From contig JABWBB010000006.1 of NCBI GenBank assembly GCA_013360675.1, forward strand, positions 1-64,000: 64,000 nucleotides of DNA, read 5' to 3'. Below the pieces are notes generated by a model, which was not told the DNA's origin, did not search any database, and worked only from the letters and a program-made list of their open reading frames with translations. Positions 1-64,000 of the stretch are shown here, piece after piece (position 1 is the first letter of the stretch; each line of letters begins with the position of its first letter). Source of the DNA: Phycisphaerales bacterium (GTDB taxonomy: Bacteria > Planctomycetota > Phycisphaerae > Phycisphaerales > UBA1924). Position numbers and translations under genes: made by a program.

Positions 1-1
1 G

Positions 2-187
2 CACGAGCCGCCCCCCGCGTCGCCCGGGGCGTACCGCTACGTGGCGAGCGTGACGGGCGGCACGACGACGCTGGGCTTCGAGCCCGCGCAGGGGGGATTG
101 CAGGCGCACTATTTGACGCGCTGGATCGCGACGAGCGGCACCCCCGGGCCGTGGAGCGAAACCGCCAGCGCGACGGTGGCGGCGTAA
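2..187 (+). CDS. C-terminal end of an unidentified protein (partial)
   Basis: This is an open frame from the left edge to a TAA stop at 185-187, giving 61 residues. The start lies outside the window. The readable part is rich in Thr, Ser, Gly and Ala and has scattered aromatics (GAYRYVASV near the start, LTRWIATSGTPGPWSE near the end). This looks like the last strands of an extracellular beta-sandwich, such as a fibronectin-III-like domain, but the fragment is too short to name a family. Codon use matches the rest of the window. It reads toward the restriction-modification gene on the opposite strand, and about 190 bases of non-coding sequence separate the two. Confidence 0.7.
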   Translation, partial: HEPPPASPGAYRYVASVTGGTTTLGFEPAQGGLQAHYLTRWIATSGTPGPWSETASATVAA

Positions 188-358
188 GGGGCGCGCGTGA
201 CGGGGCAAGGCCATATCACGCCGCCCGCTGGACCCGCTGCGCGGGAAAGACCGGCACCGATGATTGTCGTCTTTGCCCCAACGGGGCGCGGGACTGTCGC
301 CTCGGGTGAAGCCGACGCTTCGCGACCGCAACCCGAGGAAACCGTCTCGATGCCTCGC

Positions 359-379
359 CCCTGCCCCGGAGGGGCAGAG
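359..379 (-). terminator. Hairpin just after the restriction-modification gene
   Basis: CTGCCCC and GGGGCAG form a perfect 7-bp stem around a 3-base loop (362-378), starting 4 bases past the stop codon of the minus-strand gene. There is no T-run, so intrinsic termination is only a possibility. Confidence 0.35.
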
Positions 380-381
380 GA

Positions 382-3300
382 CTATCGCGCGGACGCGAGG
401 CCCGACAGGTGGTCGTAGGCCTCCAGGATCATGTCGCCCTGCCCGCGGCGTTCCCACGCGCGGCCCGAGTCGTCGCGCTGGTCCTCGGCGATGAACCCCG
501 TGCCCGTGAAGGTGCTGAGCATGTATTCGGCGTCGGCACGCCCGATGCCGTAGAGGATGAAGTAGGCCGCGTCGAGTTCGGCGCGGAGTTCGGCCCGCTC
601 CTGCTCCTTCCAGACGTGGACGCCGTCGCCCCGGCTGCCCTTGAAGTCGCAGGCCTTGGCGAGCGGGAGCATGTCCTCGGCGGTGCAGGAGAGTTTGAGC
701 ACGCGCTCGCTGATCCAGTGTTCGAGTGTTTCTTTCTTCGACCAGGGGCACTTGTCGTCGTAGGTGTCGGGGGGGAGCGTGGGGAGTTGCTCGACGATGA
801 AGAAGTTGAGCGTGACGGCCCCGATCTTCTGCCGCGTCACGTAGTCGAACACAAACGAGTTGAAGTTGCCGAGCAGGCAGGATTGGCGGCGCGGCTCCGC
901 GTCGCTGAGCATGAGCACGAACTTGTTGGTGATGGCGGCTCGGGGCACGAACGAGGAGATCATGGTCCGCTCGTTGGTTGCGCTGGTGATGTCCTTGAAG
1001 CCCATGAACCATGGCTTGTTGCCGGGTTGATCGGCCATCGTTTTCTCTACGACGTCCTCCGCCACCCACCACCGGGGCAGGACGGCGAACTCGGGGTTGG
1101 CGTGCTGTACGAGCGACGTTTCGGCCTTCTGGCCCTGCCGCACCCAGTTGTCGTCCTCGACCACCACGCTCGCGGCCCGGTGGTCGAAGGCCTGCACCAT
1201 CTTGGCCTCGTACAGGGGCAAGGCCCGCTTCTTGGCCGTGCTGTAGATATTGCCGCGGAGCGTGTAGCCCTTTTTCTCCCAGACCTTGGCCGTGTGGAAG
1301 TGTCCGGCGTCGTTGGTCTGGTCGAACATGCGGAGGAACTTGATTCCCCATGGGTTGCCGCCCTGCCTGCGGTTCTCGTCGATCAGAATCGGCACGCGCT
1401 GGTAGATGGCGCGGGTCAGGTTCGCGTCCCGCCGGGTGCGGAAGATGGGGCAGGTCTTGGTGTTGGGGTTGAGGAGTTTCATGTCTGCCGCGGTGAGGGC
1501 GATGTGCTGCTGCCTGTTGCTCTCGGCGACTTCGTCCACGTCGCGAGCGAAGAACACAAAGTCGGCTTGTTCGGTCTGTTTGTCGCCGCCGCCAAAGACG
1601 AGCGCGGTGAACTTGAACGAGCGATGGACGTCCTCGAAGTGGCCCTCTTTGTTCTCAAAGTCGTAAAGGCTCACCAGGGCCTTGCGGTCCATGAGGTCGT
1701 TGAAGAACCCCTTGGTCGTGTCGTCGGTGGCGATGCCCGAAGGCACAAGCAACCCCGCCATACCCGCCGGGGCGACGATCGAGCGGGCGAGTTCGGCGAA
1801 GAGCATGTAGAGATTGAGGTCTCCCTTGCCGGTGAGCGGGTAGCGGTTGGTGCCCCGCGCGTAGTCGAGCATCTTCTGTGCCCGGTCGCGGGCGGCGAGG
1901 TACGACTCGTGCAACTCGGGCGCGGCCGTGGGCATGGCCGCGATCCGCTTCTTGCGATCGGCGGCGCTGACGGCCTGCGCCGTCACGGGGTCGGTCAACG
2001 AAAAGAACTCGCGGTCCTGAACCTTCACCCGCTCCCACGGCGGATTGCCGATCACGCAGTCAAAGCCGCCCGGCTTCCCCTTGCCGAACACACGTGGAAA
2101 AGCCCTGGCCCAGTCCAGGGCGTGCGGGTCCACCGCGGGGTCGGTCACCAAGGAGTTGCCGTGGACGATGTGCGTGGACAGGTCCATCAGCGTCTTGCCG
2201 ACGCGGGCCGAGCGGATCCAGAGGGCCAGTTGCGTGATCTCGACGCCCTCGCGCGAGAGGTCCACGCCATAAAGGTTGTTCGAGAGGATGAGGTCGGGGA
2301 TGGCGTCTTCGATCGCGGCGAGTTCGGCGGCGGGGACACCCGCGCCGCCCAGGCCGTGGACGACGGCCTTGTAGTGGGCGTCCATCGCGTCGTAGGCGCG
2401 GATCAGGAAGGCCCCCGAGCCGCAGGCGGGGTCGCAGATCGTGAGCGACTTCAGGCATTCGAGGCAGGCCGTCCAGTAGGCGCGGAGTTTTTTGGGATCC
2501 TGCGCTTCGCGGGACTCGGGATCGACGTGGTGTGACGTGGCGAGCGCCGCGAAACGGTCGCGGACGAGCGCATCGACGGTGCGCTCGACGATGAGGCCGG
2601 TGAAGGCCGGGGGGGTGTAGTAGATGCCAAAGCGCTTGCGCTGGGCGCTCTTGGGCATCTTGGAGAGGGGAGAGTCGTCGTCGGCGCTGGCCGCCTTCGT
2701 GCCCTTGCGCTTGACGGGCTTGGCCGTCGCCGCGGCGTGGCCGTTGCCGTTCGCGCCATCGACCGCGCCCTTCAGGGCGAAGAGCCCACCGACGCGGAGT
2801 TTCTCCAGTTCCGTGATGGAGCGCTCAAAGAGGTGTCCGAGGACTTCGACGTTGACTTCCTCGGAGAAGTCGAAGTCTCCAAAGCCCTTGAAACCGATGG
2901 TCCACGGCTCATCGTCGAGGTCGAGGTCGTCGATCTCCGGATCGGCGGCGAACAGCCCGCCGTTGAATGCGTTGATGAAGGGCTTGACGCTCCCGCCCTT
3001 GTCCACGGCGTGGAAGAGCCCGAGGAAGTTGTGCCAGCGCGGATTGGTGACGCGGCTGAACGCGGGCAGGGAGGTCGCCGCTCGCTCCAGGCATTTCTCC
3101 GGCAAGAGACCGCGGTCCTCGCAGAAGGCGATGAAGATGATGCGGTCCATGAGTTTCTGGGCGATGCGGATGGCCTCGTCGAGCGGCTTGCGCTCGACCT
3201 TGTTCAGGTGCTCGATGAGGCGGAGCCGCTGGAACTGGTACGACTTGTACAGGTCATCGCCGACGTCCTTCTGCCGCTTCTGGGTCTTTTCCAGGAGCGC

Positions 3301-3987
3301 CGCGGCGCGGGGTGCCTGCCCGAGTGACGAACGCAAGAGCCCGCCGCGCTCGAAGAGGGCGTAAAACTCGTTGAATCGGCCGCGGTCGCGCAGTTCCTGG
3401 AGCGTGAACTCCTCGTACGCGAGATTGCCCTTGCTGCGGTGGTAGAGGCGGATGGTGGAGAAGTTGGAGACAATACCCCACGGGCATTCGGGCAGGGCGT
3501 TGAGATAGTCCCAGCACTGTTGGACGGCGGTGCGGCCGTTGGACTTGTCACGGTCGATGTCGTTGTTGGCGTCCTTGAGTTCGACCACGACCGTCGGGCT
3601 CTTGGCCCCGGGGAAATCGCCCAAGGCGGCGTCGGCGGTGCCGATCCCGGGCACGGTGAACTTGTGCTCCAGTTGCCAGCCCTTTGGGGATTGCGTCTTG
3701 ACGGAATACCCCAGCCCTTCGCCGAAGAGTTGGTCCAGGAACTGGGTGTCGATCGAGGTTTCTTTGTGCTTGGCGAGATGGCCGGAGGTCTCAAGGTCGG
3801 CCCATCGGACGGCGATGGCGTAGGCCTTGTCCTGCGCGGCGCCGGAAAGTTGCTGGTTGGCGGCTGCTTCAACGATGTACTTTGGGATGAAGAGCGCCCG
3901 CTGACGGCGGATGCGGCGATCAAGCGCGCGTTCGTGCTGCTCGAAGAGTCTGGGGTTGGCCTGTTCTGCCGCCTTCTTTTTCGCCAT
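382..3987 (-). CDS. Type IIG-like restriction-modification enzyme (nuclease and DNA methyltransferase in one chain)
   Basis: This 1201-residue protein appears to combine DNA cleavage and adenine methylation. An N-terminal nuclease-like segment has a PD-(D/E)xK pattern: Asp119 in GIGTADAAL and Glu136-Leu-Lys138 in VVVELKDAN. The methyltransferase core has SAM motif I, DPACGSGAF, from Asp519, and the N6-adenine/N4-cytosine catalytic motif NPPW at 648-651. The C-terminal third resembles the target-recognition region of Eco57I/TaqI-type enzymes. The open frame runs on to 4500, but the upstream part has arginine/glycine-rich shadow composition. The ATG at 3987 (MAKKKAAEQ) gives a sensible N-terminus. 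No separate HsdS, helicase or BREX/DISARM gene is nearby, so it probably acts alone. The recognition sequence cannot be read from the DNA. Confidence 0.88.
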   Translation of the reverse strand: MAKKKAAEQANPRLFEQHERALDRRIRRQRALFIPKYIVEAAANQQLSGAAQDKAYAIAVRWADLETSGHLAKHKETSIDTQFLDQLFGEGLGYSVKTQSPKGWQLEHKFTVPGIGTADAALGDFPGAKSPTVVVELKDANNDIDRDKSNGRTAVQQCWDYLNALPECPWGIVSNFSTIRLYHRSKGNLAYEEFTLQELRDRGRFNEFYALFERGGLLRSSLGQAPRAAALLEKTQKRQKDVGDDLYKSYQFQRLRLIEHLNKVERKPLDEAIRIAQKLMDRIIFIAFCEDRGLLPEKCLERAATSLPAFSRVTNPRWHNFLGLFHAVDKGGSVKPFINAFNGGLFAADPEIDDLDLDDEPWTIGFKGFGDFDFSEEVNVEVLGHLFERSITELEKLRVGGLFALKGAVDGANGNGHAAATAKPVKRKGTKAASADDDSPLSKMPKSAQRKRFGIYYTPPAFTGLIVERTVDALVRDRFAALATSHHVDPESREAQDPKKLRAYWTACLECLKSLTICDPACGSGAFLIRAYDAMDAHYKAVVHGLGGAGVPAAELAAIEDAIPDLILSNNLYGVDLSREGVEITQLALWIRSARVGKTLMDLSTHIVHGNSLVTDPAVDPHALDWARAFPRVFGKGKPGGFDCVIGNPPWERVKVQDREFFSLTDPVTAQAVSAADRKKRIAAMPTAAPELHESYLAARDRAQKMLDYARGTNRYPLTGKGDLNLYMLFAELARSIVAPAGMAGLLVPSGIATDDTTKGFFNDLMDRKALVSLYDFENKEGHFEDVHRSFKFTALVFGGGDKQTEQADFVFFARDVDEVAESNRQQHIALTAADMKLLNPNTKTCPIFRTRRDANLTRAIYQRVPILIDENRRQGGNPWGIKFLRMFDQTNDAGHFHTAKVWEKKGYTLRGNIYSTAKKRALPLYEAKMVQAFDHRAASVVVEDDNWVRQGQKAETSLVQHANPEFAVLPRWWVAEDVVEKTMADQPGNKPWFMGFKDITSATNERTMISSFVPRAAITNKFVLMLSDAEPRRQSCLLGNFNSFVFDYVTRQKIGAVTLNFFIVEQLPTLPPDTYDDKCPWSKKETLEHWISERVLKLSCTAEDMLPLAKACDFKGSRGDGVHVWKEQERAELRAELDAAYFILYGIGRADAEYMLSTFTGTGFIAEDQRDDSGRAWERRGQGDMILEAYDHLSGLASAR

Positions 3988-4293
3988 AGAGGTGTTCCGC
4001 GTCTTTGCTGGGGGCTTTCGGCGGCATCGTAACGCGCCGAGTCGGAGGATGTGTGCGAAGAGTTTGCCAATGCCCGGGCTGCCGCCCCCCGGCACCCCCC
4101 GTCCGGCGATCATGGAACGCGGGGGATGTGACGATGCGGCGCGTCGCCGGATGAACGGCGGATGAAGCGCCGACCGTCCGGCTAAACCTCCGCGAGGATC
4201 GCGGCATGCCCCGCGCGGGCGAGCCCGCGGGCCCGCATTCCACCCCGCCCAATCAACCCCCAATCCCCTAAGCCTCTCTACAATCCCGCCCTC
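3988..4293. other. Divergent intergenic region, no gene seen
   Basis: This 306-base stretch separates the divergently transcribed restriction-modification and carboxyltransferase genes, so both promoters should lie here. The only weak match is a TACGAT -10-like hexamer on the minus strand at 4026-4031, without a good -35 partner. The open frames crossing it are arginine/proline-rich shadows. Confidence 0.6.
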
Positions 4294-6066
4294 ATGAGCA
4301 CCGCCGCCCCCACGTCTCCGATCGCCGACTTCGCCGCCGAGTTCCGCGCCACGCAGCGCGTCCTGCGCGAGGGGGGCGGCAAGGCCGCCATCGAACGCCA
4401 GCACAAGAAGAGCCGCCTCACCGCCCGTGAACGCATCGCCCGCCTGATCGACCCGCCCGCCGTCACGCCCTCGCCCGACGCCAAGCCGTCCGCCGGCCAT
4501 GCGACTGCCCCCGCCTCCGGCGCGGCGTCAACCGCCTTCGACCCCCACGCCGACGAGATCCCCGGCTTTCAGGAACTGGGCCTCTGGTGCGCCCACGCGA
4601 TGTATGAAGAGCACGGCGGGGCCCCCGCCGCGGGCGTCGTCACCGGCATCGGCCGCGTGCAAGGGCGGCGGTGCATGATCATCGCCAACGACGCGACGGT
4701 CAAAGCCGGGGCCTTCTTCCCCATGACCTGCAAGAAGATCATCCGGGCCCAGACCATCGCCATGATGGCCCGCCTGCCGCTCCTCTATCTCGTCGACAGC
4801 GCGGGCGTCTTTCTGCCGCTGCAGGAGGATGTCTTCCCCGACACCGACGACTTCGGGCGCATCTTCCGCAACAACGCGGTGATCAGCGCGGCGGGCATCC
4901 CCCAGATCGCCGCCATCATGGGCTATTGCGTCGCGGGCGGGGGCTACCTGCCCGTGCTCTGCGACACGCTGCTCATGACCGAGGGCTCGGGGTTGTACCT
5001 CGCCGGCCCCGCGCTGGTCAAGGCCGCCATCGGGCAGGAAGTCACCGACGAAGAACTCGGCGGCGCGACGATGCACGCGAGCATCAGCGGCACCATCGAC
5101 TTCAAGGAACCCACCGACGAGGCCTGCATCGATCGCCTGCGCTCGCTCGTGGCGAAATATCACCACGCGGCGGCGACCACGGAGAAGGCCGCCCCCGGCG
5201 GCGCACCCTTCCGCGACGTGCGCGAGGTCTACTCGGTCTTCACCGACAAGCCCGGCACGCAGTACGACGTCAAGGACGTCATCGCCACCATCGTCGATGT
5301 CGGCGCCGCGGGCGACACGCTCCAGCCTGATTTCGACGAGTACAAGGCCGACTATGGCCAGTCGCTCGTCTGCGGCTATGCCCGCATCGGCGGGCACGCC
5401 TGCGGCATCGTCGCCAACCAGAAGAAACTCGTGCAGCGATCCGTCGCGGGCGGCAAGACCGGCCCGACCAAAGCCGTCCAGATGCCCGGCGTGATCTACG
5501 ACGACAGCGCCGACAAGGCCGCCCGCTTCATCATGGACTGCAACCAGCGCAAGATCCCGCTGGTCTTCCTGCACGACACCACCGGGTTCATGGTGGGGCG
5601 CGACAGCGAGCAGGGGGGCATCATCCGCGCCGGGGCCAAGATGGTCAACGCCATGGCCAACTGCATCGTCCCCAAGATCGTCGTCATCATGGGCGGGTCC
5701 TACGGCGCGGGCAACTATGCCATGTGCGGCCGGGCCTTCGACCAATACCTCTCGTTCGCCTGGCCCAACGCCAAGTGCGCCGTCATGGGCGCCAACCAGG
5801 CCACGGGCGTGCTCACGACGATCGAAGAGGCCAGCCGCAAACGCAAGGGCGAGCCTATCGACCCCGAGACGCACAAGGCGATCTACGCCGCCATCCACGC
5901 GGCGTACACCGAGCAGGCCGACATCCGCCACGCCGCCGCCCGCGGCTGGGTCGATCGCATCATCGAGCCGCACGCGACCCGCGAGGAACTCATCGCCGCC
6001 CTCGCGAGCGCGGCCCAGGGGTGGGACTATTCGCCCGCTTTCAAGACCGGCGTGCTGCAGACGTAA
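4294..6066 (+). CDS. Acyl-CoA carboxylase carboxyltransferase (beta) subunit
   Basis: This 590-residue protein belongs to the carboxyltransferase family of propionyl-CoA, methylcrotonyl-CoA and geranyl-CoA carboxylases, which move CO2 from carboxybiotin to an acyl-CoA. Two crotonase-like halves are visible. The N half has LLYLVDSAGVFLPLQEDVFP and GYCVAGGGYLPVLCD; the C half has FLHDTTGFMVG and VVIMGGSYGAGNYAMCGRAF. The spacing and the FRNNAVISAAGIPQ stretch fit methylcrotonyl-CoA carboxylase beta (MccB) best, but the substrate cannot be fixed from sequence alone. About 45 extra residues rich in Ala/Pro/Thr/Ser (about 52-82) interrupt the usual N-terminus. No biotin-carrying alpha subunit or acyl-CoA dehydrogenase lies in this window. 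A small membrane-protein gene follows after 12 bases. Confidence 0.92.
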   Translation: MSTAAPTSPIADFAAEFRATQRVLREGGGKAAIERQHKKSRLTARERIARLIDPPAVTPSPDAKPSAGHATAPASGAASTAFDPHADEIPGFQELGLWCAHAMYEEHGGAPAAGVVTGIGRVQGRRCMIIANDATVKAGAFFPMTCKKIIRAQTIAMMARLPLLYLVDSAGVFLPLQEDVFPDTDDFGRIFRNNAVISAAGIPQIAAIMGYCVAGGGYLPVLCDTLLMTEGSGLYLAGPALVKAAIGQEVTDEELGGATMHASISGTIDFKEPTDEACIDRLRSLVAKYHHAAATTEKAAPGGAPFRDVREVYSVFTDKPGTQYDVKDVIATIVDVGAAGDTLQPDFDEYKADYGQSLVCGYARIGGHACGIVANQKKLVQRSVAGGKTGPTKAVQMPGVIYDDSADKAARFIMDCNQRKIPLVFLHDTTGFMVGRDSEQGGIIRAGAKMVNAMANCIVPKIVVIMGGSYGAGNYAMCGRAFDQYLSFAWPNAKCAVMGANQATGVLTTIEEASRKRKGEPIDPETHKAIYAAIHAAYTEQADIRHAAARGWVDRIIEPHATREELIAALASAAQGWDYSPAFKTGVLQT

Positions 6067-6078
6067 GGATCACCGCAG

Positions 6079-6573
6079 ATGCCCTCGGATCGCGCGATCA
6101 AGCGTGCGGAGCGGGATCTCCAAGCCGGAGATTTCGGGAGCGCCCGCCGAAGGCTTCTGTCTCGGATTCACGCGGGCGGGTTTGACGAGGAAGTCTGCCG
6201 CCGGATCGCCAAGATTTCGATGGACATGAAGGATCCGATCGAAGCGGGTCGCTGGTTGTTTCTTGTCCCATGTTCCGAGCCCCGCGAACTCGAGTGCATC
6301 AACGATTTCACTCGATCCTGTGGCGAACTCCGTGAGCAAGTCCTCGCGTGCCTGCCCCGCTGCATGACGACGCTGCCACCCGATCGACTGCCCGCCGCGG
6401 CAGCGGCACGACTGGCCGCGTGTCCGACCGCGCCGAAGACGTCGTCGAGTTTCAAGGAAAAGATCTACGTCGGGCGGCCATGGGCGGGGCTTGGCTGCAT
6501 GGCCGCGGTGATCGTGATCGTGCTGCTTGCCGCTTTCGGGCTCTTTACGCTGATAGGCATACTCATCGGATAG
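6079..6573 (+). CDS. Small C-terminally anchored protein, DUF6584-like
   Basis: This 164-residue protein starts 12 bases after the carboxyltransferase and is probably co-transcribed with it. Residues 1-60 are helical and TPR-like: AERDLQAGDFGSARRRLLSR, then ISMDMKDPIEAGRWLFLV. That pattern of a short repeat followed by PxxAGRW resembles the DUF6584 family. One hydrophobic segment at about 139-162 (MAAVIVIVLLAAFGLFTLIG) ends the protein, so the N-terminal part should be held on the cytoplasmic face as a tail-anchored domain. It has six cysteines. No enzymatic motif is visible and no function can be assigned. Confidence 0.75.
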   Translation: MPSDRAIKRAERDLQAGDFGSARRRLLSRIHAGGFDEEVCRRIAKISMDMKDPIEAGRWLFLVPCSEPRELECINDFTRSCGELREQVLACLPRCMTTLPPDRLPAAAAARLAACPTAPKTSSSFKEKIYVGRPWAGLGCMAAVIVIVLLAAFGLFTLIGILIG

Positions 6574-6697
6574 CGCCGCCAGATTTCCAATGTGTGCGAG
6601 AATGCCGTCAGGCGGCTTCTGACGCATGCACGCAAGTTCCCCTAGACTCTTTGCGTATCGAACTTTGCAGATGCTGGCCCTGCTGCTGAGGTGAACT

Positions 6698-7684
6698 ATG
6701 CCGGAATCGGCACCCACTCCACGACAGGAACCCGAATCTTCAACCCCCGCCCCCTGGCTCATCGCCGCCTGGCCGGGCATGGGCAACGTCGCGATCATCG
6801 CGGCGGGCTATCTCGTGCAGCAACTCGGGCTCGAGGGCGTGGCCGAGATCAGCGCGTCGAGCCATTTTGACGTGTCGCAGGTCGAGGTGAGCGACGGGCG
6901 GATCGCACCGCCCCGCCTGCCGCGCAGCGTCTTCTTCCGGGGCAAGGCCCCGCCGGGCGGGCGCGAGTTGATCGTGTTCCTGGGCGAGTCGCAGCCGAGC
7001 GTGGGGGGGTACGCCTTCGCGCACCTGCTGCTCGAAAAGGCGATCGAACTCGGGGCCGAGCGCGTGGTGACCTTCGCCTCGATGGCCTCGCAGTTGCACC
7101 CCAGTTCCGCTCCCAAGGTCTTCGGGGCCGCCACGACGAAGGAAACACTCGAAGAACTCAAGCGCCTCGAGGTCGTGCTGCTCAAGGACGGGCAGATCGG
7201 CGGGCTCAACGGCACGCTGCTCGGGGCGGCGCACGAACGCGGGCTGCCGGGCCTGTGCCTGCTGGGCGAGATCCCCTTCTTCGGCGCGGGCGTGCCCAAC
7301 CCCAAGGCCGCCCGCGCGGTGCTCAGCGTCTTCGCCGTCCTCTCGGGCATCGACGTGAACCTGGGCGAACTCGACAAGCACGGCGCGGTGGTGGACGCGG
7401 CGTTGCTCGACCTGCTCGAACAACTCAAGGCCCAGCAGGCCCAGGGCGGCGAGGTCCCGCCATTGCCCGGTGAACCCGGCGAGGGTGAAGAACAGCCCCC
7501 CGCGGAAGAGAGCGACTCGCCCTCCAAGTTGGACAACGCCACGCGCGCCCGGATCGAGAGCCTCTTCGACGACGCGCGGGCCGACCGCGCCAAGGCCGTC
7601 CGCCTCAAGAACGAACTCGACCGCCTGGGCGTCTTCGAGCAGTTCGAGGACAGGTTCCTCGATCTCTTCAAGCGCGGCGAGTAA
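6698..7684 (+). CDS. PAC2 family protein (proteasome-assembly-chaperone-like)
   Basis: This 328-residue protein has a PAC2 domain over about residues 18-235. It opens with PWLIAAWPGMGNVAIIAAGYL, the usual start of the family, and contains the conserved stretches VSDGRIAPPRLP, LIVFLGESQP and GGLNGTLLGAAHERGLPGLCLLGE. PAC2 proteins in eukaryotes and archaea are linked to proteasome assembly. The role of bacterial members outside Actinobacteria is not settled. The C-terminal part (about 255-328) is charged and helical (ARIESLFDDARADRAKAVRLK) and probably forms a coiled coil for oligomerisation. No proteasome genes are nearby. The gene is convergent with the OmpH-like gene, 26 bases away. Confidence 0.85.
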   Translation: MPESAPTPRQEPESSTPAPWLIAAWPGMGNVAIIAAGYLVQQLGLEGVAEISASSHFDVSQVEVSDGRIAPPRLPRSVFFRGKAPPGGRELIVFLGESQPSVGGYAFAHLLLEKAIELGAERVVTFASMASQLHPSSAPKVFGAATTKETLEELKRLEVVLLKDGQIGGLNGTLLGAAHERGLPGLCLLGEIPFFGAGVPNPKAARAVLSVFAVLSGIDVNLGELDKHGAVVDAALLDLLEQLKAQQAQGGEVPPLPGEPGEGEEQPPAEESDSPSKLDNATRARIESLFDDARADRAKAVRLKNELDRLGVFEQFEDRFLDLFKRGE

Positions 7685-7710
7685 GCCGCGCCGCGGGTCT
7701 TACCCTCGCC

Positions 7711-8415
7711 TTACTTGGGCGTCGCCGCGGGAGGCTGCTCGGCGGCGGGCTCAGCGACCGGCATTGCCGCGGGGGCCTGCGTATCGGGCGTCGGCAGGGC
7801 CACGTTCTCCAGCCCGAACTCTTTGAGCAGGCGGTCGGTCAGGTCGTCCGCCGGGTCGGCCAGCACCACGGGGCGACCGAGCATCTCCTGCACCGCGCCG
7901 GGCACGCTCGTCGAGCGGATGCCCGTCGGGTCAAGTTTCGTGCTCACCACGTGCGAGTAGCCCATGCTCTTGGCCAGCGTCTGCGCCTTCTCGACGACCA
8001 GGCGGTACGCCTCGGTGAGTTGCTGCGTGTTGGCCATCTCGATCTGGTTCTGCTCGGTCTGCTGGGCCTGCTGCAGCGCCTGCTCGTTGGCGTAGTACCG
8101 CTCCTCGAGTGCCTTGCGATCGGGCGATTCGGAAGGCAGCGCGCGGGCCATGTTTTCGATCTCGGCCCGCGTGGCGAGCATCGGCTCGAGCTTCTTGTTC
8201 GCCGCCTGCACCGACGCCTCACGCGCCGGGCGATAGCGATCCGAGATGAAGAGTCGCTCGACGACATTCAGGATGTCCGCCGTCGCGATCCGCACGGGCT
8301 GCGCCTGGGCCGAGCCCTGGGCAACGGCGTCGGCGCCGATCCCGTTCCAGCCCAGCGAAAGACCGATGGCCGTGGCCAGCCCGACATAGACAATCGCACG
8401 CTCGAAATGCCGCAT
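7711..8415 (-). CDS. OmpH/Skp-like periplasmic protein
   Basis: This 234-residue protein starts at ATG 8415 (MRHFERAIVYVGLATAIGL). It has an N-terminal hydrophobic segment that is probably a signal peptide ending near GADAVAQGSAQA, then VRIATADILNVVERLFISDRY, the usual OmpH entry. A long charged coiled coil covers about 50-150 (KALEERYYANEQALQQAQQTE). The C-terminus is a Pro/Ala-rich tail. Skp/OmpH proteins chaperone outer-membrane proteins. A bamA or lpxD neighbour, usual for skp itself, is absent, so the exact role is open. The gene is transcribed away from the M29 peptidase gene, with 79 bases between starts that include a perfect GGGCGTG/CACGCCC hairpin at 8458-8475. Confidence 0.78.
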   Translation of the reverse strand: MRHFERAIVYVGLATAIGLSLGWNGIGADAVAQGSAQAQPVRIATADILNVVERLFISDRYRPAREASVQAANKKLEPMLATRAEIENMARALPSESPDRKALEERYYANEQALQQAQQTEQNQIEMANTQQLTEAYRLVVEKAQTLAKSMGYSHVVSTKLDPTGIRSTSVPGAVQEMLGRPVVLADPADDLTDRLLKEFGLENVALPTPDTQAPAAMPVAEPAAEQPPAATPK

Positions 8416-8494
8416 GGGTATGCTCCGTGTGAATAGAACGGGCCCACTGTAGGCCCCGGGCGTGGGTGCACGCCCGTCACCGCGAAAGGCCCCC

Positions 8495-9646
8495 ATGCGT
8501 GACCCGCGTCTGGATCGTCTCGCCGATGTCCTGGTGAAGTACTCAACCCGCGTGAACAAGGGCGACCTGGTCGCCGTGCGGGCCGAGCCGGGGGCTTTCC
8601 CATTGCTGCGGGCGATCTTCGAGGCGGTCCTCAAGGCCGGGGGCAACCCCGTCTGGATCGGCGAGTCCGAGGAACTCCAGGAATCGATTCTGGCCCACGC
8701 CAGCGACGAGCAGCTCGCCTTCCTCTCCCCCCTCGACATGCACCGCGTCGAGACGGTCGACGTGCAGATCGCCCTCTGGGCCGAGGTCAACACCAAGGCC
8801 TTCAGCCGGTACGACCCCGCGCGCGTGGCGGCGAAACAGTCCGCCCGTCGCCCCTTCCTCAAGCGGTTCCTCGCCCGCGCCGCCGAGGGCAAACTCCGCT
8901 GGGTGGGCACGCTCTACCCCACGCTCGCCAGCGCGCAGGACGCCGAGATGAGCCTCGACCAGTACGCCGACTTCGTCTTCAAAGCCGGCCTGCTCCACCT
9001 GCCCGACCCCGCCGCCGCCTGGGCCGAGGTCTTTCAACGCCAGGAACGCGTCCGCGAGTTTCTCCAGAAACGCAAGAGCGTCCACTTCCACGTCCCGCCC
9101 CACGCCGGGCACGACGGCACCGACCTCACCGTCAACGTCGATGGTTCCACGTGGATCAACTGCGGCGGGCACGAGAACTTCCCCGACGGCGAGGTCTTCG
9201 CCGGTCCCCAGGGCGTCGAAGGCCACGTCAACTACACCTTCCCGGCGGTCTACGAGGGGCGCGAGGTCCACGGGGTTCGCCTGGCCTTCAAGGGCGGGCG
9301 CGTCGTCGACGCCAGCGCGACCAAGAACGAGGAGTTCCTCATCAAGATGCTCGATCAGGACGCGGGCGCGCGCACGCTGGGGGAGATCGCCGTCGGCACC
9401 AACTACATGATCAAGGAGTTCACCCGCAACACGCTTTTCGATGAGAAGATCGGGGGCACGTTCCACGCCGCCGTCGGCGCGGGGTACCCCGAGAGCGGGA
9501 GCACCAACGAATCGGGCCTGCACTGGGACATGGTCTGTGACATGCGCCCCGGCGAGAACCGCCCCGGGGGAGTCATCAAGGCCGACGGCGAGGTCGTGCA
9601 GCGCGATGGGCGTTTCCTGGGCGAGGGCTGGCCCGCCCCCGCGTAA
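8495..9646 (+). CDS. M29 family aminopeptidase
   Basis: This 383-residue protein is a metallo-aminopeptidase of the AmpS/AmpT (thermophilic aminopeptidase) family, which removes N-terminal residues using two metal ions. The family's hallmarks are visible: NFPDGEVFAGP, GEIAVGTNYMI with its metal-ligand Glu, and ESGLHWDMVCDMR, in which His343 and Asp345 match the C-terminal metal ligands. The length matches family members (about 370-410). ATG 8495 (MRDPRLDRLADVL) is the chosen start. An in-frame ATG at 8462 would add 11 Arg/Pro residues with no family counterpart. The purD gene follows after 36 bases, so the two may share a transcript. Confidence 0.9.
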   Translation: MRDPRLDRLADVLVKYSTRVNKGDLVAVRAEPGAFPLLRAIFEAVLKAGGNPVWIGESEELQESILAHASDEQLAFLSPLDMHRVETVDVQIALWAEVNTKAFSRYDPARVAAKQSARRPFLKRFLARAAEGKLRWVGTLYPTLASAQDAEMSLDQYADFVFKAGLLHLPDPAAAWAEVFQRQERVREFLQKRKSVHFHVPPHAGHDGTDLTVNVDGSTWINCGGHENFPDGEVFAGPQGVEGHVNYTFPAVYEGREVHGVRLAFKGGRVVDASATKNEEFLIKMLDQDAGARTLGEIAVGTNYMIKEFTRNTLFDEKIGGTFHAAVGAGYPESGSTNESGLHWDMVCDMRPGENRPGGVIKADGEVVQRDGRFLGEGWPAPA

Positions 9647-9682
9647 GGGCCATCGCCATCGGGGGCGATACCATCCCCCCCT

Positions 9683-10978
9683 ATGCCCGACACGGTCAAT
9701 GTTCTGCTGATCGGCGGCGGCGGACGCGAGCACGCGATCGCCAGCGCTCTTTCCCGCTCGCCACGCCTGGGCCGCCTGTACGTCACGCACCCCGAAAATC
9801 CCGGGCTGGCCGCTCTGGGCACGCCCGTCGATGTGCCCGTGAACATCCGCGAGATCTACCGGCTGGTGCAGTTCTGCGAGCACAAGCAGATCGGGTTGGT
9901 TGTCATCGGCCCCGAAGACCCGCTGGCCGAGGGGTACGCCGACAAACTCGCCGCCGCCGGGCGGCTGGTCTTTGGCCCCAACCGCGAAGGGGCGCAGATC
10001 GAATCGGACAAGGCCTGGGCCAAGCAACTGATGCGAGGGGCGGCGATCCCGACTGCTGAATCGCGCACCTTCACCGACGCGCAGGCGGCGATCGCTTATC
10101 TCGAATCGCGCGAGCATGCGCCGGTGGTCAAGGCCGCGGGCCTGGCCAAGGGCAAGGGCGTCTTCGTGCCGGCCACCATCGCCGAGGCGATCGACGCGGT
10201 CAAGCGCATCATGATCGCCAAGGAGTTCGGCGAGGCGGGGCGCAAGGTCCTGCTCGAAGAGCGCCTCACCGGGCCCGAGGTATCGGTGCTTGCCATCGTG
10301 GACGGGCGCACCATCATGCTGCTGCCGCCGGCCCAGGATCACAAGCGACTGCTCGATGGCGACAAGGGCCCCAACACCGGCGGCATGGGCGTCTATTGCC
10401 CCGCGAATGTCCTGACCGACGCGCAGATGGAGCGCGTCGAGCGCGACGTGCTCGTCCCCGCGGTGGATGCCATGCGCCGCGACGGGATCGACTACAAGGG
10501 CGTGCTCTACGCCGGCCTGATGCTGACGCCCTCGGGCCCGAAGGTGCTCGAGTTCAACTGTCGATTCGGCGACCCCGAGTGCCAGGCGATCCTGCCGCGT
10601 CTCAAGGCCGACCTGCTCGAGATCATGCTCGCCGCATGCAAGGGCGAGCTCGACGCGTGCGATGTCGCGTGGGATTCATCACCCGCCTGCTGCGTGGTGC
10701 TGGCCAGCGAGGGGTACCCCGAGAAGCCGCGTGCCGGGGCCGTCATCACCGGCATCGACAAGGCCCAGGCCATGCCCGGCGTGCACGTCTTCCACGCGGG
10801 CACGAAACTCAACGCCAAGGGCGAGATCGTCACCGCGGGTGGGCGGGTGCTCTCGGTAACGGCATTGGGCGACACGCTCGCCCAGGCCCGTGAGCGGGCC
10901 TACGCCGCCTGCGCCGCCATCGAGTTTCCGGGCAAGGTGATGCGCACGGACATCGCGCTGGCCGCGTCGCGGGCGTGA
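9683..10978 (+). CDS. purD: Phosphoribosylamine-glycine ligase (GAR synthetase)
   Basis: This 431-residue ATP-grasp enzyme joins glycine to 5-phosphoribosylamine in the second committed step of purine synthesis. It opens with VLLIGGGGREHAIASAL, the conserved N-terminal nucleotide-fold signature. Other matches are VVIGPEDPLAEGYADKL, VVKAAGLAKGKGVFV (ATP-grasp lysines), LLPPAQDHKRLLDGDKGPNTGGMG (family signature) and LEFNCRFGDPECQAILPRL (metal and ATP site). Length and domain order are canonical. No other purine genes are adjacent. A 9-bp inverted repeat begins on the purD stop codon. Confidence 0.97.
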   Translation: MPDTVNVLLIGGGGREHAIASALSRSPRLGRLYVTHPENPGLAALGTPVDVPVNIREIYRLVQFCEHKQIGLVVIGPEDPLAEGYADKLAAAGRLVFGPNREGAQIESDKAWAKQLMRGAAIPTAESRTFTDAQAAIAYLESREHAPVVKAAGLAKGKGVFVPATIAEAIDAVKRIMIAKEFGEAGRKVLLEERLTGPEVSVLAIVDGRTIMLLPPAQDHKRLLDGDKGPNTGGMGVYCPANVLTDAQMERVERDVLVPAVDAMRRDGIDYKGVLYAGLMLTPSGPKVLEFNCRFGDPECQAILPRLKADLLEIMLAACKGELDACDVAWDSSPACCVVLASEGYPEKPRAGAVITGIDKAQAMPGVHVFHAGTKLNAKGEIVTAGGRVLSVTALGDTLAQARERAYAACAAIEFPGKVMRTDIALAASRA

Positions 10979-11034
10979 TGCTCAGGTCAAGCACCGCGCG
11001 GCTTCGACGCGCTTCGTGCGTCAGACTGAGCATC
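10977..11034. terminator. Inverted repeat overlapping the purD stop codon
   Basis: GATGCTCAG (10977-10985) and CTGAGCATC (11026-11034) form a perfect 9-bp stem. The enclosed 40 bases are GC-rich and can fold further. It lies between two convergent genes and may terminate both, though neither side has a T-run. Confidence 0.45.
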
Positions 11035-11049
11035 CTTCCCATGGATAAA

Positions 11050-11075
11050 CGCGATGGCCGTTGTCAGCCATCGCG
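11050..11075. terminator. Second hairpin between purD and the flotillin gene
   Basis: CGCGATGGC (11050-11058) and GCCATCGCG (11067-11075) pair perfectly over an 8-base loop. It lies 40 bases past the end of the minus-strand flotillin gene, and with the preceding repeat makes a double-hairpin end region for convergent genes. Confidence 0.5.
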
Positions 11076-11115
11076 ACGTTGATGCTTCTTGATTCTCAGG
11101 ACTTGTTCAGCGGCA

Positions 11116-12735
11116 TCAGGCGTCGGGCTTCTTGTCCGCCGCCGTTGCGGAAGACTGACCCGCTGTTTCGGACTCGATCTTGCCCAGCGCGGAGGGCAGT
11201 TTGATCCCGGCCTGGCTGGCCAGCTCGTGCAGTCGGGGCAGCACGTTGACCATGCCCGACAGGAAATCGCTGGTAGCGTTGCGACCGTTCGAGCCCGTGC
11301 CCTGGTCCCAGACCGTGATCTTGTCGATCTTGACGTTCTGGATCGCCTTGACCTGCTCGGCGACGAGCTCGGGGAGTTTTTCGATCAGCAGCAGCGTGGG
11401 GCCCACCGCCGCGTCCGTGCCGCACGCCTCGATCAGTTTGCGGTACCCCTCGGCCTTGGCCTCAAGGACCAGTTGCACGCCGCGGGCCTCGGCCTCGTAC
11501 TTGGCGAAGATCGCGTCCGCTTCGCCCTTGGCCTCGCGCCGGACTTTCTCCGCCTCGGCTTCGGCGGCGATCTCGATGCGCTTCTTTTCGATCTCCTGCG
11601 GGGCGATCTCGTCGCGGGCCAGGCGTGCCAGTTCCTGATCGCGCTGCGCCAGCAGCACCAGTTCCTGTGCCTTGGCCAGCGCCACCTGCGAACGCTTGGT
11701 CGCCTCGGCCTGAATCTCGGCCAGCTCCGCGTTGCTCCGGGCCATCGTCGCCCGACTCGTGTTTTCGCCGGTGACCGCTTCGGCCTCGGCATGCGCCACG
11801 CGGATGCGCTGCTCCTGCTCGGCGGCCTTCTTCGCCGCGATCGTCTCCGCCTGGCGCTGCGCGATCGTGATCTCGCGCTCGCGCTGCGACTCGGCCTCGC
11901 CCCGGACCGCCTGCGCCTCGAGCGCCGCCACCGCCACGCGCTGCTTCTGCTCGGCGAGCTTCTGCCCCTCGATCGCCGAGGCCGACTCCGCCGACACCTT
12001 GACCACCTTCTCGCGGTTGGCCTGAGCCTCGCCGGTATGCCCGTCGCGTTCCTGCTGGGCCACCTCGACCTTGGCGCGGTTGACCGCCTCGGCCGCCGCC
12101 CGCTTGCCGATCGCCTGGATATACCCGCTCTCGTCGGTGATGTCGCGGATGTTCACGTTGATCAGGTCCAGCCCGATCTTGTTGATCTCCTGGCCGACGT
12201 TCTCGTTGATCAGCGTCATGAACTTCTCGCGGTCCTTGTTGATCTCTTCGATCGTCAGGGTCGCGATCACCAGGCGCAGCTGCCCCAGGATGATGTCCTG
12301 CGCCTGGTCACGCACCTGCTGCGTGTGCATGTTCAGCAGACGCTCGGCGGCGTTGTTCATCAGCACGGGGTCGGTCGAGATGCCCACCGTGAACGTCGAG
12401 GGCACGTTCACGCGGATGTTGTTCAGCGAGAGCGCCCCTTCCAGCGGGATCTCGATCACGATCGGCTCGAGCGACAGGTACGAGTAACTCTGGATGATGG
12501 GCACGATGAACGTGCCGCCGCCGTGCTGGCAGCGGCTGCTCCGTTGCTTGCCCACCTTGCCATACACCACCAGCACCCGGTTGCTCGGGCAGCGCTTGTA
12601 TTGCTTGATGAGAAAGATCAGAAAGAAGAAGGCCATCAGCACCAGGCCGATGACGACGTACACGAAGTAGGAGGTGGGAATAAACCCGAGCGTGCCCGGG
12701 ATCACAACCTCTGAGGTAATACCACGATCGAGCAT
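11116..12735 (-). CDS. Flotillin-like SPFH-domain membrane scaffold protein
   Basis: This 539-residue protein organises ordered membrane domains. One transmembrane segment lies near the N-terminus (about 15-40, YFVYVVIGLVLMAFFFLIFL). An SPFH domain follows (about 50-230; RCPSNRVLVVYGKV, IPLEGALSLNNIRVNVPSTFTV, GLDLINVNIRDITDESGYI). A long Ala/Glu-rich coiled coil (about 235-440) and a C-terminal domain (LIEKLPELVAEQVKAIQNVKID) complete the usual flotillin layout (YuaG/FloT, YqiK). It is the second gene of a two-gene unit: the partner with an NfeD/YqiJ-like fold ends 82 bases upstream on the same strand, which is the standard arrangement. Several flotillins interact with signalling and secretion proteins, but no client can be named here. 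Confidence 0.93.
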   Translation of the reverse strand: MLDRGITSEVVIPGTLGFIPTSYFVYVVIGLVLMAFFFLIFLIKQYKRCPSNRVLVVYGKVGKQRSSRCQHGGGTFIVPIIQSYSYLSLEPIVIEIPLEGALSLNNIRVNVPSTFTVGISTDPVLMNNAAERLLNMHTQQVRDQAQDIILGQLRLVIATLTIEEINKDREKFMTLINENVGQEINKIGLDLINVNIRDITDESGYIQAIGKRAAAEAVNRAKVEVAQQERDGHTGEAQANREKVVKVSAESASAIEGQKLAEQKQRVAVAALEAQAVRGEAESQREREITIAQRQAETIAAKKAAEQEQRIRVAHAEAEAVTGENTSRATMARSNAELAEIQAEATKRSQVALAKAQELVLLAQRDQELARLARDEIAPQEIEKKRIEIAAEAEAEKVRREAKGEADAIFAKYEAEARGVQLVLEAKAEGYRKLIEACGTDAAVGPTLLLIEKLPELVAEQVKAIQNVKIDKITVWDQGTGSNGRNATSDFLSGMVNVLPRLHELASQAGIKLPSALGKIESETAGQSSATAADKKPDA

Positions 12736-12817
12736 GACACCCCTCCAGCATTCCGCCCCGCGTCGGGGGCATTCCGGTCGCTTCTGCTACTGTTGTAAAA
12801 TGTTACCAAACGGTTGA

Positions 12818-13429
12818 TCAGACCGATTTGGCCCGCTCGACGATGAGCGTGTTGGCCTCCGCCGTCCCGACCACTACTACCTGCGTGCCGCGCGGGAGTT
12901 CCTCGCCCTTGGTGCGGGCGGCGTAGAACCGCTGCTTCTGGTTGATCACCACCGTGACCTGGCCCAGCCCCGCTCCCGCCGCGGGCACGCCGACATAAAC
13001 CTGTCCAGGCCCACCAATCGCCGCGTCGATGCTGACGTTGCCGCTCTCCTGCAGCTTGTACATCTGCTCGAAGACCTGGCCAAAGGCCCACATCGCGCCC
13101 ACGCCGACGACGAGCGCCACCGCCGCGCTGCTCCACACGGGCCACTGGGCCTCGCGGAAGAGCACGAGCCCGCACCACCCGCCGACCATGAAGAGCACGA
13201 CAAACCCCTGGAACGAGATCCATCGGCGCGATACCGAAACGTCTTTCCCGCCGAGTTTGTCGCCCACGTGCATGGCGACATCGCCGGGATCGGAGAAGCC
13301 CACGTCGGCATCGATCACATGATCAACACCCAGGGCCATCAGCAGGAACTTGATGATGAACAGCAGCGTCCCGACGCTGGCGGGCAGGCCAAAGACCCAC
13401 GCCCCATCCTGAAAGAGCCAATCCAGCAC
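12818..13429 (-). CDS. NfeD/YqiJ-like membrane partner of flotillin
   Basis: This 203-residue protein starts at a GTG (13429) and has the layout of YuaF/YqiJ partners. An N-terminal hydrophobic stretch (about 15-35) and two central transmembrane segments (about 73-90, FVVLFMVGGWCGLVLF, and 96-115, SSAAVALVVGVGAMWAF) are followed by a soluble C-terminal OB-fold-like part (about 130-203; GGPGQVYVGVPAAGAGLGQV, RGTQVVVVGTAEANTLIVERA). Such proteins are encoded next to flotillins and are thought to modulate membrane fluidity or flotillin assembly. It is the first gene of the flotillin pair. The leader contains a TAGAAT hexamer that could be a -10 element, but the -35 match is poor. Confidence 0.85.
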   Translation of the reverse strand: MLDWLFQDGAWVFGLPASVGTLLFIIKFLLMALGVDHVIDADVGFSDPGDVAMHVGDKLGGKDVSVSRRWISFQGFVVLFMVGGWCGLVLFREAQWPVWSSAAVALVVGVGAMWAFGQVFEQMYKLQESGNVSIDAAIGGPGQVYVGVPAAGAGLGQVTVVINQKQRFYAARTKGEELPRGTQVVVVGTAEANTLIVERAKSV

Positions 13430-13583
13430 GCTCCACCCCCTCGCATGCAGAACCTACCGGTAACTCCCCGGCGCACCCACCGCCGTACCTCCTGAGACAT
13501 TCTACGGAATTGCCACTCCGCGGTTTTCAGCCATCATGCGAAGACGAATACCCACGGGCCACCGGGCTTCACTTGATCGGCGT

Positions 13584-15032
13584 TCACCCTTCAGGGGGCG
13601 TTTCGGACCCGATGAATCCCAAAACCCGTGCCGCCGCAGGGCCTTTGTACAACCGGAACAGCCGCCCGGTGCGGACGACCAGCATCGCCCCGCCCGCGCC
13701 CTCGAGCCGCCCCACGCCGACGATCTCGAGCGTCAACTCTCCCGCGCCGTGCAGGTGAACCATCGCCAGCGGCATCAATCCCGCGGGTGGGTCCGGACTC
13801 ACGTTCGATGCGCTTTCATCGCACAACAAGGCGATCAGCGCTCCCACGCCGGCGCTCGTCGTGGGCGACGCCGCCTGCGTGATCCCACCCTGCGTGCGCG
13901 ACCATCCATCGAGCGTGCGTGTATAGATCACATCGCGGTCTCGTGCCTCGGGTGCCGGGCTGGCTTGTGTCTCGAGAGCCCACTCGCGCCCGCCCAGGCG
14001 CAGGCTTGCTACGTCCGCGGGGGCCGTCGCCGTCGCCCTTCGCGCCCAGTATTCCCGCGGGTCTGCCACGATTGCCCCAAGCGAGGCCACCTCGATCGTG
14101 CCCGGCGTTGGGGTCCACGCCGGCTGACGCTGACCCGTCGCCGGGTCAACCATCGTCGCGACGACCCGTGCATACCGCGTCTTCCCCGCGGCGTCGGCGA
14201 TGTCGCCCACCAGCATCTCCTGCACCAACGTGCGCCGGTCGACCTCGCCCCCCTCGCGTCCCACGCGCAGGTCCACCTCGATCGTCGCCGCGAAGACCGC
14301 CCGATCAAAGCCCATGCCCTCGGGGTTGGCTCCCGGCGCCGCGCGAAGCCGCAGCGCCCCCAGCGCCCCCAGCAACGCCGTGACTCGCTCGGCCTCGCCC
14401 GCCCCCGCGACGGGCGACAGCACGCCCCAACGCCCGCCCTGGCGTGCCAGCATCGTCCGCATGCCCCCCGTCTCGACGCTGACGCGCGACGCCCCCGCCT
14501 GGTCCACCGGCACAAACGCGTTCTCTTCGCGCCACGCCATCACGCTCGCGTGCTCGAACACTCCCGCCAGCCCGCCGCGCGACAGGAACGACACGCGAGA
14601 GTCTCCCTCCTCACACTCAACCACGCTCTGGCCCGCCAGCCCCGTGGCAGCGATCCGCAGCGTGCGTTGATTCACGCCCCGCCCGACGCGCACGCGAACG
14701 CCCCCCTCCGCCCGCAGATCGCTGGCGGGTGGGGTGGCCGCCGAATCCATCAAGAGGCGCAGCGCACCGCGAACTCGGGCCGCACCCACCGGCCACGTCG
14801 ATTCACCCGAGCGCATGATCCACAACCCGGGCACACGGTCACTGGCAGCGATCTCCATTACTCGCCCGTCGGGCCACGCGAGTTCCACCACGTCCACCCC
14901 GCCGATATCAAGGCTGGTCAGCCAGGTGGTGGGGGGTGGGGGCGGCGGGGGCGTGGGACGCAGGAGCAGAATCGCCGCTCCACCGCTCAGCACGGCCGCC
15001 GCCAGGACAGTGATCACGAGGTTGCGCTGCAC
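13584..15032 (-). CDS. DUF4340-like membrane-anchored protein
   Basis: This 482-residue protein begins at a GTG (15032). It has one N-terminal transmembrane segment (about 5-24, VITVLAAAVLSGGAAILLL) followed by a Pro-run linker, so the rest should lie outside the cytoplasmic membrane. The body has alternating beta-rich segments with short tryptophan motifs (LWIMRSGESTWPVGAARVRG, ARQGGRWGVLSP, LDGWSRTQGG), as in DUF4340 proteins that often accompany GldG-type ABC exporters. No such exporter is present here, and the match is by pattern only. It lies 43 bases downstream of metF on the same strand and may be transcribed with it, although nothing ties it to methionine metabolism. Confidence 0.65.
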   Translation of the reverse strand: MQRNLVITVLAAAVLSGGAAILLLRPTPPPPPPPTTWLTSLDIGGVDVVELAWPDGRVMEIAASDRVPGLWIMRSGESTWPVGAARVRGALRLLMDSAATPPASDLRAEGGVRVRVGRGVNQRTLRIAATGLAGQSVVECEEGDSRVSFLSRGGLAGVFEHASVMAWREENAFVPVDQAGASRVSVETGGMRTMLARQGGRWGVLSPVAGAGEAERVTALLGALGALRLRAAPGANPEGMGFDRAVFAATIEVDLRVGREGGEVDRRTLVQEMLVGDIADAAGKTRYARVVATMVDPATGQRQPAWTPTPGTIEVASLGAIVADPREYWARRATATAPADVASLRLGGREWALETQASPAPEARDRDVIYTRTLDGWSRTQGGITQAASPTTSAGVGALIALLCDESASNVSPDPPAGLMPLAMVHLHGAGELTLEIVGVGRLEGAGGAMLVVRTGRLFRLYKGPAAARVLGFIGSETPPEG

Positions 15033-15075
15033 GCCACGAGTCTACGCCTGACGGGCTTCCAGGCGTTACGCACGC

Positions 15076-15993
15076 TTAACGGCGCAGTTGGTGCGAGTCC
15101 TTCACGCCCAGCGTGGCGTAGACCTCGCGCGTCGCCGTCGAGCGATTGAGCGTGTAGAAGTGGATCCCCGCCACGCCATGATCGAGCAGATCGCGGCATT
15201 GCTCGGTGGCCCAGTGGATGCCCACGCGGCGGACACCCTCATCATCGTCGCCCGCGCGGGCCAGGGCGCGCAGCATCGTCGCAGGGTACCGGGCCCCCAG
15301 CGCCAGTTCGGCCATCCGCTTCATCCCCGCGATCGACGTCACGGGCATGATCCCCGCGATGATCGGCACGCGGATCCCCGCCAGTTCGCAGCGGGAGCGA
15401 AAGTCGTAGAAGTCGTGGTTGTTGAAGAAGAGCTGCGTCACGATCGCGTCGGCCCCGGCGTCGACCTTGGCCTTGAGAAACTCGATCTCGCGCATGCGGT
15501 TGGGTGTTTCCGAGTGCCCCTCGGGGTATCCCGCCACGCACACACCAAACCCGCGCTTGTCGGGGTGGATCCTGCGCTCGTTGAACTTGTGGATGTAACG
15601 CACCAGTTCCGACGCATAGCGGAACGAGCGCCACGGATCGCCGCCGTTGCACCCCTCGCGCGGCAGGTCGCCCCGCAGCGCCATGATCGTGCTGATTCCA
15701 GCCTGCGCATACCGCTCGAGGATCTGGCCGATCTCCGCGTCGTCGTGCCCCACGCAGGTCAGGTGCGGGATCGGGTCCAGCGGCGTCTGCGTGCGGAGGC
15801 GCACCACCAGGTCATGCGTCAGTTCACGCGTCGAGCCCCCCGCCCCATAGGTCACGCTCACGAAACTGGGCTTGAGGCTCGTCAGGTCGCTGATGCTGGA
15901 AAAGAGATCCTCCGCCGCCGACGGCGACTTGGGAGGAAAGAACTCGAACGAGAACGTCGTCGAGTGCTGGATGAAGAGGTCACGGATGTGCAT
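15076..15993 (-). CDS. metF: Methylenetetrahydrofolate reductase
   Basis: This 305-residue flavoenzyme reduces 5,10-methylene- to 5-methyl-tetrahydrofolate, the methyl donor for methionine. The TIM-barrel signatures are clear: FSFEFFPPKSP at the N-terminus with the catalytic Glu, FVSVTYGAGGSTRE, HLTCVGHDDAEI, IMALRGDLP and DAIVTQLFFNNHDFYDF. The HFYTLNRS motif closes the barrel. Length is typical. It is the last gene of the run regulator-ahcY-metF, which together cover SAH hydrolysis and supply of the methyl group for homocysteine remethylation. An 86-base gap with a strong hairpin separates it from ahcY. The methionine synthase gene itself is not in the window. Confidence 0.96.
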   Translation of the reverse strand: MHIRDLFIQHSTTFSFEFFPPKSPSAAEDLFSSISDLTSLKPSFVSVTYGAGGSTRELTHDLVVRLRTQTPLDPIPHLTCVGHDDAEIGQILERYAQAGISTIMALRGDLPREGCNGGDPWRSFRYASELVRYIHKFNERRIHPDKRGFGVCVAGYPEGHSETPNRMREIEFLKAKVDAGADAIVTQLFFNNHDFYDFRSRCELAGIRVPIIAGIMPVTSIAGMKRMAELALGARYPATMLRALARAGDDDEGVRRVGIHWATEQCRDLLDHGVAGIHFYTLNRSTATREVYATLGVKDSHQLRR

Positions 15994-16024
15994 GCGACAG
16001 GCCTGGTTGGCACTCGTCTATCGG

Positions 16025-16063
16025 CACGGCGCCCCGGGCTCCAACAGCCCGGGGCGCGCCGTG
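16025..16063 (-). terminator. Strong hairpin between ahcY and metF
   Basis: GCCCCGGGCT and AGCCCGGGGC pair perfectly over a 5-base loop. CACGGC/GCCGTG extends the stem beyond a 2-base bulge. No T-run follows. It could lower readthrough from ahcY into metF or protect an RNA end. Confidence 0.5.
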
Positions 16064-16079
16064 ATCCGCTCGGAATGGC

Positions 16080-17636
16080 TCAATAACGGTAGTGATCCGG
16101 CTTGTAGGGCCCGTCGACCGGGATCGACAGATACGCCGACTGCGCGGGCGTGAGCTTGGTCAACTTCACCCCGATCTTCTCGAGGTGCAGGCGGGCGACC
16201 TCCTCATCGAGCTTCTTGGGCAGCGTGTAGACCTGCCCCGACTCGTACGCAAAGCCCGACAGCGTCGGCTTGCCCGTCGCGTTGAACCACAGGTCCAGCT
16301 GTGCGATCGTCTGGTTCGTGAAGCTCGACGACATCACGAAACTCGGGTGCCCGGTTGCGCACCCCAGGTTCATCAGACGCCCCTCGGCCAGCACCAGAAT
16401 CGACCGCCCCGTCTTCGTGAACTCAAACTCGTCGTACTGCGCGCGGATGTTCACGCGCTTGGCCTCACCCTTGCGTACGGCGGCGTACACGCCCGCCATG
16501 TCGATCTCGTTGTCGAAGTGCCCGATGTTCGCCACGATCGCCTTGTCCTTCATCTTGCGCATGTGGTCGAGCGTGATGACGTCCTTGTTGCCCGTCGCCG
16601 TGATGAAGATGTCCGCCGTCTCCAGCACGTCCTCGAGCGTCGCGACCTGATACCCCTCCATCGCCGCCTGAAGCGCGTTGATCGGGTCGATCTCGGTCAC
16701 GATCACGCGGCAGCCCTGCCCGCGCAGAGCCTGGCAGCAGCCCTTGCCCACGTCGCCATAGCCCAGCACCACCGCCACCTTTGCGCTGAGCATCACGTCT
16801 GTCGCGCGGTTGAGCCCGTCCACCAGGCTGTGACGGCAGCCGTAGAGGTTGTCGAACTTGCTCTTGGTCGCCGAGTCATTCACATTGATCGCCGCGAAGC
16901 CCAGCACCCCATCCTTCTGCATCTGGTAGAGGCGTTTCACGCCCGTGGTGGTCTCTTCGCTCACGCCCTTGATCCCGTCGCGTACACCCGTCCAGTAGCC
17001 CTTGTTCGTGGCCACCGACTCGCGCAGCAGATCGAGGATCACGCCCCATTCCTCGGAATCATTGGCGGCGTCAAAGGCGGGCACCTTCCCGGCCTTCTCG
17101 TATTCGGCCCCCTTGTGCACCAGCAGCGTCGCGTCGCCGCCGTCGTCCAGCAGCAGGTTGGGCCCGATCGTCCCGCCCTTCCCGTCTGGGAAGCGGAACG
17201 TCTGCACTGCGCACCACCAATACTCGGGCAGCGTCTCACCCTTCCAGGCAAAGACCGCCACGCCCTTGGGGTCGGCGACCGTGCCCGTGGGGCCCACGAC
17301 CGTCGCCGCCGCGGCGCTGTCCTGTGTGCTGAAGATATTGCAGCTGGCCCAGCGCACCTGTGCGCCCAGGTCCACCAGCGTTTCGATCAGCACCGCCGTC
17401 TGGACCGTCATGTGCAGCGAGCCGGTGATGCGGGCGCCCGCCAGAGGTTTCTTCCCCTTGTAGCGTTCACGCAGCGCCATCAGGCCCGGCATCTCGTGCT
17501 CGGCCAGACGCAGTTCCTTGCGCCCCATTTCGGCCAGCGACAGGTCCGCCACCTTGTACTCAAGCCCGTTGGCGGCCTTGTCCACGCTGAGCCCCCCGGC
17601 TTTGGAGGGGCGAACGGTCGTTGCGGCAGTGCTCAA
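16080..17636 (-). CDS. ahcY: Adenosylhomocysteinase (SAH hydrolase)
   Basis: This 518-residue NAD-dependent enzyme splits S-adenosylhomocysteine into adenosine and homocysteine. Visible landmarks are [37 protein letters not shown], the catalytic stretch [20 protein letters not shown], the NAD-binding [20 protein letters not shown], and the C-terminal PDHYRY end typical of the family. It is longer than the ~470-residue norm because of an internal insertion segment found in many bacterial forms. The start codon is TTG at 17636, six bases after a strong AAGGAAGGAG ribosome-binding site. No ATG lies between this TTG and the conserved [10 protein letters not shown] core. It sits directly downstream of the ArsR-methyltransferase regulator and upstream of metF. 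Confidence 0.97.
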
Positions 17637-17642
17637 TGCAAA

Positions 17643-17652
17643 CTCCTTCCTT
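17643..17652 (-). promoter_or_regulatory. Ribosome-binding site that fixes the TTG start of ahcY
   Basis: The minus strand reads AAGGAAGGAG, then TTTGCA, then the TTG codon at 17634-17636. The strong purine tract at 6-base spacing supports the unusual start. Confidence 0.8.
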
Positions 17653-17713
17653 GGTCAACCTCTGTGTCAGACATTCATCCATCGCGGACGCCCCATGCGC
17701 GGGGTGCGCCGCC

Positions 17714-18685
17714 TCATTCATGCGCTCGTCGAACATCCATCGGCTTGTACGCCGTGCACGCGAACAGCCCCGGACCCTTCGCGTTGGTCTCCGCCGCCAG
17801 CGTCAGAAACCGCGTCCGCTCCAGCCCCGCCGAGGCGAGCATGCGGATCATCTGCGCGACCCCGAACCCCAGCCACCGGTGCCCCATGGTGTGCCGATAT
17901 GTCGCCCGATCATGCTCGATCATGTCCACGATTAGCAGCACACCGCCGGGTTGAAGCACCCGTGCCATCTCGCGGCAGGCCGCCTCGGGTTCATTCATGT
18001 GATGCAGCACGAGCACGCAGACTGCGGCGTCCACCGCGCCATCGGTCAGCGGCAAGTGCTCGAGATCCCCCTCGCGAAACTCGACGTTTGTGTAGGCACC
18101 CAAGCGCGTCCGTGCCGCGTCGAGCATCTCGGGCGATTGGTCTACCGCGATGACGCGCTCGACGCATGGCGCCAGCAACTCCGCCGCGTTCCCCGTCCCG
18201 CACCCAAGGTCCGCGACTGTCCATGTGGGGGGAATCAGCGGCAGCAGCGCCCGCAGCGTGGCCCGGTCGCCGAACAACTCGTTGCGCACGCCGTCCCATT
18301 CGCCCGCGATCCTTCCGAAGAAGGCCCGCGTGTCCTCGCGCCGCTCGGCGATCACCGCGTCGAGGCGTCGCCGGTCCTCCGCCGCCTCGAGCGTGCCGCC
18401 CAACTGCGATCGCACCGCCAGCCAGACATCGCGCAACTGGGGCGACAACTCGTCCATCAGCATGCGGTAAAGGGTGCTCGTCCCCTCGGTCCGCGAGAGG
18501 ACCCACCCACCGTCCAGCAACGTGCGCAGATGACGGCTCACCGTCGACTGGGGCACCTGCAGCACGCGCCCGATCTCGCCCACCGAGAGTTCCTCGCTCT
18601 CGAGCACGCGCAGCGCACGTAGCCGCAGCGGCTCGCTCAGGGCGGCCAGCAGGTCCGATACGTTTTGTGCCGTAGGCTGATTCAT
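17714..18685 (-). CDS. ArsR-family regulator fused to a SAM-dependent methyltransferase (SahR-like)
   Basis: This is a 323-residue two-domain protein. Residues about 5-90 form an ArsR winged helix (LLAALSEPLRLRALRVLESE, then VPQSTVSRHLRTLLDGGWVL as recognition helix). Residues about 150-310 form a class I methyltransferase with SAM motif I VADLGCGTGNAAELL and the later motif LQPGGVLLIVDMIEHD. Its position directly upstream of ahcY and metF suggests a regulator of the SAM cycle that senses SAM or SAH through the methyltransferase fold, as described for SahR-type regulators. ATG 18685 (MNQPTAQNVSD) is preferred. An in-frame ATG at 18730 would put the palindrome inside the coding region. A perfect palindrome covers the chosen start codon, which suggests autorepression. 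Confidence 0.85.
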   Translation of the reverse strand: MNQPTAQNVSDLLAALSEPLRLRALRVLESEELSVGEIGRVLQVPQSTVSRHLRTLLDGGWVLSRTEGTSTLYRMLMDELSPQLRDVWLAVRSQLGGTLEAAEDRRRLDAVIAERREDTRAFFGRIAGEWDGVRNELFGDRATLRALLPLIPPTWTVADLGCGTGNAAELLAPCVERVIAVDQSPEMLDAARTRLGAYTNVEFREGDLEHLPLTDGAVDAAVCVLVLHHMNEPEAACREMARVLQPGGVLLIVDMIEHDRATYRHTMGHRWLGFGVAQMIRMLASAGLERTRFLTLAAETNAKGPGLFACTAYKPMDVRRAHE

Positions 18686-18703
18686 CCGTCTATCCGGATG
18701 AAT
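18680..18703. promoter_or_regulatory. Perfect 9-bp palindrome over the regulator's start codon (candidate operator)
   Basis: ATTCATCCG (18680-18688) and CGGATGAAT (18695-18703) are perfect inverted repeats six bases apart. The start codon of the ArsR-type gene lies inside the downstream arm. Palindromes of this size are typical ArsR operators. A related single half-site, TGGATGAAT, occurs on the same strand in the ahcY leader (about 17675). Confidence 0.6.
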
Positions 18704-18762
18704 GGTACAACGTACATCCCCGGGTTTCAAGCCCCCCGGTCTTACTACCCCTGGCGTCTGGC

Positions 18763-19449
18763 CTATCGGACCAATCCAGCCCGCATTTCGATGGGAGCTC
18801 GCCCGAACGTGGGGCCCGGTATCTCGCCGGTGGCGCGGATCGCCTCGTTGATTGCGGGGTCCAGCGGTGCCAGGTAATAGCAGTAACGCAGGCGTTCCGC
18901 ATACTTGGCCGTGTCACCGATCCCCTTGTAAAAGTCTGCAAGGGCGCGCTGGTACTTGAGGCTTTGTCCGCCGTCGAGTTTCGCCGCGGTCAGGAGTGCC
19001 TGCTCTGCTTCGTCGGCGTTGCCCAGGAAGCCCTGGTAGGTGCCCAGGCGAAGGTAATCCGACGGCCGCTGACGCTCTGACGTCTGGCGGGTGAGCAGGG
19101 TCACGAGGGCGTCCCGATCGCCAGCCTGGTACATCGCGTTGGCCTGCAGGTCGAGGTAGTCGTCGTTGAGGGGGTAGACATCAGTGCAGATCTGCAGTTC
19201 GCGGATCGCCTTGCGCGGCTGGTTTGTGGCCATGTAGGCCTGCGCCAGCTCATAACGGGTTTGAGCCGCATCAGGACGCTGCGCGAGGTAGATTTCGTAA
19301 TCGGCCTGCGCTTCTTCGAACCGCCCGTACTTCAGGTGATGTTCGGCGTCGGCCTTGATCCGGTGGAGCGGGCGTTGCCCCGAGCAGCCCGCGAGCGTGG
19401 CCACCGAAAGAGCACCGAGGATCAGGGATCGAACGAGGTAGGATCGCAT
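18763..19449 (-). CDS. TPR-repeat lipoprotein
   Basis: This 228-residue protein has an N-terminal signal of lipoprotein type: hydrophobic LVRSLILGALSVATLAGC, with LAGC as lipobox and the lipidated Cys near residue 22. The body is a string of tetratricopeptide helices (AEHHLKYGRFEEAQADYEIYL, AAQTRYELAQAYMATNQPRK, LRLGTYQGFLGNADEAEQAL), which bind partner proteins. The ATG at 19449 directly precedes the signal peptide, and the 49 in-frame residues upstream have no signal character. It ends 77 bases before the ArsR-type regulator and is probably an independent envelope gene. The partner and the target membrane are unknown. Confidence 0.85.
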   Translation of the reverse strand: MRSYLVRSLILGALSVATLAGCSGQRPLHRIKADAEHHLKYGRFEEAQADYEIYLAQRPDAAQTRYELAQAYMATNQPRKAIRELQICTDVYPLNDDYLDLQANAMYQAGDRDALVTLLTRQTSERQRPSDYLRLGTYQGFLGNADEAEQALLTAAKLDGGQSLKYQRALADFYKGIGDTAKYAERLRYCYYLAPLDPAINEAIRATGEIPGPTFGRAPIEMRAGLVR

Positions 19450-19549
19450 GGGAAAAGTTCTCCGACACAGCCGGCCCGGCGCCTCCAGGCCCAATAATCC
19501 GTGCGTCCCATGGTATCGGCCGCCATGGCCCGCAGACTGGACGGATCCC

Positions 19550-19939
19550 ATGCCCGCCGACATCGTCCTCCTCCACCACACCCTGCCCGATGCCACCAGT
19601 CATTACGACTGGCTGACGTCACCCCCGGGACGTGAAGGGCACGGGCTGGTCGCTTTCCGCCTGGAACATCGCCTCGACGCATCCGGGTGGGACTGCCAAC
19701 AGGCATCCCGCCTGCCCGAACATCGACGTCTGTACCTCACCTACGAGGGGGATCTAACGGGTGATCGCGGGCATGTTCGGCGGGTCGCACGGGGTATCTG
19801 CCTGGAATGGGTCGAAACCCCGGACCAGATACGCACCACACAGGTGTTTGGTCCGGCGAATGGCGGCGTGCGGATTTCTCTGTTGGTGACTCGCCTCGAG
19901 GGGGGGGATTTCTGGGAGGTGCGGCGTGTCAATGTCTAG
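19550..19939 (+). CDS. Small protein resembling the LigD 3'-phosphoesterase (PE) domain
   Basis: This 129-residue protein resembles the stand-alone form of the LigD N-terminal phosphoesterase domain, which trims 3' ends during non-homologous end joining. It shows IVLLHHTLPDATSHYDWL near the N-terminus with His10, His18 and Asp20 in the catalytic HYD pattern. The middle has LPEHRRLYLTYEGDLTGDRG, matching the YxxYEGxxSGDRG stretch seen in planctomycete members, and the protein ends FWEVRRVNV. No ligase, Ku or polymerase domain is encoded next to it, so it is an orphan. ATG 19550 is chosen because the in-frame upstream part is Pro/Arg-rich and overlaps the divergent lipoprotein gene's start. Confidence 0.65.
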   Translation: MPADIVLLHHTLPDATSHYDWLTSPPGREGHGLVAFRLEHRLDASGWDCQQASRLPEHRRLYLTYEGDLTGDRGHVRRVARGICLEWVETPDQIRTTQVFGPANGGVRISLLVTRLEGGDFWEVRRVNV

Positions 19940-20019
19940 CCAGCGGCTAGGCACGGACGTGTGTTGCTGTTAGTCTCGCCGTGTGGCGTGTGTGGGCCGC
20001 CGATCCAAGGAGACCCACG

Positions 20020-20373
20020 ATGCGACGAGAACTGCGTTCGCCAGACCCGCTCCCGGGGGATTCCACCAGGCCCGACCCGCTGAAGGAACCACCCCCGCCC
20101 AAGATTCAGGCCTTTGAGAACAAGTTCTCCGCGGCGTCTCGCCGCCACGAAGACTCCTGGAACCGCACGCCCAACCAGACTGGCCAGGGGGCCATCCACG
20201 TGCGCAGTTTCCACTGCAAGCTTAATGATGAGGCCTTGGCGCTGATGGACAGCCAGATCAACGACTGGCTCGATGAACACCCGCAATACGAGGTCAAGCT
20301 GGTCACGACCACCATCGGGACGTGGCTGAGCAAGACTTCTGAACTGCGGCTGATCGTGAACGTGTGGGTCTGA
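20020..20373 (+). CDS. Conserved-looking small protein of unknown function
   Basis: This 117-residue protein has a good ribosome-binding site (AAGGAGA, 7 bases before ATG 20020). The first 60 residues are polar and Pro/Arg-rich, probably disordered. The last 55 (FHCKLNDEALALMDSQINDW, then YEVKLVTTTIGTWLSKTSEL and LIVNVWV) look like a compact alpha/beta domain in which a helix precedes strands, as in small phage-like or ATP-grasp-associated domains. I do not recognise the family. It sits 69 bases upstream of the asnB GTG on the same strand and may share its promoter. Confidence 0.7.
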   Translation: MRRELRSPDPLPGDSTRPDPLKEPPPPKIQAFENKFSAASRRHEDSWNRTPNQTGQGAIHVRSFHCKLNDEALALMDSQINDWLDEHPQYEVKLVTTTIGTWLSKTSELRLIVNVWV

Positions 20374-20442
20374 TTCCCGTCCTTGCCCAGGCCGCTCCCG
20401 GAACTTCGCGTCGGGTGTTGCGGTCGGTCGATAGATCCCGCC

Positions 20443-22248
20443 GTGTGCGGCATCGTTGGCATCGCGACGTCGGCCGGGGCTCGCCCCAGCCTCTCGGCAG
20501 AGGGGATCGCCCGCCTGCGCGATCGGATGGCTCACCGGGGGCCCGACGGGGCGGGGCTGGTTGACCAAGGGCACGTGATCCTGGGGCACCGGCGATTGGC
20601 GGTGGTCGATCCGCGCCCCGAGGCCGCCCAGCCCATGGCCAGCGTGACGGGCGATGCGTGGCTCATCTACAACGGCGAGGTGTACAACAACGACGAACTG
20701 CGCCACGAACTGGCCCGCGCGGGCGCGGTGTTCCGTACCCAGTCAGACAGCGAAACCCTGTTGTGCGCGCTCGAGACATGGGGGGAAGGGGCGCTCGCGC
20801 GCGTGCGCGGCATGTTCGCCTTTGCGTACTTTGACGCCAGAGCGAACCGGCTGCTGCTGGCGCGGGACCCGCTGGGGATCAAGCCGCTGTATTACTGGGT
20901 GCGGTCAAGACGCGCGGGGGACGAGATCGTCTTTGCGAGCGAGTTGCAGGCGTTGGCGTCTCATCCGGAATACGTGCCCCGGGCGGACACGCCCTGCATG
21001 AGCGCGTACCTGACGACGATCCGCACGACGCTGGGCTCGCGCACGCTCTTCGCCGATCTGGCCTGTGTGCGCCCGGGCGAGGCGATCCGTGTGTCGCTCG
21101 ATGCCGGGGCATTCCGCATCGCGCGGCATCGCTATTGGAACGGTGCACGTGAGACGCACGCCGCCGACCTCCGCGGAGCGATCGAAGAAAGCGTCAGGGC
21201 TCACCTGCGGGCCGACGTGCCGGTCTGCTCGCTGCTGAGCGGCGGGCTCGACAGTTCCATCGTGGCGACCATCGCGACGCGCGAAGCGGGTCCGCTCCGC
21301 ACCTATTGCTCGGGGGCGGCGGGAGGAACAGGCGATGATTTCGAAGCCGCCCGTCTCGTGGCCGACGCGCTGGGCACCACGCACACGCAGGCGCCGGTGA
21401 CGCGAGAACTCTTCGCGGAGCGATGGGTGTCGATGGTCGAACGGACAGGCGTTCCACTCTCGACCCCCAACGAGGTTGCGATCAACGAGGTGGCGCGTCG
21501 CCTCCGCGCCGACGGCATGGTGGTAACGCTCAGCGGCGAAGGGGCCGATGAACTCTTCGGTGGGTACGACGCGCCACTCGCCGCCGCGCAAACCTGGCAC
21601 TCGGGGAGCGTTGGGCGGACAGGGCGCGAACTGGCGCGGGGGGCATCGCGCCTGGAGATGGACCTCGCCGCGTGGATCCCGACGCGGGTCAAGGCGTCGC
21701 TGCTGCGTGCCGAGATCTGGCGCGGGATCGAGCAGGACGCGGCGCTGGCGAGTTCCTACGAGGACGAGTTCGCCGACGCGATGGAAGAGGCGCGTGATGA
21801 CTCGGCGCTGCAGGCGCACCTGGCGTTTCAGCGACGGATCAACCTGACCGGGCTGCTGCAGCGTCTTGATTCTGCAACCATGCTCGAGAGCGTTGAGGGC
21901 CGCACGCCCCTGGCCGACGTGCGACTGGCGCAGCTCGCCGCGGCGATGCCCATGCAAGACAAATACGTCGAGGGGCGGGGCGTGGCCGGGACCAAGATCG
22001 CGCTGCGCGATGCGTTCGCCCGCGATGTGCCCGCGGCGATCGTGTCGCGTCCCAAGGCGAGCTTCCCGTTGCCTTTCCAGGAATGGATGATCGGGCAGGT
22101 GGGCGTGCTCGCGTCATCGGAATCGATGCGCGATCTCGTGCGCCACGACGTGCTGCGCGGGGTGATCGATCGACCCAACGAGACATGGCGGTTTGCCTGG
22201 CCCCTGATCAACCTGGCCCTGTGGACGCGGCGCTGGTGGGGGCGTTAG
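20443..22248 (+). CDS. asnB: Asparagine synthase, glutamine-hydrolysing
   Basis: This 601-residue enzyme makes asparagine (or a related amide) from aspartate, ATP and glutamine. The start must be the GTG at 20443, because it gives Met-Cys-Gly-Ile-Val-Gly and so exposes Cys2, the glutaminase nucleophile. The in-frame start at 20383 would add 20 residues and block it. The glutaminase half has MAHRGPDGAG, YNGEVYN and SETLL. The synthetase half has the pyrophosphatase loop SGGLDSS at 266-272 and LSGEGADELFGGY. The C-terminus matches full-length AsnB. In Planctomycetes such genes also occur in exopolysaccharide clusters (XrtA/PEP-CTERM-associated amidotransferases), so the product may not be free asparagine. 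Confidence 0.93.
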   Translation: MCGIVGIATSAGARPSLSAEGIARLRDRMAHRGPDGAGLVDQGHVILGHRRLAVVDPRPEAAQPMASVTGDAWLIYNGEVYNNDELRHELARAGAVFRTQSDSETLLCALETWGEGALARVRGMFAFAYFDARANRLLLARDPLGIKPLYYWVRSRRAGDEIVFASELQALASHPEYVPRADTPCMSAYLTTIRTTLGSRTLFADLACVRPGEAIRVSLDAGAFRIARHRYWNGARETHAADLRGAIEESVRAHLRADVPVCSLLSGGLDSSIVATIATREAGPLRTYCSGAAGGTGDDFEAARLVADALGTTHTQAPVTRELFAERWVSMVERTGVPLSTPNEVAINEVARRLRADGMVVTLSGEGADELFGGYDAPLAAAQTWHSGSVGRTGRELARGASRLEMDLAAWIPTRVKASLLRAEIWRGIEQDAALASSYEDEFADAMEEARDDSALQAHLAFQRRINLTGLLQRLDSATMLESVEGRTPLADVRLAQLAAAMPMQDKYVEGRGVAGTKIALRDAFARDVPAAIVSRPKASFPLPFQEWMIGQVGVLASSESMRDLVRHDVLRGVIDRPNETWRFAWPLINLALWTRRWWGR

Positions 22249-22351
22249 CGGACGCACGAAGCCCGCACAGGCGTCAGAGTTGAGGAGCGATGACACACGG
22301 CGAGCGCTCGCACGCGTGATCGCCACGCGGGGATGCCGATAGATCGCTCGC

Positions 22352-22972
22352 ATGATCTGGGACACCGTCTTCGGCGGGGCACGAAAGCCCCAGAAGGCCC
22401 GCGGCGCCGTGCGCCTGGGCACGAGCGATCACGACCTCTCCACGCACCTGGGGCGCGTGATGGACATCTCGTCGACGGGCCTGCGTCTGCGCGGCGAGAA
22501 AAAGCCCATCGTTCAGCCGGGCGAGTCGATCGCGATCTGCGTCACCAATGGCTCGCAATCCATCCGGGTGGGTGGGGTGGTGGCGTGGGTGCGCCGTCGA
22601 TCGGGGGCCTATGAGGTCGGCCTGCGGTTCGCCGGGACGAGCGAGGGGGCCATCGCCGGGCTGATCCAGTTTGCCAGGCACGGGTTTGTCAACACGATTC
22701 CCGGCGGGGCGTCGAGCGCGACCACATGCAGCGAGCCGCTCTCGGCACGCGTCGAGGTCGAAGACCTGTACGAGGTGCTGGGCGTGGCACGCAACGCCAG
22801 CGAGGCCGAGATCCGTGCGGCGTATCACCGCCTGGCGCGCGAGGCGCACCCCGACTCGGGTGGCGAAGCCGCCAGCCCTGAACGCTTCGCCAGGATCAGC
22901 AAGTCCTATTCGGTGCTGCGCGATACGGCGCTGAGAGCCCGCTATGACGCGCTGCTCTCGGGCGCGGCCTGA
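22352..22972 (+). CDS. PilZ-DnaJ fusion protein
   Basis: This 206-residue protein joins two domains rarely seen together. Residues about 15-110 resemble PilZ, the c-di-GMP-binding fold: GRVMDISSTGLRLRGEK and GVVAWVRRRSGAYEVGLRFAG match the central DxSxxG and the closing strands. Residues about 138-203 are a J-domain (DLYEVLGVARNASEAEIRAA, HPD at 166-168, YSVLRDTALRARYD), which stimulates DnaK ATPase. The short linker is Ser/Thr/Gly-rich. The arginine-rich N-terminal c-di-GMP-binding motif RxxxR is not clearly present, so nucleotide binding is uncertain. It could recruit DnaK to a c-di-GMP-controlled target. The gene abuts the convergent GNAT gene without a gap. Confidence 0.82.
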   Translation: MIWDTVFGGARKPQKARGAVRLGTSDHDLSTHLGRVMDISSTGLRLRGEKKPIVQPGESIAICVTNGSQSIRVGGVVAWVRRRSGAYEVGLRFAGTSEGAIAGLIQFARHGFVNTIPGGASSATTCSEPLSARVEVEDLYEVLGVARNASEAEIRAAYHRLAREAHPDSGGEAASPERFARISKSYSVLRDTALRARYDALLSGAA

Positions 22973-23479
22973 TCAGGCGTCCGCGGCGCGGTCGAGGCGG
23001 GCCAGATCGCCCAGCGCCGGGGGCGTCAGGCGGAACGTGGTCCACTCGGACATGGGCGCGGCGCCCAGGCGCTCGTAAAAGCCGATCGCCGGGGTGTTCC
23101 AGTCGAGCACGGCCCACTCGAGGCGGCGGCAGCCGCGGGATTCGGCGATGCGTGCCACACGCGCCAGCAGCGCCTTGCCCACGCCCGCGCCCCGCGCGTG
23201 CGGACGCACGAAGAGGTCTTCGAGGTACATCCCCGGACGCCCCAGCCAGGTCGAGAAGTTGTGAAAGAAGACGGCAAAGCCCACGGGCGAGGCGTCAATC
23301 TCGGCGATGAGCCCCTCGGCGGTGGGGCCCTTCCCCAGCCCGTCGCCGAAAAGGTGCTGATCGATGAGTTGGGGCGTGGCGACAGCGGCGTCCGGGGCAC
23401 GCTCATAGAGTGCCAGTTCGCGGATCATCGCGAGGATGGTGGGCACGTCGGAGCGCGTCGCATCACGGATGGTGAGCAT
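22973..23479 (-). CDS. GNAT N-acetyltransferase, SAT (diamine/thialysine) type
   Basis: This 168-residue acetyl-CoA-dependent transferase closely follows the layout of spermidine/spermine and thialysine acetyltransferases. It shows TIRDATRSDVPTILAMIREL at the start, ELALYERAPDA, GFAVFFHNFSTWLGRPGMYL, the acetyl-CoA loop VRPHARGAGVGKALL, and the C-terminal WNTPAIGFYERLGAAP. The substrate is an amine, but which one cannot be told. The start is ATG 23479; the long in-frame upstream part belongs to the opposite-phase ABC gene. It is convergent with the PilZ-DnaJ gene and lies 10 bases downstream of the ABC ATPase gene on the same strand. Confidence 0.9.
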   Translation of the reverse strand: MLTIRDATRSDVPTILAMIRELALYERAPDAAVATPQLIDQHLFGDGLGKGPTAEGLIAEIDASPVGFAVFFHNFSTWLGRPGMYLEDLFVRPHARGAGVGKALLARVARIAESRGCRRLEWAVLDWNTPAIGFYERLGAAPMSEWTTFRLTPPALGDLARLDRAADA

Positions 23480-23489
23480 GCGCGAAAGC

Positions 23490-24344
23490 CTACGCCCCGG
23501 CTTGCGAGTCGGCGGGACGACGTGGGGCGGCTCGCGGATCGGCGACGGGGACCGCCGCCAGGAGCGACCGGGTGTACTCGTGGCGGGGCGAGCCAAGCAC
23601 GCGCTCGCGGTCGTCGAGCTCGACGATGCGCCCGGCGTGCATGACCGCCACGCGGTGCGCGACGTGGGCGATGACGCCCATGTCGTGACTGATGAAGAGA
23701 TAGGCCATGCCCAGATCACGCTGCAGATCGCCCAGCAGGTTGAGGATCTGCGCCTGCACCGAGACATCGAGCGCGCTGGTGGGCTCGTCGCAGATCACCA
23801 ATTCGGGGCGGAGCGCAATCGCCCGCGCGATGGCGATGCGCTGGCGCTGCCCGCCCGAGAACTCGTGCGGGTAGCGGTCGGCCGCATCGGCGCGAAGCCC
23901 GCAGCGTTCGAGCAGCGTGCACATGTCGGCGCGGGCGTTCCGCAGGGAGTTGAACACCCGATGCACGATCAGCGGCTCGGCGACGATCTCGCCCACGCGC
24001 AAGCGCGGGTTGAGTGACGAGCCCGGATCTTGAAAAACGAACTGCATCGCCCGCCGGAGGCGCAGGCGATCGCTCCCGCGGGCGTGGGTGGTGTCGATTC
24101 CGTTCAGGCGGACAACGCCGGTGGTGGGTTGAACCAGCCCGATGATCGCGCGCCCGAGCGTGGACTTGCCGCTGCCCGATTCGCCCACGACGCCCAGCGT
24201 GGTGCCGCGCAGCAGATCAAAGGTCACCTCTTGCACGGCGTGGACGGGCTGGGCATGACGCGACAGCAGGCCGGTGCGGCGCGGAAATGTCACCCCCAGG
24301 TCGCGAACCTCGAGCAGCGGGGTGCTGGGGTCGTGGTCGATCAC
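23490..24344 (-). CDS. Orphan oligopeptide/dipeptide ABC transporter ATPase (OppF/DppF type)
   Basis: This 284-residue ATP-binding subunit starts at a GTG (24344). Walker A is GESGSGKST at 54-62, the ABC signature is [17 protein letters not shown], and Walker B is [20 protein letters not shown]. The tail from about 235 ([20 protein letters not shown]) is the OppF/DppF C-terminal extension. Such subunits energise uptake of peptides or nickel, normally with OppB, C and D and a binding protein. None of these are here, so it either pairs with permeases elsewhere or serves another exporter. The GNAT gene follows 10 bases downstream. Confidence 0.92.
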
Positions 24345-24353
24345 GGGGTAGGG

Positions 24354-25016
24354 TCAGCGGGTGGGGGGGAGCACGCCCCGGTGAGCGTCGTCGAGCCAGA
24401 GGCGCAGTCGTGCGGCCCAGTGGCGGAAGACCATCCGTGCGTCGTAGAAGGGATCCTCGCGCGGGCGGGCGTGCATGGGGTCGAGCGTATCCGACTCGAC
24501 CGCCGCCCCGAGACGCTCGCCGCTGACCGAATCGACAATCTCGGCCTCGACGCTCGCGCCGCCGACATCGATCGCATCGGTGGTGGTACGTCCGCGGGAG
24601 ACCTGAGTGACGGCGGCGCGGATGCGTGCCACCCCCGGCCCGCCGCGATCAACGACCTTGTAACGGGGTGTGAGTGAGGCGATGACCTCGGCGCGGAGTT
24701 CGGCGGCGAGGCGGTTGGCGGTGTCGGGGTCGATGGGCACGCCGCGAAGCGTGGTGGTGGGCAGGAAGCGGATGTCGTCGATGACGAAGGCGGTGTATTC
24801 GGTGAGGCGGGCGGACTGCTCGTAGAGCGTGTCGGGATGGCGCGGGCTGGGCTGCAGCGTGGAATAGTCGCCGATGACGCCCGTGCGCGTGATGCTCACC
24901 CCCGGATCGGTGGGTGAGTTACTTGCGCACGCGCCGAGCACGCCCAGCAGCGTGAAGCACGCGACGATCACGCACGTCTTGGAGATCCGAAGTTGGGCGG
25001 TCGGGGCGCTTGGCAT
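24354..25016 (-). CDS. DUF3313 lipoprotein
   Basis: This 220-residue protein carries a lipoprotein signal: LRISKTCVIVACFTLLGVLG followed by Ala-Cys-Ala at about 30-32. After the lipid-attachment Cys comes VIGDYSTLQPSPRHPDTLYE, the conserved entry of DUF3313, and later YTAFVIDDIRFLP and a set of strands with VARIRAAVTQVSRGRT. Proteins of this family are outer-membrane lipoproteins of unknown role. The stop lies 10 bases before the ABC ATPase start on the same strand and they may form a unit. No function can be assigned beyond membrane attachment. Confidence 0.8.
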   Translation of the reverse strand: MPSAPTAQLRISKTCVIVACFTLLGVLGACASNSPTDPGVSITRTGVIGDYSTLQPSPRHPDTLYEQSARLTEYTAFVIDDIRFLPTTTLRGVPIDPDTANRLAAELRAEVIASLTPRYKVVDRGGPGVARIRAAVTQVSRGRTTTDAIDVGGASVEAEIVDSVSGERLGAAVESDTLDPMHARPREDPFYDARMVFRHWAARLRLWLDDAHRGVLPPTR

Positions 25017-25057
25017 GGGACGATGCTAAGGCGGCTCGGTGCGGGGCGCAACGCCGG

Positions 25058-25573
25058 TCACGCCGTTTCAGATTCCCGGGCGAGCAGGTCGGAATAGCCG
25101 CAGTCGATGGGTTCGCCCATGGCCGGGCCAAAGGCACGCCGTAACTCGGCGATGGACTCATGGCAGCGGGCGACGTGGTTGTCCTTCGAGACCAGAGCCT
25201 CGAACTCGATGAACGTGCCCAGCCCCTCGACCTTGTCGAGGTGGATCCGCACCGACCCGTGCATCCACAGGTCGCGCTGTTTGCGCACCACCAGCCAGAC
25301 GGGCAGCGGCTGCGTGCCAAACCGCGCCAAGGCCTGCTCTTCGTCATAGAGCGTGAAGTGGCTCAGCTTGGGATGCGATCGATTGGCTCGTTCGTAGTAG
25401 ACATACTCAACGGGCTCGCCCACGGTCTCGCGCTTCTTCAATCGCCCGTTCGTGACCTGGTAGTACGTATCAGTCTGCTCGAGCGCGGCGATGTGCGTGG
25501 CCTTGATGGCGCGGCAGACGGCCAGGGCGATGGTCATGTCGCGCAACTCGGCCTTGAACTCGACGTTGTGCAT
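25058..25573 (-). CDS. CYTH-domain protein (class IV adenylate cyclase family)
   Basis: This 171-residue protein belongs to the CYTH superfamily, whose members make cAMP or hydrolyse triphosphates such as ThTP and PPPi with Mg2+. It begins NVEFKAELRD, the E-x-K-A start used by class IV adenylate cyclases. Later strands supply the expected tunnel charges: QTDTYYQVTNGRLKKRE (the dimer of basic residues after Y), YYERANRS and VRIHLDKVEGLGTFIEFEAL, with the metal-ligand acidic residues of the last stretch. The ATG at 25573 directly precedes the first motif. It ends 41 bases before the DUF3313 gene on the same strand. Whether it cyclises ATP or removes phosphates cannot be told from the sequence. 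Confidence 0.85.
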   Translation of the reverse strand: MHNVEFKAELRDMTIALAVCRAIKATHIAALEQTDTYYQVTNGRLKKRETVGEPVEYVYYERANRSHPKLSHFTLYDEEQALARFGTQPLPVWLVVRKQRDLWMHGSVRIHLDKVEGLGTFIEFEALVSKDNHVARCHESIAELRRAFGPAMGEPIDCGYSDLLARESETA

Positions 25574-25594
25574 CCGCGCCCTCCGCCGACGAGT

Positions 25595-29181
<3,587 letters not shown>

Positions 29182-29235
29182 GCCATTCCCTAGCGTTGGA
29201 GCCTTGGCCAGTGTGCGCCGTGGTACGCTGGCGGC

Positions 29236-31554
29236 ATGCATGCATTGATTGGTTGCGCCTGTGCGCTCATCACGGTCCAGCCCGGCGATCTGCCGCTGGT
29301 CCGCGTGAACGCCGACAACACGCGTATCGAGACCTCCTGCGTGGTCGTATGCGACCCGGCCCTGGTCATCGAAGACACCGACAACAACGGAGTGCTCCAT
29401 GTCGTCGCGGACGGCGTGGTGGTGCGATTCTCCTCGGGTTCAGCGCTGCGCGGGGCGGCACCGGGCACGGCGTGGGACACACTCGCGGGCATCGGCATAC
29501 GCGTCGAGGGCGTCAAGGATGTGCGCATCGAGGGGGCGATTGTCCACGGCTATCGCAACGCCTTGGTGGCGACGCACGCCGACGGGCTGTTTGTCGCGGG
29601 GGGCGACTTCTCCGACAACTTCCGCCAGCGGCTGCGCTCCACCCCCGCGGGGGAGGACAGCGCCGACTGGCTCTATCCGCATCGCAACGACGTGGTGAAA
29701 TGGCGCGACCAATACGGCGGGGCGGTCTGCGTGGAATCCTCCGATCGCGTCAGAATCCACGACATTCGTGTGCGGCGCGGGCAGAACGGGATCATCCTCG
29801 ATCAAGTGAACAACTCGAGCATCTACGACAACGATTGCTCGTTTTTGTCGGGGTGGGGGTTGGCGATGTGGCGCTCGTCGCGCAATATCGTCAACCGCAA
29901 CGCCTTTGATTTCTGCGTGCGCGGGCACATCGAGGGCGTCTATAACCGCGGGCAGGATTCGGCGGGGATCCTCGTCTTCGAGCAGTGCTCGGACAACGTC
30001 TTCGCCAAGAACTCATGCACGCACGGCGGGGACGGCTTCTTCGGCTTCGCCGGCAAGGAGGCCATCGGCGAGCCCTGGCTCGACGCCGAGCGGGCAAGGC
30101 TGCGCCAGGAACTGGGACAGCGCGACGTAGACGACGCGATCCGCGTGCCCGACGAGATCGCACGCCGCCACGCCCCGCTCGGATGCAACAACAACCTGCT
30201 CATCCATAATGATTTTTCCTATGCCGCCGCGCACGGCATCGAGATGACGTTCTCGCGCGGGAACCGCTTCATGGACAACCGCGTCGTCGAGAACGCCATC
30301 TGCGGCGTGTGGGGCGGGTATTCCTCCGACACGCTGATCTCGGGCAACCGCTTCGAGCGCAACGGGGGCATGGCGTATGGGCTCGAACGCGGGGCGATCA
30401 ACATCGAGCATGGGTCGGGCAACGTCATCACCGGCAACACGTTCATCGATAACCGCTGCGGCGTGCACCTTTGGTGGGATCGCGACGCGGGGCTGAACCT
30501 GCTGCCGGGCGTGGTGGCCAACCATCGCGGCGTGACCGGCAACGTGATCGCCGGCAACCGAATGTCGATTAGTGCAGGCGCGATCTTCGCGGGCCTGCGC
30601 GACGGGGAGACCCTGCCGCTGGTGCACCTGCGCGACGCGGGCAGCGGGCGTGTGACGGGCACGGTCTTCGCCGCGAACACGGTCGAGCTGACATCGCCGC
30701 GCGGCGTCGAGATCCTGGCGGGCGAAGGGATCGAAGTGATCCGCGAGGGTGTGGTTCCCGCGTTGGAGTCCCCCGCGTATGACGACTCGGGCTTGAAGGA
30801 GCCGGTGGGGGCGCGGGCGCGATTGCGCGGGCGCGACAAGATCATCATGGGTGAGTGGGGGCCATGGGATCACGATTCGGTGATGGTGCGGGCGAAGGAA
30901 CGAAAGGCGTCGACGCACACGTACGAGGTCTTCGGCGCGGCACAGGTGACCCCTTCGATCACACGGGGGGATGTCGTCGTGACCCAAGAGCCCGGCGCCG
31001 ATCGCGTCCTTATCCATATCGCGGCCGAGCCGGGCGTGCATGCCTACCGCGTGCCGCTGCAGATCGATGACATCGAGCACGTGCTCGAGGGGACGATCAT
31101 CGGCGCGACGTGGCGGGTGAAGACCTTTGCGTGGACCAACGCGACAGACCCGCGAGAGAACCTCGCGGCGTGGCGGGCGCTGGCCGAAGAGCCGCACGCC
31201 GTGCATTCGCAAGTCGACGCGCTGCGGTTCCCATTTGGGATGCGTGGGCCACGCGACCTGGCCTGGAATGATGATGTGCGCACCCGCGGGCCGGGCCCCG
31301 ACCGCTTCGGGGTTCTCGCCGCGACGACGCTGCACCTGCCCCGCGGGCGGTGGCGCTTCACCACGCTTTCAGACGACGGCGTGCGCGTGCTCGTCAACGA
31401 GAAACCCATCATCGAGAACTGGACATGGCACGGGCCCACGCGCGATTCGGCGGTCTTTGAGCAGCCATGCGATGAAGCCGTGCGCATCGTCGTCGAGCAC
31501 TTCGAGATCGATGGCTACAGCGTGCTCGAACTCGACATTGAGCCCGCGGATTGA
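29236..31554 (+). CDS. Right-handed beta-helix protein with C-terminal PA14-like domain
   Basis: This 772-residue protein begins with a hydrophobic, cysteine-containing N-terminus (MHALIGCACALITVQPG) that is probably an export signal. Residues about 75-500 consist of repeated beta-helix turns (HDIRVRRGQNGIILDQVNNS, ISGNRFERNGGMA, VITGNTFIDNRCGVHLWWD), the layout of NosD/pectate-lyase-like proteins that bind or cut polysaccharides. The last 90 residues (GVLAATTLHLPRGRWRFTTL to EHFEIDGYSVLELDIEP) resemble a PA14 domain, a sugar-binding module, including the DDGVRVLVN stretch. The substrate is unknown. It ends four bases before the convergent prepilin-like gene. Confidence 0.85.
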   Translation: MHALIGCACALITVQPGDLPLVRVNADNTRIETSCVVVCDPALVIEDTDNNGVLHVVADGVVVRFSSGSALRGAAPGTAWDTLAGIGIRVEGVKDVRIEGAIVHGYRNALVATHADGLFVAGGDFSDNFRQRLRSTPAGEDSADWLYPHRNDVVKWRDQYGGAVCVESSDRVRIHDIRVRRGQNGIILDQVNNSSIYDNDCSFLSGWGLAMWRSSRNIVNRNAFDFCVRGHIEGVYNRGQDSAGILVFEQCSDNVFAKNSCTHGGDGFFGFAGKEAIGEPWLDAERARLRQELGQRDVDDAIRVPDEIARRHAPLGCNNNLLIHNDFSYAAAHGIEMTFSRGNRFMDNRVVENAICGVWGGYSSDTLISGNRFERNGGMAYGLERGAINIEHGSGNVITGNTFIDNRCGVHLWWDRDAGLNLLPGVVANHRGVTGNVIAGNRMSISAGAIFAGLRDGETLPLVHLRDAGSGRVTGTVFAANTVELTSPRGVEILAGEGIEVIREGVVPALESPAYDDSGLKEPVGARARLRGRDKIIMGEWGPWDHDSVMVRAKERKASTHTYEVFGAAQVTPSITRGDVVVTQEPGADRVLIHIAAEPGVHAYRVPLQIDDIEHVLEGTIIGATWRVKTFAWTNATDPRENLAAWRALAEEPHAVHSQVDALRFPFGMRGPRDLAWNDDVRTRGPGPDRFGVLAATTLHLPRGRWRFTTLSDDGVRVLVNEKPIIENWTWHGPTRDSAVFEQPCDEAVRIVVEHFEIDGYSVLELDIEPAD

Positions 31555-31557
31555 TCG

Positions 31558-32442
31558 CTACGGCAGGTAATACTCCGTGAGCGACACGCCCCGGTGCGAG
31601 AAGGGGCGGCTGCGATAGGGCGAGACCTCACGGAAGTTCCGCGGGGGCTCGTCGTAACTGTCGAGATAGAACTTGATCATCGACGAATCGGCGCGGACCC
31701 ATGCGCCATGCCCATCGGCGAACGAGGCGTTGTAGCCCGCTGTCGCGTGGTTGTTCCAGGCGTCGGGCCAGTTGTTGATGCCGTCGGCGCGTCCGCGCGT
31801 GGGGGCGATGATCGATTCGTCGTTGTCGTTGTCGATGAAGAGAAAGACGCGGTCGGGGAACTGGACGCTCCGCGCGGTCTTGAGCAGGTTGCGCGTGGGC
31901 GGGCCGAAGATGTCGGGGACATCCTGCTGCCGCCAGCCGAGTTGATCGCCCACGCTCGACACGCCAAAGATGACCGTGCCGTCGGGGTACTTGCCCGCGC
32001 CGAACCACCCGCGGACCTCGTAACTGTGCCCGCCGCTGTCGTCGGCGCGGTCGCGGGCGGCCCAGAAGGTGTCATCAACAAAGTCGCGCCCGTAGGTGGT
32101 GAAGATGTCCGGGCCATAGACATCGCTGGCCAGGACATCGGGTCGGATGCGGTTGCGCGTCGAAGGGCAGAGGGCCACGTTGTAGTCGTTGATGTAGTCG
32201 GGAAAGAACCAGCCGATGTTGTCCTCCCAGTCGAACAGCGTGGGGATGAAGTAGCCCTGGCGGTTCTCGTTGGAATACGCCATGGCCGCGATGCTCAACT
32301 GACGGACGTTGGACGAGCAGCGGATCCGCCGCCCCGTCTCGCGGGCCGAGCCCAGCGCGGGCAGCAGCAGCCCGATCAGCAGTGCGATGACGGCGATCAC
32401 CACCAGCAGTTCGATCAGCGTGAATCCCCTCGGCGTCCGCAT
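31558..32442 (-). CDS. Prepilin-like (type II secretion pseudopilin) protein
   Basis: This 294-residue protein has the prepilin cleavage/methylation motif directly at its start: [20 protein letters not shown], where the Gly-Phe junction is the PilD site and Glu5 of the mature chain is present. A large beta-rich body follows. It ends with an [21 protein letters not shown] stretch, the H-X9-DG signature of the planctomycete expanded family (DUF1559-like). Members are widespread in Planctomycetes, usually many per genome, and may be part of a pseudopilus or a surface protein. The upstream leader contains no other pilin genes. The start is ATG 32442, which puts the motif at residue 5. Confidence 0.88.
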
Positions 32443-32521
32443 GCCCCCAGCATACCACGCGTTGGGCTTGCCTCCGGATCGAATCCAGATAGGCTGGTGG
32501 GGCTTCAACCCGGAGGGATCC

Positions 32522-34288
32522 ATGCGCCTTGTTTCTGCCGCCGCCCTGCTCGTGCTCGCCCACGCCGCTCAGGCTCAGCCAGGTCTCACCATCAATATGG
32601 CGGGGTCTTCGATCCCTTCCTCGGGCACGACCGCGCCCGACATCGTCCGATCGAGCGCCCCGGGGACGATCTCCGCGGCGTCGGGGTACCGCTTCACCTT
32701 CAACCCCACCGTGCAGCCCACGGGGTTCCTGGGTATCGCGGTGCTTGGCTCGGCTCCGCGTCCACTGGGCGACATCTTCAACACGCTCAATCCCGGGCAA
32801 TATCGCCTGGTCTACGGCGCGGTGCGCAACCCAACCGCCACCCACCCGATCACGGTCTATCGCCAGAACGTGAATGGCACCTTCTCGGGCATCGCCATCG
32901 GCATGGACATTTCCGTCGACATCCTCGGCGACAACACCGGCACCGGCGCCATCCGCAACATCGTCAAGCCCGTCTTCTTCGGGCTCAACGTCACCAGCGG
33001 CGGGGCCACCATCAACACCGACAACGCATTGCCGTCCCTCGTCCGCAGTGAGTGGTCCATGAACGCCGGGCTCATGTCGGTGCGAGAAAGCGGCCAGGCC
33101 CCCGCCTCGGGGCCCTCGATGATCCGTTATCTTGACGACCCTGCCTTCGGCACCATCCTCGGTGGCCCCGGGCAAGAAACCACGCCGAACCCCTCCACAC
33201 CCACGGGCGTGACGCAGGCCCAGTCGGCCTTTGGTTCGTGCGCGTCGTTCGGGCTGCCGCTGGTCTGCGGCGTGAACGACACGGTCTATCGCACCAGCCC
33301 ACCGCGCAACCTCTCCGACCCGGGCAACCGCAATCTGTCGCGCGGGCTTGGGCTCGCGCTCTGGCCCAACACCCGCGATACATGGCCCGACGACAAGATC
33401 GGGCACTGGACGCTGGTGCTCGACATGCTCATCCCCGCTACCTCGTGGGCGAGCGAATACCCCGTCGCGATCTTCGAGGACAACCACAACAACGACAGTT
33501 CCGCCGATGCCTTCGTGCGCAAGGTGGGGGCCCAGGGCACTATCGGCGCGGGCACGCCCTTTGATCAATACCTCGCCACGCCCCTGCTCGCACCTGACCG
33601 CTGGATGCGCGTCGCGTTCGTGAGCGACGGCTACCGCGCCGGCACCGGGCGGGTCTACATCGACGGACAGCTGATCGGCGCGACCGCCGGCGACTGGATC
33701 TACAACTCGACCAAGCAAGGCGACCCGCGCTGGGGCGACACCAGCACCGCCAACCCGCTGGGCACGCCCGTCGCCCCCGCCACGTGGCAGGCCTGGGGCC
33801 AGTTCCCCTCGCCCTGGGCCTATTCGGGCACGAGCGTCAACGCCCCCATGGCTTCGACGCTCTGTCTCTTCTCCGACCTGCAGGGGCGGGGCGAATCGGT
33901 GTACATCGCCAATATCGGTTTCGCCGACGACGCGTTGAGCCCGGCGGAAATCGCCGCGCTGGGCGGCGCGAGCGCCCAGGGCATCTGGTACCCCCGCGCC
34001 CCGCTGGCCGATTGCAACGCCAATGGCATCGACGACGCCTGCGACATCGCCCGCGGCACCAGCCTCGACGCCAACAACGACGGCATCCCCGACGAGTGCG
34101 GGCCCGCTTGCGCCGCCTGCCCGGGCGACTACAACGCCTCGGGCGGCGTTCCCGACGACGCCGACGTGGCGTCATTCTTCAACGACTGGAGCGACGGCGC
34201 CCCGTGCGCAGACGTCAACCAGAGCGGGGGTGTCCCTGATGACGCCGACGTGGGCGCGTTCTTCGAATCGTGGAACGGTGGGTGCTAG
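32522..34288 (+). CDS. Secreted protein with C-terminal dockerin-like calcium repeats
   Basis: This 588-residue protein has a signal peptide ([20 protein letters not shown], cleaved near AQA) and a good ribosome-binding site (GGAGGG). The mature part is Ser/Thr/Gly-rich and probably beta-sandwich (LamG-like: [32 protein letters not shown] and DGQLIGATA). The C-terminus has two Asp/Asn-rich calcium-binding units: [20 protein letters not shown] with NNDGIPDEC, then [20 protein letters not shown] and a second [16 protein letters not shown]. This tail is a planctomycete/Phycisphaerae marker (GC-type dockerin) and probably anchors or sorts the protein outside the cell. Codon use matches the neighbours. 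Confidence 0.88.
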
Positions 34289-34562
34289 TGATTTCGCCGC
34301 GCGTGCGGCACCAGGTGCAAGCCGCCAGAGCGTGAGCAAGACTTACGGGCAGCAGCTAATCGTAGAGAGCCCTTCCTGACGGTCGGGCTGCATGTCAAGA
34401 GCATGCTCGAGCTTGGGCACCACGACACGCGGGTGACCCGCCGCTCTTTGACATCGGAATGGGTGGCTCAGGCGTTCCACCTGAGCATGCGTGATGCTCA
34501 CGAAGACACCACGCGCCGCGGTGACGCGGCGGATGGTGGCATCCAGCCCTCTGCTCGCGGAG
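34289..34562. other. Convergent intergenic region with stacked hairpins
   Basis: This lies between the 3' ends of the dockerin-type gene and the tricorn-like gene. Besides the large hairpin listed separately it holds a GCGGGT-G-ACCCGC palindrome (34429-34441) and two mutually exclusive stems sharing GAGC: GCTCAGG/CCTGAGC (34466-34486) and GAGCAT/ATGCTC (34483-34499). No convincing gene is seen in either direction. Confidence 0.5.
34507..34538. terminator. Large hairpin between convergent genes, related to the copA terminator
   Basis: CACCA-cg-CGCCGCG pairs with CGCGGCG-ga-TGGTG over a GTGA loop. The 5' arm CACCACGCGCCGCG is identical to that of the hairpin after copA (58264). There is no T-run. 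It could be an end signal for either gene or a dispersed palindrome. Confidence 0.45.
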
Positions 34563-37500
34563 CTACTTCCGCCGGTTTGCCGGCACCGACAGGTCAGGCC
34601 CTTTGGGCGGCGGCGGCACCTCGACCGGCTCGGCGGCGATGCGCTGCCGCAGGTACTCGACCGCGGCGTTAAGTTGCGTATCTTCGCCCTTGAAGGTCGC
34701 GTGGGGCTCGTTGTCGACCACGATGTCGGGGTCGACGCCGTGCCCCTCGATCAGCCAGACGCCCTCGGGCCCGTAGACGCCATATTCGGCGGCGGTGGCG
34801 ATCCCGCCGTCGACGAGGAAGTTGCTCGACGACAGCCAGATCTCGCCGCCCCAGGTGCGGGTGCCGATGACCTTGCCGATGCCAAGGCGCTTGATCCCTT
34901 CGGCGAAGGCCTCGCCGTCGCTGGCGGTGCGTTCGTTGCACAGCACGACGACATGCCCGCGGAAGGCGTACTGCATGTTCCAGTAGGGCTGTCCCGCGCG
35001 ACCCTGCCAGAAGAACCACGAGCGGCGCAGCAGGCGAGAGAGGATCCAACTGTCGATGTTGCCGCCGCGGTTGTGGCGCACGTCGATGATGAGGCCCTTG
35101 CGGTTGAAGACGGGGTAGAACCCGCGTGCGAACTCGTTGAAGTTGTCGCCGCCCATCGCCCGCAGATGGACATAACCGATCTCGCCCTGGCCCATCTCTT
35201 CCACGCGCATGCGGCGTGTGTGCTGCCACTCGTGATAGCGCAGGTCACCCTCGGCCTCGCTCGTGATGGGCGTGACGATGACCAGGCGCGTCGCCCCGTC
35301 CTCGATGGCTTCTCCCTTGGGGCGCACCTTGAGCAGCACCTGGCGGTTCGCCTGGTTGCGCAGCAGCACCGCGGGGTCGGCGACGCGTAGCGGGCTGATC
35401 CCGTTGATCTCGAGGATCACATCCCCCTCGTGCACATCCACGCCGGGCTTGCGCAGCGGCGAGGCCCGCCCGGGTTCGTCCGGGTCGTTGGCGTAGATCC
35501 GCTCGACGCGGGCCCCTCCCGCGGCTTCGTCCTTGACCAGCAGCGCGCCCAGCGACGCCACGCGGATGTTCTCGTCCCCGCTGCGCAGGTCGCCGCCACT
35601 CACGAAGTGATGCAGCGCCGAGATTTCGCCCACCATCTGCGAGATGAGGTCGGACAGTTCCGCGCGGCTTGATACACGATCGACCAGCGGGAGGTAGCGC
35701 TCGCGCATGGCGGGCCAGTCCACGCCGTGCATCCCCTTGTCGTAGAAATAGTCACGCATCAGGCGCCATGATTCGACGAACATCTGGCGCCATTCCTCGC
35801 GCGGGCGGATGGGGAACATCCAGCCCGAGAGATCAACCTGCGCCTTGTCGAGCGAGGCCGGGGCCGACGCCGCGGCGTCGATCACGTAGAACGCGTCGCG
35901 CTTGCGAAGCAGGATGGCCTTGCGATCGGCGGAGAGTTCATAGCCGCTGATCTCGCTCGCCAGCACCTTGGGCGAGGGCTCCTTGTTCGTGATCTCGAGC
36001 ATCATCAGGTCGGTCTTGCCCTCGGTGCGCGAGAGGAAGAGCAAACGCTTTTCGGTGGCGGCGAGGGCGTTGTAGTTGCCGTTGCCCGCGGGGACTTCCT
36101 GAATGCGGGCGGAGAGCCCCATGAGATCGATCTCGACGGGGTCGGGCCCCTTCGCCTTGTCGTCCTTGGGCTTGTCGCTGGCGGCCTTGTCCTCTGGGGC
36201 CTTGGGGTCGGCAGGCTTGTCCTGGACAGGCGTTGTCTCCGCGGGGGGCGTCGCGGGTTCGACGGGTGTAGAAGGTGCAGCACCGACGGCGGCTTCCTTG
36301 GGCGGTTCCTTCCTCTTCTCGTCGTCCTTCTTCTTGTCGTCTTTCTTGGGCTGCAGTTCGTCGTCGGGGGCGAAGGGCGAACGCGTGCCCGTCTTGAGCG
36401 GGATCTGGTAGATGCGCGTCACCTTATCGAAGTAGGGCTCGGGGGCCATCGCGCCCCAGGGCGAGGCCACCTTGGTGCTGATCGCCCGGTCCGAGAGCAG
36501 GTACAGCCACTTGCCATCGGCGCTCCACGCGGGCGCGTAACTCACATAGCGGTCGGTGGTCACGTCGGTGGTGACCTTGTCCTTCGTGTCGTAGAGACGC
36601 ACGATCGAGTTCATGTTCGCCGCATCGGTGGCGTAGGCCAGCCAGCGGCTGTCGCTCGACCAGGCCAAATCGCGGAAGCCCGGATAGTCAAAGACTCCCT
36701 CGCCGATCGGCGTGTGCTCGCGGGTTCGCAGGTCGTAGATGAAGAGGCGCAGGTCCTTGTCATGATGGGCGATCAGGTTCCCATCGGGCGAGGGAACGCC
36801 CTCCCAGCGAAGCACATCGGCCCCGGTGGTCAGTTGCGTGGGCGTGCCCACGCCGTTGGGCGGGAGCGTCCAGAACTCGACCTCGCCGGATTCATCCGAG
36901 AGCGTGAGGAGCGATTCACCATCGGGCATGAAGCGGGCGTCGCGGTAGCGCACGCCATCTCGCCGCGAGGCCTCGACAAGGCGGCCCTGCCCCCGGGGGG
37001 CGACGAAGACCTGCCCGCGCGCGGTGAGAACAACCCGGGAGCCATCGGGCGCGATGTGGGCGGCGGTGATATACGACGCGGGTTTCTCGACCCACTTCTC
37101 ACGCATCTGGTCAAAGTCGCTGTCGAGCGTGATCTCAAGCCGCGTCTGTGTGGCGCGGGCGATGTCATAGACCCACAGGTCAGCGCCCAACTGGTAAACG
37201 ATCCGCCCGTCGCCCAGCGATGGGGCGCGCACGTCGAGCAGTTCGTGCTCGCCCTCGTGACGCGTGTGCTGGGTCAGGCCGGTCCCGTCGGGGCGCATCG
37301 ACCAGATCTCCATCGTACCGTCGCGATCGCTGACAAAGTAGAGCCGCCCCTTCCACCACATGGGCGTGGCGCTGGTGCCGGCGTAATCCTGCGTCAGCGG
37401 CGTTGAGGGGCCCGACGCGTTCCCCTGCGCATCGAGGGGCAACGTCCACAACTGCTGGGCCGTTCCACCCTTGTACCGCTTGGTGTGGCTCCCCTGAAAG

Positions 37501-38006
37501 GCCAGGCGCGCAAAGTAGAGCGCCGTGCCCTCGTCGTCGAAGACGCCCTCGGCGGCCTGGGCCAGTTCGACAAGCCGCCTCGCGCCCGTCTTGGTGTCGA
37601 TCAGGTCGAGTTGGGCGTTGGGCAGCGTCGAGTAACGCATCGTGCTCGCGATCACGCGATGGCCCTGCCACCCAACGACCGCCACGCGGCTGGAGTCATA
37701 CGTCCAGCGTGTCGGCACTCCACCCGTCACGGGCATCGTGTAGACCTCGGTCGGCCCCTCGTACTGCGCCGTGAAGGCGATGGTGGCGCCGTCAGGCGAC
37801 AGACGCGGCGTGCTCTCGTCGCCCGCGTGGGTTGTCAGGCGTGTGGCTACTCCGCCGCGGGCCGAGACTTTCCACAGGTCCCCCTCGGCGACGAAGACGA
37901 TCGTTTCGCCGTGGATCGTGGGCTGGCGGTAGTACCCCTTGGTACCCTGGCCATGGGCTGTGGCGGCGAGGCACCCGAACAGAACTAGACTGGTAATGAT
38001 TCGCAT
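34563..38006 (-). CDS. Tricorn-like S41 peptidase
   Basis: This 1147-residue exported protease resembles the archaeal tricorn core protease. It has an N-terminal signal (IITSLVLFGCLAATAHGQG), then two beta-propeller regions (residues ~25-330 and ~330-720; WKVSARGGVATRLTTHAGD, YFVSDRDGTMEIWSMR, LAWSSDSRWLAYATD), a Lys/Asp/Pro/Ala-rich low-complexity insert (~563-650), a C1 domain, a PDZ domain (GVDVHEGDVILEINGISPL) and the S41 core. The catalytic Ser is Ser1029 in NERTASDGEAF. HHFVSGGD carries the candidate catalytic His. Such enzymes degrade peptides, and the signal peptide places it in the periplasm. The propellers probably gate substrate entry. No aminopeptidase partner is adjacent. Confidence 0.93.
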   Translation of the reverse strand: MRIITSLVLFGCLAATAHGQGTKGYYRQPTIHGETIVFVAEGDLWKVSARGGVATRLTTHAGDESTPRLSPDGATIAFTAQYEGPTEVYTMPVTGGVPTRWTYDSSRVAVVGWQGHRVIASTMRYSTLPNAQLDLIDTKTGARRLVELAQAAEGVFDDEGTALYFARLAFQGSHTKRYKGGTAQQLWTLPLDAQGNASGPSTPLTQDYAGTSATPMWWKGRLYFVSDRDGTMEIWSMRPDGTGLTQHTRHEGEHELLDVRAPSLGDGRIVYQLGADLWVYDIARATQTRLEITLDSDFDQMREKWVEKPASYITAAHIAPDGSRVVLTARGQVFVAPRGQGRLVEASRRDGVRYRDARFMPDGESLLTLSDESGEVEFWTLPPNGVGTPTQLTTGADVLRWEGVPSPDGNLIAHHDKDLRLFIYDLRTREHTPIGEGVFDYPGFRDLAWSSDSRWLAYATDAANMNSIVRLYDTKDKVTTDVTTDRYVSYAPAWSADGKWLYLLSDRAISTKVASPWGAMAPEPYFDKVTRIYQIPLKTGTRSPFAPDDELQPKKDDKKKDDEKRKEPPKEAAVGAAPSTPVEPATPPAETTPVQDKPADPKAPEDKAASDKPKDDKAKGPDPVEIDLMGLSARIQEVPAGNGNYNALAATEKRLLFLSRTEGKTDLMMLEITNKEPSPKVLASEISGYELSADRKAILLRKRDAFYVIDAAASAPASLDKAQVDLSGWMFPIRPREEWRQMFVESWRLMRDYFYDKGMHGVDWPAMRERYLPLVDRVSSRAELSDLISQMVGEISALHHFVSGGDLRSGDENIRVASLGALLVKDEAAGGARVERIYANDPDEPGRASPLRKPGVDVHEGDVILEINGISPLRVADPAVLLRNQANRQVLLKVRPKGEAIEDGATRLVIVTPITSEAEGDLRYHEWQHTRRMRVEEMGQGEIGYVHLRAMGGDNFNEFARGFYPVFNRKGLIIDVRHNRGGNIDSWILSRLLRRSWFFWQGRAGQPYWNMQYAFRGHVVVLCNERTASDGEAFAEGIKRLGIGKVIGTRTWGGEIWLSSSNFLVDGGIATAAEYGVYGPEGVWLIEGHGVDPDIVVDNEPHATFKGEDTQLNAAVEYLRQRIAAEPVEVPPPPKGPDLSVPANRRK

Positions 38007-38112
38007 GGCGAAAGCGTAGCAAAGGCCATCGCCCGAGGGTCAAAAGCGGGCGAGGGCCGCCCGTTGGGCAGCCCCCGTCCCGCCTCTCCCTTGTTCGTCC
38101 TGTGGAATAAAC

Positions 38113-38130
38113 GCAACTCGGGGGAGTTGC
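38113..38130. promoter_or_regulatory. Perfect hairpin in the divergent region before the sigma/kinase genes
   Basis: GCAACTC (38113-38119) and GAGTTGC (38124-38130) pair over a GGGG loop, 55 bases before the sigma factor start. It could be an operator or an RNA leader stem for the sigma-kinase unit. Confidence 0.35.
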
Positions 38131-38184
38131 TCACGGTCTGCCTTGCAATTTGAGTCGTTACACTCGCTCTGCTCGGTGATCCCC

Positions 38185-38814
38185 ATGTCAACCCCGGACC
38201 TCGATCAACTCCTCTCCGCGGCCAAGGCCGGCGATCGTGCCGCCCTGATCGATCTGCTCGAAGCCTTGGGACCGCAGGTGCGTGGTCGTCTGCTGCCCAA
38301 AATCAACGGGCACGTGCGCACGGCGCTGGATGTCGACGACCTGATGCAGGTGACCTATATCGAGGCGATCACGCGCCTGGATCGATTCCAGGATGGCGGC
38401 GCGAGCGGGTTTCTGGCGTGGCTGACGCGCCTGGCCGAAAACAACCTGATCGATGCCGTCCGAGCGCTCGAAGCGGCCAAGCGCCCCAACCCGCACAAGC
38501 GAGTCGGCGTGAACCCGCGCGGCGACGAATCGGTGGTCGGACTCGTCGAAGTGCTGGGGCTGACAAGCGCGACGCCCAGCCGGGCGGCGGCGATGGGCGA
38601 GGGTGTGCGGGCGCTGCAGGCCGCGTTGATGACGCTGCCGCCCGACTATGAGCGGGTGATCCGGATGTATGACCTCGAGTGCCGCCCGATCGAGGAGATC
38701 GTGCGTGAGTTGGGGCGGTCCGAGGGGGCGATCTACATGCTGCGTGCGCGTGCCCACGACCGGTTGCGTGAGCTCATGGGCTCGGCGGGTAAATACTTCT
38801 CCGCGCCGGGATGA
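38185..38814 (+). CDS. ECF-like sigma-70 factor coupled to a Ser/Thr kinase gene
   Basis: This 209-residue sigma factor has a region 2 (HVRTALDVDDLMQVTYIEAI and FQDGGASGFLAWLTRLAEN) and a region 4 with the DNA-binding helix-turn-helix (LPPDYERVIRMYDLECRPIE, then GRSEGAIYMLRARAHDRLRE). The ATG at 38185 (MSTPDLDQLL) is chosen; the 14 in-frame residues upstream have no family match. Its TGA overlaps an ATG (38811) in frame with the downstream kinase gene, so the two are probably translated together. Sigma factors of this kind in Planctomycetes are linked to Ser/Thr kinases that control them by phosphorylation. No anti-sigma factor is adjacent. Confidence 0.9.
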   Translation: MSTPDLDQLLSAAKAGDRAALIDLLEALGPQVRGRLLPKINGHVRTALDVDDLMQVTYIEAITRLDRFQDGGASGFLAWLTRLAENNLIDAVRALEAAKRPNPHKRVGVNPRGDESVVGLVEVLGLTSATPSRAAAMGEGVRALQAALMTLPPDYERVIRMYDLECRPIEEIVRELGRSEGAIYMLRARAHDRLRELMGSAGKYFSAPG

Positions 38815-38867
38815 AGACCATCGCGGTGGTGGTCGCGTATGCACGCAGGACATGTATTCATTTCCTC

Positions 38868-41507
38868 ATGAGCCAGCCCGATGAAGCCTCCCGCCCGTCC
38901 AACGCCTCGCGCACCACGCGCGAGCGTGACCTGATCGAGGGGGCACTCCGCCAGGCGCAGGCCCGCACGTCGGCGTCGGGATCTGTGCCGGAACTGCCAC
39001 CCACAGAGACGTTTCCGGGCTACGAGGTGATCCGTCCGTTGCACAAGGGCGGGCGGGGGCTGGGGTACCTGGCGATCCAAGCCGGATCTTCGCGCAAAGT
39101 GGCGATCCGTGTGCTTCAGGATGGAGCCTCAATTGGGCCGCGCGGGCGTGCGAGACTCGAGCGTGAGGCGGCCATCCTGAGTGAGTTTGAGTACCCCGGC
39201 TTTGTGCGGCTGCTCGAGTCTGGCTGGACCCAAGCGGGCGAGTTTTTCTATGTGCTCGACATGGCGGCGGGACGACGCCTCGAAGATGCGATCGAGGCCA
39301 AGGAGCGGCCGACTCCGGAAGAGGCCCTGCGGCTTGTCGCTGGGATCTGCGATGCGGTGAACGCGGCGCATCTGCGAGGGATTGTGCATCGTGATCTGAA
39401 ACCCGCGATCATCCGGCTGAACGCCGAGGGCGAGCCGCTCATCGGGGATTTCGGGTTGGTGAAGCTCGCGTGGAGCGACACCGGCGATGCCGCCGCACAC
39501 CGGCTGATCCTGACGGGGCAGCACACCGGCTCGCTCTCATGGGCCAGTCCAGAGCAGGCCGCGGGCGACGATTCAAAGGTTGATGTGCGTACGGACGTGT
39601 ACGCGCTGGGCGTGATGCTCTACCAGTTGCTGGCGGGGACATTTCCCTACAACGTGTATGCGAGCGCCCGGACGACGCTCGACGCCATTCTCAATGCCAC
39701 GCCCAAGCCCCTGGGGCTGAGCCGCACGCACCACAAGGCCGAGATCGAGGCGATCGTGAGCCGTTGCCTGGCTAAGGCGCCGGGCGATCGCTACCAGAGT
39801 GCGGGCGAACTGGCGTGCGATATCCGGCGAGTGCTCGGCGGCGAGGCTGTCGACGCGATGCGACGGAACAGGGCGTACGTGCTGTCGAAGGCGCTGCGTC
39901 CCTATCGAGCGTGGGTCGTCGTCGGGGTTGTGGGGATCGTGGGGCTTGGTGCTGTTGTGGGGTACATGGGCGTGAAGTTCCGACAGGCTTCGAGTGCCCT
40001 GGCCGAAGAAGCAAAGGCCAGGGTTGAGGCCCAGGCCATGGGCGAACAGGTTCAGGCGCAGCGCGCCAGGTCTGTAGAGAATCATCACGCGGCCCATGCG
40101 AGCTTGCTCGCAGTGATGCACGATCTGGGTGAACTCCTCGACGACTTGGCCGGCGGCACGCGGGCGATCGACTCGCTTATGCATCAGTCCCGGGCCTACC
40201 TGGAACAACTGCGGATTGATGCGGGTGATGATCCACGATTACTGCTCGACCTCGCGCTGACGCACGAGACGATCGGGGAGATCCGGATCATGACGCAACT
40301 GCTCGCCCGGGGGGACGATCCCGATGCGAACGAGCACTTCGGCAAGGCCGCTTCAATCCGAGCGGCATTGCTGGAACGCCTGCCCGACGACCCGCATGTG
40401 CAGGCGGGCAGCGCTCGCAGCAGTGTAATCTCGGCCAGGTTCCTGAGCGAGCGGGGCGAGCACGAGGCTGCCGTGGTGGAGTATCTGCGGGCGCGTGAGG
40501 GATACGAACGGGCGATCGCACTCCTGGGGAAACCCGCGACGGATGAGGATGCCGCACGCTGGTTGGCCTGGCGGGCGGAGGTGATCGCGCGTCGTGGGGA
40601 TGAACTCATCCGCCAGGGAGGGTTGGCGTCTGATCCGGAAGCCTGGACGCGGATGGTCAATGATGCCGAGCACTGTTATGACGAGGCCTCGCGGTTCTTT
40701 CGGGCGGTCATCGATCGTGATCCATTCAACATCGTGGCGAACCGCGGGCTTGGAGCGTTGATCGATCGGCGATCAGAAGTGCTCGCTGAAGTCGGTCGTG
40801 CCTGGTTCGCCCGGTCGGCAACGACGGATGAGACGAGGCGAGGTGAAGTGCTGCAGAATGCGATCGATCGATTCCGCGAGAGCGGCGAGGTGGCGCGGCA
40901 GGCGATGGCCGAACTCGAGCGGCGGACGGGGAGCCAGACGCCGAGCGTTCAGCATGGCCGCGAGTTGCTCCGGGCGGCGCTGCACGCGGGACGCTCTCAC
41001 CGCGAGGTCGCGCACACGCTAGAACTCATCCGCCCGGGGTCAACGAGCGACGATCACGCGCGTGCGCTGGCGATGTTTGAGCGGGCCTTGTCCCTGGCCC
41101 GAGGGCTGGCCTCCGGGTCCCCCCGCAGCCTTGCGGCGCGACGCGATCTGGCCGAATGTCTTGCACTGATTGGGGTGCAATCGCAGAGCGTCGGACGGCT
41201 CGATCAGGCCCTGGCTTCGATGCGAGAGGCGATCGAGATTCGTGCCTCGATCTTCGCGGCGGATGAAACCCCACGCAATGCGTGGGACCTGGCCAAAGCA
41301 CTGTCAGATGGCGCGGCGATCGCCGCCCGGGCCCCGCAACGAGAAGGGGATGCTGAACTCACGCAAGCGTTGGAGTGGTACGCGCAATCGATGGCGCACC
41401 TCCAAGGATTGCACGATCGGGGCTTGCTCGCCGGTGACGATCCGCTCCTGGTCTGGACCATGACGGCATTCGCCTCGATCCGGGCCCGTGAGAAGGGCTC
41501 CCCCTGA
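38868..41507 (+). CDS. Membrane Ser/Thr kinase-like protein with two catalytic residues replaced
   Basis: This 879-residue protein has a cytoplasmic kinase fold (about 45-320), one membrane helix (about 348-369, VVVGVVGIVGLGAVVGYMGV), and an exported helical part with a coiled coil and TPR-like repeats. HRDLKP (174-179), DFG (Asp194) and WASPEQ are intact. Two positions are not: the VAIK lysine is Arg81 (KVAIRVL), and the catalytic-loop Asn is Ile181 (HRDLKPAII instead of KPxNI). The Gly-rich loop is GGRGLGYLA, without the usual Val. It is therefore likely a pseudokinase or a slow kinase. The start at 38868 (MSQPDEASR) is preferred. An ATG at 38811 that overlaps the sigma stop would add 19 residues. 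Confidence 0.9.
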   Translation: MSQPDEASRPSNASRTTRERDLIEGALRQAQARTSASGSVPELPPTETFPGYEVIRPLHKGGRGLGYLAIQAGSSRKVAIRVLQDGASIGPRGRARLEREAAILSEFEYPGFVRLLESGWTQAGEFFYVLDMAAGRRLEDAIEAKERPTPEEALRLVAGICDAVNAAHLRGIVHRDLKPAIIRLNAEGEPLIGDFGLVKLAWSDTGDAAAHRLILTGQHTGSLSWASPEQAAGDDSKVDVRTDVYALGVMLYQLLAGTFPYNVYASARTTLDAILNATPKPLGLSRTHHKAEIEAIVSRCLAKAPGDRYQSAGELACDIRRVLGGEAVDAMRRNRAYVLSKALRPYRAWVVVGVVGIVGLGAVVGYMGVKFRQASSALAEEAKARVEAQAMGEQVQAQRARSVENHHAAHASLLAVMHDLGELLDDLAGGTRAIDSLMHQSRAYLEQLRIDAGDDPRLLLDLALTHETIGEIRIMTQLLARGDDPDANEHFGKAASIRAALLERLPDDPHVQAGSARSSVISARFLSERGEHEAAVVEYLRAREGYERAIALLGKPATDEDAARWLAWRAEVIARRGDELIRQGGLASDPEAWTRMVNDAEHCYDEASRFFRAVIDRDPFNIVANRGLGALIDRRSEVLAEVGRAWFARSATTDETRRGEVLQNAIDRFRESGEVARQAMAELERRTGSQTPSVQHGRELLRAALHAGRSHREVAHTLELIRPGSTSDDHARALAMFERALSLARGLASGSPRSLAARRDLAECLALIGVQSQSVGRLDQALASMREAIEIRASIFAADETPRNAWDLAKALSDGAAIAARAPQREGDAELTQALEWYAQSMAHLQGLHDRGLLAGDDPLLVWTMTAFASIRAREKGSP

Positions 41508-41579
41508 CGGTGCCAGCGATCTCCCGCGGGCATCCATGGAGGAATACCACCGGCGTTCGCCGCTACTATTGACCCGTTG

Positions 41580-41651
41580 GCCGCCTTAGCTCAGTGGTAG
41601 AGCAGCGCTTTTGTAAAGCGCGGGTCGCAGGTTCAAGTCCTGTAGGCGGCT
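41580..41651 (+). tRNA. tRNA-Thr (anticodon TGT)
   Basis: A complete cloverleaf of 72 bases: acceptor GCCGCCT/AGGCGGC, D-arm with AGCTCAGTGGTAGAGC, anticodon stem GCGCT/AGCGC with loop TTTGTAA (anticodon TGT at 41612-41614, reads ACA), and T-arm CAGGTTCAAGTCCTG. The CCA end is not encoded. A TACTAT -10-like hexamer lies 11 bases upstream (41564-41569). Confidence 0.98.
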
Positions 41652-41712
41652 TTGTTTCAGGCATTGCGCGAGCGTGATCGCGGCACCCCCGACACGATCC
41701 CAGCGCACCAAG

Positions 41713-41743
41713 AAAAACCCCGCGGGCGTTGAGTCCCGCGGGG
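41713..41743 (-). terminator. Rho-independent terminator of the PEP-CTERM gene
   Basis: On the minus strand a perfect 9-bp stem CCCCGCGGG/CCCGCGGGG over an 8-base loop is followed by TTTTT. It lies 73 bases past the stop of the minus-strand gene. Confidence 0.85.
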
Positions 41744-41816
41744 CTTGAGTTGGAGCAACGGTGACGCAGCGCGGGCGGGAGAGTCCCGCGCACGCCGCCC
41801 TCGCACCTGGTTCGCC

Positions 41817-42578
41817 TTAACGCCGGCGGCGGCACGCGCCCAGACCCGCCAGGGACAGCAGCGCCAGTGTGCCGGGTGTGGGAACGATCGAGCCCAGCGA
41901 GACACCCACCCCATCGCCCGAGGTGTGATCGAAGTGGACGGTGAGCGATGAGACCGCGTCGTCGATGCGCACCACGCCCATGCCCGTGTTCCACCACGGA
42001 TCCTGCCCGCCCGGGCCCGTCAGCGAGTTGTGCATCTGGAAGATGCCCGCCCCGGGGATGAACTGGGTGGGGCCGACGGCGGTGGGGTTGAAATCACCCA
42101 GGAACGTGCCGTTCTGGTTGACGGTGGCCAGCGTCATGGCGTCGGCGACGGTCTCGCCCGGCAGCGGGTTGCGCCGCCCAAGGCCAAAGACCGTCAGCGC
42201 GAGCTGCCCCGCGGGGACCGTGCCCGAGAAGGTGAAGGTGACGCTCCACGACGAGTTCACCGCACCTGAAAAGCCCCAGTTGGTGCGGGCCAGGCCTTCG
42301 TGATTCGCCCAGGCGTAGGTATCGGGGCCGTTGACCACCGAGCCGTTCTGGAACGGACCATACTGCTGGCGCGCCTCGAGGAAGTCGGAGTGGGCCGTGT
42401 ACGACATCGTGACGGGGCCCACGCCCGGCAGCGAGTAGTTGCCCACGAACGGGGGCGGGTTGCCGATGGGCGTGGGGGCCAGCGACATCCAGTTGATCGT
42501 GTAGTTCGTGCCCAGGGCGGAGCCCGCGGCGCAGGACAGAACCAGACCGGTCACGGCGATACCAATGCGAGTCTTCAT
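41817..42578 (-). CDS. PEP-CTERM secreted protein
   Basis: This 253-residue protein has a signal peptide (TRIGIAVTGLVLSCAAGSALG) and a C-terminal sorting signal: VPTPGTLALLSLAGLGACRRRR, made of a PxPG motif, a hydrophobic helix and a basic tail. Proteins with this tail are processed by an exosortase, which anchors or releases them in connection with exopolysaccharide. The exosortase gene is not in the window. The mature part is beta-rich and Gly/Thr/Asn-rich (NWGFSGAVNSSWSVTFTFSG, GVVRIDDAVSSLTVHFDHTS), like many extracellular matrix proteins. Its function is unknown. A GGGAGAC ribosome-binding site precedes ATG 42578. Confidence 0.9.
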   Translation of the reverse strand: MKTRIGIAVTGLVLSCAAGSALGTNYTINWMSLAPTPIGNPPPFVGNYSLPGVGPVTMSYTAHSDFLEARQQYGPFQNGSVVNGPDTYAWANHEGLARTNWGFSGAVNSSWSVTFTFSGTVPAGQLALTVFGLGRRNPLPGETVADAMTLATVNQNGTFLGDFNPTAVGPTQFIPGAGIFQMHNSLTGPGGQDPWWNTGMGVVRIDDAVSSLTVHFDHTSGDGVGVSLGSIVPTPGTLALLSLAGLGACRRRR

Positions 42579-42791
42579 GTCTTGTCTCCCGAAAGACACA
42601 CTGTTCCGGCGGCCCTCCAGGTGCCGCACGGGACGAGGCTCTGACTCTCCTCCTACAAGGAAAACCAAGGGTCGTCGAAGGGACTTGCCCGCCAGCTCTG
42701 GAACCTTGCAGGTCAAGAGGAAGAAATTGTGTATCGCCGCAGGGGTGGCGGCGCTGACCAGGCTCGGCAGGAGCCCGGGTACACTTGCGCC

Positions 42792-43361
42792 ATGCAATCC
42801 AAGGCCACCAACGTCAAGGATTACCTCGCCGAACTTCCCCCAGAGCGGCGAGCCGCGATCGAGAAGGTTCACAAGGTCATCCTCGCCAACCTGGACAAGG
42901 ATTTCAAAGAGGGAATGCAGTACGGCATGATCTGCTATGCCGTGCCCCACTCGGTGTATCCGCCGGGGTATCACTGCGACCCGAAGCAGCCGCTGCCCTA
43001 CGCGGGGCTGGCCTCGCAGAAGAACTACATGTCGCTGTACATCATGTCGTCCTACGGCAACGAGAGCAGCGAGAACTGGCTGCGTGAGGAGTTTGCTAAG
43101 GCCGGCAAAAAGCTCGACATGGGCAAATGCTGCATCCGCTTCAAGAAACTCGACGACCTGCCCCTGGACGTGATCGGCAAGGCCATCAAACGGGTCACGG
43201 CGGCGGAGTACATCAAGTTCTACGAGGCGAACATCAAGGGCCAGCCCAGGAACGCGGCCAAGACTACGAAAAGGTCCGCGGCCAAAGCGAACACGAAGAG
43301 CAGCAAGGTACCCGCGAAGAAAGTGACAAAGAAGTCCGCGAAAAAGACTCGGTCGAAGTAG
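42792..43361 (+). CDS. DUF1801 protein with lysine-rich tail
   Basis: This 189-residue protein has a DUF1801 domain (about 1-140): VKDYLAELPPERRAAIEKVH, EGMQYGMICYAVPHSVYPPG, LASQKNYMSLYIMSSYG and GKCCIRFKKLDDLPLDVIG. The domain fold is the YdhG/frataxin-like type, of unknown reaction. The last 45 residues (NAAKTTKRSAAKANTKSSKV, then KKVTKKSAKKTRSK) are a lysine/alanine/serine tail of histone-H1 kind and may bind nucleic acid. Other DUF1801 proteins usually lack this tail. argH follows 45 bases later on the same strand. The ATG at 42792 directly precedes the conserved part. Confidence 0.85.
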   Translation: MQSKATNVKDYLAELPPERRAAIEKVHKVILANLDKDFKEGMQYGMICYAVPHSVYPPGYHCDPKQPLPYAGLASQKNYMSLYIMSSYGNESSENWLREEFAKAGKKLDMGKCCIRFKKLDDLPLDVIGKAIKRVTAAEYIKFYEANIKGQPRNAAKTTKRSAAKANTKSSKVPAKKVTKKSAKKTRSK

Positions 43362-43406
43362 TTCAAGCGCGACCCGCGTGGTCGAACCAGAATCGAAAGG
43401 GCCGCG

Positions 43407-44804
43407 ATGGCGTTATGGGGTGGACGATTCGAGAGTGGGCCCGATGCGTTGTTCCGTGCGCTCAATGACTCGCTGGGCTTTGACTATCGCCTGGCCCTGT
43501 GCGACATCGATGGGTCGGTGGGGTGGGCGCGGGCAATCTGTCGTGCGGGCGTGCTTACGCCCGCGGAACTCACCACCCTCGAGGGAGCCTTGCGCGAACT
43601 GCGGGGCCGTGTCGAGAAGGACCCGTCACGGCCACGGAGTGCAAACGACGAAGACATCCACTCGTGGGTTGAGCGAAACCTGATCGAGATGGTCGGCGAC
43701 CTGGGAAAGAAACTGCACACGGGCCGCAGCCGCAATGATCAGGTGGCGACCGATCTGCGCTTGTGGACGCGTGGGGCGATCGACGAGCGGCTGGCCGAGA
43801 TCGACGACTGCCGCCGGGCGCTGCTCGATCTGGGCACGCGAGAGCGCGGCACCGTCCTGCCCGGCTATACGCACCTGCAACGGGCCCAGCCGGTGTTGCT
43901 GGCCCACTGGGCCTTGGCCTATGCCGAGATGCTCGAACGTGACGCCGCGAGGCTGGCCGACGCACGCGCCCGCGTCAACGTCTGCCCGCTGGGGAGCGGC
44001 GCATTGGCGGGGACGGCGTACTCGATCGACCGGGCCGCACTCGCGAAAGATCTGGGCTTCGACGCCCCGACGCGAAACAGCCTTGATGCCGTCAGCGACC
44101 GTGATTTCGTCGTCGAGACGCTCGGCGCGTGCGCTCTGTGCGCGGCTCATTTGTCGCGCCTGGGCGAGGACCTCATCCTCTACGCCACGCAAGAGTTTGG
44201 CTTCTTTGAACACGCCGACAAGGTGAGCAGCGGCAGCTCGCTCATGCCCCAGAAGAAGAACCCCGACGCGGCGGAGTTGCTCCGCGGCAAGGCTAGTCGT
44301 GTCACAGGGGCGCTCGTGTCGATTCTGACCACGCTCAAGGGTCTGCCCCTCGCGTACAACAAAGACCTGCAGGAGGACAAGGAGCCGCTCTTCGATGCGA
44401 TGGATCATCTGTCGCTGTCGCTGCGCGTCACGCCGGTGATCCTCGACGGGTTGAAGGTACGGCGCGAGGTCTGCCGTCGCGCGGCGCAGGGCGGCTACTC
44501 CAATGCGACAGACCTGGCGGATTATCTCGTGGGCAAGGGGGTTCCCTTCCGCGACGCGCACGAGCAGGTGGGGCACGCGGTGCGCAGGGCTCTCGTGCTC
44601 AATGTCGCGCTCGAAGAGATGCCGCTGGATGCGCTGCGCGAGGTCGCGCCGGCCTGCGGGGCCGATGTCTTTGAGCGACTGACGATCGAGGCGGGGATGT
44701 CGCGCCGAGAAGTTTCCGGCGGCACGGGCCCGGGCGCGGTCGAGGCTGCGTTGAAAGAGGCCCGCACGAGGCTCGATGCGTCGCGGCGCTCGCGCCGCGC
44801 GTAA
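43407..44804 (+). CDS. argH: Argininosuccinate lyase
   Basis: This 465-residue enzyme splits argininosuccinate into arginine and fumarate, the last step of arginine synthesis. The N-terminus WGGRFESGPDALFRALNDSL, the middle stretch LHTGRSRNDQVATDLRLW and YTHLQRAQPVLLAHW, and the fumarate-lyase signature SSGSSLMPQKKNPD (274-287) are all present. The catalytic Ser is in this flexible loop. Length and fold are canonical. No other arg genes are adjacent. The UDP-sugar pyrophosphorylase gene follows eight bases later, so the two may be transcribed together although the pathways are unrelated. Confidence 0.97.
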   Translation: MALWGGRFESGPDALFRALNDSLGFDYRLALCDIDGSVGWARAICRAGVLTPAELTTLEGALRELRGRVEKDPSRPRSANDEDIHSWVERNLIEMVGDLGKKLHTGRSRNDQVATDLRLWTRGAIDERLAEIDDCRRALLDLGTRERGTVLPGYTHLQRAQPVLLAHWALAYAEMLERDAARLADARARVNVCPLGSGALAGTAYSIDRAALAKDLGFDAPTRNSLDAVSDRDFVVETLGACALCAAHLSRLGEDLILYATQEFGFFEHADKVSSGSSLMPQKKNPDAAELLRGKASRVTGALVSILTTLKGLPLAYNKDLQEDKEPLFDAMDHLSLSLRVTPVILDGLKVRREVCRRAAQGGYSNATDLADYLVGKGVPFRDAHEQVGHAVRRALVLNVALEEMPLDALREVAPACGADVFERLTIEAGMSRREVSGGTGPGAVEAALKEARTRLDASRRSRRA

Positions 44805-44812
44805 AATGCGCA

Positions 44813-46243
44813 ATGACGAACTTCAACGAGTGGCGTTCGCGCCTCGACATGATCAACCAGGGGCACGTACTGGCGGGGTGGGCCAGCCTCGCGCCCGAGC
44901 GACAGAAGGCGCTGCTGGATCAACTCGCGGGGATCGACCTCGAGGAACTCCCCACGCTGGTGAAGGCGTATGTCCTGAGCAAGCCCGCCGCGGCGTTGCC
45001 TCCGGACCTGCGCCCCGCCCGGTACTACCCGTATGACGCGAGCGGGGCGTTTCGACCGTGGGACCGCGCCGCCTACAAGCACGCGGGCGAGGACCTGATC
45101 CGGCGCGGCAAGGTCGCGGCGTTTGTCGTGGCCGGTGGGCAGGGGTCGCGCCTGGGCTACGAAGGGCCCAAGGGGTGCTATCCCGCCGGGGCGGTGACCG
45201 ATGCGCCCTTGTTCGAGATCTTCGCCCAGGGCATCCTTGCCACACGCCGCAGGTATTCGACCAGCGTGCCCTGGTACATCATGACCAGCCCGCTCAACCA
45301 CGCACAGACCGTGGCCTTCTTCGAGGCCAACGGCTTCTTCGGCCTGCCTCGGAGTGATGTCATGTTCCTGCCCCAGGGCGTCATGCCCTCGCTCGACATC
45401 GCGACCGGGCGCATGCTCATGGCCGCCCCGGGCGAGATCGCGACCAACCCCGACGGGCATGGCGGGTGCGTGCGTGCGCTCGATCGGTCTGGCGCGCTGC
45501 GCGACATGGAAGAACGGGGCATCGAGCAACTTTCATATTTCCAGGTCGACAACCCCCTCGTCCGCGTGATCGATCCGGTCTTCATCGGGCTTCATGCCGC
45601 CGCGCCGGATTCGTCGGGCGAGATGTCGAGCAAGATGCTCGCCAAGGCCGGGCCCGATGAAAAGGTGGGCGTCTTCTGCGAGGCGGGGGGCAAGACCCGC
45701 GTGATCGAGTATTCCGACATGCCCGCGCCGATCGTCACCGCGAAGCGCGACGACGGCTCGCTTCTCTACAACGCCGGCTCGATCGCGATCCACATCATCT
45801 CGGTCGAGTTTCTCGGGCGGCTGGCACGCGACCCCAGGTTTGAACTCCCCTGGCACCGGGCCGAAAAGAAGGTCGCGTGCGTCGACCCGGCCACGGGCAA
45901 GCCGCTCAACCCGACGGTCAACAATGCGGTGAAGTTGGAACGATTTGTGTTTGACGCGCTGGAACTCTGCCGCGCGTCGATCGTGCTCGAGACCGACCGG
46001 GTGGAGGAGTTTGCGCCGATCAAGAACGCGACGGGCGTGGACAGCGCCCAGTCCTGTCGCGAGATCCAGACGCAGCGAGCTGCACGCTGGCTCGCCGCCG
46101 CCGGTGTCGAGATCCCGCGCACGCCCGACGGCAGGCCCGATTGCGTGCTCGAGATACGCCCGGGCACGGCGTTGTGCGCCCAAGATCTGCAGAGCGACGA
46201 GATCCCACGCCGGATCGAGCGCGGCGAGAAGCGGGTTTTCTAG
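44813..46243 (+). CDS. UDP-N-acetylglucosamine/UDP-sugar pyrophosphorylase (UDPGP family)
   Basis: This 476-residue enzyme transfers UMP from UTP to a sugar 1-phosphate. It shows the UDPGP-type nucleotide-binding loop AGGQGSRLGYEGPKGCYP, with GGQGSRLG at 108-115, and SDVMFLPQGVMPSLD, SYFQVDNPLVRVIDPVFIG, SSKMLAKAGPDEKVGVF and AEKKVACVD, all typical of eukaryote-type UAP1-like enzymes rather than the bacterial GlmU/GalU types. Its most probable product is UDP-GlcNAc, for wall, capsule or glycan synthesis. It lies between argH and a hydrolase gene and may be translated with them. Confidence 0.93.
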   Translation: MTNFNEWRSRLDMINQGHVLAGWASLAPERQKALLDQLAGIDLEELPTLVKAYVLSKPAAALPPDLRPARYYPYDASGAFRPWDRAAYKHAGEDLIRRGKVAAFVVAGGQGSRLGYEGPKGCYPAGAVTDAPLFEIFAQGILATRRRYSTSVPWYIMTSPLNHAQTVAFFEANGFFGLPRSDVMFLPQGVMPSLDIATGRMLMAAPGEIATNPDGHGGCVRALDRSGALRDMEERGIEQLSYFQVDNPLVRVIDPVFIGLHAAAPDSSGEMSSKMLAKAGPDEKVGVFCEAGGKTRVIEYSDMPAPIVTAKRDDGSLLYNAGSIAIHIISVEFLGRLARDPRFELPWHRAEKKVACVDPATGKPLNPTVNNAVKLERFVFDALELCRASIVLETDRVEEFAPIKNATGVDSAQSCREIQTQRAARWLAAAGVEIPRTPDGRPDCVLEIRPGTALCAQDLQSDEIPRRIERGEKRVF

Positions 46244-46244
46244 C

Positions 46245-47063
46245 ATGCCGCCGATGATCGATCGTTTCCGCGAGTTCCCTCGGGCGCTGGCCGAGCAGGC
46301 CCGTGCCGTTCGCCTGGGCGATGTGCCCGTGATGCTCGCGCACCCAAACTGGGAGCGCCCCGCCCCGGTCATGCTCTGGATGCACGGACGAACCGTGACC
46401 AAAGAACTCGACCCGGGGCGTTATCTCCGCATGATCCGCGCCGGGATTGGCGTCTGCGCGATCGACCTGCCCGGGCACGGCGAACGCTTCCGTCCCGAGG
46501 CTCAGACCCCCGCCGCGGCACTCGATGTGGTGGCAACGATGGCGAGTGAACTCGACGGCATTGTCGAGCACCTTGCCGCCGTGCCCTACGGGAATGTCTT
46601 TGATCTCGATCGCATGGGGATCGGCGGGATGTCGGCGGGCGGGATGGCCACGCTGATCCGGCTCTGCACGCCTCACCCCTTCGCGGCGGCCTGCGTCGAG
46701 GGCTCTTCGGGTTGGTTGGCTGGTCTGCAAGAGGCCCGCGAGGGCGGTTCGCTCGCGGGGGGGTGGGACCCCGCGTTGGTGGCACGCCTCGACCCGATCG
46801 GGCGCTTGGACGGGTTTCGTCCGGTGCCGATCCTCTTCCTGCACGCGTCAGAAGACGCAGTAGTGCCATGGGAGGTCCAATCCCGCTTCGTGGATGCGCT
46901 GAGGGCCAGGTACTCGCAAGCCGGCGCGGCGGGCGATCTGATCGAGGTGGTGACCTACCCACGCACGGGGGCCTTGAACGAGCACGCCGGGTTTGGCACG
47001 TTCTCGAACGATGCCAAAAATGCCCAGGTCGATTTCCTGGCCCGGCGGCTTGGCGCGCGTTGA
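46245..47063 (+). CDS. Alpha/beta hydrolase (serine esterase or peptidase type)
   Basis: This 272-residue protein has an alpha/beta-hydrolase fold. The HG oxyanion stretch is VMLWMHGRTVTKE and the nucleophile elbow is GGMSAGG with Ser130. The acid is in LHASEDAVVPWE and the His in NEHAGFG, so the triad is complete. GVCAIDLPGHGERF matches the strand-4 region of esterases. It has no signal peptide and is probably cytoplasmic. It starts one base after the stop of the pyrophosphorylase gene (46243), so translation is likely coupled. The substrate is not determined. Confidence 0.88.
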   Translation: MPPMIDRFREFPRALAEQARAVRLGDVPVMLAHPNWERPAPVMLWMHGRTVTKELDPGRYLRMIRAGIGVCAIDLPGHGERFRPEAQTPAAALDVVATMASELDGIVEHLAAVPYGNVFDLDRMGIGGMSAGGMATLIRLCTPHPFAAACVEGSSGWLAGLQEAREGGSLAGGWDPALVARLDPIGRLDGFRPVPILFLHASEDAVVPWEVQSRFVDALRARYSQAGAAGDLIEVVTYPRTGALNEHAGFGTFSNDAKNAQVDFLARRLGAR

Positions 47064-47146
47064 TTCTGTTCTTTCCGGCGTGATCTGATACGCTGTGGGC
47101 CTCTTTCCCAGCGGTTGGTTTCCCATTTCAACTGGAGGTTCGGCGA

Positions 47147-48493
47147 ATGAAGCGGCACATGATCGGCATGATGGCGGCGTTCCTGGTGGCGGCGTCGGGG
47201 ACCACGTTTGCCGCTCCTCCCACCGATGCGGATATCGAGGCACGCCTGAGCGCGTACAGCGAAGCGGTCAAGGGTCTATCACGCGACGACCGTACAGCCT
47301 TCGCCCAGGGCCGGGCCGAAGCGGCCAAGGCCGCGATCGCGGACCTGTCGATCGCCGAGGCCTCTGCGGCCCAGATCGAAAAACTGCGCGAGGTGCTGAT
47401 GGGCGTTCCCGCCGCTCGCGAGAGCGTGAATGCCCGGCTTGCCGAGTTGAGCGCGGGCACGACGATGGATGCGGCCAAGGCCGCGATGCTGCGTCTGGAC
47501 TACGCCAAGGTCGAGCCGGGCGAGAGCCCCGCCGCCACACAGGCCAAGTTCAGCGCGATGATCCGCGGGCTGTACATGGAAGCCGCGGACCACCCGGGCA
47601 TGGGCGAGCTGCTCCTGGCGGGCCAGGGGACCGATCTCTTTTCCCGCCTGCGCATGGCCGACCAGTCATGGTTCGCCGATGGGCGACTGCTGGCCACGCT
47701 CGAGCGACTGCTGACGCTCAAACTCCCCGGCGCGACCGCGATCCGCGCCGTGTCGGCCTTCGAGGCGATGGCCGATGAAGACAGCGTCTCCCCCGAGGCC
47801 AAGGAGCGTATCCGCGGGCTGGTTCTTGCCCGCCTCGAAGGGGCGCTGGCTTCCGACGACGGCGCCGATGCAAGGATCAAGACCGGCATCGAGCGCCAGA
47901 TCAAGTTCATCAACGGCGCCTTCGCCCGTGGCGCGCTCATCGGCAGCGACGCGCCGTCGATGACTTTCGCCTGGTCGAGCACGACCGCCCCCATCGCCAC
48001 GCTGGCGGACCTCAAGGGGAAGGTTGTCGTCGTTGACTTCTGGGCCACGTGGTGCGGCCCGTGCATCTCGAGTTTCCCCAAGGTGCGCGAACTCGCCGCC
48101 CGCTACGAGGGCTACCCCGTGGTGGTGCTGGGCGTGACGAGCCTTCAAGGCTTCCACATGGAGCGCAAGCTCGAAGAGAAGACCTCCAAGCGCATCGACA
48201 CCAAGGGCGAGCCCGCCAAGGAGCACGAGCTCATGGGCGCGTTCGTCAAGGACATGAACATGACCTGGCCCGTCGTCTTCAGCCAGGAAGAAGTCTTCAA
48301 CCCCGAGTACGGCGTCAAGGGCATCCCCCATGTCGCCATCATCGACCCCGCGGGCAAGGTCCGCTTCAACGGGCTGCACCCCGGTTCCGACGCCGAGGGC
48401 AAGTACAACAAGATCGACGCGCTGCTCAAGGAGTTCAACCTCCCCGCGCCCGAGCCTGTTCCCGCCTCGGCGCCGGCCAAGAAGGGCGAGTAA
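47147..48493 (+). CDS. TlpA-like thioredoxin-fold periplasmic protein with a large helical N-terminal region
   Basis: This 448-residue protein starts with a signal peptide (MKRHMIGMMAAFLVAASGTTFA). Residues about 25-270 are helical with no recognisable family. Residues about 275-430 form a thioredoxin fold of the TlpA/ResA kind: DLKGKVVVVDFWATWCGPCI with the CxxC at Cys303 and Cys306, then VVVLGVTSLQG and KGIPHVAIIDPAGKVRFNGL. These proteins reduce disulfides outside the cytoplasm, often for cytochrome maturation or peptide repair. The length of the N-terminal region is unusual and probably gives partner specificity. A strong Rho-independent terminator follows. Confidence 0.88.
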   Translation: MKRHMIGMMAAFLVAASGTTFAAPPTDADIEARLSAYSEAVKGLSRDDRTAFAQGRAEAAKAAIADLSIAEASAAQIEKLREVLMGVPAARESVNARLAELSAGTTMDAAKAAMLRLDYAKVEPGESPAATQAKFSAMIRGLYMEAADHPGMGELLLAGQGTDLFSRLRMADQSWFADGRLLATLERLLTLKLPGATAIRAVSAFEAMADEDSVSPEAKERIRGLVLARLEGALASDDGADARIKTGIERQIKFINGAFARGALIGSDAPSMTFAWSSTTAPIATLADLKGKVVVVDFWATWCGPCISSFPKVRELAARYEGYPVVVLGVTSLQGFHMERKLEEKTSKRIDTKGEPAKEHELMGAFVKDMNMTWPVVFSQEEVFNPEYGVKGIPHVAIIDPAGKVRFNGLHPGSDAEGKYNKIDALLKEFNLPAPEPVPASAPAKKGE

Positions 48494-48541
48494 CCCTCGC
48501 GCGACCGCGCGATCCCGACGCGCTACATTCACGCACGTTGC

Positions 48542-48576
48542 AGGCCCCCGCGCCCACCGGCGGGGGCCTTTCTTTT
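48542..48576 (+). terminator. Rho-independent terminator before the DUF4149 gene
   Basis: AGGCCCCCGC (48542-48551) and GCGGGGGCCT (48560-48569) form a perfect 10-bp stem over an 8-base loop, followed by TTTCTTTT. The GGAGGA ribosome-binding site and ATG of the next gene begin at once after it. Confidence 0.9.
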
Positions 48577-48589
48577 CGCGGAGGACCCC

Positions 48590-49153
48590 ATGCGATCCGT
48601 GACCCGATGCTCCGAGACCCTCAACCTCATCGCGCTCGCCCTCTGGGCCGGCGCGCTGATCGGCGCGGGCGGGGCTGCGGCGATCCTCTTCCCCACGCTC
48701 AAGCAGCTCGCGCCATCGCTCCCTGATTTCGCGGCGTTCCCCGACGACCATTGGAAGATCGCCGGGGGGCTCGTAGGCGTGCGACTGTTCGTCCTCGCCG
48801 ACGTCGTGCAACTCGGGGCGGCGTGCGCCACGATCCTCGCGCTGATCGTGACGCGTCTGGCTGGCGGCACGCAGGCCTCGCGCGCTGCGACGGGGCTGCG
48901 CCTGGTCTTCATGGCCATCGCCTGGCTGCTCGCGTCTTATCAGATCATGGTGCTGGGCCCGCGGATGCAGACGAACCTCAACGCGTTTTACGCCGCCGCC
49001 AAGGCCGGGCAGGTTGACGCCGCCCGCGTGAATCGCGACGCCTTTGACGCGGATCATCCGATCGCAAGCCGCGTACTGGGCGGCACGCTGCTGGCGGTGA
49101 TGGGGGCGCTGGCCGCGTCGGCCTGGGGCCTGAGCGCCCGCAAGGAGCCATGA
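48590..49153 (+). CDS. DUF4149-like membrane protein
   Basis: This 187-residue protein has four hydrophobic segments (about 15-33 LIALALWAGALIGAGGAAA, 60-100 with VRLFVLADVVQLGAACATIL, 105-122 RLVFMAIAWLLASYQIM, 160-180 VLGGTLLAVMGALAASAWG). The pattern resembles the DUF4149/TMEM205-like family, with no enzymatic motif. The ATG is placed 13 bases after a terminator hairpin, behind GGAGGA. Its stop overlaps the start region of nth (ATGA), so nth is probably translated together with it. Its function is unknown. Confidence 0.8.
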   Translation: MRSVTRCSETLNLIALALWAGALIGAGGAAAILFPTLKQLAPSLPDFAAFPDDHWKIAGGLVGVRLFVLADVVQLGAACATILALIVTRLAGGTQASRAATGLRLVFMAIAWLLASYQIMVLGPRMQTNLNAFYAAAKAGQVDAARVNRDAFDADHPIASRVLGGTLLAVMGALAASAWGLSARKEP

Positions 49154-49851
49154 TGGCACGCGCGACGCACACGCCAGATGCGGACCTGCCCTTCGATCTG
49201 CCCAGGGTCAGCGCGAGGAAGCGCACTCGAGCGGTGGCACTTCTCGATGCGCTCGAGGCCGAGTATCCCGACGCGCACTGCGAACTGAACTACGCCACGC
49301 CCCACGAGCTGCTGGTGGCGACCATCCTCTCGGCGCAATCGACCGATGTGGGCGTGAACAAGGCCACGCCCGCGTTATTCAAGAAGTTTCCAACGCCCGC
49401 CGCCCTCGCCAAGGCCGACGTTGCCGAGATCGAGACCCTCATCCGTTCGCTGGGGTTCTTCCGCAGCAAGGCCCGCGCAGTGAAGGAATCGATGGCGCGC
49501 GTGATGGAGGTCTATGGCGGCGAAGTCCCCCGCACCATGGACGACCTGCTCACCCTCCGCGGTGTGGCCCGCAAGACCGCCAATGTCGTCCTGGGCAACG
49601 CCTTTGGCATCAACGTGGGCATCCCGGTCGACACGCACGTGCAGCGCCTGAGCCGTCGCTTCGACCTCGCCCCCGAGGGATCAAACGTGGCGGCGATCGA
49701 GCGGCACCTGATGGCCCTCTTCCCGCGCGAGCGCTGGTGCAAGGCCAGCCACCTGCTCATCTGGCACGGGCGCAGAGCCTGCGGCGCCAAGGTCCGCGCG
49801 TGCGTGCACCCGATCTGCACAAAGTTTGGTACGTGCTGCGAGGCCCGATAG
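49153..49851 (+). CDS. nth: Endonuclease III (DNA glycosylase/AP lyase)
   Basis: This 232-residue enzyme removes oxidised pyrimidines and cleaves the abasic site. The HhH-GPD motif is TLRGVARKTANVVLGNAFG, with catalytic Lys141 in VARKTAN and catalytic Asp160 in GIPVDTHVQR. The C-terminal cysteines for a 4Fe-4S cluster are present, but spaced C-x6-C-x4-C-x5-C (ACGAKVRACVHPICTKFGTC) instead of the usual x6-x2-x5. ATG 49153 is taken because AGGAG is 5 bases before it. An ATG at 49150 would overlap the DUF4149 stop. It is convergent with the M50 protease gene. Confidence 0.94.
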   Translation: MARATHTPDADLPFDLPRVSARKRTRAVALLDALEAEYPDAHCELNYATPHELLVATILSAQSTDVGVNKATPALFKKFPTPAALAKADVAEIETLIRSLGFFRSKARAVKESMARVMEVYGGEVPRTMDDLLTLRGVARKTANVVLGNAFGINVGIPVDTHVQRLSRRFDLAPEGSNVAAIERHLMALFPRERWCKASHLLIWHGRRACGAKVRACVHPICTKFGTCCEAR

Positions 49852-49863
49852 GCGAGCGGGCTA

Positions 49864-50517
49864 TCAGGGGAGCAGCGACTCGCCAAAGCGCAGCATCGTC
49901 CAGGTGATTTCTCGCGCGACGCTCCAGATCTTGCTGGCGCCCACGAAAAAGATCGCCGCAAAGATCATGAGCCCGAAGACCGCCCCTTGCTCGCTCTGCC
50001 ACAGACGCGCAAACCCGCTCGAGAAGTTGGAAAGAATCCGGGCGCCGTCGAGGGGCGGGATGGGGAGAAGGTTGAAGATCACCAGCACGCAGTTGAGCAT
50101 CGCGCCCACGAACAGGAACGTTTCGACGTTCGGATACACCGGGTCGCCCACGCCCGTGGCGTAACGCACCCACAGCACGTGCCCCGCGGCGCACAACAAG
50201 AACAGCAGGATGTTCACCAGCGGCCCCGCAAAGGCGACCTTGGCGTCGTCGTAGCGCCCGTTGAAGTTCGAGGGATTGACGGGCATCTGGCCCCAGGTGA
50301 TCCCGAACAGGGCGAACATGAGCCAGGCCATGGGCGGGATGTGCACCAGCGGGTTGAGCGTCATGTGCCCGCTGTGGATCGGGTAGTCGTCGCCGCAGCG
50401 GATCGCCATCCACCCGTGCCCTAGTTCGTGCAGCGTGATGGCGCCCACGACCCAGATGATCCACGAGCCCAGCAGCACGGGGTCGTTCTGATACGCGGCT
50501 GAAACCCACCAGTTCAT
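49864..50517 (-). CDS. Site-2-protease-like M50 membrane metalloprotease
   Basis: This 217-residue membrane protein cleaves in the membrane. The zinc site HELGH is at 30-34 (AITLHELGHGW), and the second signature is LPIPPLDGARIL, equivalent to the NPDG motif. Six or so hydrophobic segments are visible (for example ILLFLLCAAGHVLWV and FLFVGAMLNCVLVIF). Members of this subfamily, smaller than RseP and lacking PDZ domains, process membrane-bound regulators or signal peptides. ATG 50517 is the start; the TTG at 50523 would add only two residues. It is convergent with nth and no anti-sigma gene is adjacent. Confidence 0.92.
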   Translation of the reverse strand: MNWWVSAAYQNDPVLLGSWIIWVVGAITLHELGHGWMAIRCGDDYPIHSGHMTLNPLVHIPPMAWLMFALFGITWGQMPVNPSNFNGRYDDAKVAFAGPLVNILLFLLCAAGHVLWVRYATGVGDPVYPNVETFLFVGAMLNCVLVIFNLLPIPPLDGARILSNFSSGFARLWQSEQGAVFGLMIFAAIFFVGASKIWSVAREITWTMLRFGESLLP

Positions 50518-50619
50518 GCGCAAGGCTCCGGGTCGGGGCGTGAAAGAGGATAGCGTTGCGGGCGTTGGCCCACCGCATTGGATTCATTCATCCACAGGAA
50601 CGCGGCGTACGCCGGCAAT

Positions 50620-50646
50620 AAAAAACGCGGGCCTCGGAGGCCCGCG
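50620..50646 (-). terminator. Rho-independent terminator of rpmI-rplT
   Basis: On the minus strand CGCGGGCCT/AGGCCCGCG pair perfectly (9 bp, 3-base loop), followed by TTTTTT. It lies about 30 bases beyond the rplT stop. Confidence 0.92.
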
Positions 50647-50676
50647 CTCGTGGATCGAAGGAATGCGGCGTGGGTC

Positions 50677-51054
50677 TTAGCCCGCCTTGGCCGGCGTGGC
50701 CTTCGAGGCCTTCACGCCCGCCTCGCAGATGCGATCGAAGAGCTTGGGATCTTCGATGGCGATCTGGGAGAGCATCTTGCGGTTGAGATTGATCCCCGCC
50801 TGCTTGAGCCCGTTGATCACCAGACTGTAGCGTGAGCCACGCATGCGGCACGCCGCGGTGATGCGTGCGATCCACAGGGCGCGGAAGTCGCGCTTGCGCT
50901 GGCGACGGTCGCGATAGGCATACACGCCCGCGCGGATGATCGCGTTCTGGGCCTGGTACTTGTGACGATGCTTCGTGCCGTAGTACCCGCGGGCCTGGCG
51001 CAGAATGCGCTTGCGCGACTTGGTACGGGCGGCTCCCTTGCGAACGCGTGGCAT
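50677..51054 (-). CDS. rplT: Ribosomal protein L20
   Basis: This 125-residue large-subunit protein is needed for early assembly of 23S rRNA. The sequence is typical: RVRKGAARTKSRKRILRQAR, YYGTKHRHKYQAQNAIIRAG, YAYRDRRQRKRDFRALWIAR, and IEDPKLFDRICEA. It is encoded 96 bases downstream of rpmI on the same strand. The usual upstream gene infC is missing from this unit. Transcription probably ends at the terminator 30 bases past the stop. Confidence 0.97.
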   Translation of the reverse strand: MPRVRKGAARTKSRKRILRQARGYYGTKHRHKYQAQNAIIRAGVYAYRDRRQRKRDFRALWIARITAACRMRGSRYSLVINGLKQAGINLNRKMLSQIAIEDPKLFDRICEAGVKASKATPAKAG

Positions 51055-51150
51055 AGCAGACTCCTCGAATCAGGCCCGTACGGGGCGGCGTGCTTCGCCG
51101 ACTTTCGTCCCGGCGGACAGGTGAAGCGGCGTTGTACGCCGCGATGTGAA

Positions 51151-51444
51151 CTACTTCGTCTTGGTCTCGGCGGCGGCGGCGGCGGCGCGACGCTGCTCGG
51201 GCGACGGGCTACGACGCAGCGACGCTCGAGGCTGGGTCCGCCCGCGCAGGCGACGGAACAGCAGCTTCTCGAGACGCTTCGCGTCCGCGCTCGACATGTA
51301 CGGGTCGTTGCGCATCTGGCGAAGGCGCTTGCCGCCCTTGCCCGACCGGAGGTGCTTGTGCCCGGCGACGCGGTGACGCACCAGGCCGGTCTTGGAGATG
51401 CGGATCCGCTTGAGCAGACCCTTGTGGTTCTTGTTCTTGGACAT
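51151..51444 (-). CDS. rpmI: Ribosomal protein L35 with C-terminal extension
   Basis: This 97-residue protein has a normal L35 core (NKNHKGLLKRIRISKTGLVR, HRVAGHKHLRSGKGGKRLRQ, with the usual histidine/lysine run) and about 30 extra residues at the end: PRASLRRSPSPEQRRAAAAA, ending AETKTK. Ordinary L35 is 60-67 residues. The ATG at 51444 is well supported, because the core begins directly there, so the extension is real and at the 3' end. It is the first gene of the rpmI-rplT unit. A good sigma-70-type promoter lies 50 bases upstream. Confidence 0.93.
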   Translation of the reverse strand: MSKNKNHKGLLKRIRISKTGLVRHRVAGHKHLRSGKGGKRLRQMRNDPYMSSADAKRLEKLLFRRLRGRTQPRASLRRSPSPEQRRAAAAAAETKTK

Positions 51445-51499
51445 GACGTCACCCTGATGGCCCAGCCCGGAACCAAACGCGGCTCCGTGCGGGGTCGAG

Positions 51500-51528
51500 A
51501 TCGTAGACCCTACCCCCCAAAACTTCAA
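51500..51528 (-). promoter_or_regulatory. Candidate sigma-70 promoter of rpmI-rplT
   Basis: TTGAAG (51523-51528) and TACGAT (51500-51505) are separated by 17 bases. The start of transcription would be near 51493, leaving a leader of about 50 bases. No L20-type leader pseudoknot was identified. Confidence 0.6.
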
Positions 51529-51609
51529 TCGACCCCTAACACCCTCCGGGCCGGGTCTGATCGGGCTCAGAGACACATTGAATGACTCGGTGTGGTGTCA
51601 ATCCGATGC

Positions 51610-52809
51610 CTACGGCGCCAGGAAGGCGTCCTGATCCGCCGGCAGTTCGTTCCCGATCAGGGTAAACCCCTGCACCTTGCCGGTGCGGGCCAACTGATCC
51701 TGAGCGACGACAAGAGCCTGCTCGATGATCGCCGGGAGCCAGATGTTGTCCTTCTCCAGGTGGGGCGTGGAGAGCCAGACCAGCGACCCGTCGTTGCGCA
51801 GCACGCCCTGACCCTTCCCGCCGTGGTTGGGGGAGTTCTCGTTGGGATAGATCACCTGACCCGCGACGGCTCGCAGCACAACGGGTGAGCGGTCCGACAG
51901 GATCGGCGCGGTCGCGTCCATCGTGTGACGCAGGCGTGGGCGCGGGCCCATCACCTGGTAGCTGTACGACACCGCGTCGAGCTGGGGCCAGTCCATGACC
52001 TTGCGGCAGTTCACCTTGCGGCAGGCCTTCTCATAGCCAGGGCAGGTCAACGACTCGATCGAGGCGTAATCGGCCCGTGCGAGCGTGAACAGATTGGCCG
52101 AGTTCGAGCGGGTGGGGTCCTTGCCGACTTCGATCCACGAGCCACCGAACGACGCCGTCGCGGTCGGGAGTGCATCAGAGAAATCGTTGGCATAGACGCC
52201 CAGCGCCGAGGCGACCGTGCCGAAGTTTGAGGCGCACGCCAAGCGCTGCGCCCGGTCGCGCCCGGCGGCGATCATCGGCCACAGCAGCGAAACCCCGATC
52301 AGCAGCATCGCCGCGACCGATACCAGATCGGCCATGCGGAAGCGTGAGGTGGTGGCCCGGCCGATCGGGATCGGCGCCGGGCGGGCCGCATTGAGCACGC
52401 GTGAGAAAGTGCGCTCGGCAAGGTCGGCACGCCCCGCAGGGGCGGGTGTCTCGGCGATGAGCGAGCCCAGCGCTTCGATGGCCTGTGCGCGCGGGCGCAG
52501 CGAGGCGGCGACTTTCTGCGTCTGGAAGCCCGCCGCCACATAGGCATCGAGCGCGTCCTGGTCGTCGGGGTGGAGTTCGAGCGGCGACGACGCAGCGTCA
52601 ATGCGGGCCAGGATCGACTCGGCCAGGCGTGTCTCGTGTACCGGCGCGGGCCCCGCGTCCAGAAGGCCCAGCAGGCTGGCCACGCGTGAGGCTCGCTCAC
52701 GCAGTGCGGTGGGTACGGCGTCGAGCACAAAGGATGCGTCGATCAGCGCATCGAGCGCCCGCGCGTCGTCGGGGCTCAGATGGGGATGGTCCTCGGGGTC
52801 ACGAATCAT
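51610..52809 (-). CDS. Membrane anti-sigma-like protein with prepilin-like outer domain
   Basis: This 399-residue protein has a helical N-terminal half (about 1-160) with repeated motifs (LSPDDARALDALIDASFVLD and HPDDQDALDAYVAAGFQTQK), typical of anti-sigma cytoplasmic domains. One membrane helix follows (about 163-180, VSVAAMLLIGVSLLWPMIAA), then an extracytoplasmic domain resembling the H-X9-DG pseudopilin body (ACASNFGTVASALGVYANDF, LFTLARADYASIESLTCPGY). The ATG overlaps the stop of the sigma gene by four bases (ATGA), so the products are made together. It probably holds that sigma factor inactive until a signal reaches the outer domain. No zinc-binding HxxxCxxC motif is visible. Confidence 0.85.
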   Translation of the reverse strand: MIRDPEDHPHLSPDDARALDALIDASFVLDAVPTALRERASRVASLLGLLDAGPAPVHETRLAESILARIDAASSPLELHPDDQDALDAYVAAGFQTQKVAASLRPRAQAIEALGSLIAETPAPAGRADLAERTFSRVLNAARPAPIPIGRATTSRFRMADLVSVAAMLLIGVSLLWPMIAAGRDRAQRLACASNFGTVASALGVYANDFSDALPTATASFGGSWIEVGKDPTRSNSANLFTLARADYASIESLTCPGYEKACRKVNCRKVMDWPQLDAVSYSYQVMGPRPRLRHTMDATAPILSDRSPVVLRAVAGQVIYPNENSPNHGGKGQGVLRNDGSLVWLSTPHLEKDNIWLPAIIEQALVVAQDQLARTGKVQGFTLIGNELPADQDAFLAP

Positions 52810-53402
52810 GAAACGTCAGTCTCCGCAATCAGTTTCCATTTCCGTGCGAACGTGGCGACCGCCGAGTGCAGCCGCGACTTGACCGTGCCCAGCGGGATCT
52901 CGAGTTCGTCGGCAATCTGGAGATAAGACAGGCGCTGGAAATAAGCGAGCAGGAGGATTTCCCGCAGGGGCAGTGGCATGTCATCGAGCACACCTTGCAC
53001 ACGCTGGCTCAACTCCTGGGACTCAAGGCGGGCATCGGGCGGAGGGATACTCACCTCCAGCAGATCGACAAACGAGAGCCCGCCGTCGCGTCCGGCGTCG
53101 ACCGGGGCCGAGAGGTCCAGCGTCCGGCGTCGCCCCTTCTTACGGAGGTAGTCGCGTGCCTTGTTCGCGGCGATCGTGAAAAGCCAGGGACGAAATCGCC
53201 GCGATGAGTCGAAGGTATCGGACGACTGGTGGATCTGGAGGAACGTCTCCTGGAAGACGTCGTCCGCGAATGTGGGCTGGCCCGTCAGGCGGGTCAGGAA
53301 CCGGAGGAGCGCGTCGTGGTGCCGGTCGATCAGCGTGCGCAGCGAGCCGAGGTCGCCGCCCCGGTACCGGTCAAAGAGTTGTTCGTCGGTGGGAGTGCTC
53401 AC
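52806..53402 (-). CDS. ECF sigma factor (first module, with DUF4286 and anti-sigma)
   Basis: This 198-residue ECF sigma factor starts at a GTG (53402). Region 2 is RFLTRLTGQPTFADDVFQET with FRPWLFTIAANKARDYLR. Region 4 is LPLREILLLAYFQRLSYLQI, then LGTVKSRLHSAVATFARKW, the DNA-binding helix. It lies between the DUF4286 gene (overlap GTGA) and its probable anti-sigma factor (overlap ATGA), so the three form one translational unit. The sigma factor probably recognises its own promoter in the divergent region, but no clear -35/-10 pair stands out there. Confidence 0.94.
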   Translation of the reverse strand: MSTPTDEQLFDRYRGGDLGSLRTLIDRHHDALLRFLTRLTGQPTFADDVFQETFLQIHQSSDTFDSSRRFRPWLFTIAANKARDYLRKKGRRRTLDLSAPVDAGRDGGLSFVDLLEVSIPPPDARLESQELSQRVQGVLDDMPLPLREILLLAYFQRLSYLQIADELEIPLGTVKSRLHSAVATFARKWKLIAETDVS

Positions 53403-53743
53403 GGGCGAGATGGGTCCTGTACGTGGCCCGGGTGGGAGAGGATCGTGGCGATCTCGCGAGCAAATGCCACGCCGCGAGCAGGGGGGAAGCGCGCCAAGCC
53501 ATCGGCCCGCAGTGCCGGGGCGTGGTCGTGCAGGTAGCGGTCGAGTGCATCAGGCGATGAAAAGGTGTACCGCGTCTGGACCCTGATCGGGCTGGCGGGG
53601 TCGGTCAGCAGCAGGATCGCGGCGGTGGTTGCACCGCCCTTCATGACCTGGGCGAGGTGCCCCTCCCGGAGCCAGGCGACGTATTCGTCGCGTGTCCGGG
53701 GGTCGGGGAGGGTCGCCGTCACGGTGTAGGCGATATCGGGCAT
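53399..53743 (-). CDS. DUF4286 protein leading the sigma/anti-sigma operon
   Basis: This 114-residue protein matches the DUF4286 (YfiH-dimeric alpha+beta barrel-like) pattern: IAYTVTATLPDPRTRDEYVA, then WLREGHLAQVMKGGATTAAI, VQTRYTFSSPDALDRYLHDH, APALRADGLARF. Proteins of this family are small ferredoxin-like folds of unknown function. ATG 53743 directly precedes the first strand. It is the first gene of an operon with a sigma factor and an anti-sigma factor; the GTGA overlap with the sigma start suggests coupled translation. It might be a signal-binding accessory protein, but this is inference. Confidence 0.85.
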   Translation of the reverse strand: MPDIAYTVTATLPDPRTRDEYVAWLREGHLAQVMKGGATTAAILLLTDPASPIRVQTRYTFSSPDALDRYLHDHAPALRADGLARFPPARGVAFAREIATILSHPGHVQDPSRP

Positions 53744-53873
53744 CCGTGGGAAGCGTATCGCGGAATGGGGCTGAGAAGGAGTGTTGGCCCGAACGCAATC
53801 CGTATGATGGGGCAATCCGAGCAATAGGACCTCAAGCCGGTCGTTGAGCAGGGTGCATGGAGCAGCACGGCTA

Positions 53874-54470
53874 ATGGATCACGGGGAGCAAAGTGCCGCA
53901 CCCGAGTTGGCCGGGTTGCTTCAGGCCGCCGGCAGTGGAGATCCCGCGGCGTGGCGTGCGATCGTGGATCGGTACTCGCGCCGGGTCTACGCGTTGGCGC
54001 AGAGCCGCTGCCGCGACGCGGATGTGTCGGAGGAAATCACTCAGTCGGTGCTGGCGACGGTGGCATTGAAGGTAGGCGCGGGGTCGTACGCGGAGGTGGG
54101 GCGATTCGAGTCGTGGCTTTTTCGCGTGGCGATGAATCGGATCCGTGACCACGTTCGTCGGTCGCGGCGAAGCCTGGTGGTGGGCCACGGCGGCGAACTA
54201 CTCGACCGCCAGGAGGCCAAGGGACACGTGGGCGCCGACGGCGCCACACTCGATCGGCTGCGATGGGCGGTAGGACAGTTGAACGAACAGGATCGGGAGA
54301 TCATCGAACTGCGGCATCATGGCGATCTGACTTTCAAGCAGATGGCCGACATGCTCGAAGAACCCGTGGGAACGCTGCTGGCCCGGCATCATCGGGCGCT
54401 CAAGAAACTCAAGGAACTGATCGAGGCAAGCGACGCGAGGGCAAAGGGGAGCGGGGAGGTGGAACGATGA
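53874..54470 (+). CDS. ECF-type sigma factor (second module, upstream of copA)
   Basis: This 198-residue sigma factor has region 2 (YSRRVYALAQSRCRDADVSE, EITQSVLATVALKVG, FESWLFRVAMNRIRDHVR) and region 4 (LNEQDREIIELRHHGDLTFK, then PVGTLLARHHRALKKLKEL). ATG 53874 is the start; an in-frame TTG at 53844 would add ten residues. Its stop overlaps the ATG of the next gene by four bases. It is the first of four same-strand genes ending with a copper ATPase. It stands back-to-back with the first sigma module, 130 bases away. It could control the copA operon. Confidence 0.92.
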   Translation: MDHGEQSAAPELAGLLQAAGSGDPAAWRAIVDRYSRRVYALAQSRCRDADVSEEITQSVLATVALKVGAGSYAEVGRFESWLFRVAMNRIRDHVRRSRRSLVVGHGGELLDRQEAKGHVGADGATLDRLRWAVGQLNEQDREIIELRHHGDLTFKQMADMLEEPVGTLLARHHRALKKLKELIEASDARAKGSGEVER

Positions 54471-54940
54471 CCACGCATGAACACACACGGCACGACACGC
54501 ACGAGGGTGATGGGCTGTCGCCCGATCTGATGGCGATTGCCGCCGCCTTGGACTGTCTGAGTGTTGCCGAGCGGGAATCGGCCCCGGCGAACCTTGAAGA
54601 CCGAATCGCTCAGGCCACGCGGTCGAGCCTGATTGCATCGGCCCCGGCTGTGGCGGGGCGGATTGAGCCGCGGGCATGGTCGCTGACCCCGCTGCGCATC
54701 GCGGCGGGTCTGTCGCTGGCGGCGATCGTCGGGACGGCGTACATGGCCCGCGATGCGGGTTCGTCCGCGAACGACGGAACCGTGGCCCGCGCCAGCGCGT
54801 CGGACTGGATGCTCATGGCGGCGGTCTGGGAAGAGGCGGGCACCGGGGGGGTTTCGAGCCTGGTGAGCGAGACGACCTCGTTCTCGTCGCGGCTCGATGA
54901 CTCGTCGATGGACTGGCTGGTGACCGAAGGGGCGATGTAG
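54467..54940 (+). CDS. Probable anti-sigma protein of the second module
   Basis: This 157-residue protein overlaps the sigma stop by ATGA. It has a polar, helical N-terminal part (about 1-75; LSPDLMAIAAALDCLSVAER), one membrane helix (about 80-99, PLRIAAGLSLAAIVGTAYMA), and a short outer part (DWMLMAAVWEEAGTGGVSSL, FSSRLDDSSMDWLV). The layout matches membrane-anchored anti-sigma factors, but there is no zinc-binding motif and the sequence is not family-specific. Its position right behind a sigma gene is the main evidence. The secreted protein gene follows 23 bases later. Confidence 0.75.
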   Translation: MTTHEHTRHDTHEGDGLSPDLMAIAAALDCLSVAERESAPANLEDRIAQATRSSLIASAPAVAGRIEPRAWSLTPLRIAAGLSLAAIVGTAYMARDAGSSANDGTVARASASDWMLMAAVWEEAGTGGVSSLVSETTSFSSRLDDSSMDWLVTEGAM

Positions 54941-54963
54941 GCTCGATCGTGGGGAACTCGACC

Positions 54964-55944
54964 ATGAAACGATTCATCACCATGACGACGTTGGCGAGCC
55001 TGATCCTGGCGACGGGCACGGTCCGGGCTCAGGAGCGTCCCGAGCGGGAGCCCCCCGCCGAACGCGGGCCCATGGTGGATAAGGACCAGCTGCGCCAGCG
55101 ACTCGAGCGCCGTCTGCGCGAGATGGAGGAAGCGACCGATCGCACCCGCAAGGCCATCGCCATGCTCGATGAGGGGGCAACGCCCGCCGAGGTTCTTCGT
55201 TCATTCGAGGGGCTGCTGCGTGGCGAGGGGCGCATGGGACCCGGTGAACGACCGATGCAAGGCCCCGGAGGGCGCGAAGGGGCACGTGACGACGAGCGCG
55301 GTCTGGGTGGACCCGACGGGCCGGGTCGTGGCCCTGGCCCGCGGGGCGGAGGGATGGGTGATGGCCCTGGCCCGCGCGGCGGCGGAATGGGTGAAGGCCC
55401 GGGTGACGAACCCGGTCCCGGGCGCATGCCCACCACCGAAGAACGCGAGCGCATGATGGGCTTTCTCCGCGACAGCGTCCCCCCGATGGCCGAACGAATC
55501 CAGCGGCTGATGGACGCCGAGCCCGAGCAGGGCGAGCGCATCTTCGCCCGCCTGATGCCCCAGTTGCGCGATGCGGCGGATTCTCGTCGGCGCGACCCCG
55601 AGGGCTTTGGTATCCGCGTGAACGAGATCATGACGGGGATCGACGTGCTCGATGCGATCCGTGCCATGCGCCTGGCTCAGACAAAGGGCGATCCTGGCGC
55701 GGGCGAAGAAGCCGCGGGCGTGCTGCGCGAAGCGCTCTCCCGCCAGTTCGAGGCCCGCATCCACGTGCAGATCCACGAGGTCGAACTGCTCGAGAAGCGT
55801 CTGCGAGCGTTCCAGGAAGAGATCGAGATGCGCCGGCGCGGACGCGACCGGATGATCGAGAACATGATGCGCCAGATCCGCGAGGGCACGCGACCGGGCG
55901 GCCCGCCCGGGCCCGATCGGCGCCGCCCGCCGCGCCCTGAGTAA
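54964..55944 (+). CDS. Exported Gly/Met/Arg-rich coiled-coil protein
   Basis: This 326-residue protein starts at ATG 54964 with a signal peptide ([20 protein letters not shown]) cleaved near RAQE. The mature N-terminal part is helical ([20 protein letters not shown]). Residues about 85-155 are Gly/Pro/Met/Arg-rich with an imperfect 11-residue repeat [10 protein letters not shown](D/E). The second half is helical (about 160-310) and ends in a Pro/Arg-rich tail. Its shape, a long helical body with a flexible Met-rich loop, resembles periplasmic metal-stress proteins such as Spy/CpxP-like sensors, but no family is recognised. It sits between an anti-sigma gene and copA. Confidence 0.75.
55330..55395 (+). 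repeat. Two tandem 33-bp repeats coding for [10 protein letters not shown](D/E)
   Basis: Units 55330-55362 and 55363-55395 both begin GGCCCTGGCCCGCG and end ATGGGTGA plus one base. They give [11 protein letters not shown] and [11 protein letters not shown] in the exported protein. A degenerate half-unit (GPDGPGRGP) precedes them. Confidence 0.85.
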
Positions 55945-55979
55945 CATGTCTCGTCGCTTGCCGGTCGTATCATCCGTTG

Positions 55980-58244
55980 ATGACACGCACAGGTGACAAC
56001 CGACAGATCGAGGTCTCGATCAGCGGGATGTCATGCGCCGCGTGCGCGGCACGGATCGAAGCGGCGCTCTCCAAGATCGCGGGGGTCTCTGGCGCCAGCG
56101 TCAACTTCGCGACCAAGCGAGCCCACATCGAGTTCGCCGGCGCGGCCCCCGATCACGCGGCGGTGACGCGTGCGATCGAATCGTTGGGCTACGGCGTGCT
56201 CGGAGCACAGTCGCCCGCGATGGACGGCGATCATGACGCGGTTCATTGCGAATTGCACGATGCCGAGGAAGCGCACCGAACCGCCGAGATCGCCAGGCTG
56301 CACCGCCTGGTCATCGTGTCGGCGATCCTGTCGCTGCCCGTGGCGGCGATCGCGATGTCGCACGGCCACGTCTCATGGCTGAATGGAGATTGGACACGCT
56401 GGGCGCAGTTCTTTCTGGCCACGCCCGTCGTGCTCTGGTGCGGGCGGGCGTTTATCGCCGGCGCGTGGGCGGGGATCCGGCGCGGGGCCGCCGACATGAA
56501 CACGCTCATCGGCGTGGGCACGCTGACGGCGTGGGGCTATTCGGTCGTCGCGACCGTTGCCCCGCTGCGCGTGGCGGCGAGCGTGCGCGACGCGCACCTG
56601 TATTTCGAAGCCGCCAGCGTGATCGTCACGCTCGTGCTGGTGGGGCGATTGCTCGAAGCCCGCGCGACGGGACGCACCGGCGAGGCCATCCGGCGGTTGA
56701 TGGACCTGCGCCCGCACAAGGCCAGGGTCGTGCGCGAGGGGGTCGAGACCGAGATCGACGCCGCCGATGTGCGGCTGGGCGACACGCTCGTCGTCCGCCC
56801 GGGCGAGCGCTTCAGCGTCGACGGCGAGGTGACGCAGGGACGCACGAGCGTCGATGAATCCATGCTCACGGGCGAGAGCATGCCCGTCGAGAAGGACGTG
56901 GGTTCAAGCGTCATCGGGGGGACGATCAACACCTCGGGCTCGGTGCGCTACATCGCCACACGCATCGGGGCGGAGACGGCGTTGCAGCGGATCATCGAGT
57001 TGGTGCGGGCGGCACAGGGGGGCAAGGCGCCCATCGCCCGCTACGCCGATGCCGTCAGCCGCGTCTTTACGCCCGTCGTAATCGGCGTGGCGATCGTGAC
57101 GCTGGGGATGTGGCTGTGGCTGGGGCCCGCGGGCGAATCGGTGCGGTTGGGCATCCTCGCCTTTGTCAGCGTGCTCATCATCGCGTGCCCGTGTGCGCTG
57201 GGTCTGGCCACGCCCACGGCGATCATGGTGGGCACCGGGCGCGGCGCTGAACTGGGCGTGCTCTTCAAGGGCGGCGAGGCTCTCGAAACAGCGCACAAGA
57301 TCGACACGGTCGTGCTCGACAAGACGGGCACGATCACGCTGGGGCAGGCCACGGTCGTGGGCGTGCACGCGGCCCAGGGTGTGGACGAGGTTGAGATGCT
57401 GCGCCTGGCCGCGGGGGTCGAGGCGGGCAGCGAGCACCCCACCGGCAAGGCGATCGTGCGCGCCGCCCGCGAGCGGGGGCTGGCGATCCCCGAAGCGCAT
57501 GGCTTCGAGAGTCTCGCGGGGCGCGGCGTGCGGGCGCGCGTGGACGGACGCGAGGTGAGCGTGGGGCGGCTCGGCGACGCCGCATTGCCAACGGATCTTG
57601 AGCAGGCCGTCGCGTGCGCGCCCGCGGGCTCGACGTTGGTGCAGATGCGCGTGGACGACCAGGCATGGGGAGTGTTCCTGCTCGAAGACGCGCTGCGCGA
57701 GGAATCCGCCGCGGCGATCGAACGCATGAAGGCCCTGGGCCTGCGCGTGGTGATGTTGACGGGCGATCGCGAATCGACGGCCCGGGATATCGCCAAGCGC
57801 GTGGGGATCGACGAGGTGCGGGCGCAGGTGCTCCCGCAGGACAAGGCCGCCCGGGTCGAAGAACTCCGCGCCGATGGGCGCGTCGTGGCGATGGTGGGGG
57901 ATGGGATCAACGACGCCCCCGCGCTGGCGACGGCGGACGTGGGGATCGCGATGGGCACGGGGACCGACGTGGCCATCGCCGCGTCGGACGTCACGCTCGT
58001 GCGCCCGGACCTGACACTGGTGGCGGGGGCGATTGCGCTGTCGAAGGCGACGATGCGCACGATCCGCCAGAATCTCTTCTGGGCGTTCTTCTACAACGTG
58101 CTGGGCATCCCCATCGCCGCGGGCCTGCTTTACCCGTGGACGGGGTGGATGCTCTCGCCGATCATCGCCAGCGCGGCGATGTCGGCCTCGAGCGTCTGCG
58201 TCGTGCTCAACAGCCTTCGCCTGCGTGCTTACAAGACGAGTTGA
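55980..58244 (+). CDS. copA: Copper-exporting P-type ATPase
   Basis: This 754-residue P1B-1 ATPase pumps Cu(+) out of the cytoplasm. The N-terminal heavy-metal domain has CAAC (Cys19, Cys22). The eight membrane helices include CPC (Cys403, Cys405) in [13 protein letters not shown], the YN pair in FFYNVLGIP, and MSASS in the last helix, together defining Cu(+) selectivity. The phosphorylated residue is Asp447 in [18 protein letters not shown] (nucleotide site), MLTGDRE and [11 protein letters not shown] (hinge) are intact. ATG 55980 is preferred over a TTG at 55977. It follows the Gly/Met-rich protein gene after 35 bases and is the last gene of the sigma-led operon. A strong terminator follows. 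Confidence 0.96.
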
Positions 58245-58263
58245 GACTCACAGGCAGTCGGAT

Positions 58264-58305
58264 GCCACCACGCGCCGCGTCTTCGCGGCGCGTGGTGGCT
58301 GTTTC
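58264..58305 (+). terminator. Terminator of the sigma-copA operon
   Basis: GCCACCACGCGCCGC and GCGGCGCGTGGTGGC pair perfectly over 15 bp with a short loop, followed by CTGTTTC. It is a very stable hairpin with a modest T-run, 20 bases past the copA stop. Confidence 0.8.
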
Positions 58306-58451
58306 AGCGTTTCGCATGGACATCCGCCCAACGCACGACGCGCGGACGGTGGACCGCCCGCGGGTCGTGGCACCCAGTCACGGATACGTCTTTGGTTCTC
58401 GCGTTTGGGCAGCATGTTCGCCCTCGCTCCAACGGCGAGATTTCGCGCATG

Positions 58452-58475
58452 AAAAAAGGCGGGCCACCGCCCGCC
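58452..58475 (-). terminator. Rho-independent terminator of gap
   Basis: On the minus strand GGCGGGC/GCCCGCC (7 bp, loop GGTG) is followed by TTTTTT, 30 bases past the gap stop. Confidence 0.9.
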
Positions 58476-58505
58476 CCTGGTTCGCGTGTATCGTCAACGG
58501 CTGCG

Positions 58506-59600
<1,095 letters not shown>

Positions 59601-59607
59601 TTACGCG

Positions 59608-60897
59608 CTACAGCGCGTGCCTGACCACGCCACCGACGATCGTGGCCGTCGCCCGCCCGCGCAGGCTTCGCCCCGCGAAGGGGGTGTTGCGCGATCGGGA
59701 CTTGAGCGCCCCCGCGTCGAGGGTCCAGGCCGCGTCGGGGTCGAGGATCGTGACGTCGGCGATGCCACCAGCCCGGAGTACGCCCAGGCCCTTGGCGTCC
59801 AGGCCGCAGAGGCGCGCGGGCTCGAGCGTCAGCATCGCGATAAGCCGCGGCCAGCCGATCAACCCCGTGTGCACCAACGCCTCGGCGTAGAGGGGCAGGG
59901 CCGACTCAAGCCCCAGCAGACCCATGGGGGCCTCTTCGAAGGGGAGTGATTTCTCGAAGTCGGCGTGGGGGGCGTGATCGGTGGCGAGGACCGTGATCGT
60001 GCCGTCGGCCACTCCGGCGCGGATGGCGTCGCGGTCGCTCGCCTCGCGCAGCGGCGGGTTGACCTTGGCGCTGGTGTTGTAGTGCTCGCAGGCCTCGTGC
60101 GTCAGGATGAGGTGGTGGGGCGAGGCCTCGGCGGTGATCCGTGCCCCCGCCGCCCGCGCCTTGCGCACGATCTCGACCGACCCCGCGCTCGAGATGTGCT
60201 GCACGTGATAGCGGCAGCCGCTCGCCCGTGCCAGACGCACGTCGCGCTCGATGATGATCTCTTCGGCCTCGCGGGGCCAGCCGGTCAGCCCCAGGCGCAC
60301 GCTGATCTCACCCGCATGCATCGAGGCCCCGCGCGTCAGCGTCGGGTCCTGGCAGTGCTGCATGAAGACCAGCCCCGTGCGCGCCACCGCCCCAAAGACC
60401 CGGGCCATTACCCCCGCGGTGGGGATGCAGTCGCCGTCGTCGGAAATCGCCACGGCCCCGGCCTGGGCCAGCAGTTCGATCTCGGCCAGTTCCTCGCCCT
60501 TGCGCCCCTTGGTGGCCGCGGCGACGGGGAACACCCGGCAGGCCCCGGTCCGGGCGGCGGCGTCGTACACGAACCGGATCAGTTCGGGCGCATCCAGCGC
60601 GGGGGCGGTGTTGGGCATGCAGCAGACGCTGGTGAACCCGCCGACCACCGCGGCCTGGGTTCCGCTGGCGATGGTCTCTTTGTGCTCGTGTCCGGGCTCG
60701 CGCAGGTGCACGTGCGGGTCGATCAGACCCGGGACGACGAGTTTGCCCGCGGCGTCGATGACACGATCGACCCTCGCGCTCGACAACCCCTTGCCGATGG
60801 CCTCGATCCGGTCGTCGCGGATGGCCAGGTCGAGGGTGGCGTCGGTGGAGGAGGCCGGGTCGATCACCCGCCCGCCGCGGATCAGGAGCGTGCTCAT
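59608..60897 (-). CDS. pyrC: Dihydroorotase
   Basis: This 429-residue zinc enzyme closes carbamoyl aspartate to dihydroorotate in pyrimidine synthesis. Metal ligands are seen in LIDPHVHLREPGHEHKE (DxHVHLREPG) and later in MQHCQDPTLT, the YHVQHISSAGSVE stretch and LATDHAPHADFEKS. This is the class I (PyrC of Gram-positives/multi-domain type) form, with the ASGTQAAVVGGFTSVCCMPN lysine region altered: the carboxylated lysine position is not obvious here, as in several class I enzymes that use an Asp. The gene gap lies 64 bases downstream on the same strand. Confidence 0.95.
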   Translation of the reverse strand: MSTLLIRGGRVIDPASSTDATLDLAIRDDRIEAIGKGLSSARVDRVIDAAGKLVVPGLIDPHVHLREPGHEHKETIASGTQAAVVGGFTSVCCMPNTAPALDAPELIRFVYDAAARTGACRVFPVAAATKGRKGEELAEIELLAQAGAVAISDDGDCIPTAGVMARVFGAVARTGLVFMQHCQDPTLTRGASMHAGEISVRLGLTGWPREAEEIIIERDVRLARASGCRYHVQHISSAGSVEIVRKARAAGARITAEASPHHLILTHEACEHYNTSAKVNPPLREASDRDAIRAGVADGTITVLATDHAPHADFEKSLPFEEAPMGLLGLESALPLYAEALVHTGLIGWPRLIAMLTLEPARLCGLDAKGLGVLRAGGIADVTILDPDAAWTLDAGALKSRSRNTPFAGRSLRGRATATIVGGVVRHAL

Positions 60898-61051
60898 GCT
60901 GCGCGGAGGATACCCGCGCGCCGGGTCATAGGGGATGGGGGCCGTTTCGCCGCGCCCTGGGGCCAGGGGGTGAGCGATAACCCCGGGATAACTTGCACGG
61001 CGGTGCGGGAGTGGGGCATCATGGGGGTTCGCCGCAAGGAGAGGGGGCGGT

Positions 61052-61083
61052 TTGACGACGTTCGTCCGGGGAGTGCCTATCCT
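61052..61083 (+). promoter_or_regulatory. Candidate promoter of tRNA-Pro
   Basis: TTGACG at 61052-61057 and GCCTAT/TATCCT at 61075-61083 precede the tRNA start at 61092. The spacing is 17 bases to GCCTAT or 20 to TATCCT. Confidence 0.45.
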
Positions 61084-61091
61084 GTGGGCGA

Positions 61092-61166
61092 CGGGGTATA
61101 GCGCAGCTTGGTTAGCGCGTCTGACTGGGGGTCAGAAGGTCGGCGGTTCGAATCCGCCTACCCCGA
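61092..61166 (+). tRNA. tRNA-Pro (anticodon GGG)
   Basis: A 75-base cloverleaf: acceptor CGGGGTA/TACCCCG, D-arm GCGCAGCTTGGTTAGCGC, anticodon stem TCTGA/TCAGA with loop CTGGGGG (anticodon GGG at 61127-61129), T-arm GGCGGTTCGAATCCGCC. The CCA is not encoded. Confidence 0.97.
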
Positions 61167-61176
61167 TTGAAACGCG

Positions 61177-61214
61177 AACGCCCGCGAGATGACTCGTGGG
61201 CGTTTGTGTTTTTT
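61177..61214 (+). terminator. Terminator after tRNA-Pro
   Basis: ACGCCCGCGAG pairs with CTCGTGGGCGT (11 bp, one G-T, loop ATGA) and an A-T pair extends the stem; TTTGTGTTTTTT follows. The same hairpin may also serve the convergent methyltransferase gene, which ends 9 bases away. Confidence 0.88.
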
Positions 61215-61223
61215 GTCACCCGT

Positions 61224-61904
61224 TCATCCACGAGGCGTGCCGACGAGTGCAATCGCAAAGCCGTCGTACCCCTTCATGCCCACGGTTTGAAGTACGCTCG
61301 CGGCGACCAAAGGTTTTTCACCCATGCGTGCGATGGCCCGACGTGAGCCCTGAACGCGCTCATCCGGATGGTTGGCGTCCACGATCGCCCCCTCTCGGAT
61401 CACGTTGTCCACGATGATGAGCCCGCCGACACGCGTCATCTGAAGCGCCAAGTCAACGTAGTTGGCGCTGTTCTCCTTGTCGGCATCGATGAACACCAGA
61501 TCGAACTTGTCCGGCTGCGGTGTGAGGCCAGCCATGACGCTGAGGGCGGCCCCACGCCGCACCTCGACCCGATCGGCGATGCCGCCCTCTCGAAAAGTCT
61601 GCTCGGCGTTTGTCGCCCACGTCTCGTTCAACTCGATCGTGGTGACGAGCCCGCCGGGCGCCAAGCCTTCGGCGAGCCACGCCGTGCTGTAGCCGCCGAG
61701 CGTTCCGATCTCGAGGATGCGTTTCGCGTTCGAAAGTCGGGCCATGAGCATCAGGAATCGACCCTGCATGGGTGACACGCTGATCGCGGGCAGGCCAAGT
61801 TCGATGCAGCGCGCCGCCGCGTGCGAAACACTGCGGGGAGTCGAGCCCAGGAGTTCATCGCAGGCGGCGTCAACCGCGCTCCACGTCTCGGTGTGATTGG
61901 TCAT
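61224..61904 (-). CDS. O-methyltransferase (class I, family 3)
   Basis: This 226-residue SAM-dependent enzyme resembles catechol/caffeoyl-CoA O-methyltransferases. The pre-SAM stretch is SVSPMQGRFLMLMARLSNAK, SAM motif I is RILEIGTLGGYSTAWLAEGL, and motif IV is DLVFIDADKENSANYVDLAL, with VGGLIIVDNVIREG the post-motif strand. The metal-binding D-x-DK and D-N pairs are intact. The substrate is unknown. ATG 61904 (MTNHTETWSAVD) is chosen because the 17 in-frame upstream residues have no family match. The gene lies between tRNA-Pro and the tRNA-Leu region. Confidence 0.92.
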   Translation of the reverse strand: MTNHTETWSAVDAACDELLGSTPRSVSHAAARCIELGLPAISVSPMQGRFLMLMARLSNAKRILEIGTLGGYSTAWLAEGLAPGGLVTTIELNETWATNAEQTFREGGIADRVEVRRGAALSVMAGLTPQPDKFDLVFIDADKENSANYVDLALQMTRVGGLIIVDNVIREGAIVDANHPDERVQGSRRAIARMGEKPLVAASVLQTVGMKGYDGFAIALVGTPRG

Positions 61905-62120
61905 GTCGTAGCCTATGGCTCGCTGTCGCTGCTGTGCGACCGGTTCGGTGGCCAACAGGCGCGGATATCAACGAGCGCGGAATTGCTTCGCCTTGAAATG
62001 TATGGACGAAGCCCATCGCCAGTATGGTTGAGCCATCACATGACGGGCAACATTGCGTGCGGGTTCGTCGTTGAGGTGACACGCCGCGTGTGATGGCCTT
62101 GGCGTGTGATTCACATGGTG

Positions 62121-62150
62121 TTGAACCCCCGACTGCCAGTCCGGGTTCAA
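62121..62150. other. Hairpin upstream of the O-methyltransferase gene
   Basis: TTGAACCC (62121-62128) and GGGTTCAA (62143-62150) pair perfectly; the 14 enclosed bases form an inner GACT/AGTC stem. There is no T-run. The surrounding 61905-62182 region has no convincing gene. Confidence 0.5.
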
Positions 62151-62182
62151 GCGCCACCGCCGTCATGTGGTCAGGATCACAC

Positions 62183-62267
62183 TGGCCCCGGTGGGAGTCG
62201 AACCCACACTCCCCTTTCGGGAAAGCGGATTTTAAGTCCGCTGCGTCTGCCATTTCGCCACGGGCCC
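62183..62267 (-). tRNA. tRNA-Leu (anticodon TAA)
   Basis: An 85-base class II tRNA: D-arm GCGAAATGGCAGACGC, anticodon stem GCGGA/TCCGC with loop CTTAAAA (anticodon TAA), long variable arm, T-arm GTGGGTTCGACTCCCAC. The acceptor arm reads GGGCCCG on the 5' side and CGGGGCC on the 3' side, which leaves a G-G mismatch at pair 3-70. The CCA is not encoded. Confidence 0.93.
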
Positions 62268-62270
62268 GAA

Positions 62271-62489
62271 GTGTCTGATTCTCCAGAGGATAGGGCGATT
62301 CTGGAGGCGATTCGGGGACGGGACTGGGAGCGTCTCGGCGGATTGCTTGGCGCAGTGGACGAGGGAGACAGCGATCTCTGGAGCCTTCTGGGGATCTGGG
62401 CCACGATCCCTGACAGCGTACGGAAGGCTGTCCTCTGCCTCGCTCAAGCGTCTACTGGCATGACGAAAGCCCGAGGAAGCAGGCCATGA
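62271..62489 (+). CDS. Small accessory-type protein with GTG start
   Basis: This 72-residue frame begins with a GTG at 62271, four bases from the 5' end of the tRNA-Leu gene on the other strand. Its product starts VSDSPEDRAILEAIRGRDWE and contains DLWSLLGIWATIPDSVRKAV, a W-x-x-I/L-P-x-x-(V/I)-(R/K) pattern I associate with small proteins in planctomycete accessory regions. No ATG is available in the frame before the tRNA. The frame is consistent with coding (no Arg/Pro shadow bias), but it is short. The function is unknown. The next 253 bases hold no convincing gene. Confidence 0.5.
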   Translation: MSDSPEDRAILEAIRGRDWERLGGLLGAVDEGDSDLWSLLGIWATIPDSVRKAVLCLAQASTGMTKARGSRP

Positions 62490-62742
62490 AGCTCCCCAAG
62501 CCCGCGGCTCGGCAAGACCGACCGGGCCCCCCACTGTTTAGCTCGGCAGCGGACCAATGAGAGAATCCGCCGGGCCTTTTCGCGGAACTTGATGCCGAGA
62601 TCCACTTCAGCCCGGACGTCAGTACCTCCCTTCATCGCCAAGCTGGATCCGCCCAAGGTCGCTTCTGAATGGTGATGATCAGAGGGTGCTTCGCGGCGAC
62701 ATTCATCGGATCGGCTCAGCACTTCCGCTGGCGAATCGGACG

Positions 62743-63798
62743 TCAGGCAAGCGTCTCTGCCCATTTTGCGACCTGTTCAACCAGTACCTCAATCGGTTGC
62801 TCCCCATCAACCACCAGGTCGGCCTTCTCTGGAAGCTGTTGGCTCACATCTCGCTCCGTCGAGTGCGATTCGAAGCTCTTTAGCTGCGAGGCAGTTTCAC
62901 CGCGGGACGCCATGCGTGCAGACCGCGTGCCATGCTCTGCAGCGACATGGACCAGCCGAAACTCGGACGGTCTCACCAAGCGAGCGAGTCGCGCCGCTAT
63001 ATCGGCATGCCGAACACCGTCGACGACTAGGGAAGTGCCCGGAGTCCATCCGCTCTGAGCCAGTACGGCCCGACACAGCCCATCGGGATCCTTCCGAACG
63101 AGCTCCTCGCCGATGGATTGCAGTGTTTCGCGGTTCGTAGACATTCCGCGACGCCTTGCTTCCAAACGGATGTAGCCACCGAAACTCACTCGTGGGACCC
63201 CGACCGCGAGAGCCACCGACTCCGAGAGGGTGCTCTTTCCGCTAGCAATCCCACCCGAGAATGCCAGTACCGTGCTCTGCATCATGCCTCCGAAGAGCGA
63301 ACCTTCGGCCTTGCCACGAACGACTACCCAGCCGCGTCGGTCTCGCTTGGGCCATTGAATCGGCTGCAGCCGCTTTGCTCGCGTAACGTACATCAGTGTC
63401 GCGAACTCCGCCTTCTCACGGCTCCTCCAGAACTCTGGGTCCTCGGCACAGAGCGCTGCGGCAAAGTCTTGCCGGATTGATCGCCAGGACTCCGCATTCA
63501 GTCGGTAGAACCATGCCGCTCCCACCTCTGCGATCCCTACAACCGGCCCTCCGGACACCTTGAGGAGGACAAAGTCCCCACGCGAGACGCGCCCGTACGG
63601 TGGAAAGCGAACGGTCGAGAAGCGGGACTCCACCGTCTTCTTTCCGGTCAGAATGTATTCGAGGAATGGCTCAACGAACACCGCCAAGTGCAGGCTGGGC
63701 GCGTTGGCAGACTGATCCGCGAGCGACTGTGCGGCGGCAGACCACGCTGGGTCGCTCCGAAGCGCGTTGACGACCGCGCTAAGCGGCGACCTGTTCAT
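62743..63798 (-). CDS. ASCH-domain and P-loop kinase fusion
   Basis: This 351-residue protein has two parts. Residues about 36-150 resemble an ASCH domain, an RNA/nucleotide-binding fold: LHLAVFVEPFLEYILTGKKT with GKKTVESRF at 52-60, and GDFVLLKVSGGPVVGIAEVG. Residues about 176-351 form a P-loop kinase of the dephospho-CoA/nucleotide kinase kind: VLAFSGGIASGKSTLSESVA, with GGIASGKS at 182-189, then VSFGGYIRLEARRRGM and LVVDGVRHADIAARLARLV. The join (LFGGMMQSTVLAF) carries internal ATGs, so a separate kinase product is possible. The start ATG 63798 overlaps the upstream gene's last 20 bases. Its role is unknown; the accessory position suggests defence or RNA modification. Confidence 0.85.
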   Translation of the reverse strand: MNRSPLSAVVNALRSDPAWSAAAQSLADQSANAPSLHLAVFVEPFLEYILTGKKTVESRFSTVRFPPYGRVSRGDFVLLKVSGGPVVGIAEVGAAWFYRLNAESWRSIRQDFAAALCAEDPEFWRSREKAEFATLMYVTRAKRLQPIQWPKRDRRGWVVVRGKAEGSLFGGMMQSTVLAFSGGIASGKSTLSESVALAVGVPRVSFGGYIRLEARRRGMSTNRETLQSIGEELVRKDPDGLCRAVLAQSGWTPGTSLVVDGVRHADIAARLARLVRPSEFRLVHVAAEHGTRSARMASRGETASQLKSFESHSTERDVSQQLPEKADLVVDGEQPIEVLVEQVAKWAETLA

Positions 63799-64000
63799 CC
63801 GAGCCGTCCTCTTCCGTGAGATCTGTGTATTCATTCTCTTCAATCACGCCCAAGTTGCCGAGGCGCTTGCAGCTAGCGGCAAGCCACTCCCGTTCATCGG
63901 CGGTCAGTACACGACCGAGTCGGCCCTCTGCGGCCGCCACTTCGTCCTTGCCAGTTGTGGCCGCAGCTAACGCCGCGAAAAGTGTACCGGGATCGTCACA
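63779..64000 (-). CDS. 3' end of an unidentified gene overlapping the ASCH-kinase gene
   Basis: The frame is open from the right edge (64000) to a TAG at 63779-63781, giving 73 residues. It has no start in the window. The visible part is helical and Ala-rich (TLFAALAAATTGKDEVAAAE) with a polar, acidic end (IEENEYTDLTEEDGSDEQVA). It overlaps the ASCH-kinase start by 20 bases, which suggests translational coupling and one operon. I do not recognise the family. Its real length and start lie beyond the window. Confidence 0.7.
   Translation of the reverse strand, partial: CDDPGTLFAALAAATTGKDEVAAAEGRLGRVLTADEREWLAASCKRLGNLGVIEENEYTDLTEEDGSDEQVAA

Follow-up and report, generated by a model that had tools for sequence, protein, structure and literature searches.

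A sigma factor paired with a degenerate membrane kinase in a Phycisphaerales bacterium: a possible change from phosphorylation to binding

In the 64,000-nucleotide stretch of Phycisphaerales DNA analysed here (the window), the gene for an ECF-type sigma factor is followed by that for a membrane-bound Hanks-type kinase, whose catalysis is very probably abolished or impaired. Residues for ATP use have been lost, while the sigma factor and the sensor half of the kinase protein show the same degree of conservation as their counterparts in related bacteria. This suggests that the sigma switch now operates independently of phosphorylation by the paired kinase protein. Our favoured reading, held with about as much confidence as doubt, is that an ordinary sigma/kinase pair of the family has here become a sigma/pseudokinase pair, in which the former kinase would serve as a signal-gated, membrane-anchored binder of the sigma factor.

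The sigma/kinase gene pair

The features of the locus are collected in Table 1. The sigma factor matches the Pfam families Sigma70_r2 (1.2e-9) and Sigma70_r4_2 (8.2e-10). The nearest solved relatives of the kinase domain are those of PknB of M. tuberculosis (E 1e-37), and the predicted transmembrane helix is basic on its N-terminal side, which would place the kinase inside and the TPR part outside. A structure model made from a two-sequence alignment had a pLDDT of 48, too low for the model to be used.

Table 1 Features of the sigma/kinase locus (window coordinates; residue numbers from ATG 38868 unless marked)
Feature	Position	Strand	Basis
Sigma factor of ECF type (209 aa) with sigma-70 regions 2 and 4	38185..38814	+	Pfam
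Probable gene of the (pseudo)kinase (879 aa), with kinase domain, single TM helix and TPR region	38868..41507	+	PF00069, TPR matches, homologue alignment starts
Long form of (pseudo)kinase ORF, 898 aa, ATG overlapping sigma stop	38811..41507	+	
Degenerate Hanks-type kinase domain	39006..39845	+	PF00069, 100 bits
Gly66 at glycine-loop/C-spine Val (V66G)	39063..39065	+	Val 75, Ile 1 of 76
Arg81 (CGT) at VAIK Lys (reads VAIR)	39108..39110	+	Lys in 76/76 homologues
Ile181 (ATC) at catalytic-loop Asn (HRDLKPAI)	39408..39410	+	Asn in 76/76 homologues
Ile214 at first activation-loop Thr/Ser (PknB T171 equivalent)	39507..39509	+	T 63, S 13 of 76
Single predicted transmembrane helix	39900..39980	+	Hydropathy peak, long-form residues 366-390
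C-terminal TPR-like sensor region	40008..41504	+	TPR_8/TPR_12

The first-pass annotation had pointed to an overlap between the sigma stop codon and an in-frame ATG of the kinase gene. The shared ATGA (38811-38814) is present, but the ATG within it is probably not the true start. Homologue alignments begin only at about residue 19-36 of the long form, whose first 19 codons have no homologue support, so ATG 38868, 53 bp past the sigma stop, is the likelier start; with the overlapping ATG set aside in this way, the overlap may not signify translational coupling. A long ORF also runs antisense across the sigma gene (38188-38865, minus strand) and is open and similar in relatives; it most likely arises as a side effect of GC-rich codon usage.

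The kinase was aligned with 76 homologues, 75 from the same GTDB family and one (L021) from the order; the family sample comprised 163 genomes, in which the window's genus is represented by a single genome. A sigma gene lies directly upstream in 60 of the 77 kinases in this alignment, and the pair is conserved across genomes, as is expected of a kinase-linked planctomycete ECF sigma pair. It is not obligatory, since one full-length homologue (L074, G085:C4) has no adjoining sigma gene. Nothing beyond the pair itself is conserved in synteny between genera. A gene of the window some 20 kb away from that for the sigma factor (61224-61967, minus strand) has homologues in two genomes of genus g3 (L066:6442-7089 and L067:11788-12435) that lie directly upstream of the sigma gene there. 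Both the kinase and the sigma trees put the window's proteins near the same g3/g73 loci, which points to a pair inherited together, although the placement of so long a branch is unsure. No second copy of the sigma factor or of this kinase subfamily was found elsewhere in the genome.

Loss of catalytic residues

The alignment bore out the first-pass claim that Arg81 stands at the VAIK lysine and Ile181 at the catalytic-loop asparagine, with HRDLKP and DFG intact. We take these two positions to correspond to K40 and N143 in PknB numbering. The proposed pseudokinase status is likewise supported by the sequence, as the two catalytic residues are lost together with the glycine-loop valine and one activation-loop threonine, the last two being defects beyond those noted in the first pass. 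A histidine also replaces an activation-segment phenylalanine (F in 76/76), and the second activation-loop threonine, T216 (PknB T173), is retained. The HRD, DFG and SPE motifs are unbroken, and D176 of HRD, K178, D194 of DFG and E100 are all in place. By sequence the domain is that of a pseudokinase, its fold still recognised by PF00069 and two catalytic residues gone; of a catalytically competent Hanks-type Ser/Thr kinase it has the HRD and DFG parts and, with R81 and I181, falls short of the whole. Some residual activity may nevertheless persist, since the HRD aspartate, the catalytic-loop lysine and the DFG aspartate are kept.

Several trivial or compensatory origins for these changes were considered and rejected. 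A WNK-like relocation of the lysine is not seen: no compensating lysine occurs at any other glycine-loop or beta3 position, the sole new basic glycine-loop residue is R63 (at a glutamine found in 76/76 homologues), and K60 stands at a conserved arginine. Arg81 is not a sequencing slip or chance change, because a lysine codon is separated from CGT by two or more base changes, both Lys and Asn are invariant in the 76 homologues, and 15 near-invariant columns are altered in all. Nor has the domain been swapped in from another kinase family, as it retains the GSLxWASPEQA signature of its family and groups with the same g3/g73 loci as the sigma factor does.

Conservation among relatives

Neither substitution is shared with any of the homologues aligned. 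The idea that Arg81 and Ile181 might be conserved in related genomes fails, both changes being unique to this protein within the alignment; because all 76 homologues have the lysine and the asparagine, the loss is private to one lineage and does not mark a subfamily with a different control mode. No relative closer than those in the aligned set was found among 400 genomes of the order, and a broader contig collection likewise gave none, its one match being a distant Polyangiaceae sequence.

Across the 163 family genomes, a degenerate DNA pattern for HRDxKPxN hit 1,995 sites. When the last position was instead given a replacement codon, covering only codons that begin with C, G or T and those for Ile, 12 sites were hit, four of which are real kinases, including the one in the window. 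The other three retain a VAIK-type lysine. One of them (L117:862-2028, G064:C19) belongs to a different subfamily, reads HRDIKPSI with the lysine kept (VAAK), and is an independent loss of the catalytic-loop asparagine within the same GTDB family, through the same Asn to Ile change. The remaining two, L111 on the minus and L112 on the plus strand, have a histidine at this position (HRDVKPAH and HRDLKPAH) and an intact DFG.

The 2.9 Mb genome from which the window comes encodes nine kinases, and the other eight keep the lysine and the asparagine; none of them is on the same contig. At a further locus of this genome (L009, G000:C26), a sigma-like gene precedes that for a divergent kinase with HKDVKPDN and VVIK, whose catalytic residues are present.

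Distribution and rate of change

Columns were counted as near-invariant when at least 95% conserved in the remaining sequences (leave-one-out). By this count the kinase domain has changed at 15 of 79 near-invariant columns; the next worst protein has changed at 6 of 81, and the median is 0. The changes are concentrated in the N-lobe (10/24) as compared with the C-lobe (5/55, Fisher p=0.0014), where 50 of the 55 columns are kept. The same count for the sigma factor gave 0 of 36. Kinase-domain identity to its own clade is 49.4% (best 52.9%), below every pair between other genera (mean 69.8%, minimum 56.0%), whereas the TM+TPR part (23.6% vs 27.1% between other genera) and the sigma factor (56.2% vs 53.1%) lie close to the usual values. 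Mean tree paths follow the same division, at 4.67 against about 0.7-1.7 for the other proteins in the kinase domain, 3.79 against 2.9-4.2 in the TPR region and 1.39 against 1.2-1.8 in the sigma factor; the absolute length of the long kinase branch depends on the model, and the identities do not. Only the kinase domain is relaxed, its N-lobe most strongly, and the TPR region and the sigma factor evolve at the usual family rate.

When the whole gene was allowed to drift freely in simulation until 15 near-invariant kinase columns had changed, 3.5-6.6 stop codons were expected, and 0.7-4% of runs remained free of stops. The actual reading frame has none in its 879 codons. Together with the family rate of the TPR half, this favours a protein that is still in use, as judged from one genome.

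Phosphorylation and the sigma factor

Phospho-activation has been shown experimentally for ECF43 sigmas, in which the acidic motif of region 2.2 is incomplete and a phospho-threonine at that place helps (PMC8999054, PMC13147305); in EcfK, linker residues can matter too (PMC13147305). For the planctomycete ECF groups, gene neighbourhood is the basis on which phosphorylation is predicted (PMC8999054). The sigma factor studied here does not fit the ECF43 pattern of a missing DAED-type motif and a phospho-acceptor threonine in region 2.2. It keeps an acidic D49-V-D-D52, so the ECF43 rationale does not apply to it. The same acidity is general among the 57 paired homologues, with D or E at position 49 in 49 of them and at position 51 in 56, and D at position 52 in all. 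Three linker residues, S116, T130 and S132, are conserved in 56, 56 and 57 of the 57 and are all kept here, none having become Asp or Glu, which would mean either that something other than phosphorylation accounts for their conservation or that another kinase serves them. With no phosphomimetic change and the acidic RNA-polymerase motif kept, this sigma factor could be active without phosphorylation.

Rival and favoured explanations

The strongest rival is ongoing loss. On this view the kinase domain has become dispensable, the sigma factor is either constitutive or regulated at the expression level, and the protein as a whole is decaying, with the TPR half possibly serving otherwise. The clearly relaxed kinase domain would be expected on this account, and the small set of nine kinases in the genome and a genus represented by one genome only are in keeping with it. 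We nonetheless regard it as unlikely, if still to be reckoned with, given that drift would by now have produced several stops or frameshifts where there are none, that the TPR region and the sigma factor have kept to the family rate, and that the C-lobe is mostly preserved.

Two further accounts would retain phosphorylation. In one, the sigma factor is the substrate of a catalytically normal kinase encoded elsewhere in the genome, and the protein described here presents the sigma factor to that partner or activates the partner allosterically. The eight other kinases of the genome, which keep the lysine and the asparagine, and the unaltered linker serines and threonine, none replaced by an acidic residue, would suit such an adaptor; we think it improbable, as the contig holds no other kinase gene and phosphorylation of S116, T130 or S132 in this family is itself a supposition. 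In the other, Arg81 and the kept HRD and DFG aspartates permit slow or metal-independent phosphotransfer, comparable to that reported for CASK or Arabidopsis ILK1. Lysine to arginine is a conservative change, D176, K178, D194 and E100 are available, and phosphorylation of neurexin by CASK is reported to need no cations (PMC4718504). Against this stand the combined loss of the lysine, the asparagine, the glycine-loop valine and one activation-loop threonine, the relaxation of the N-lobe, and the absence of a new lysine elsewhere in the glycine loop or in beta3, and an atypical active kinase seems to us quite improbable.

In the favoured sigma/pseudokinase pair, the pseudokinase would no longer phosphorylate the sigma factor, and its preserved C-lobe would form a docking surface for it. 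The periplasmic TPR part would gate binding or release of the sigma factor at the membrane, so that the protein acts like a membrane-bound anti-sigma factor (or a co-activator, the sign of control being itself conjectural) instead of a kinase. The first-pass suggestion of a non-catalytic control mode is plausible in this form, given that neither the sigma factor nor the TPR sensor has been lost, but it cannot be extended to a subfamily when every homologue is canonical.

Relation to known systems

In gene order the pair resembles the planctomycete groups ECF59, ECF61, ECF62 and ECF217, in which an ECF sigma gene lies directly upstream of an adjacent Hanks-type Ser/Thr kinase gene in the same phylum (PMC8999054); it departs from them in that its kinase has lost the lysine and the asparagine. 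Joint encoding of a sigma factor and a membrane Hanks-type kinase is also seen in EcfP/PknT of Vibrio and EcfK/PknS of Xanthomonas, of ECF43 (PMC8999054, PMC13147305). There the kinase is active and phospho-threonine helps to supply the charge missing from an incomplete region 2.2, whereas the pair in the window combines a degenerate kinase with a sigma factor that carries DVDD.

Bacterial pseudokinases are already established. MviN, EssB/YukC and the families ActPs1-3, DLHK, GLW and CP1 act through non-catalytic protein binding (PMC12599244) and, like the present protein, combine a Hanks-type fold and lost catalytic motifs, often with a transmembrane helix after the fold. Going by their descriptions, members of ActPs, DLHK, GLW and CP1 share the loss family-wide; here it is unique to one of 77 proteins in an otherwise canonical family, and the operon partner, unlike theirs, is a sigma factor. 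The review of these families does not mention sigma, ECF or planctomycetes (PMC12599244). In the kinase-rich Myxococcus xanthus, 11 of 99 kinases are pseudokinases lacking catalytic residues, for which the available portion of that report describes no sigma pairing (PMC6791715). A pseudokinase paired with an ECF sigma factor was not found in the literature searched, a body that leaves most subscription journals outside. The distinguishing feature here is a sigma/kinase pair whose kinase has very probably turned pseudokinase in one lineage.

Implications for sigma/kinase pairs

It is a tentative proposition, and one we hold with more doubt than confidence, that a natural switch from kinase to pseudokinase has taken place inside a conserved pair, and that a sensor-kinase may thereby have become a membrane-bound, signal-gated sigma-binding protein. 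In planctomycete sigma/kinase pairs the kinase is assumed, from gene order, to turn the sigma factor on by phosphorylation. A pair that is kept after its catalytic residues have been removed offers a natural experiment on which of the two matters, catalysis or binding. If the proposition is true, docking of the sigma factor, and not phosphotransfer, would be the essential part of such pairs.
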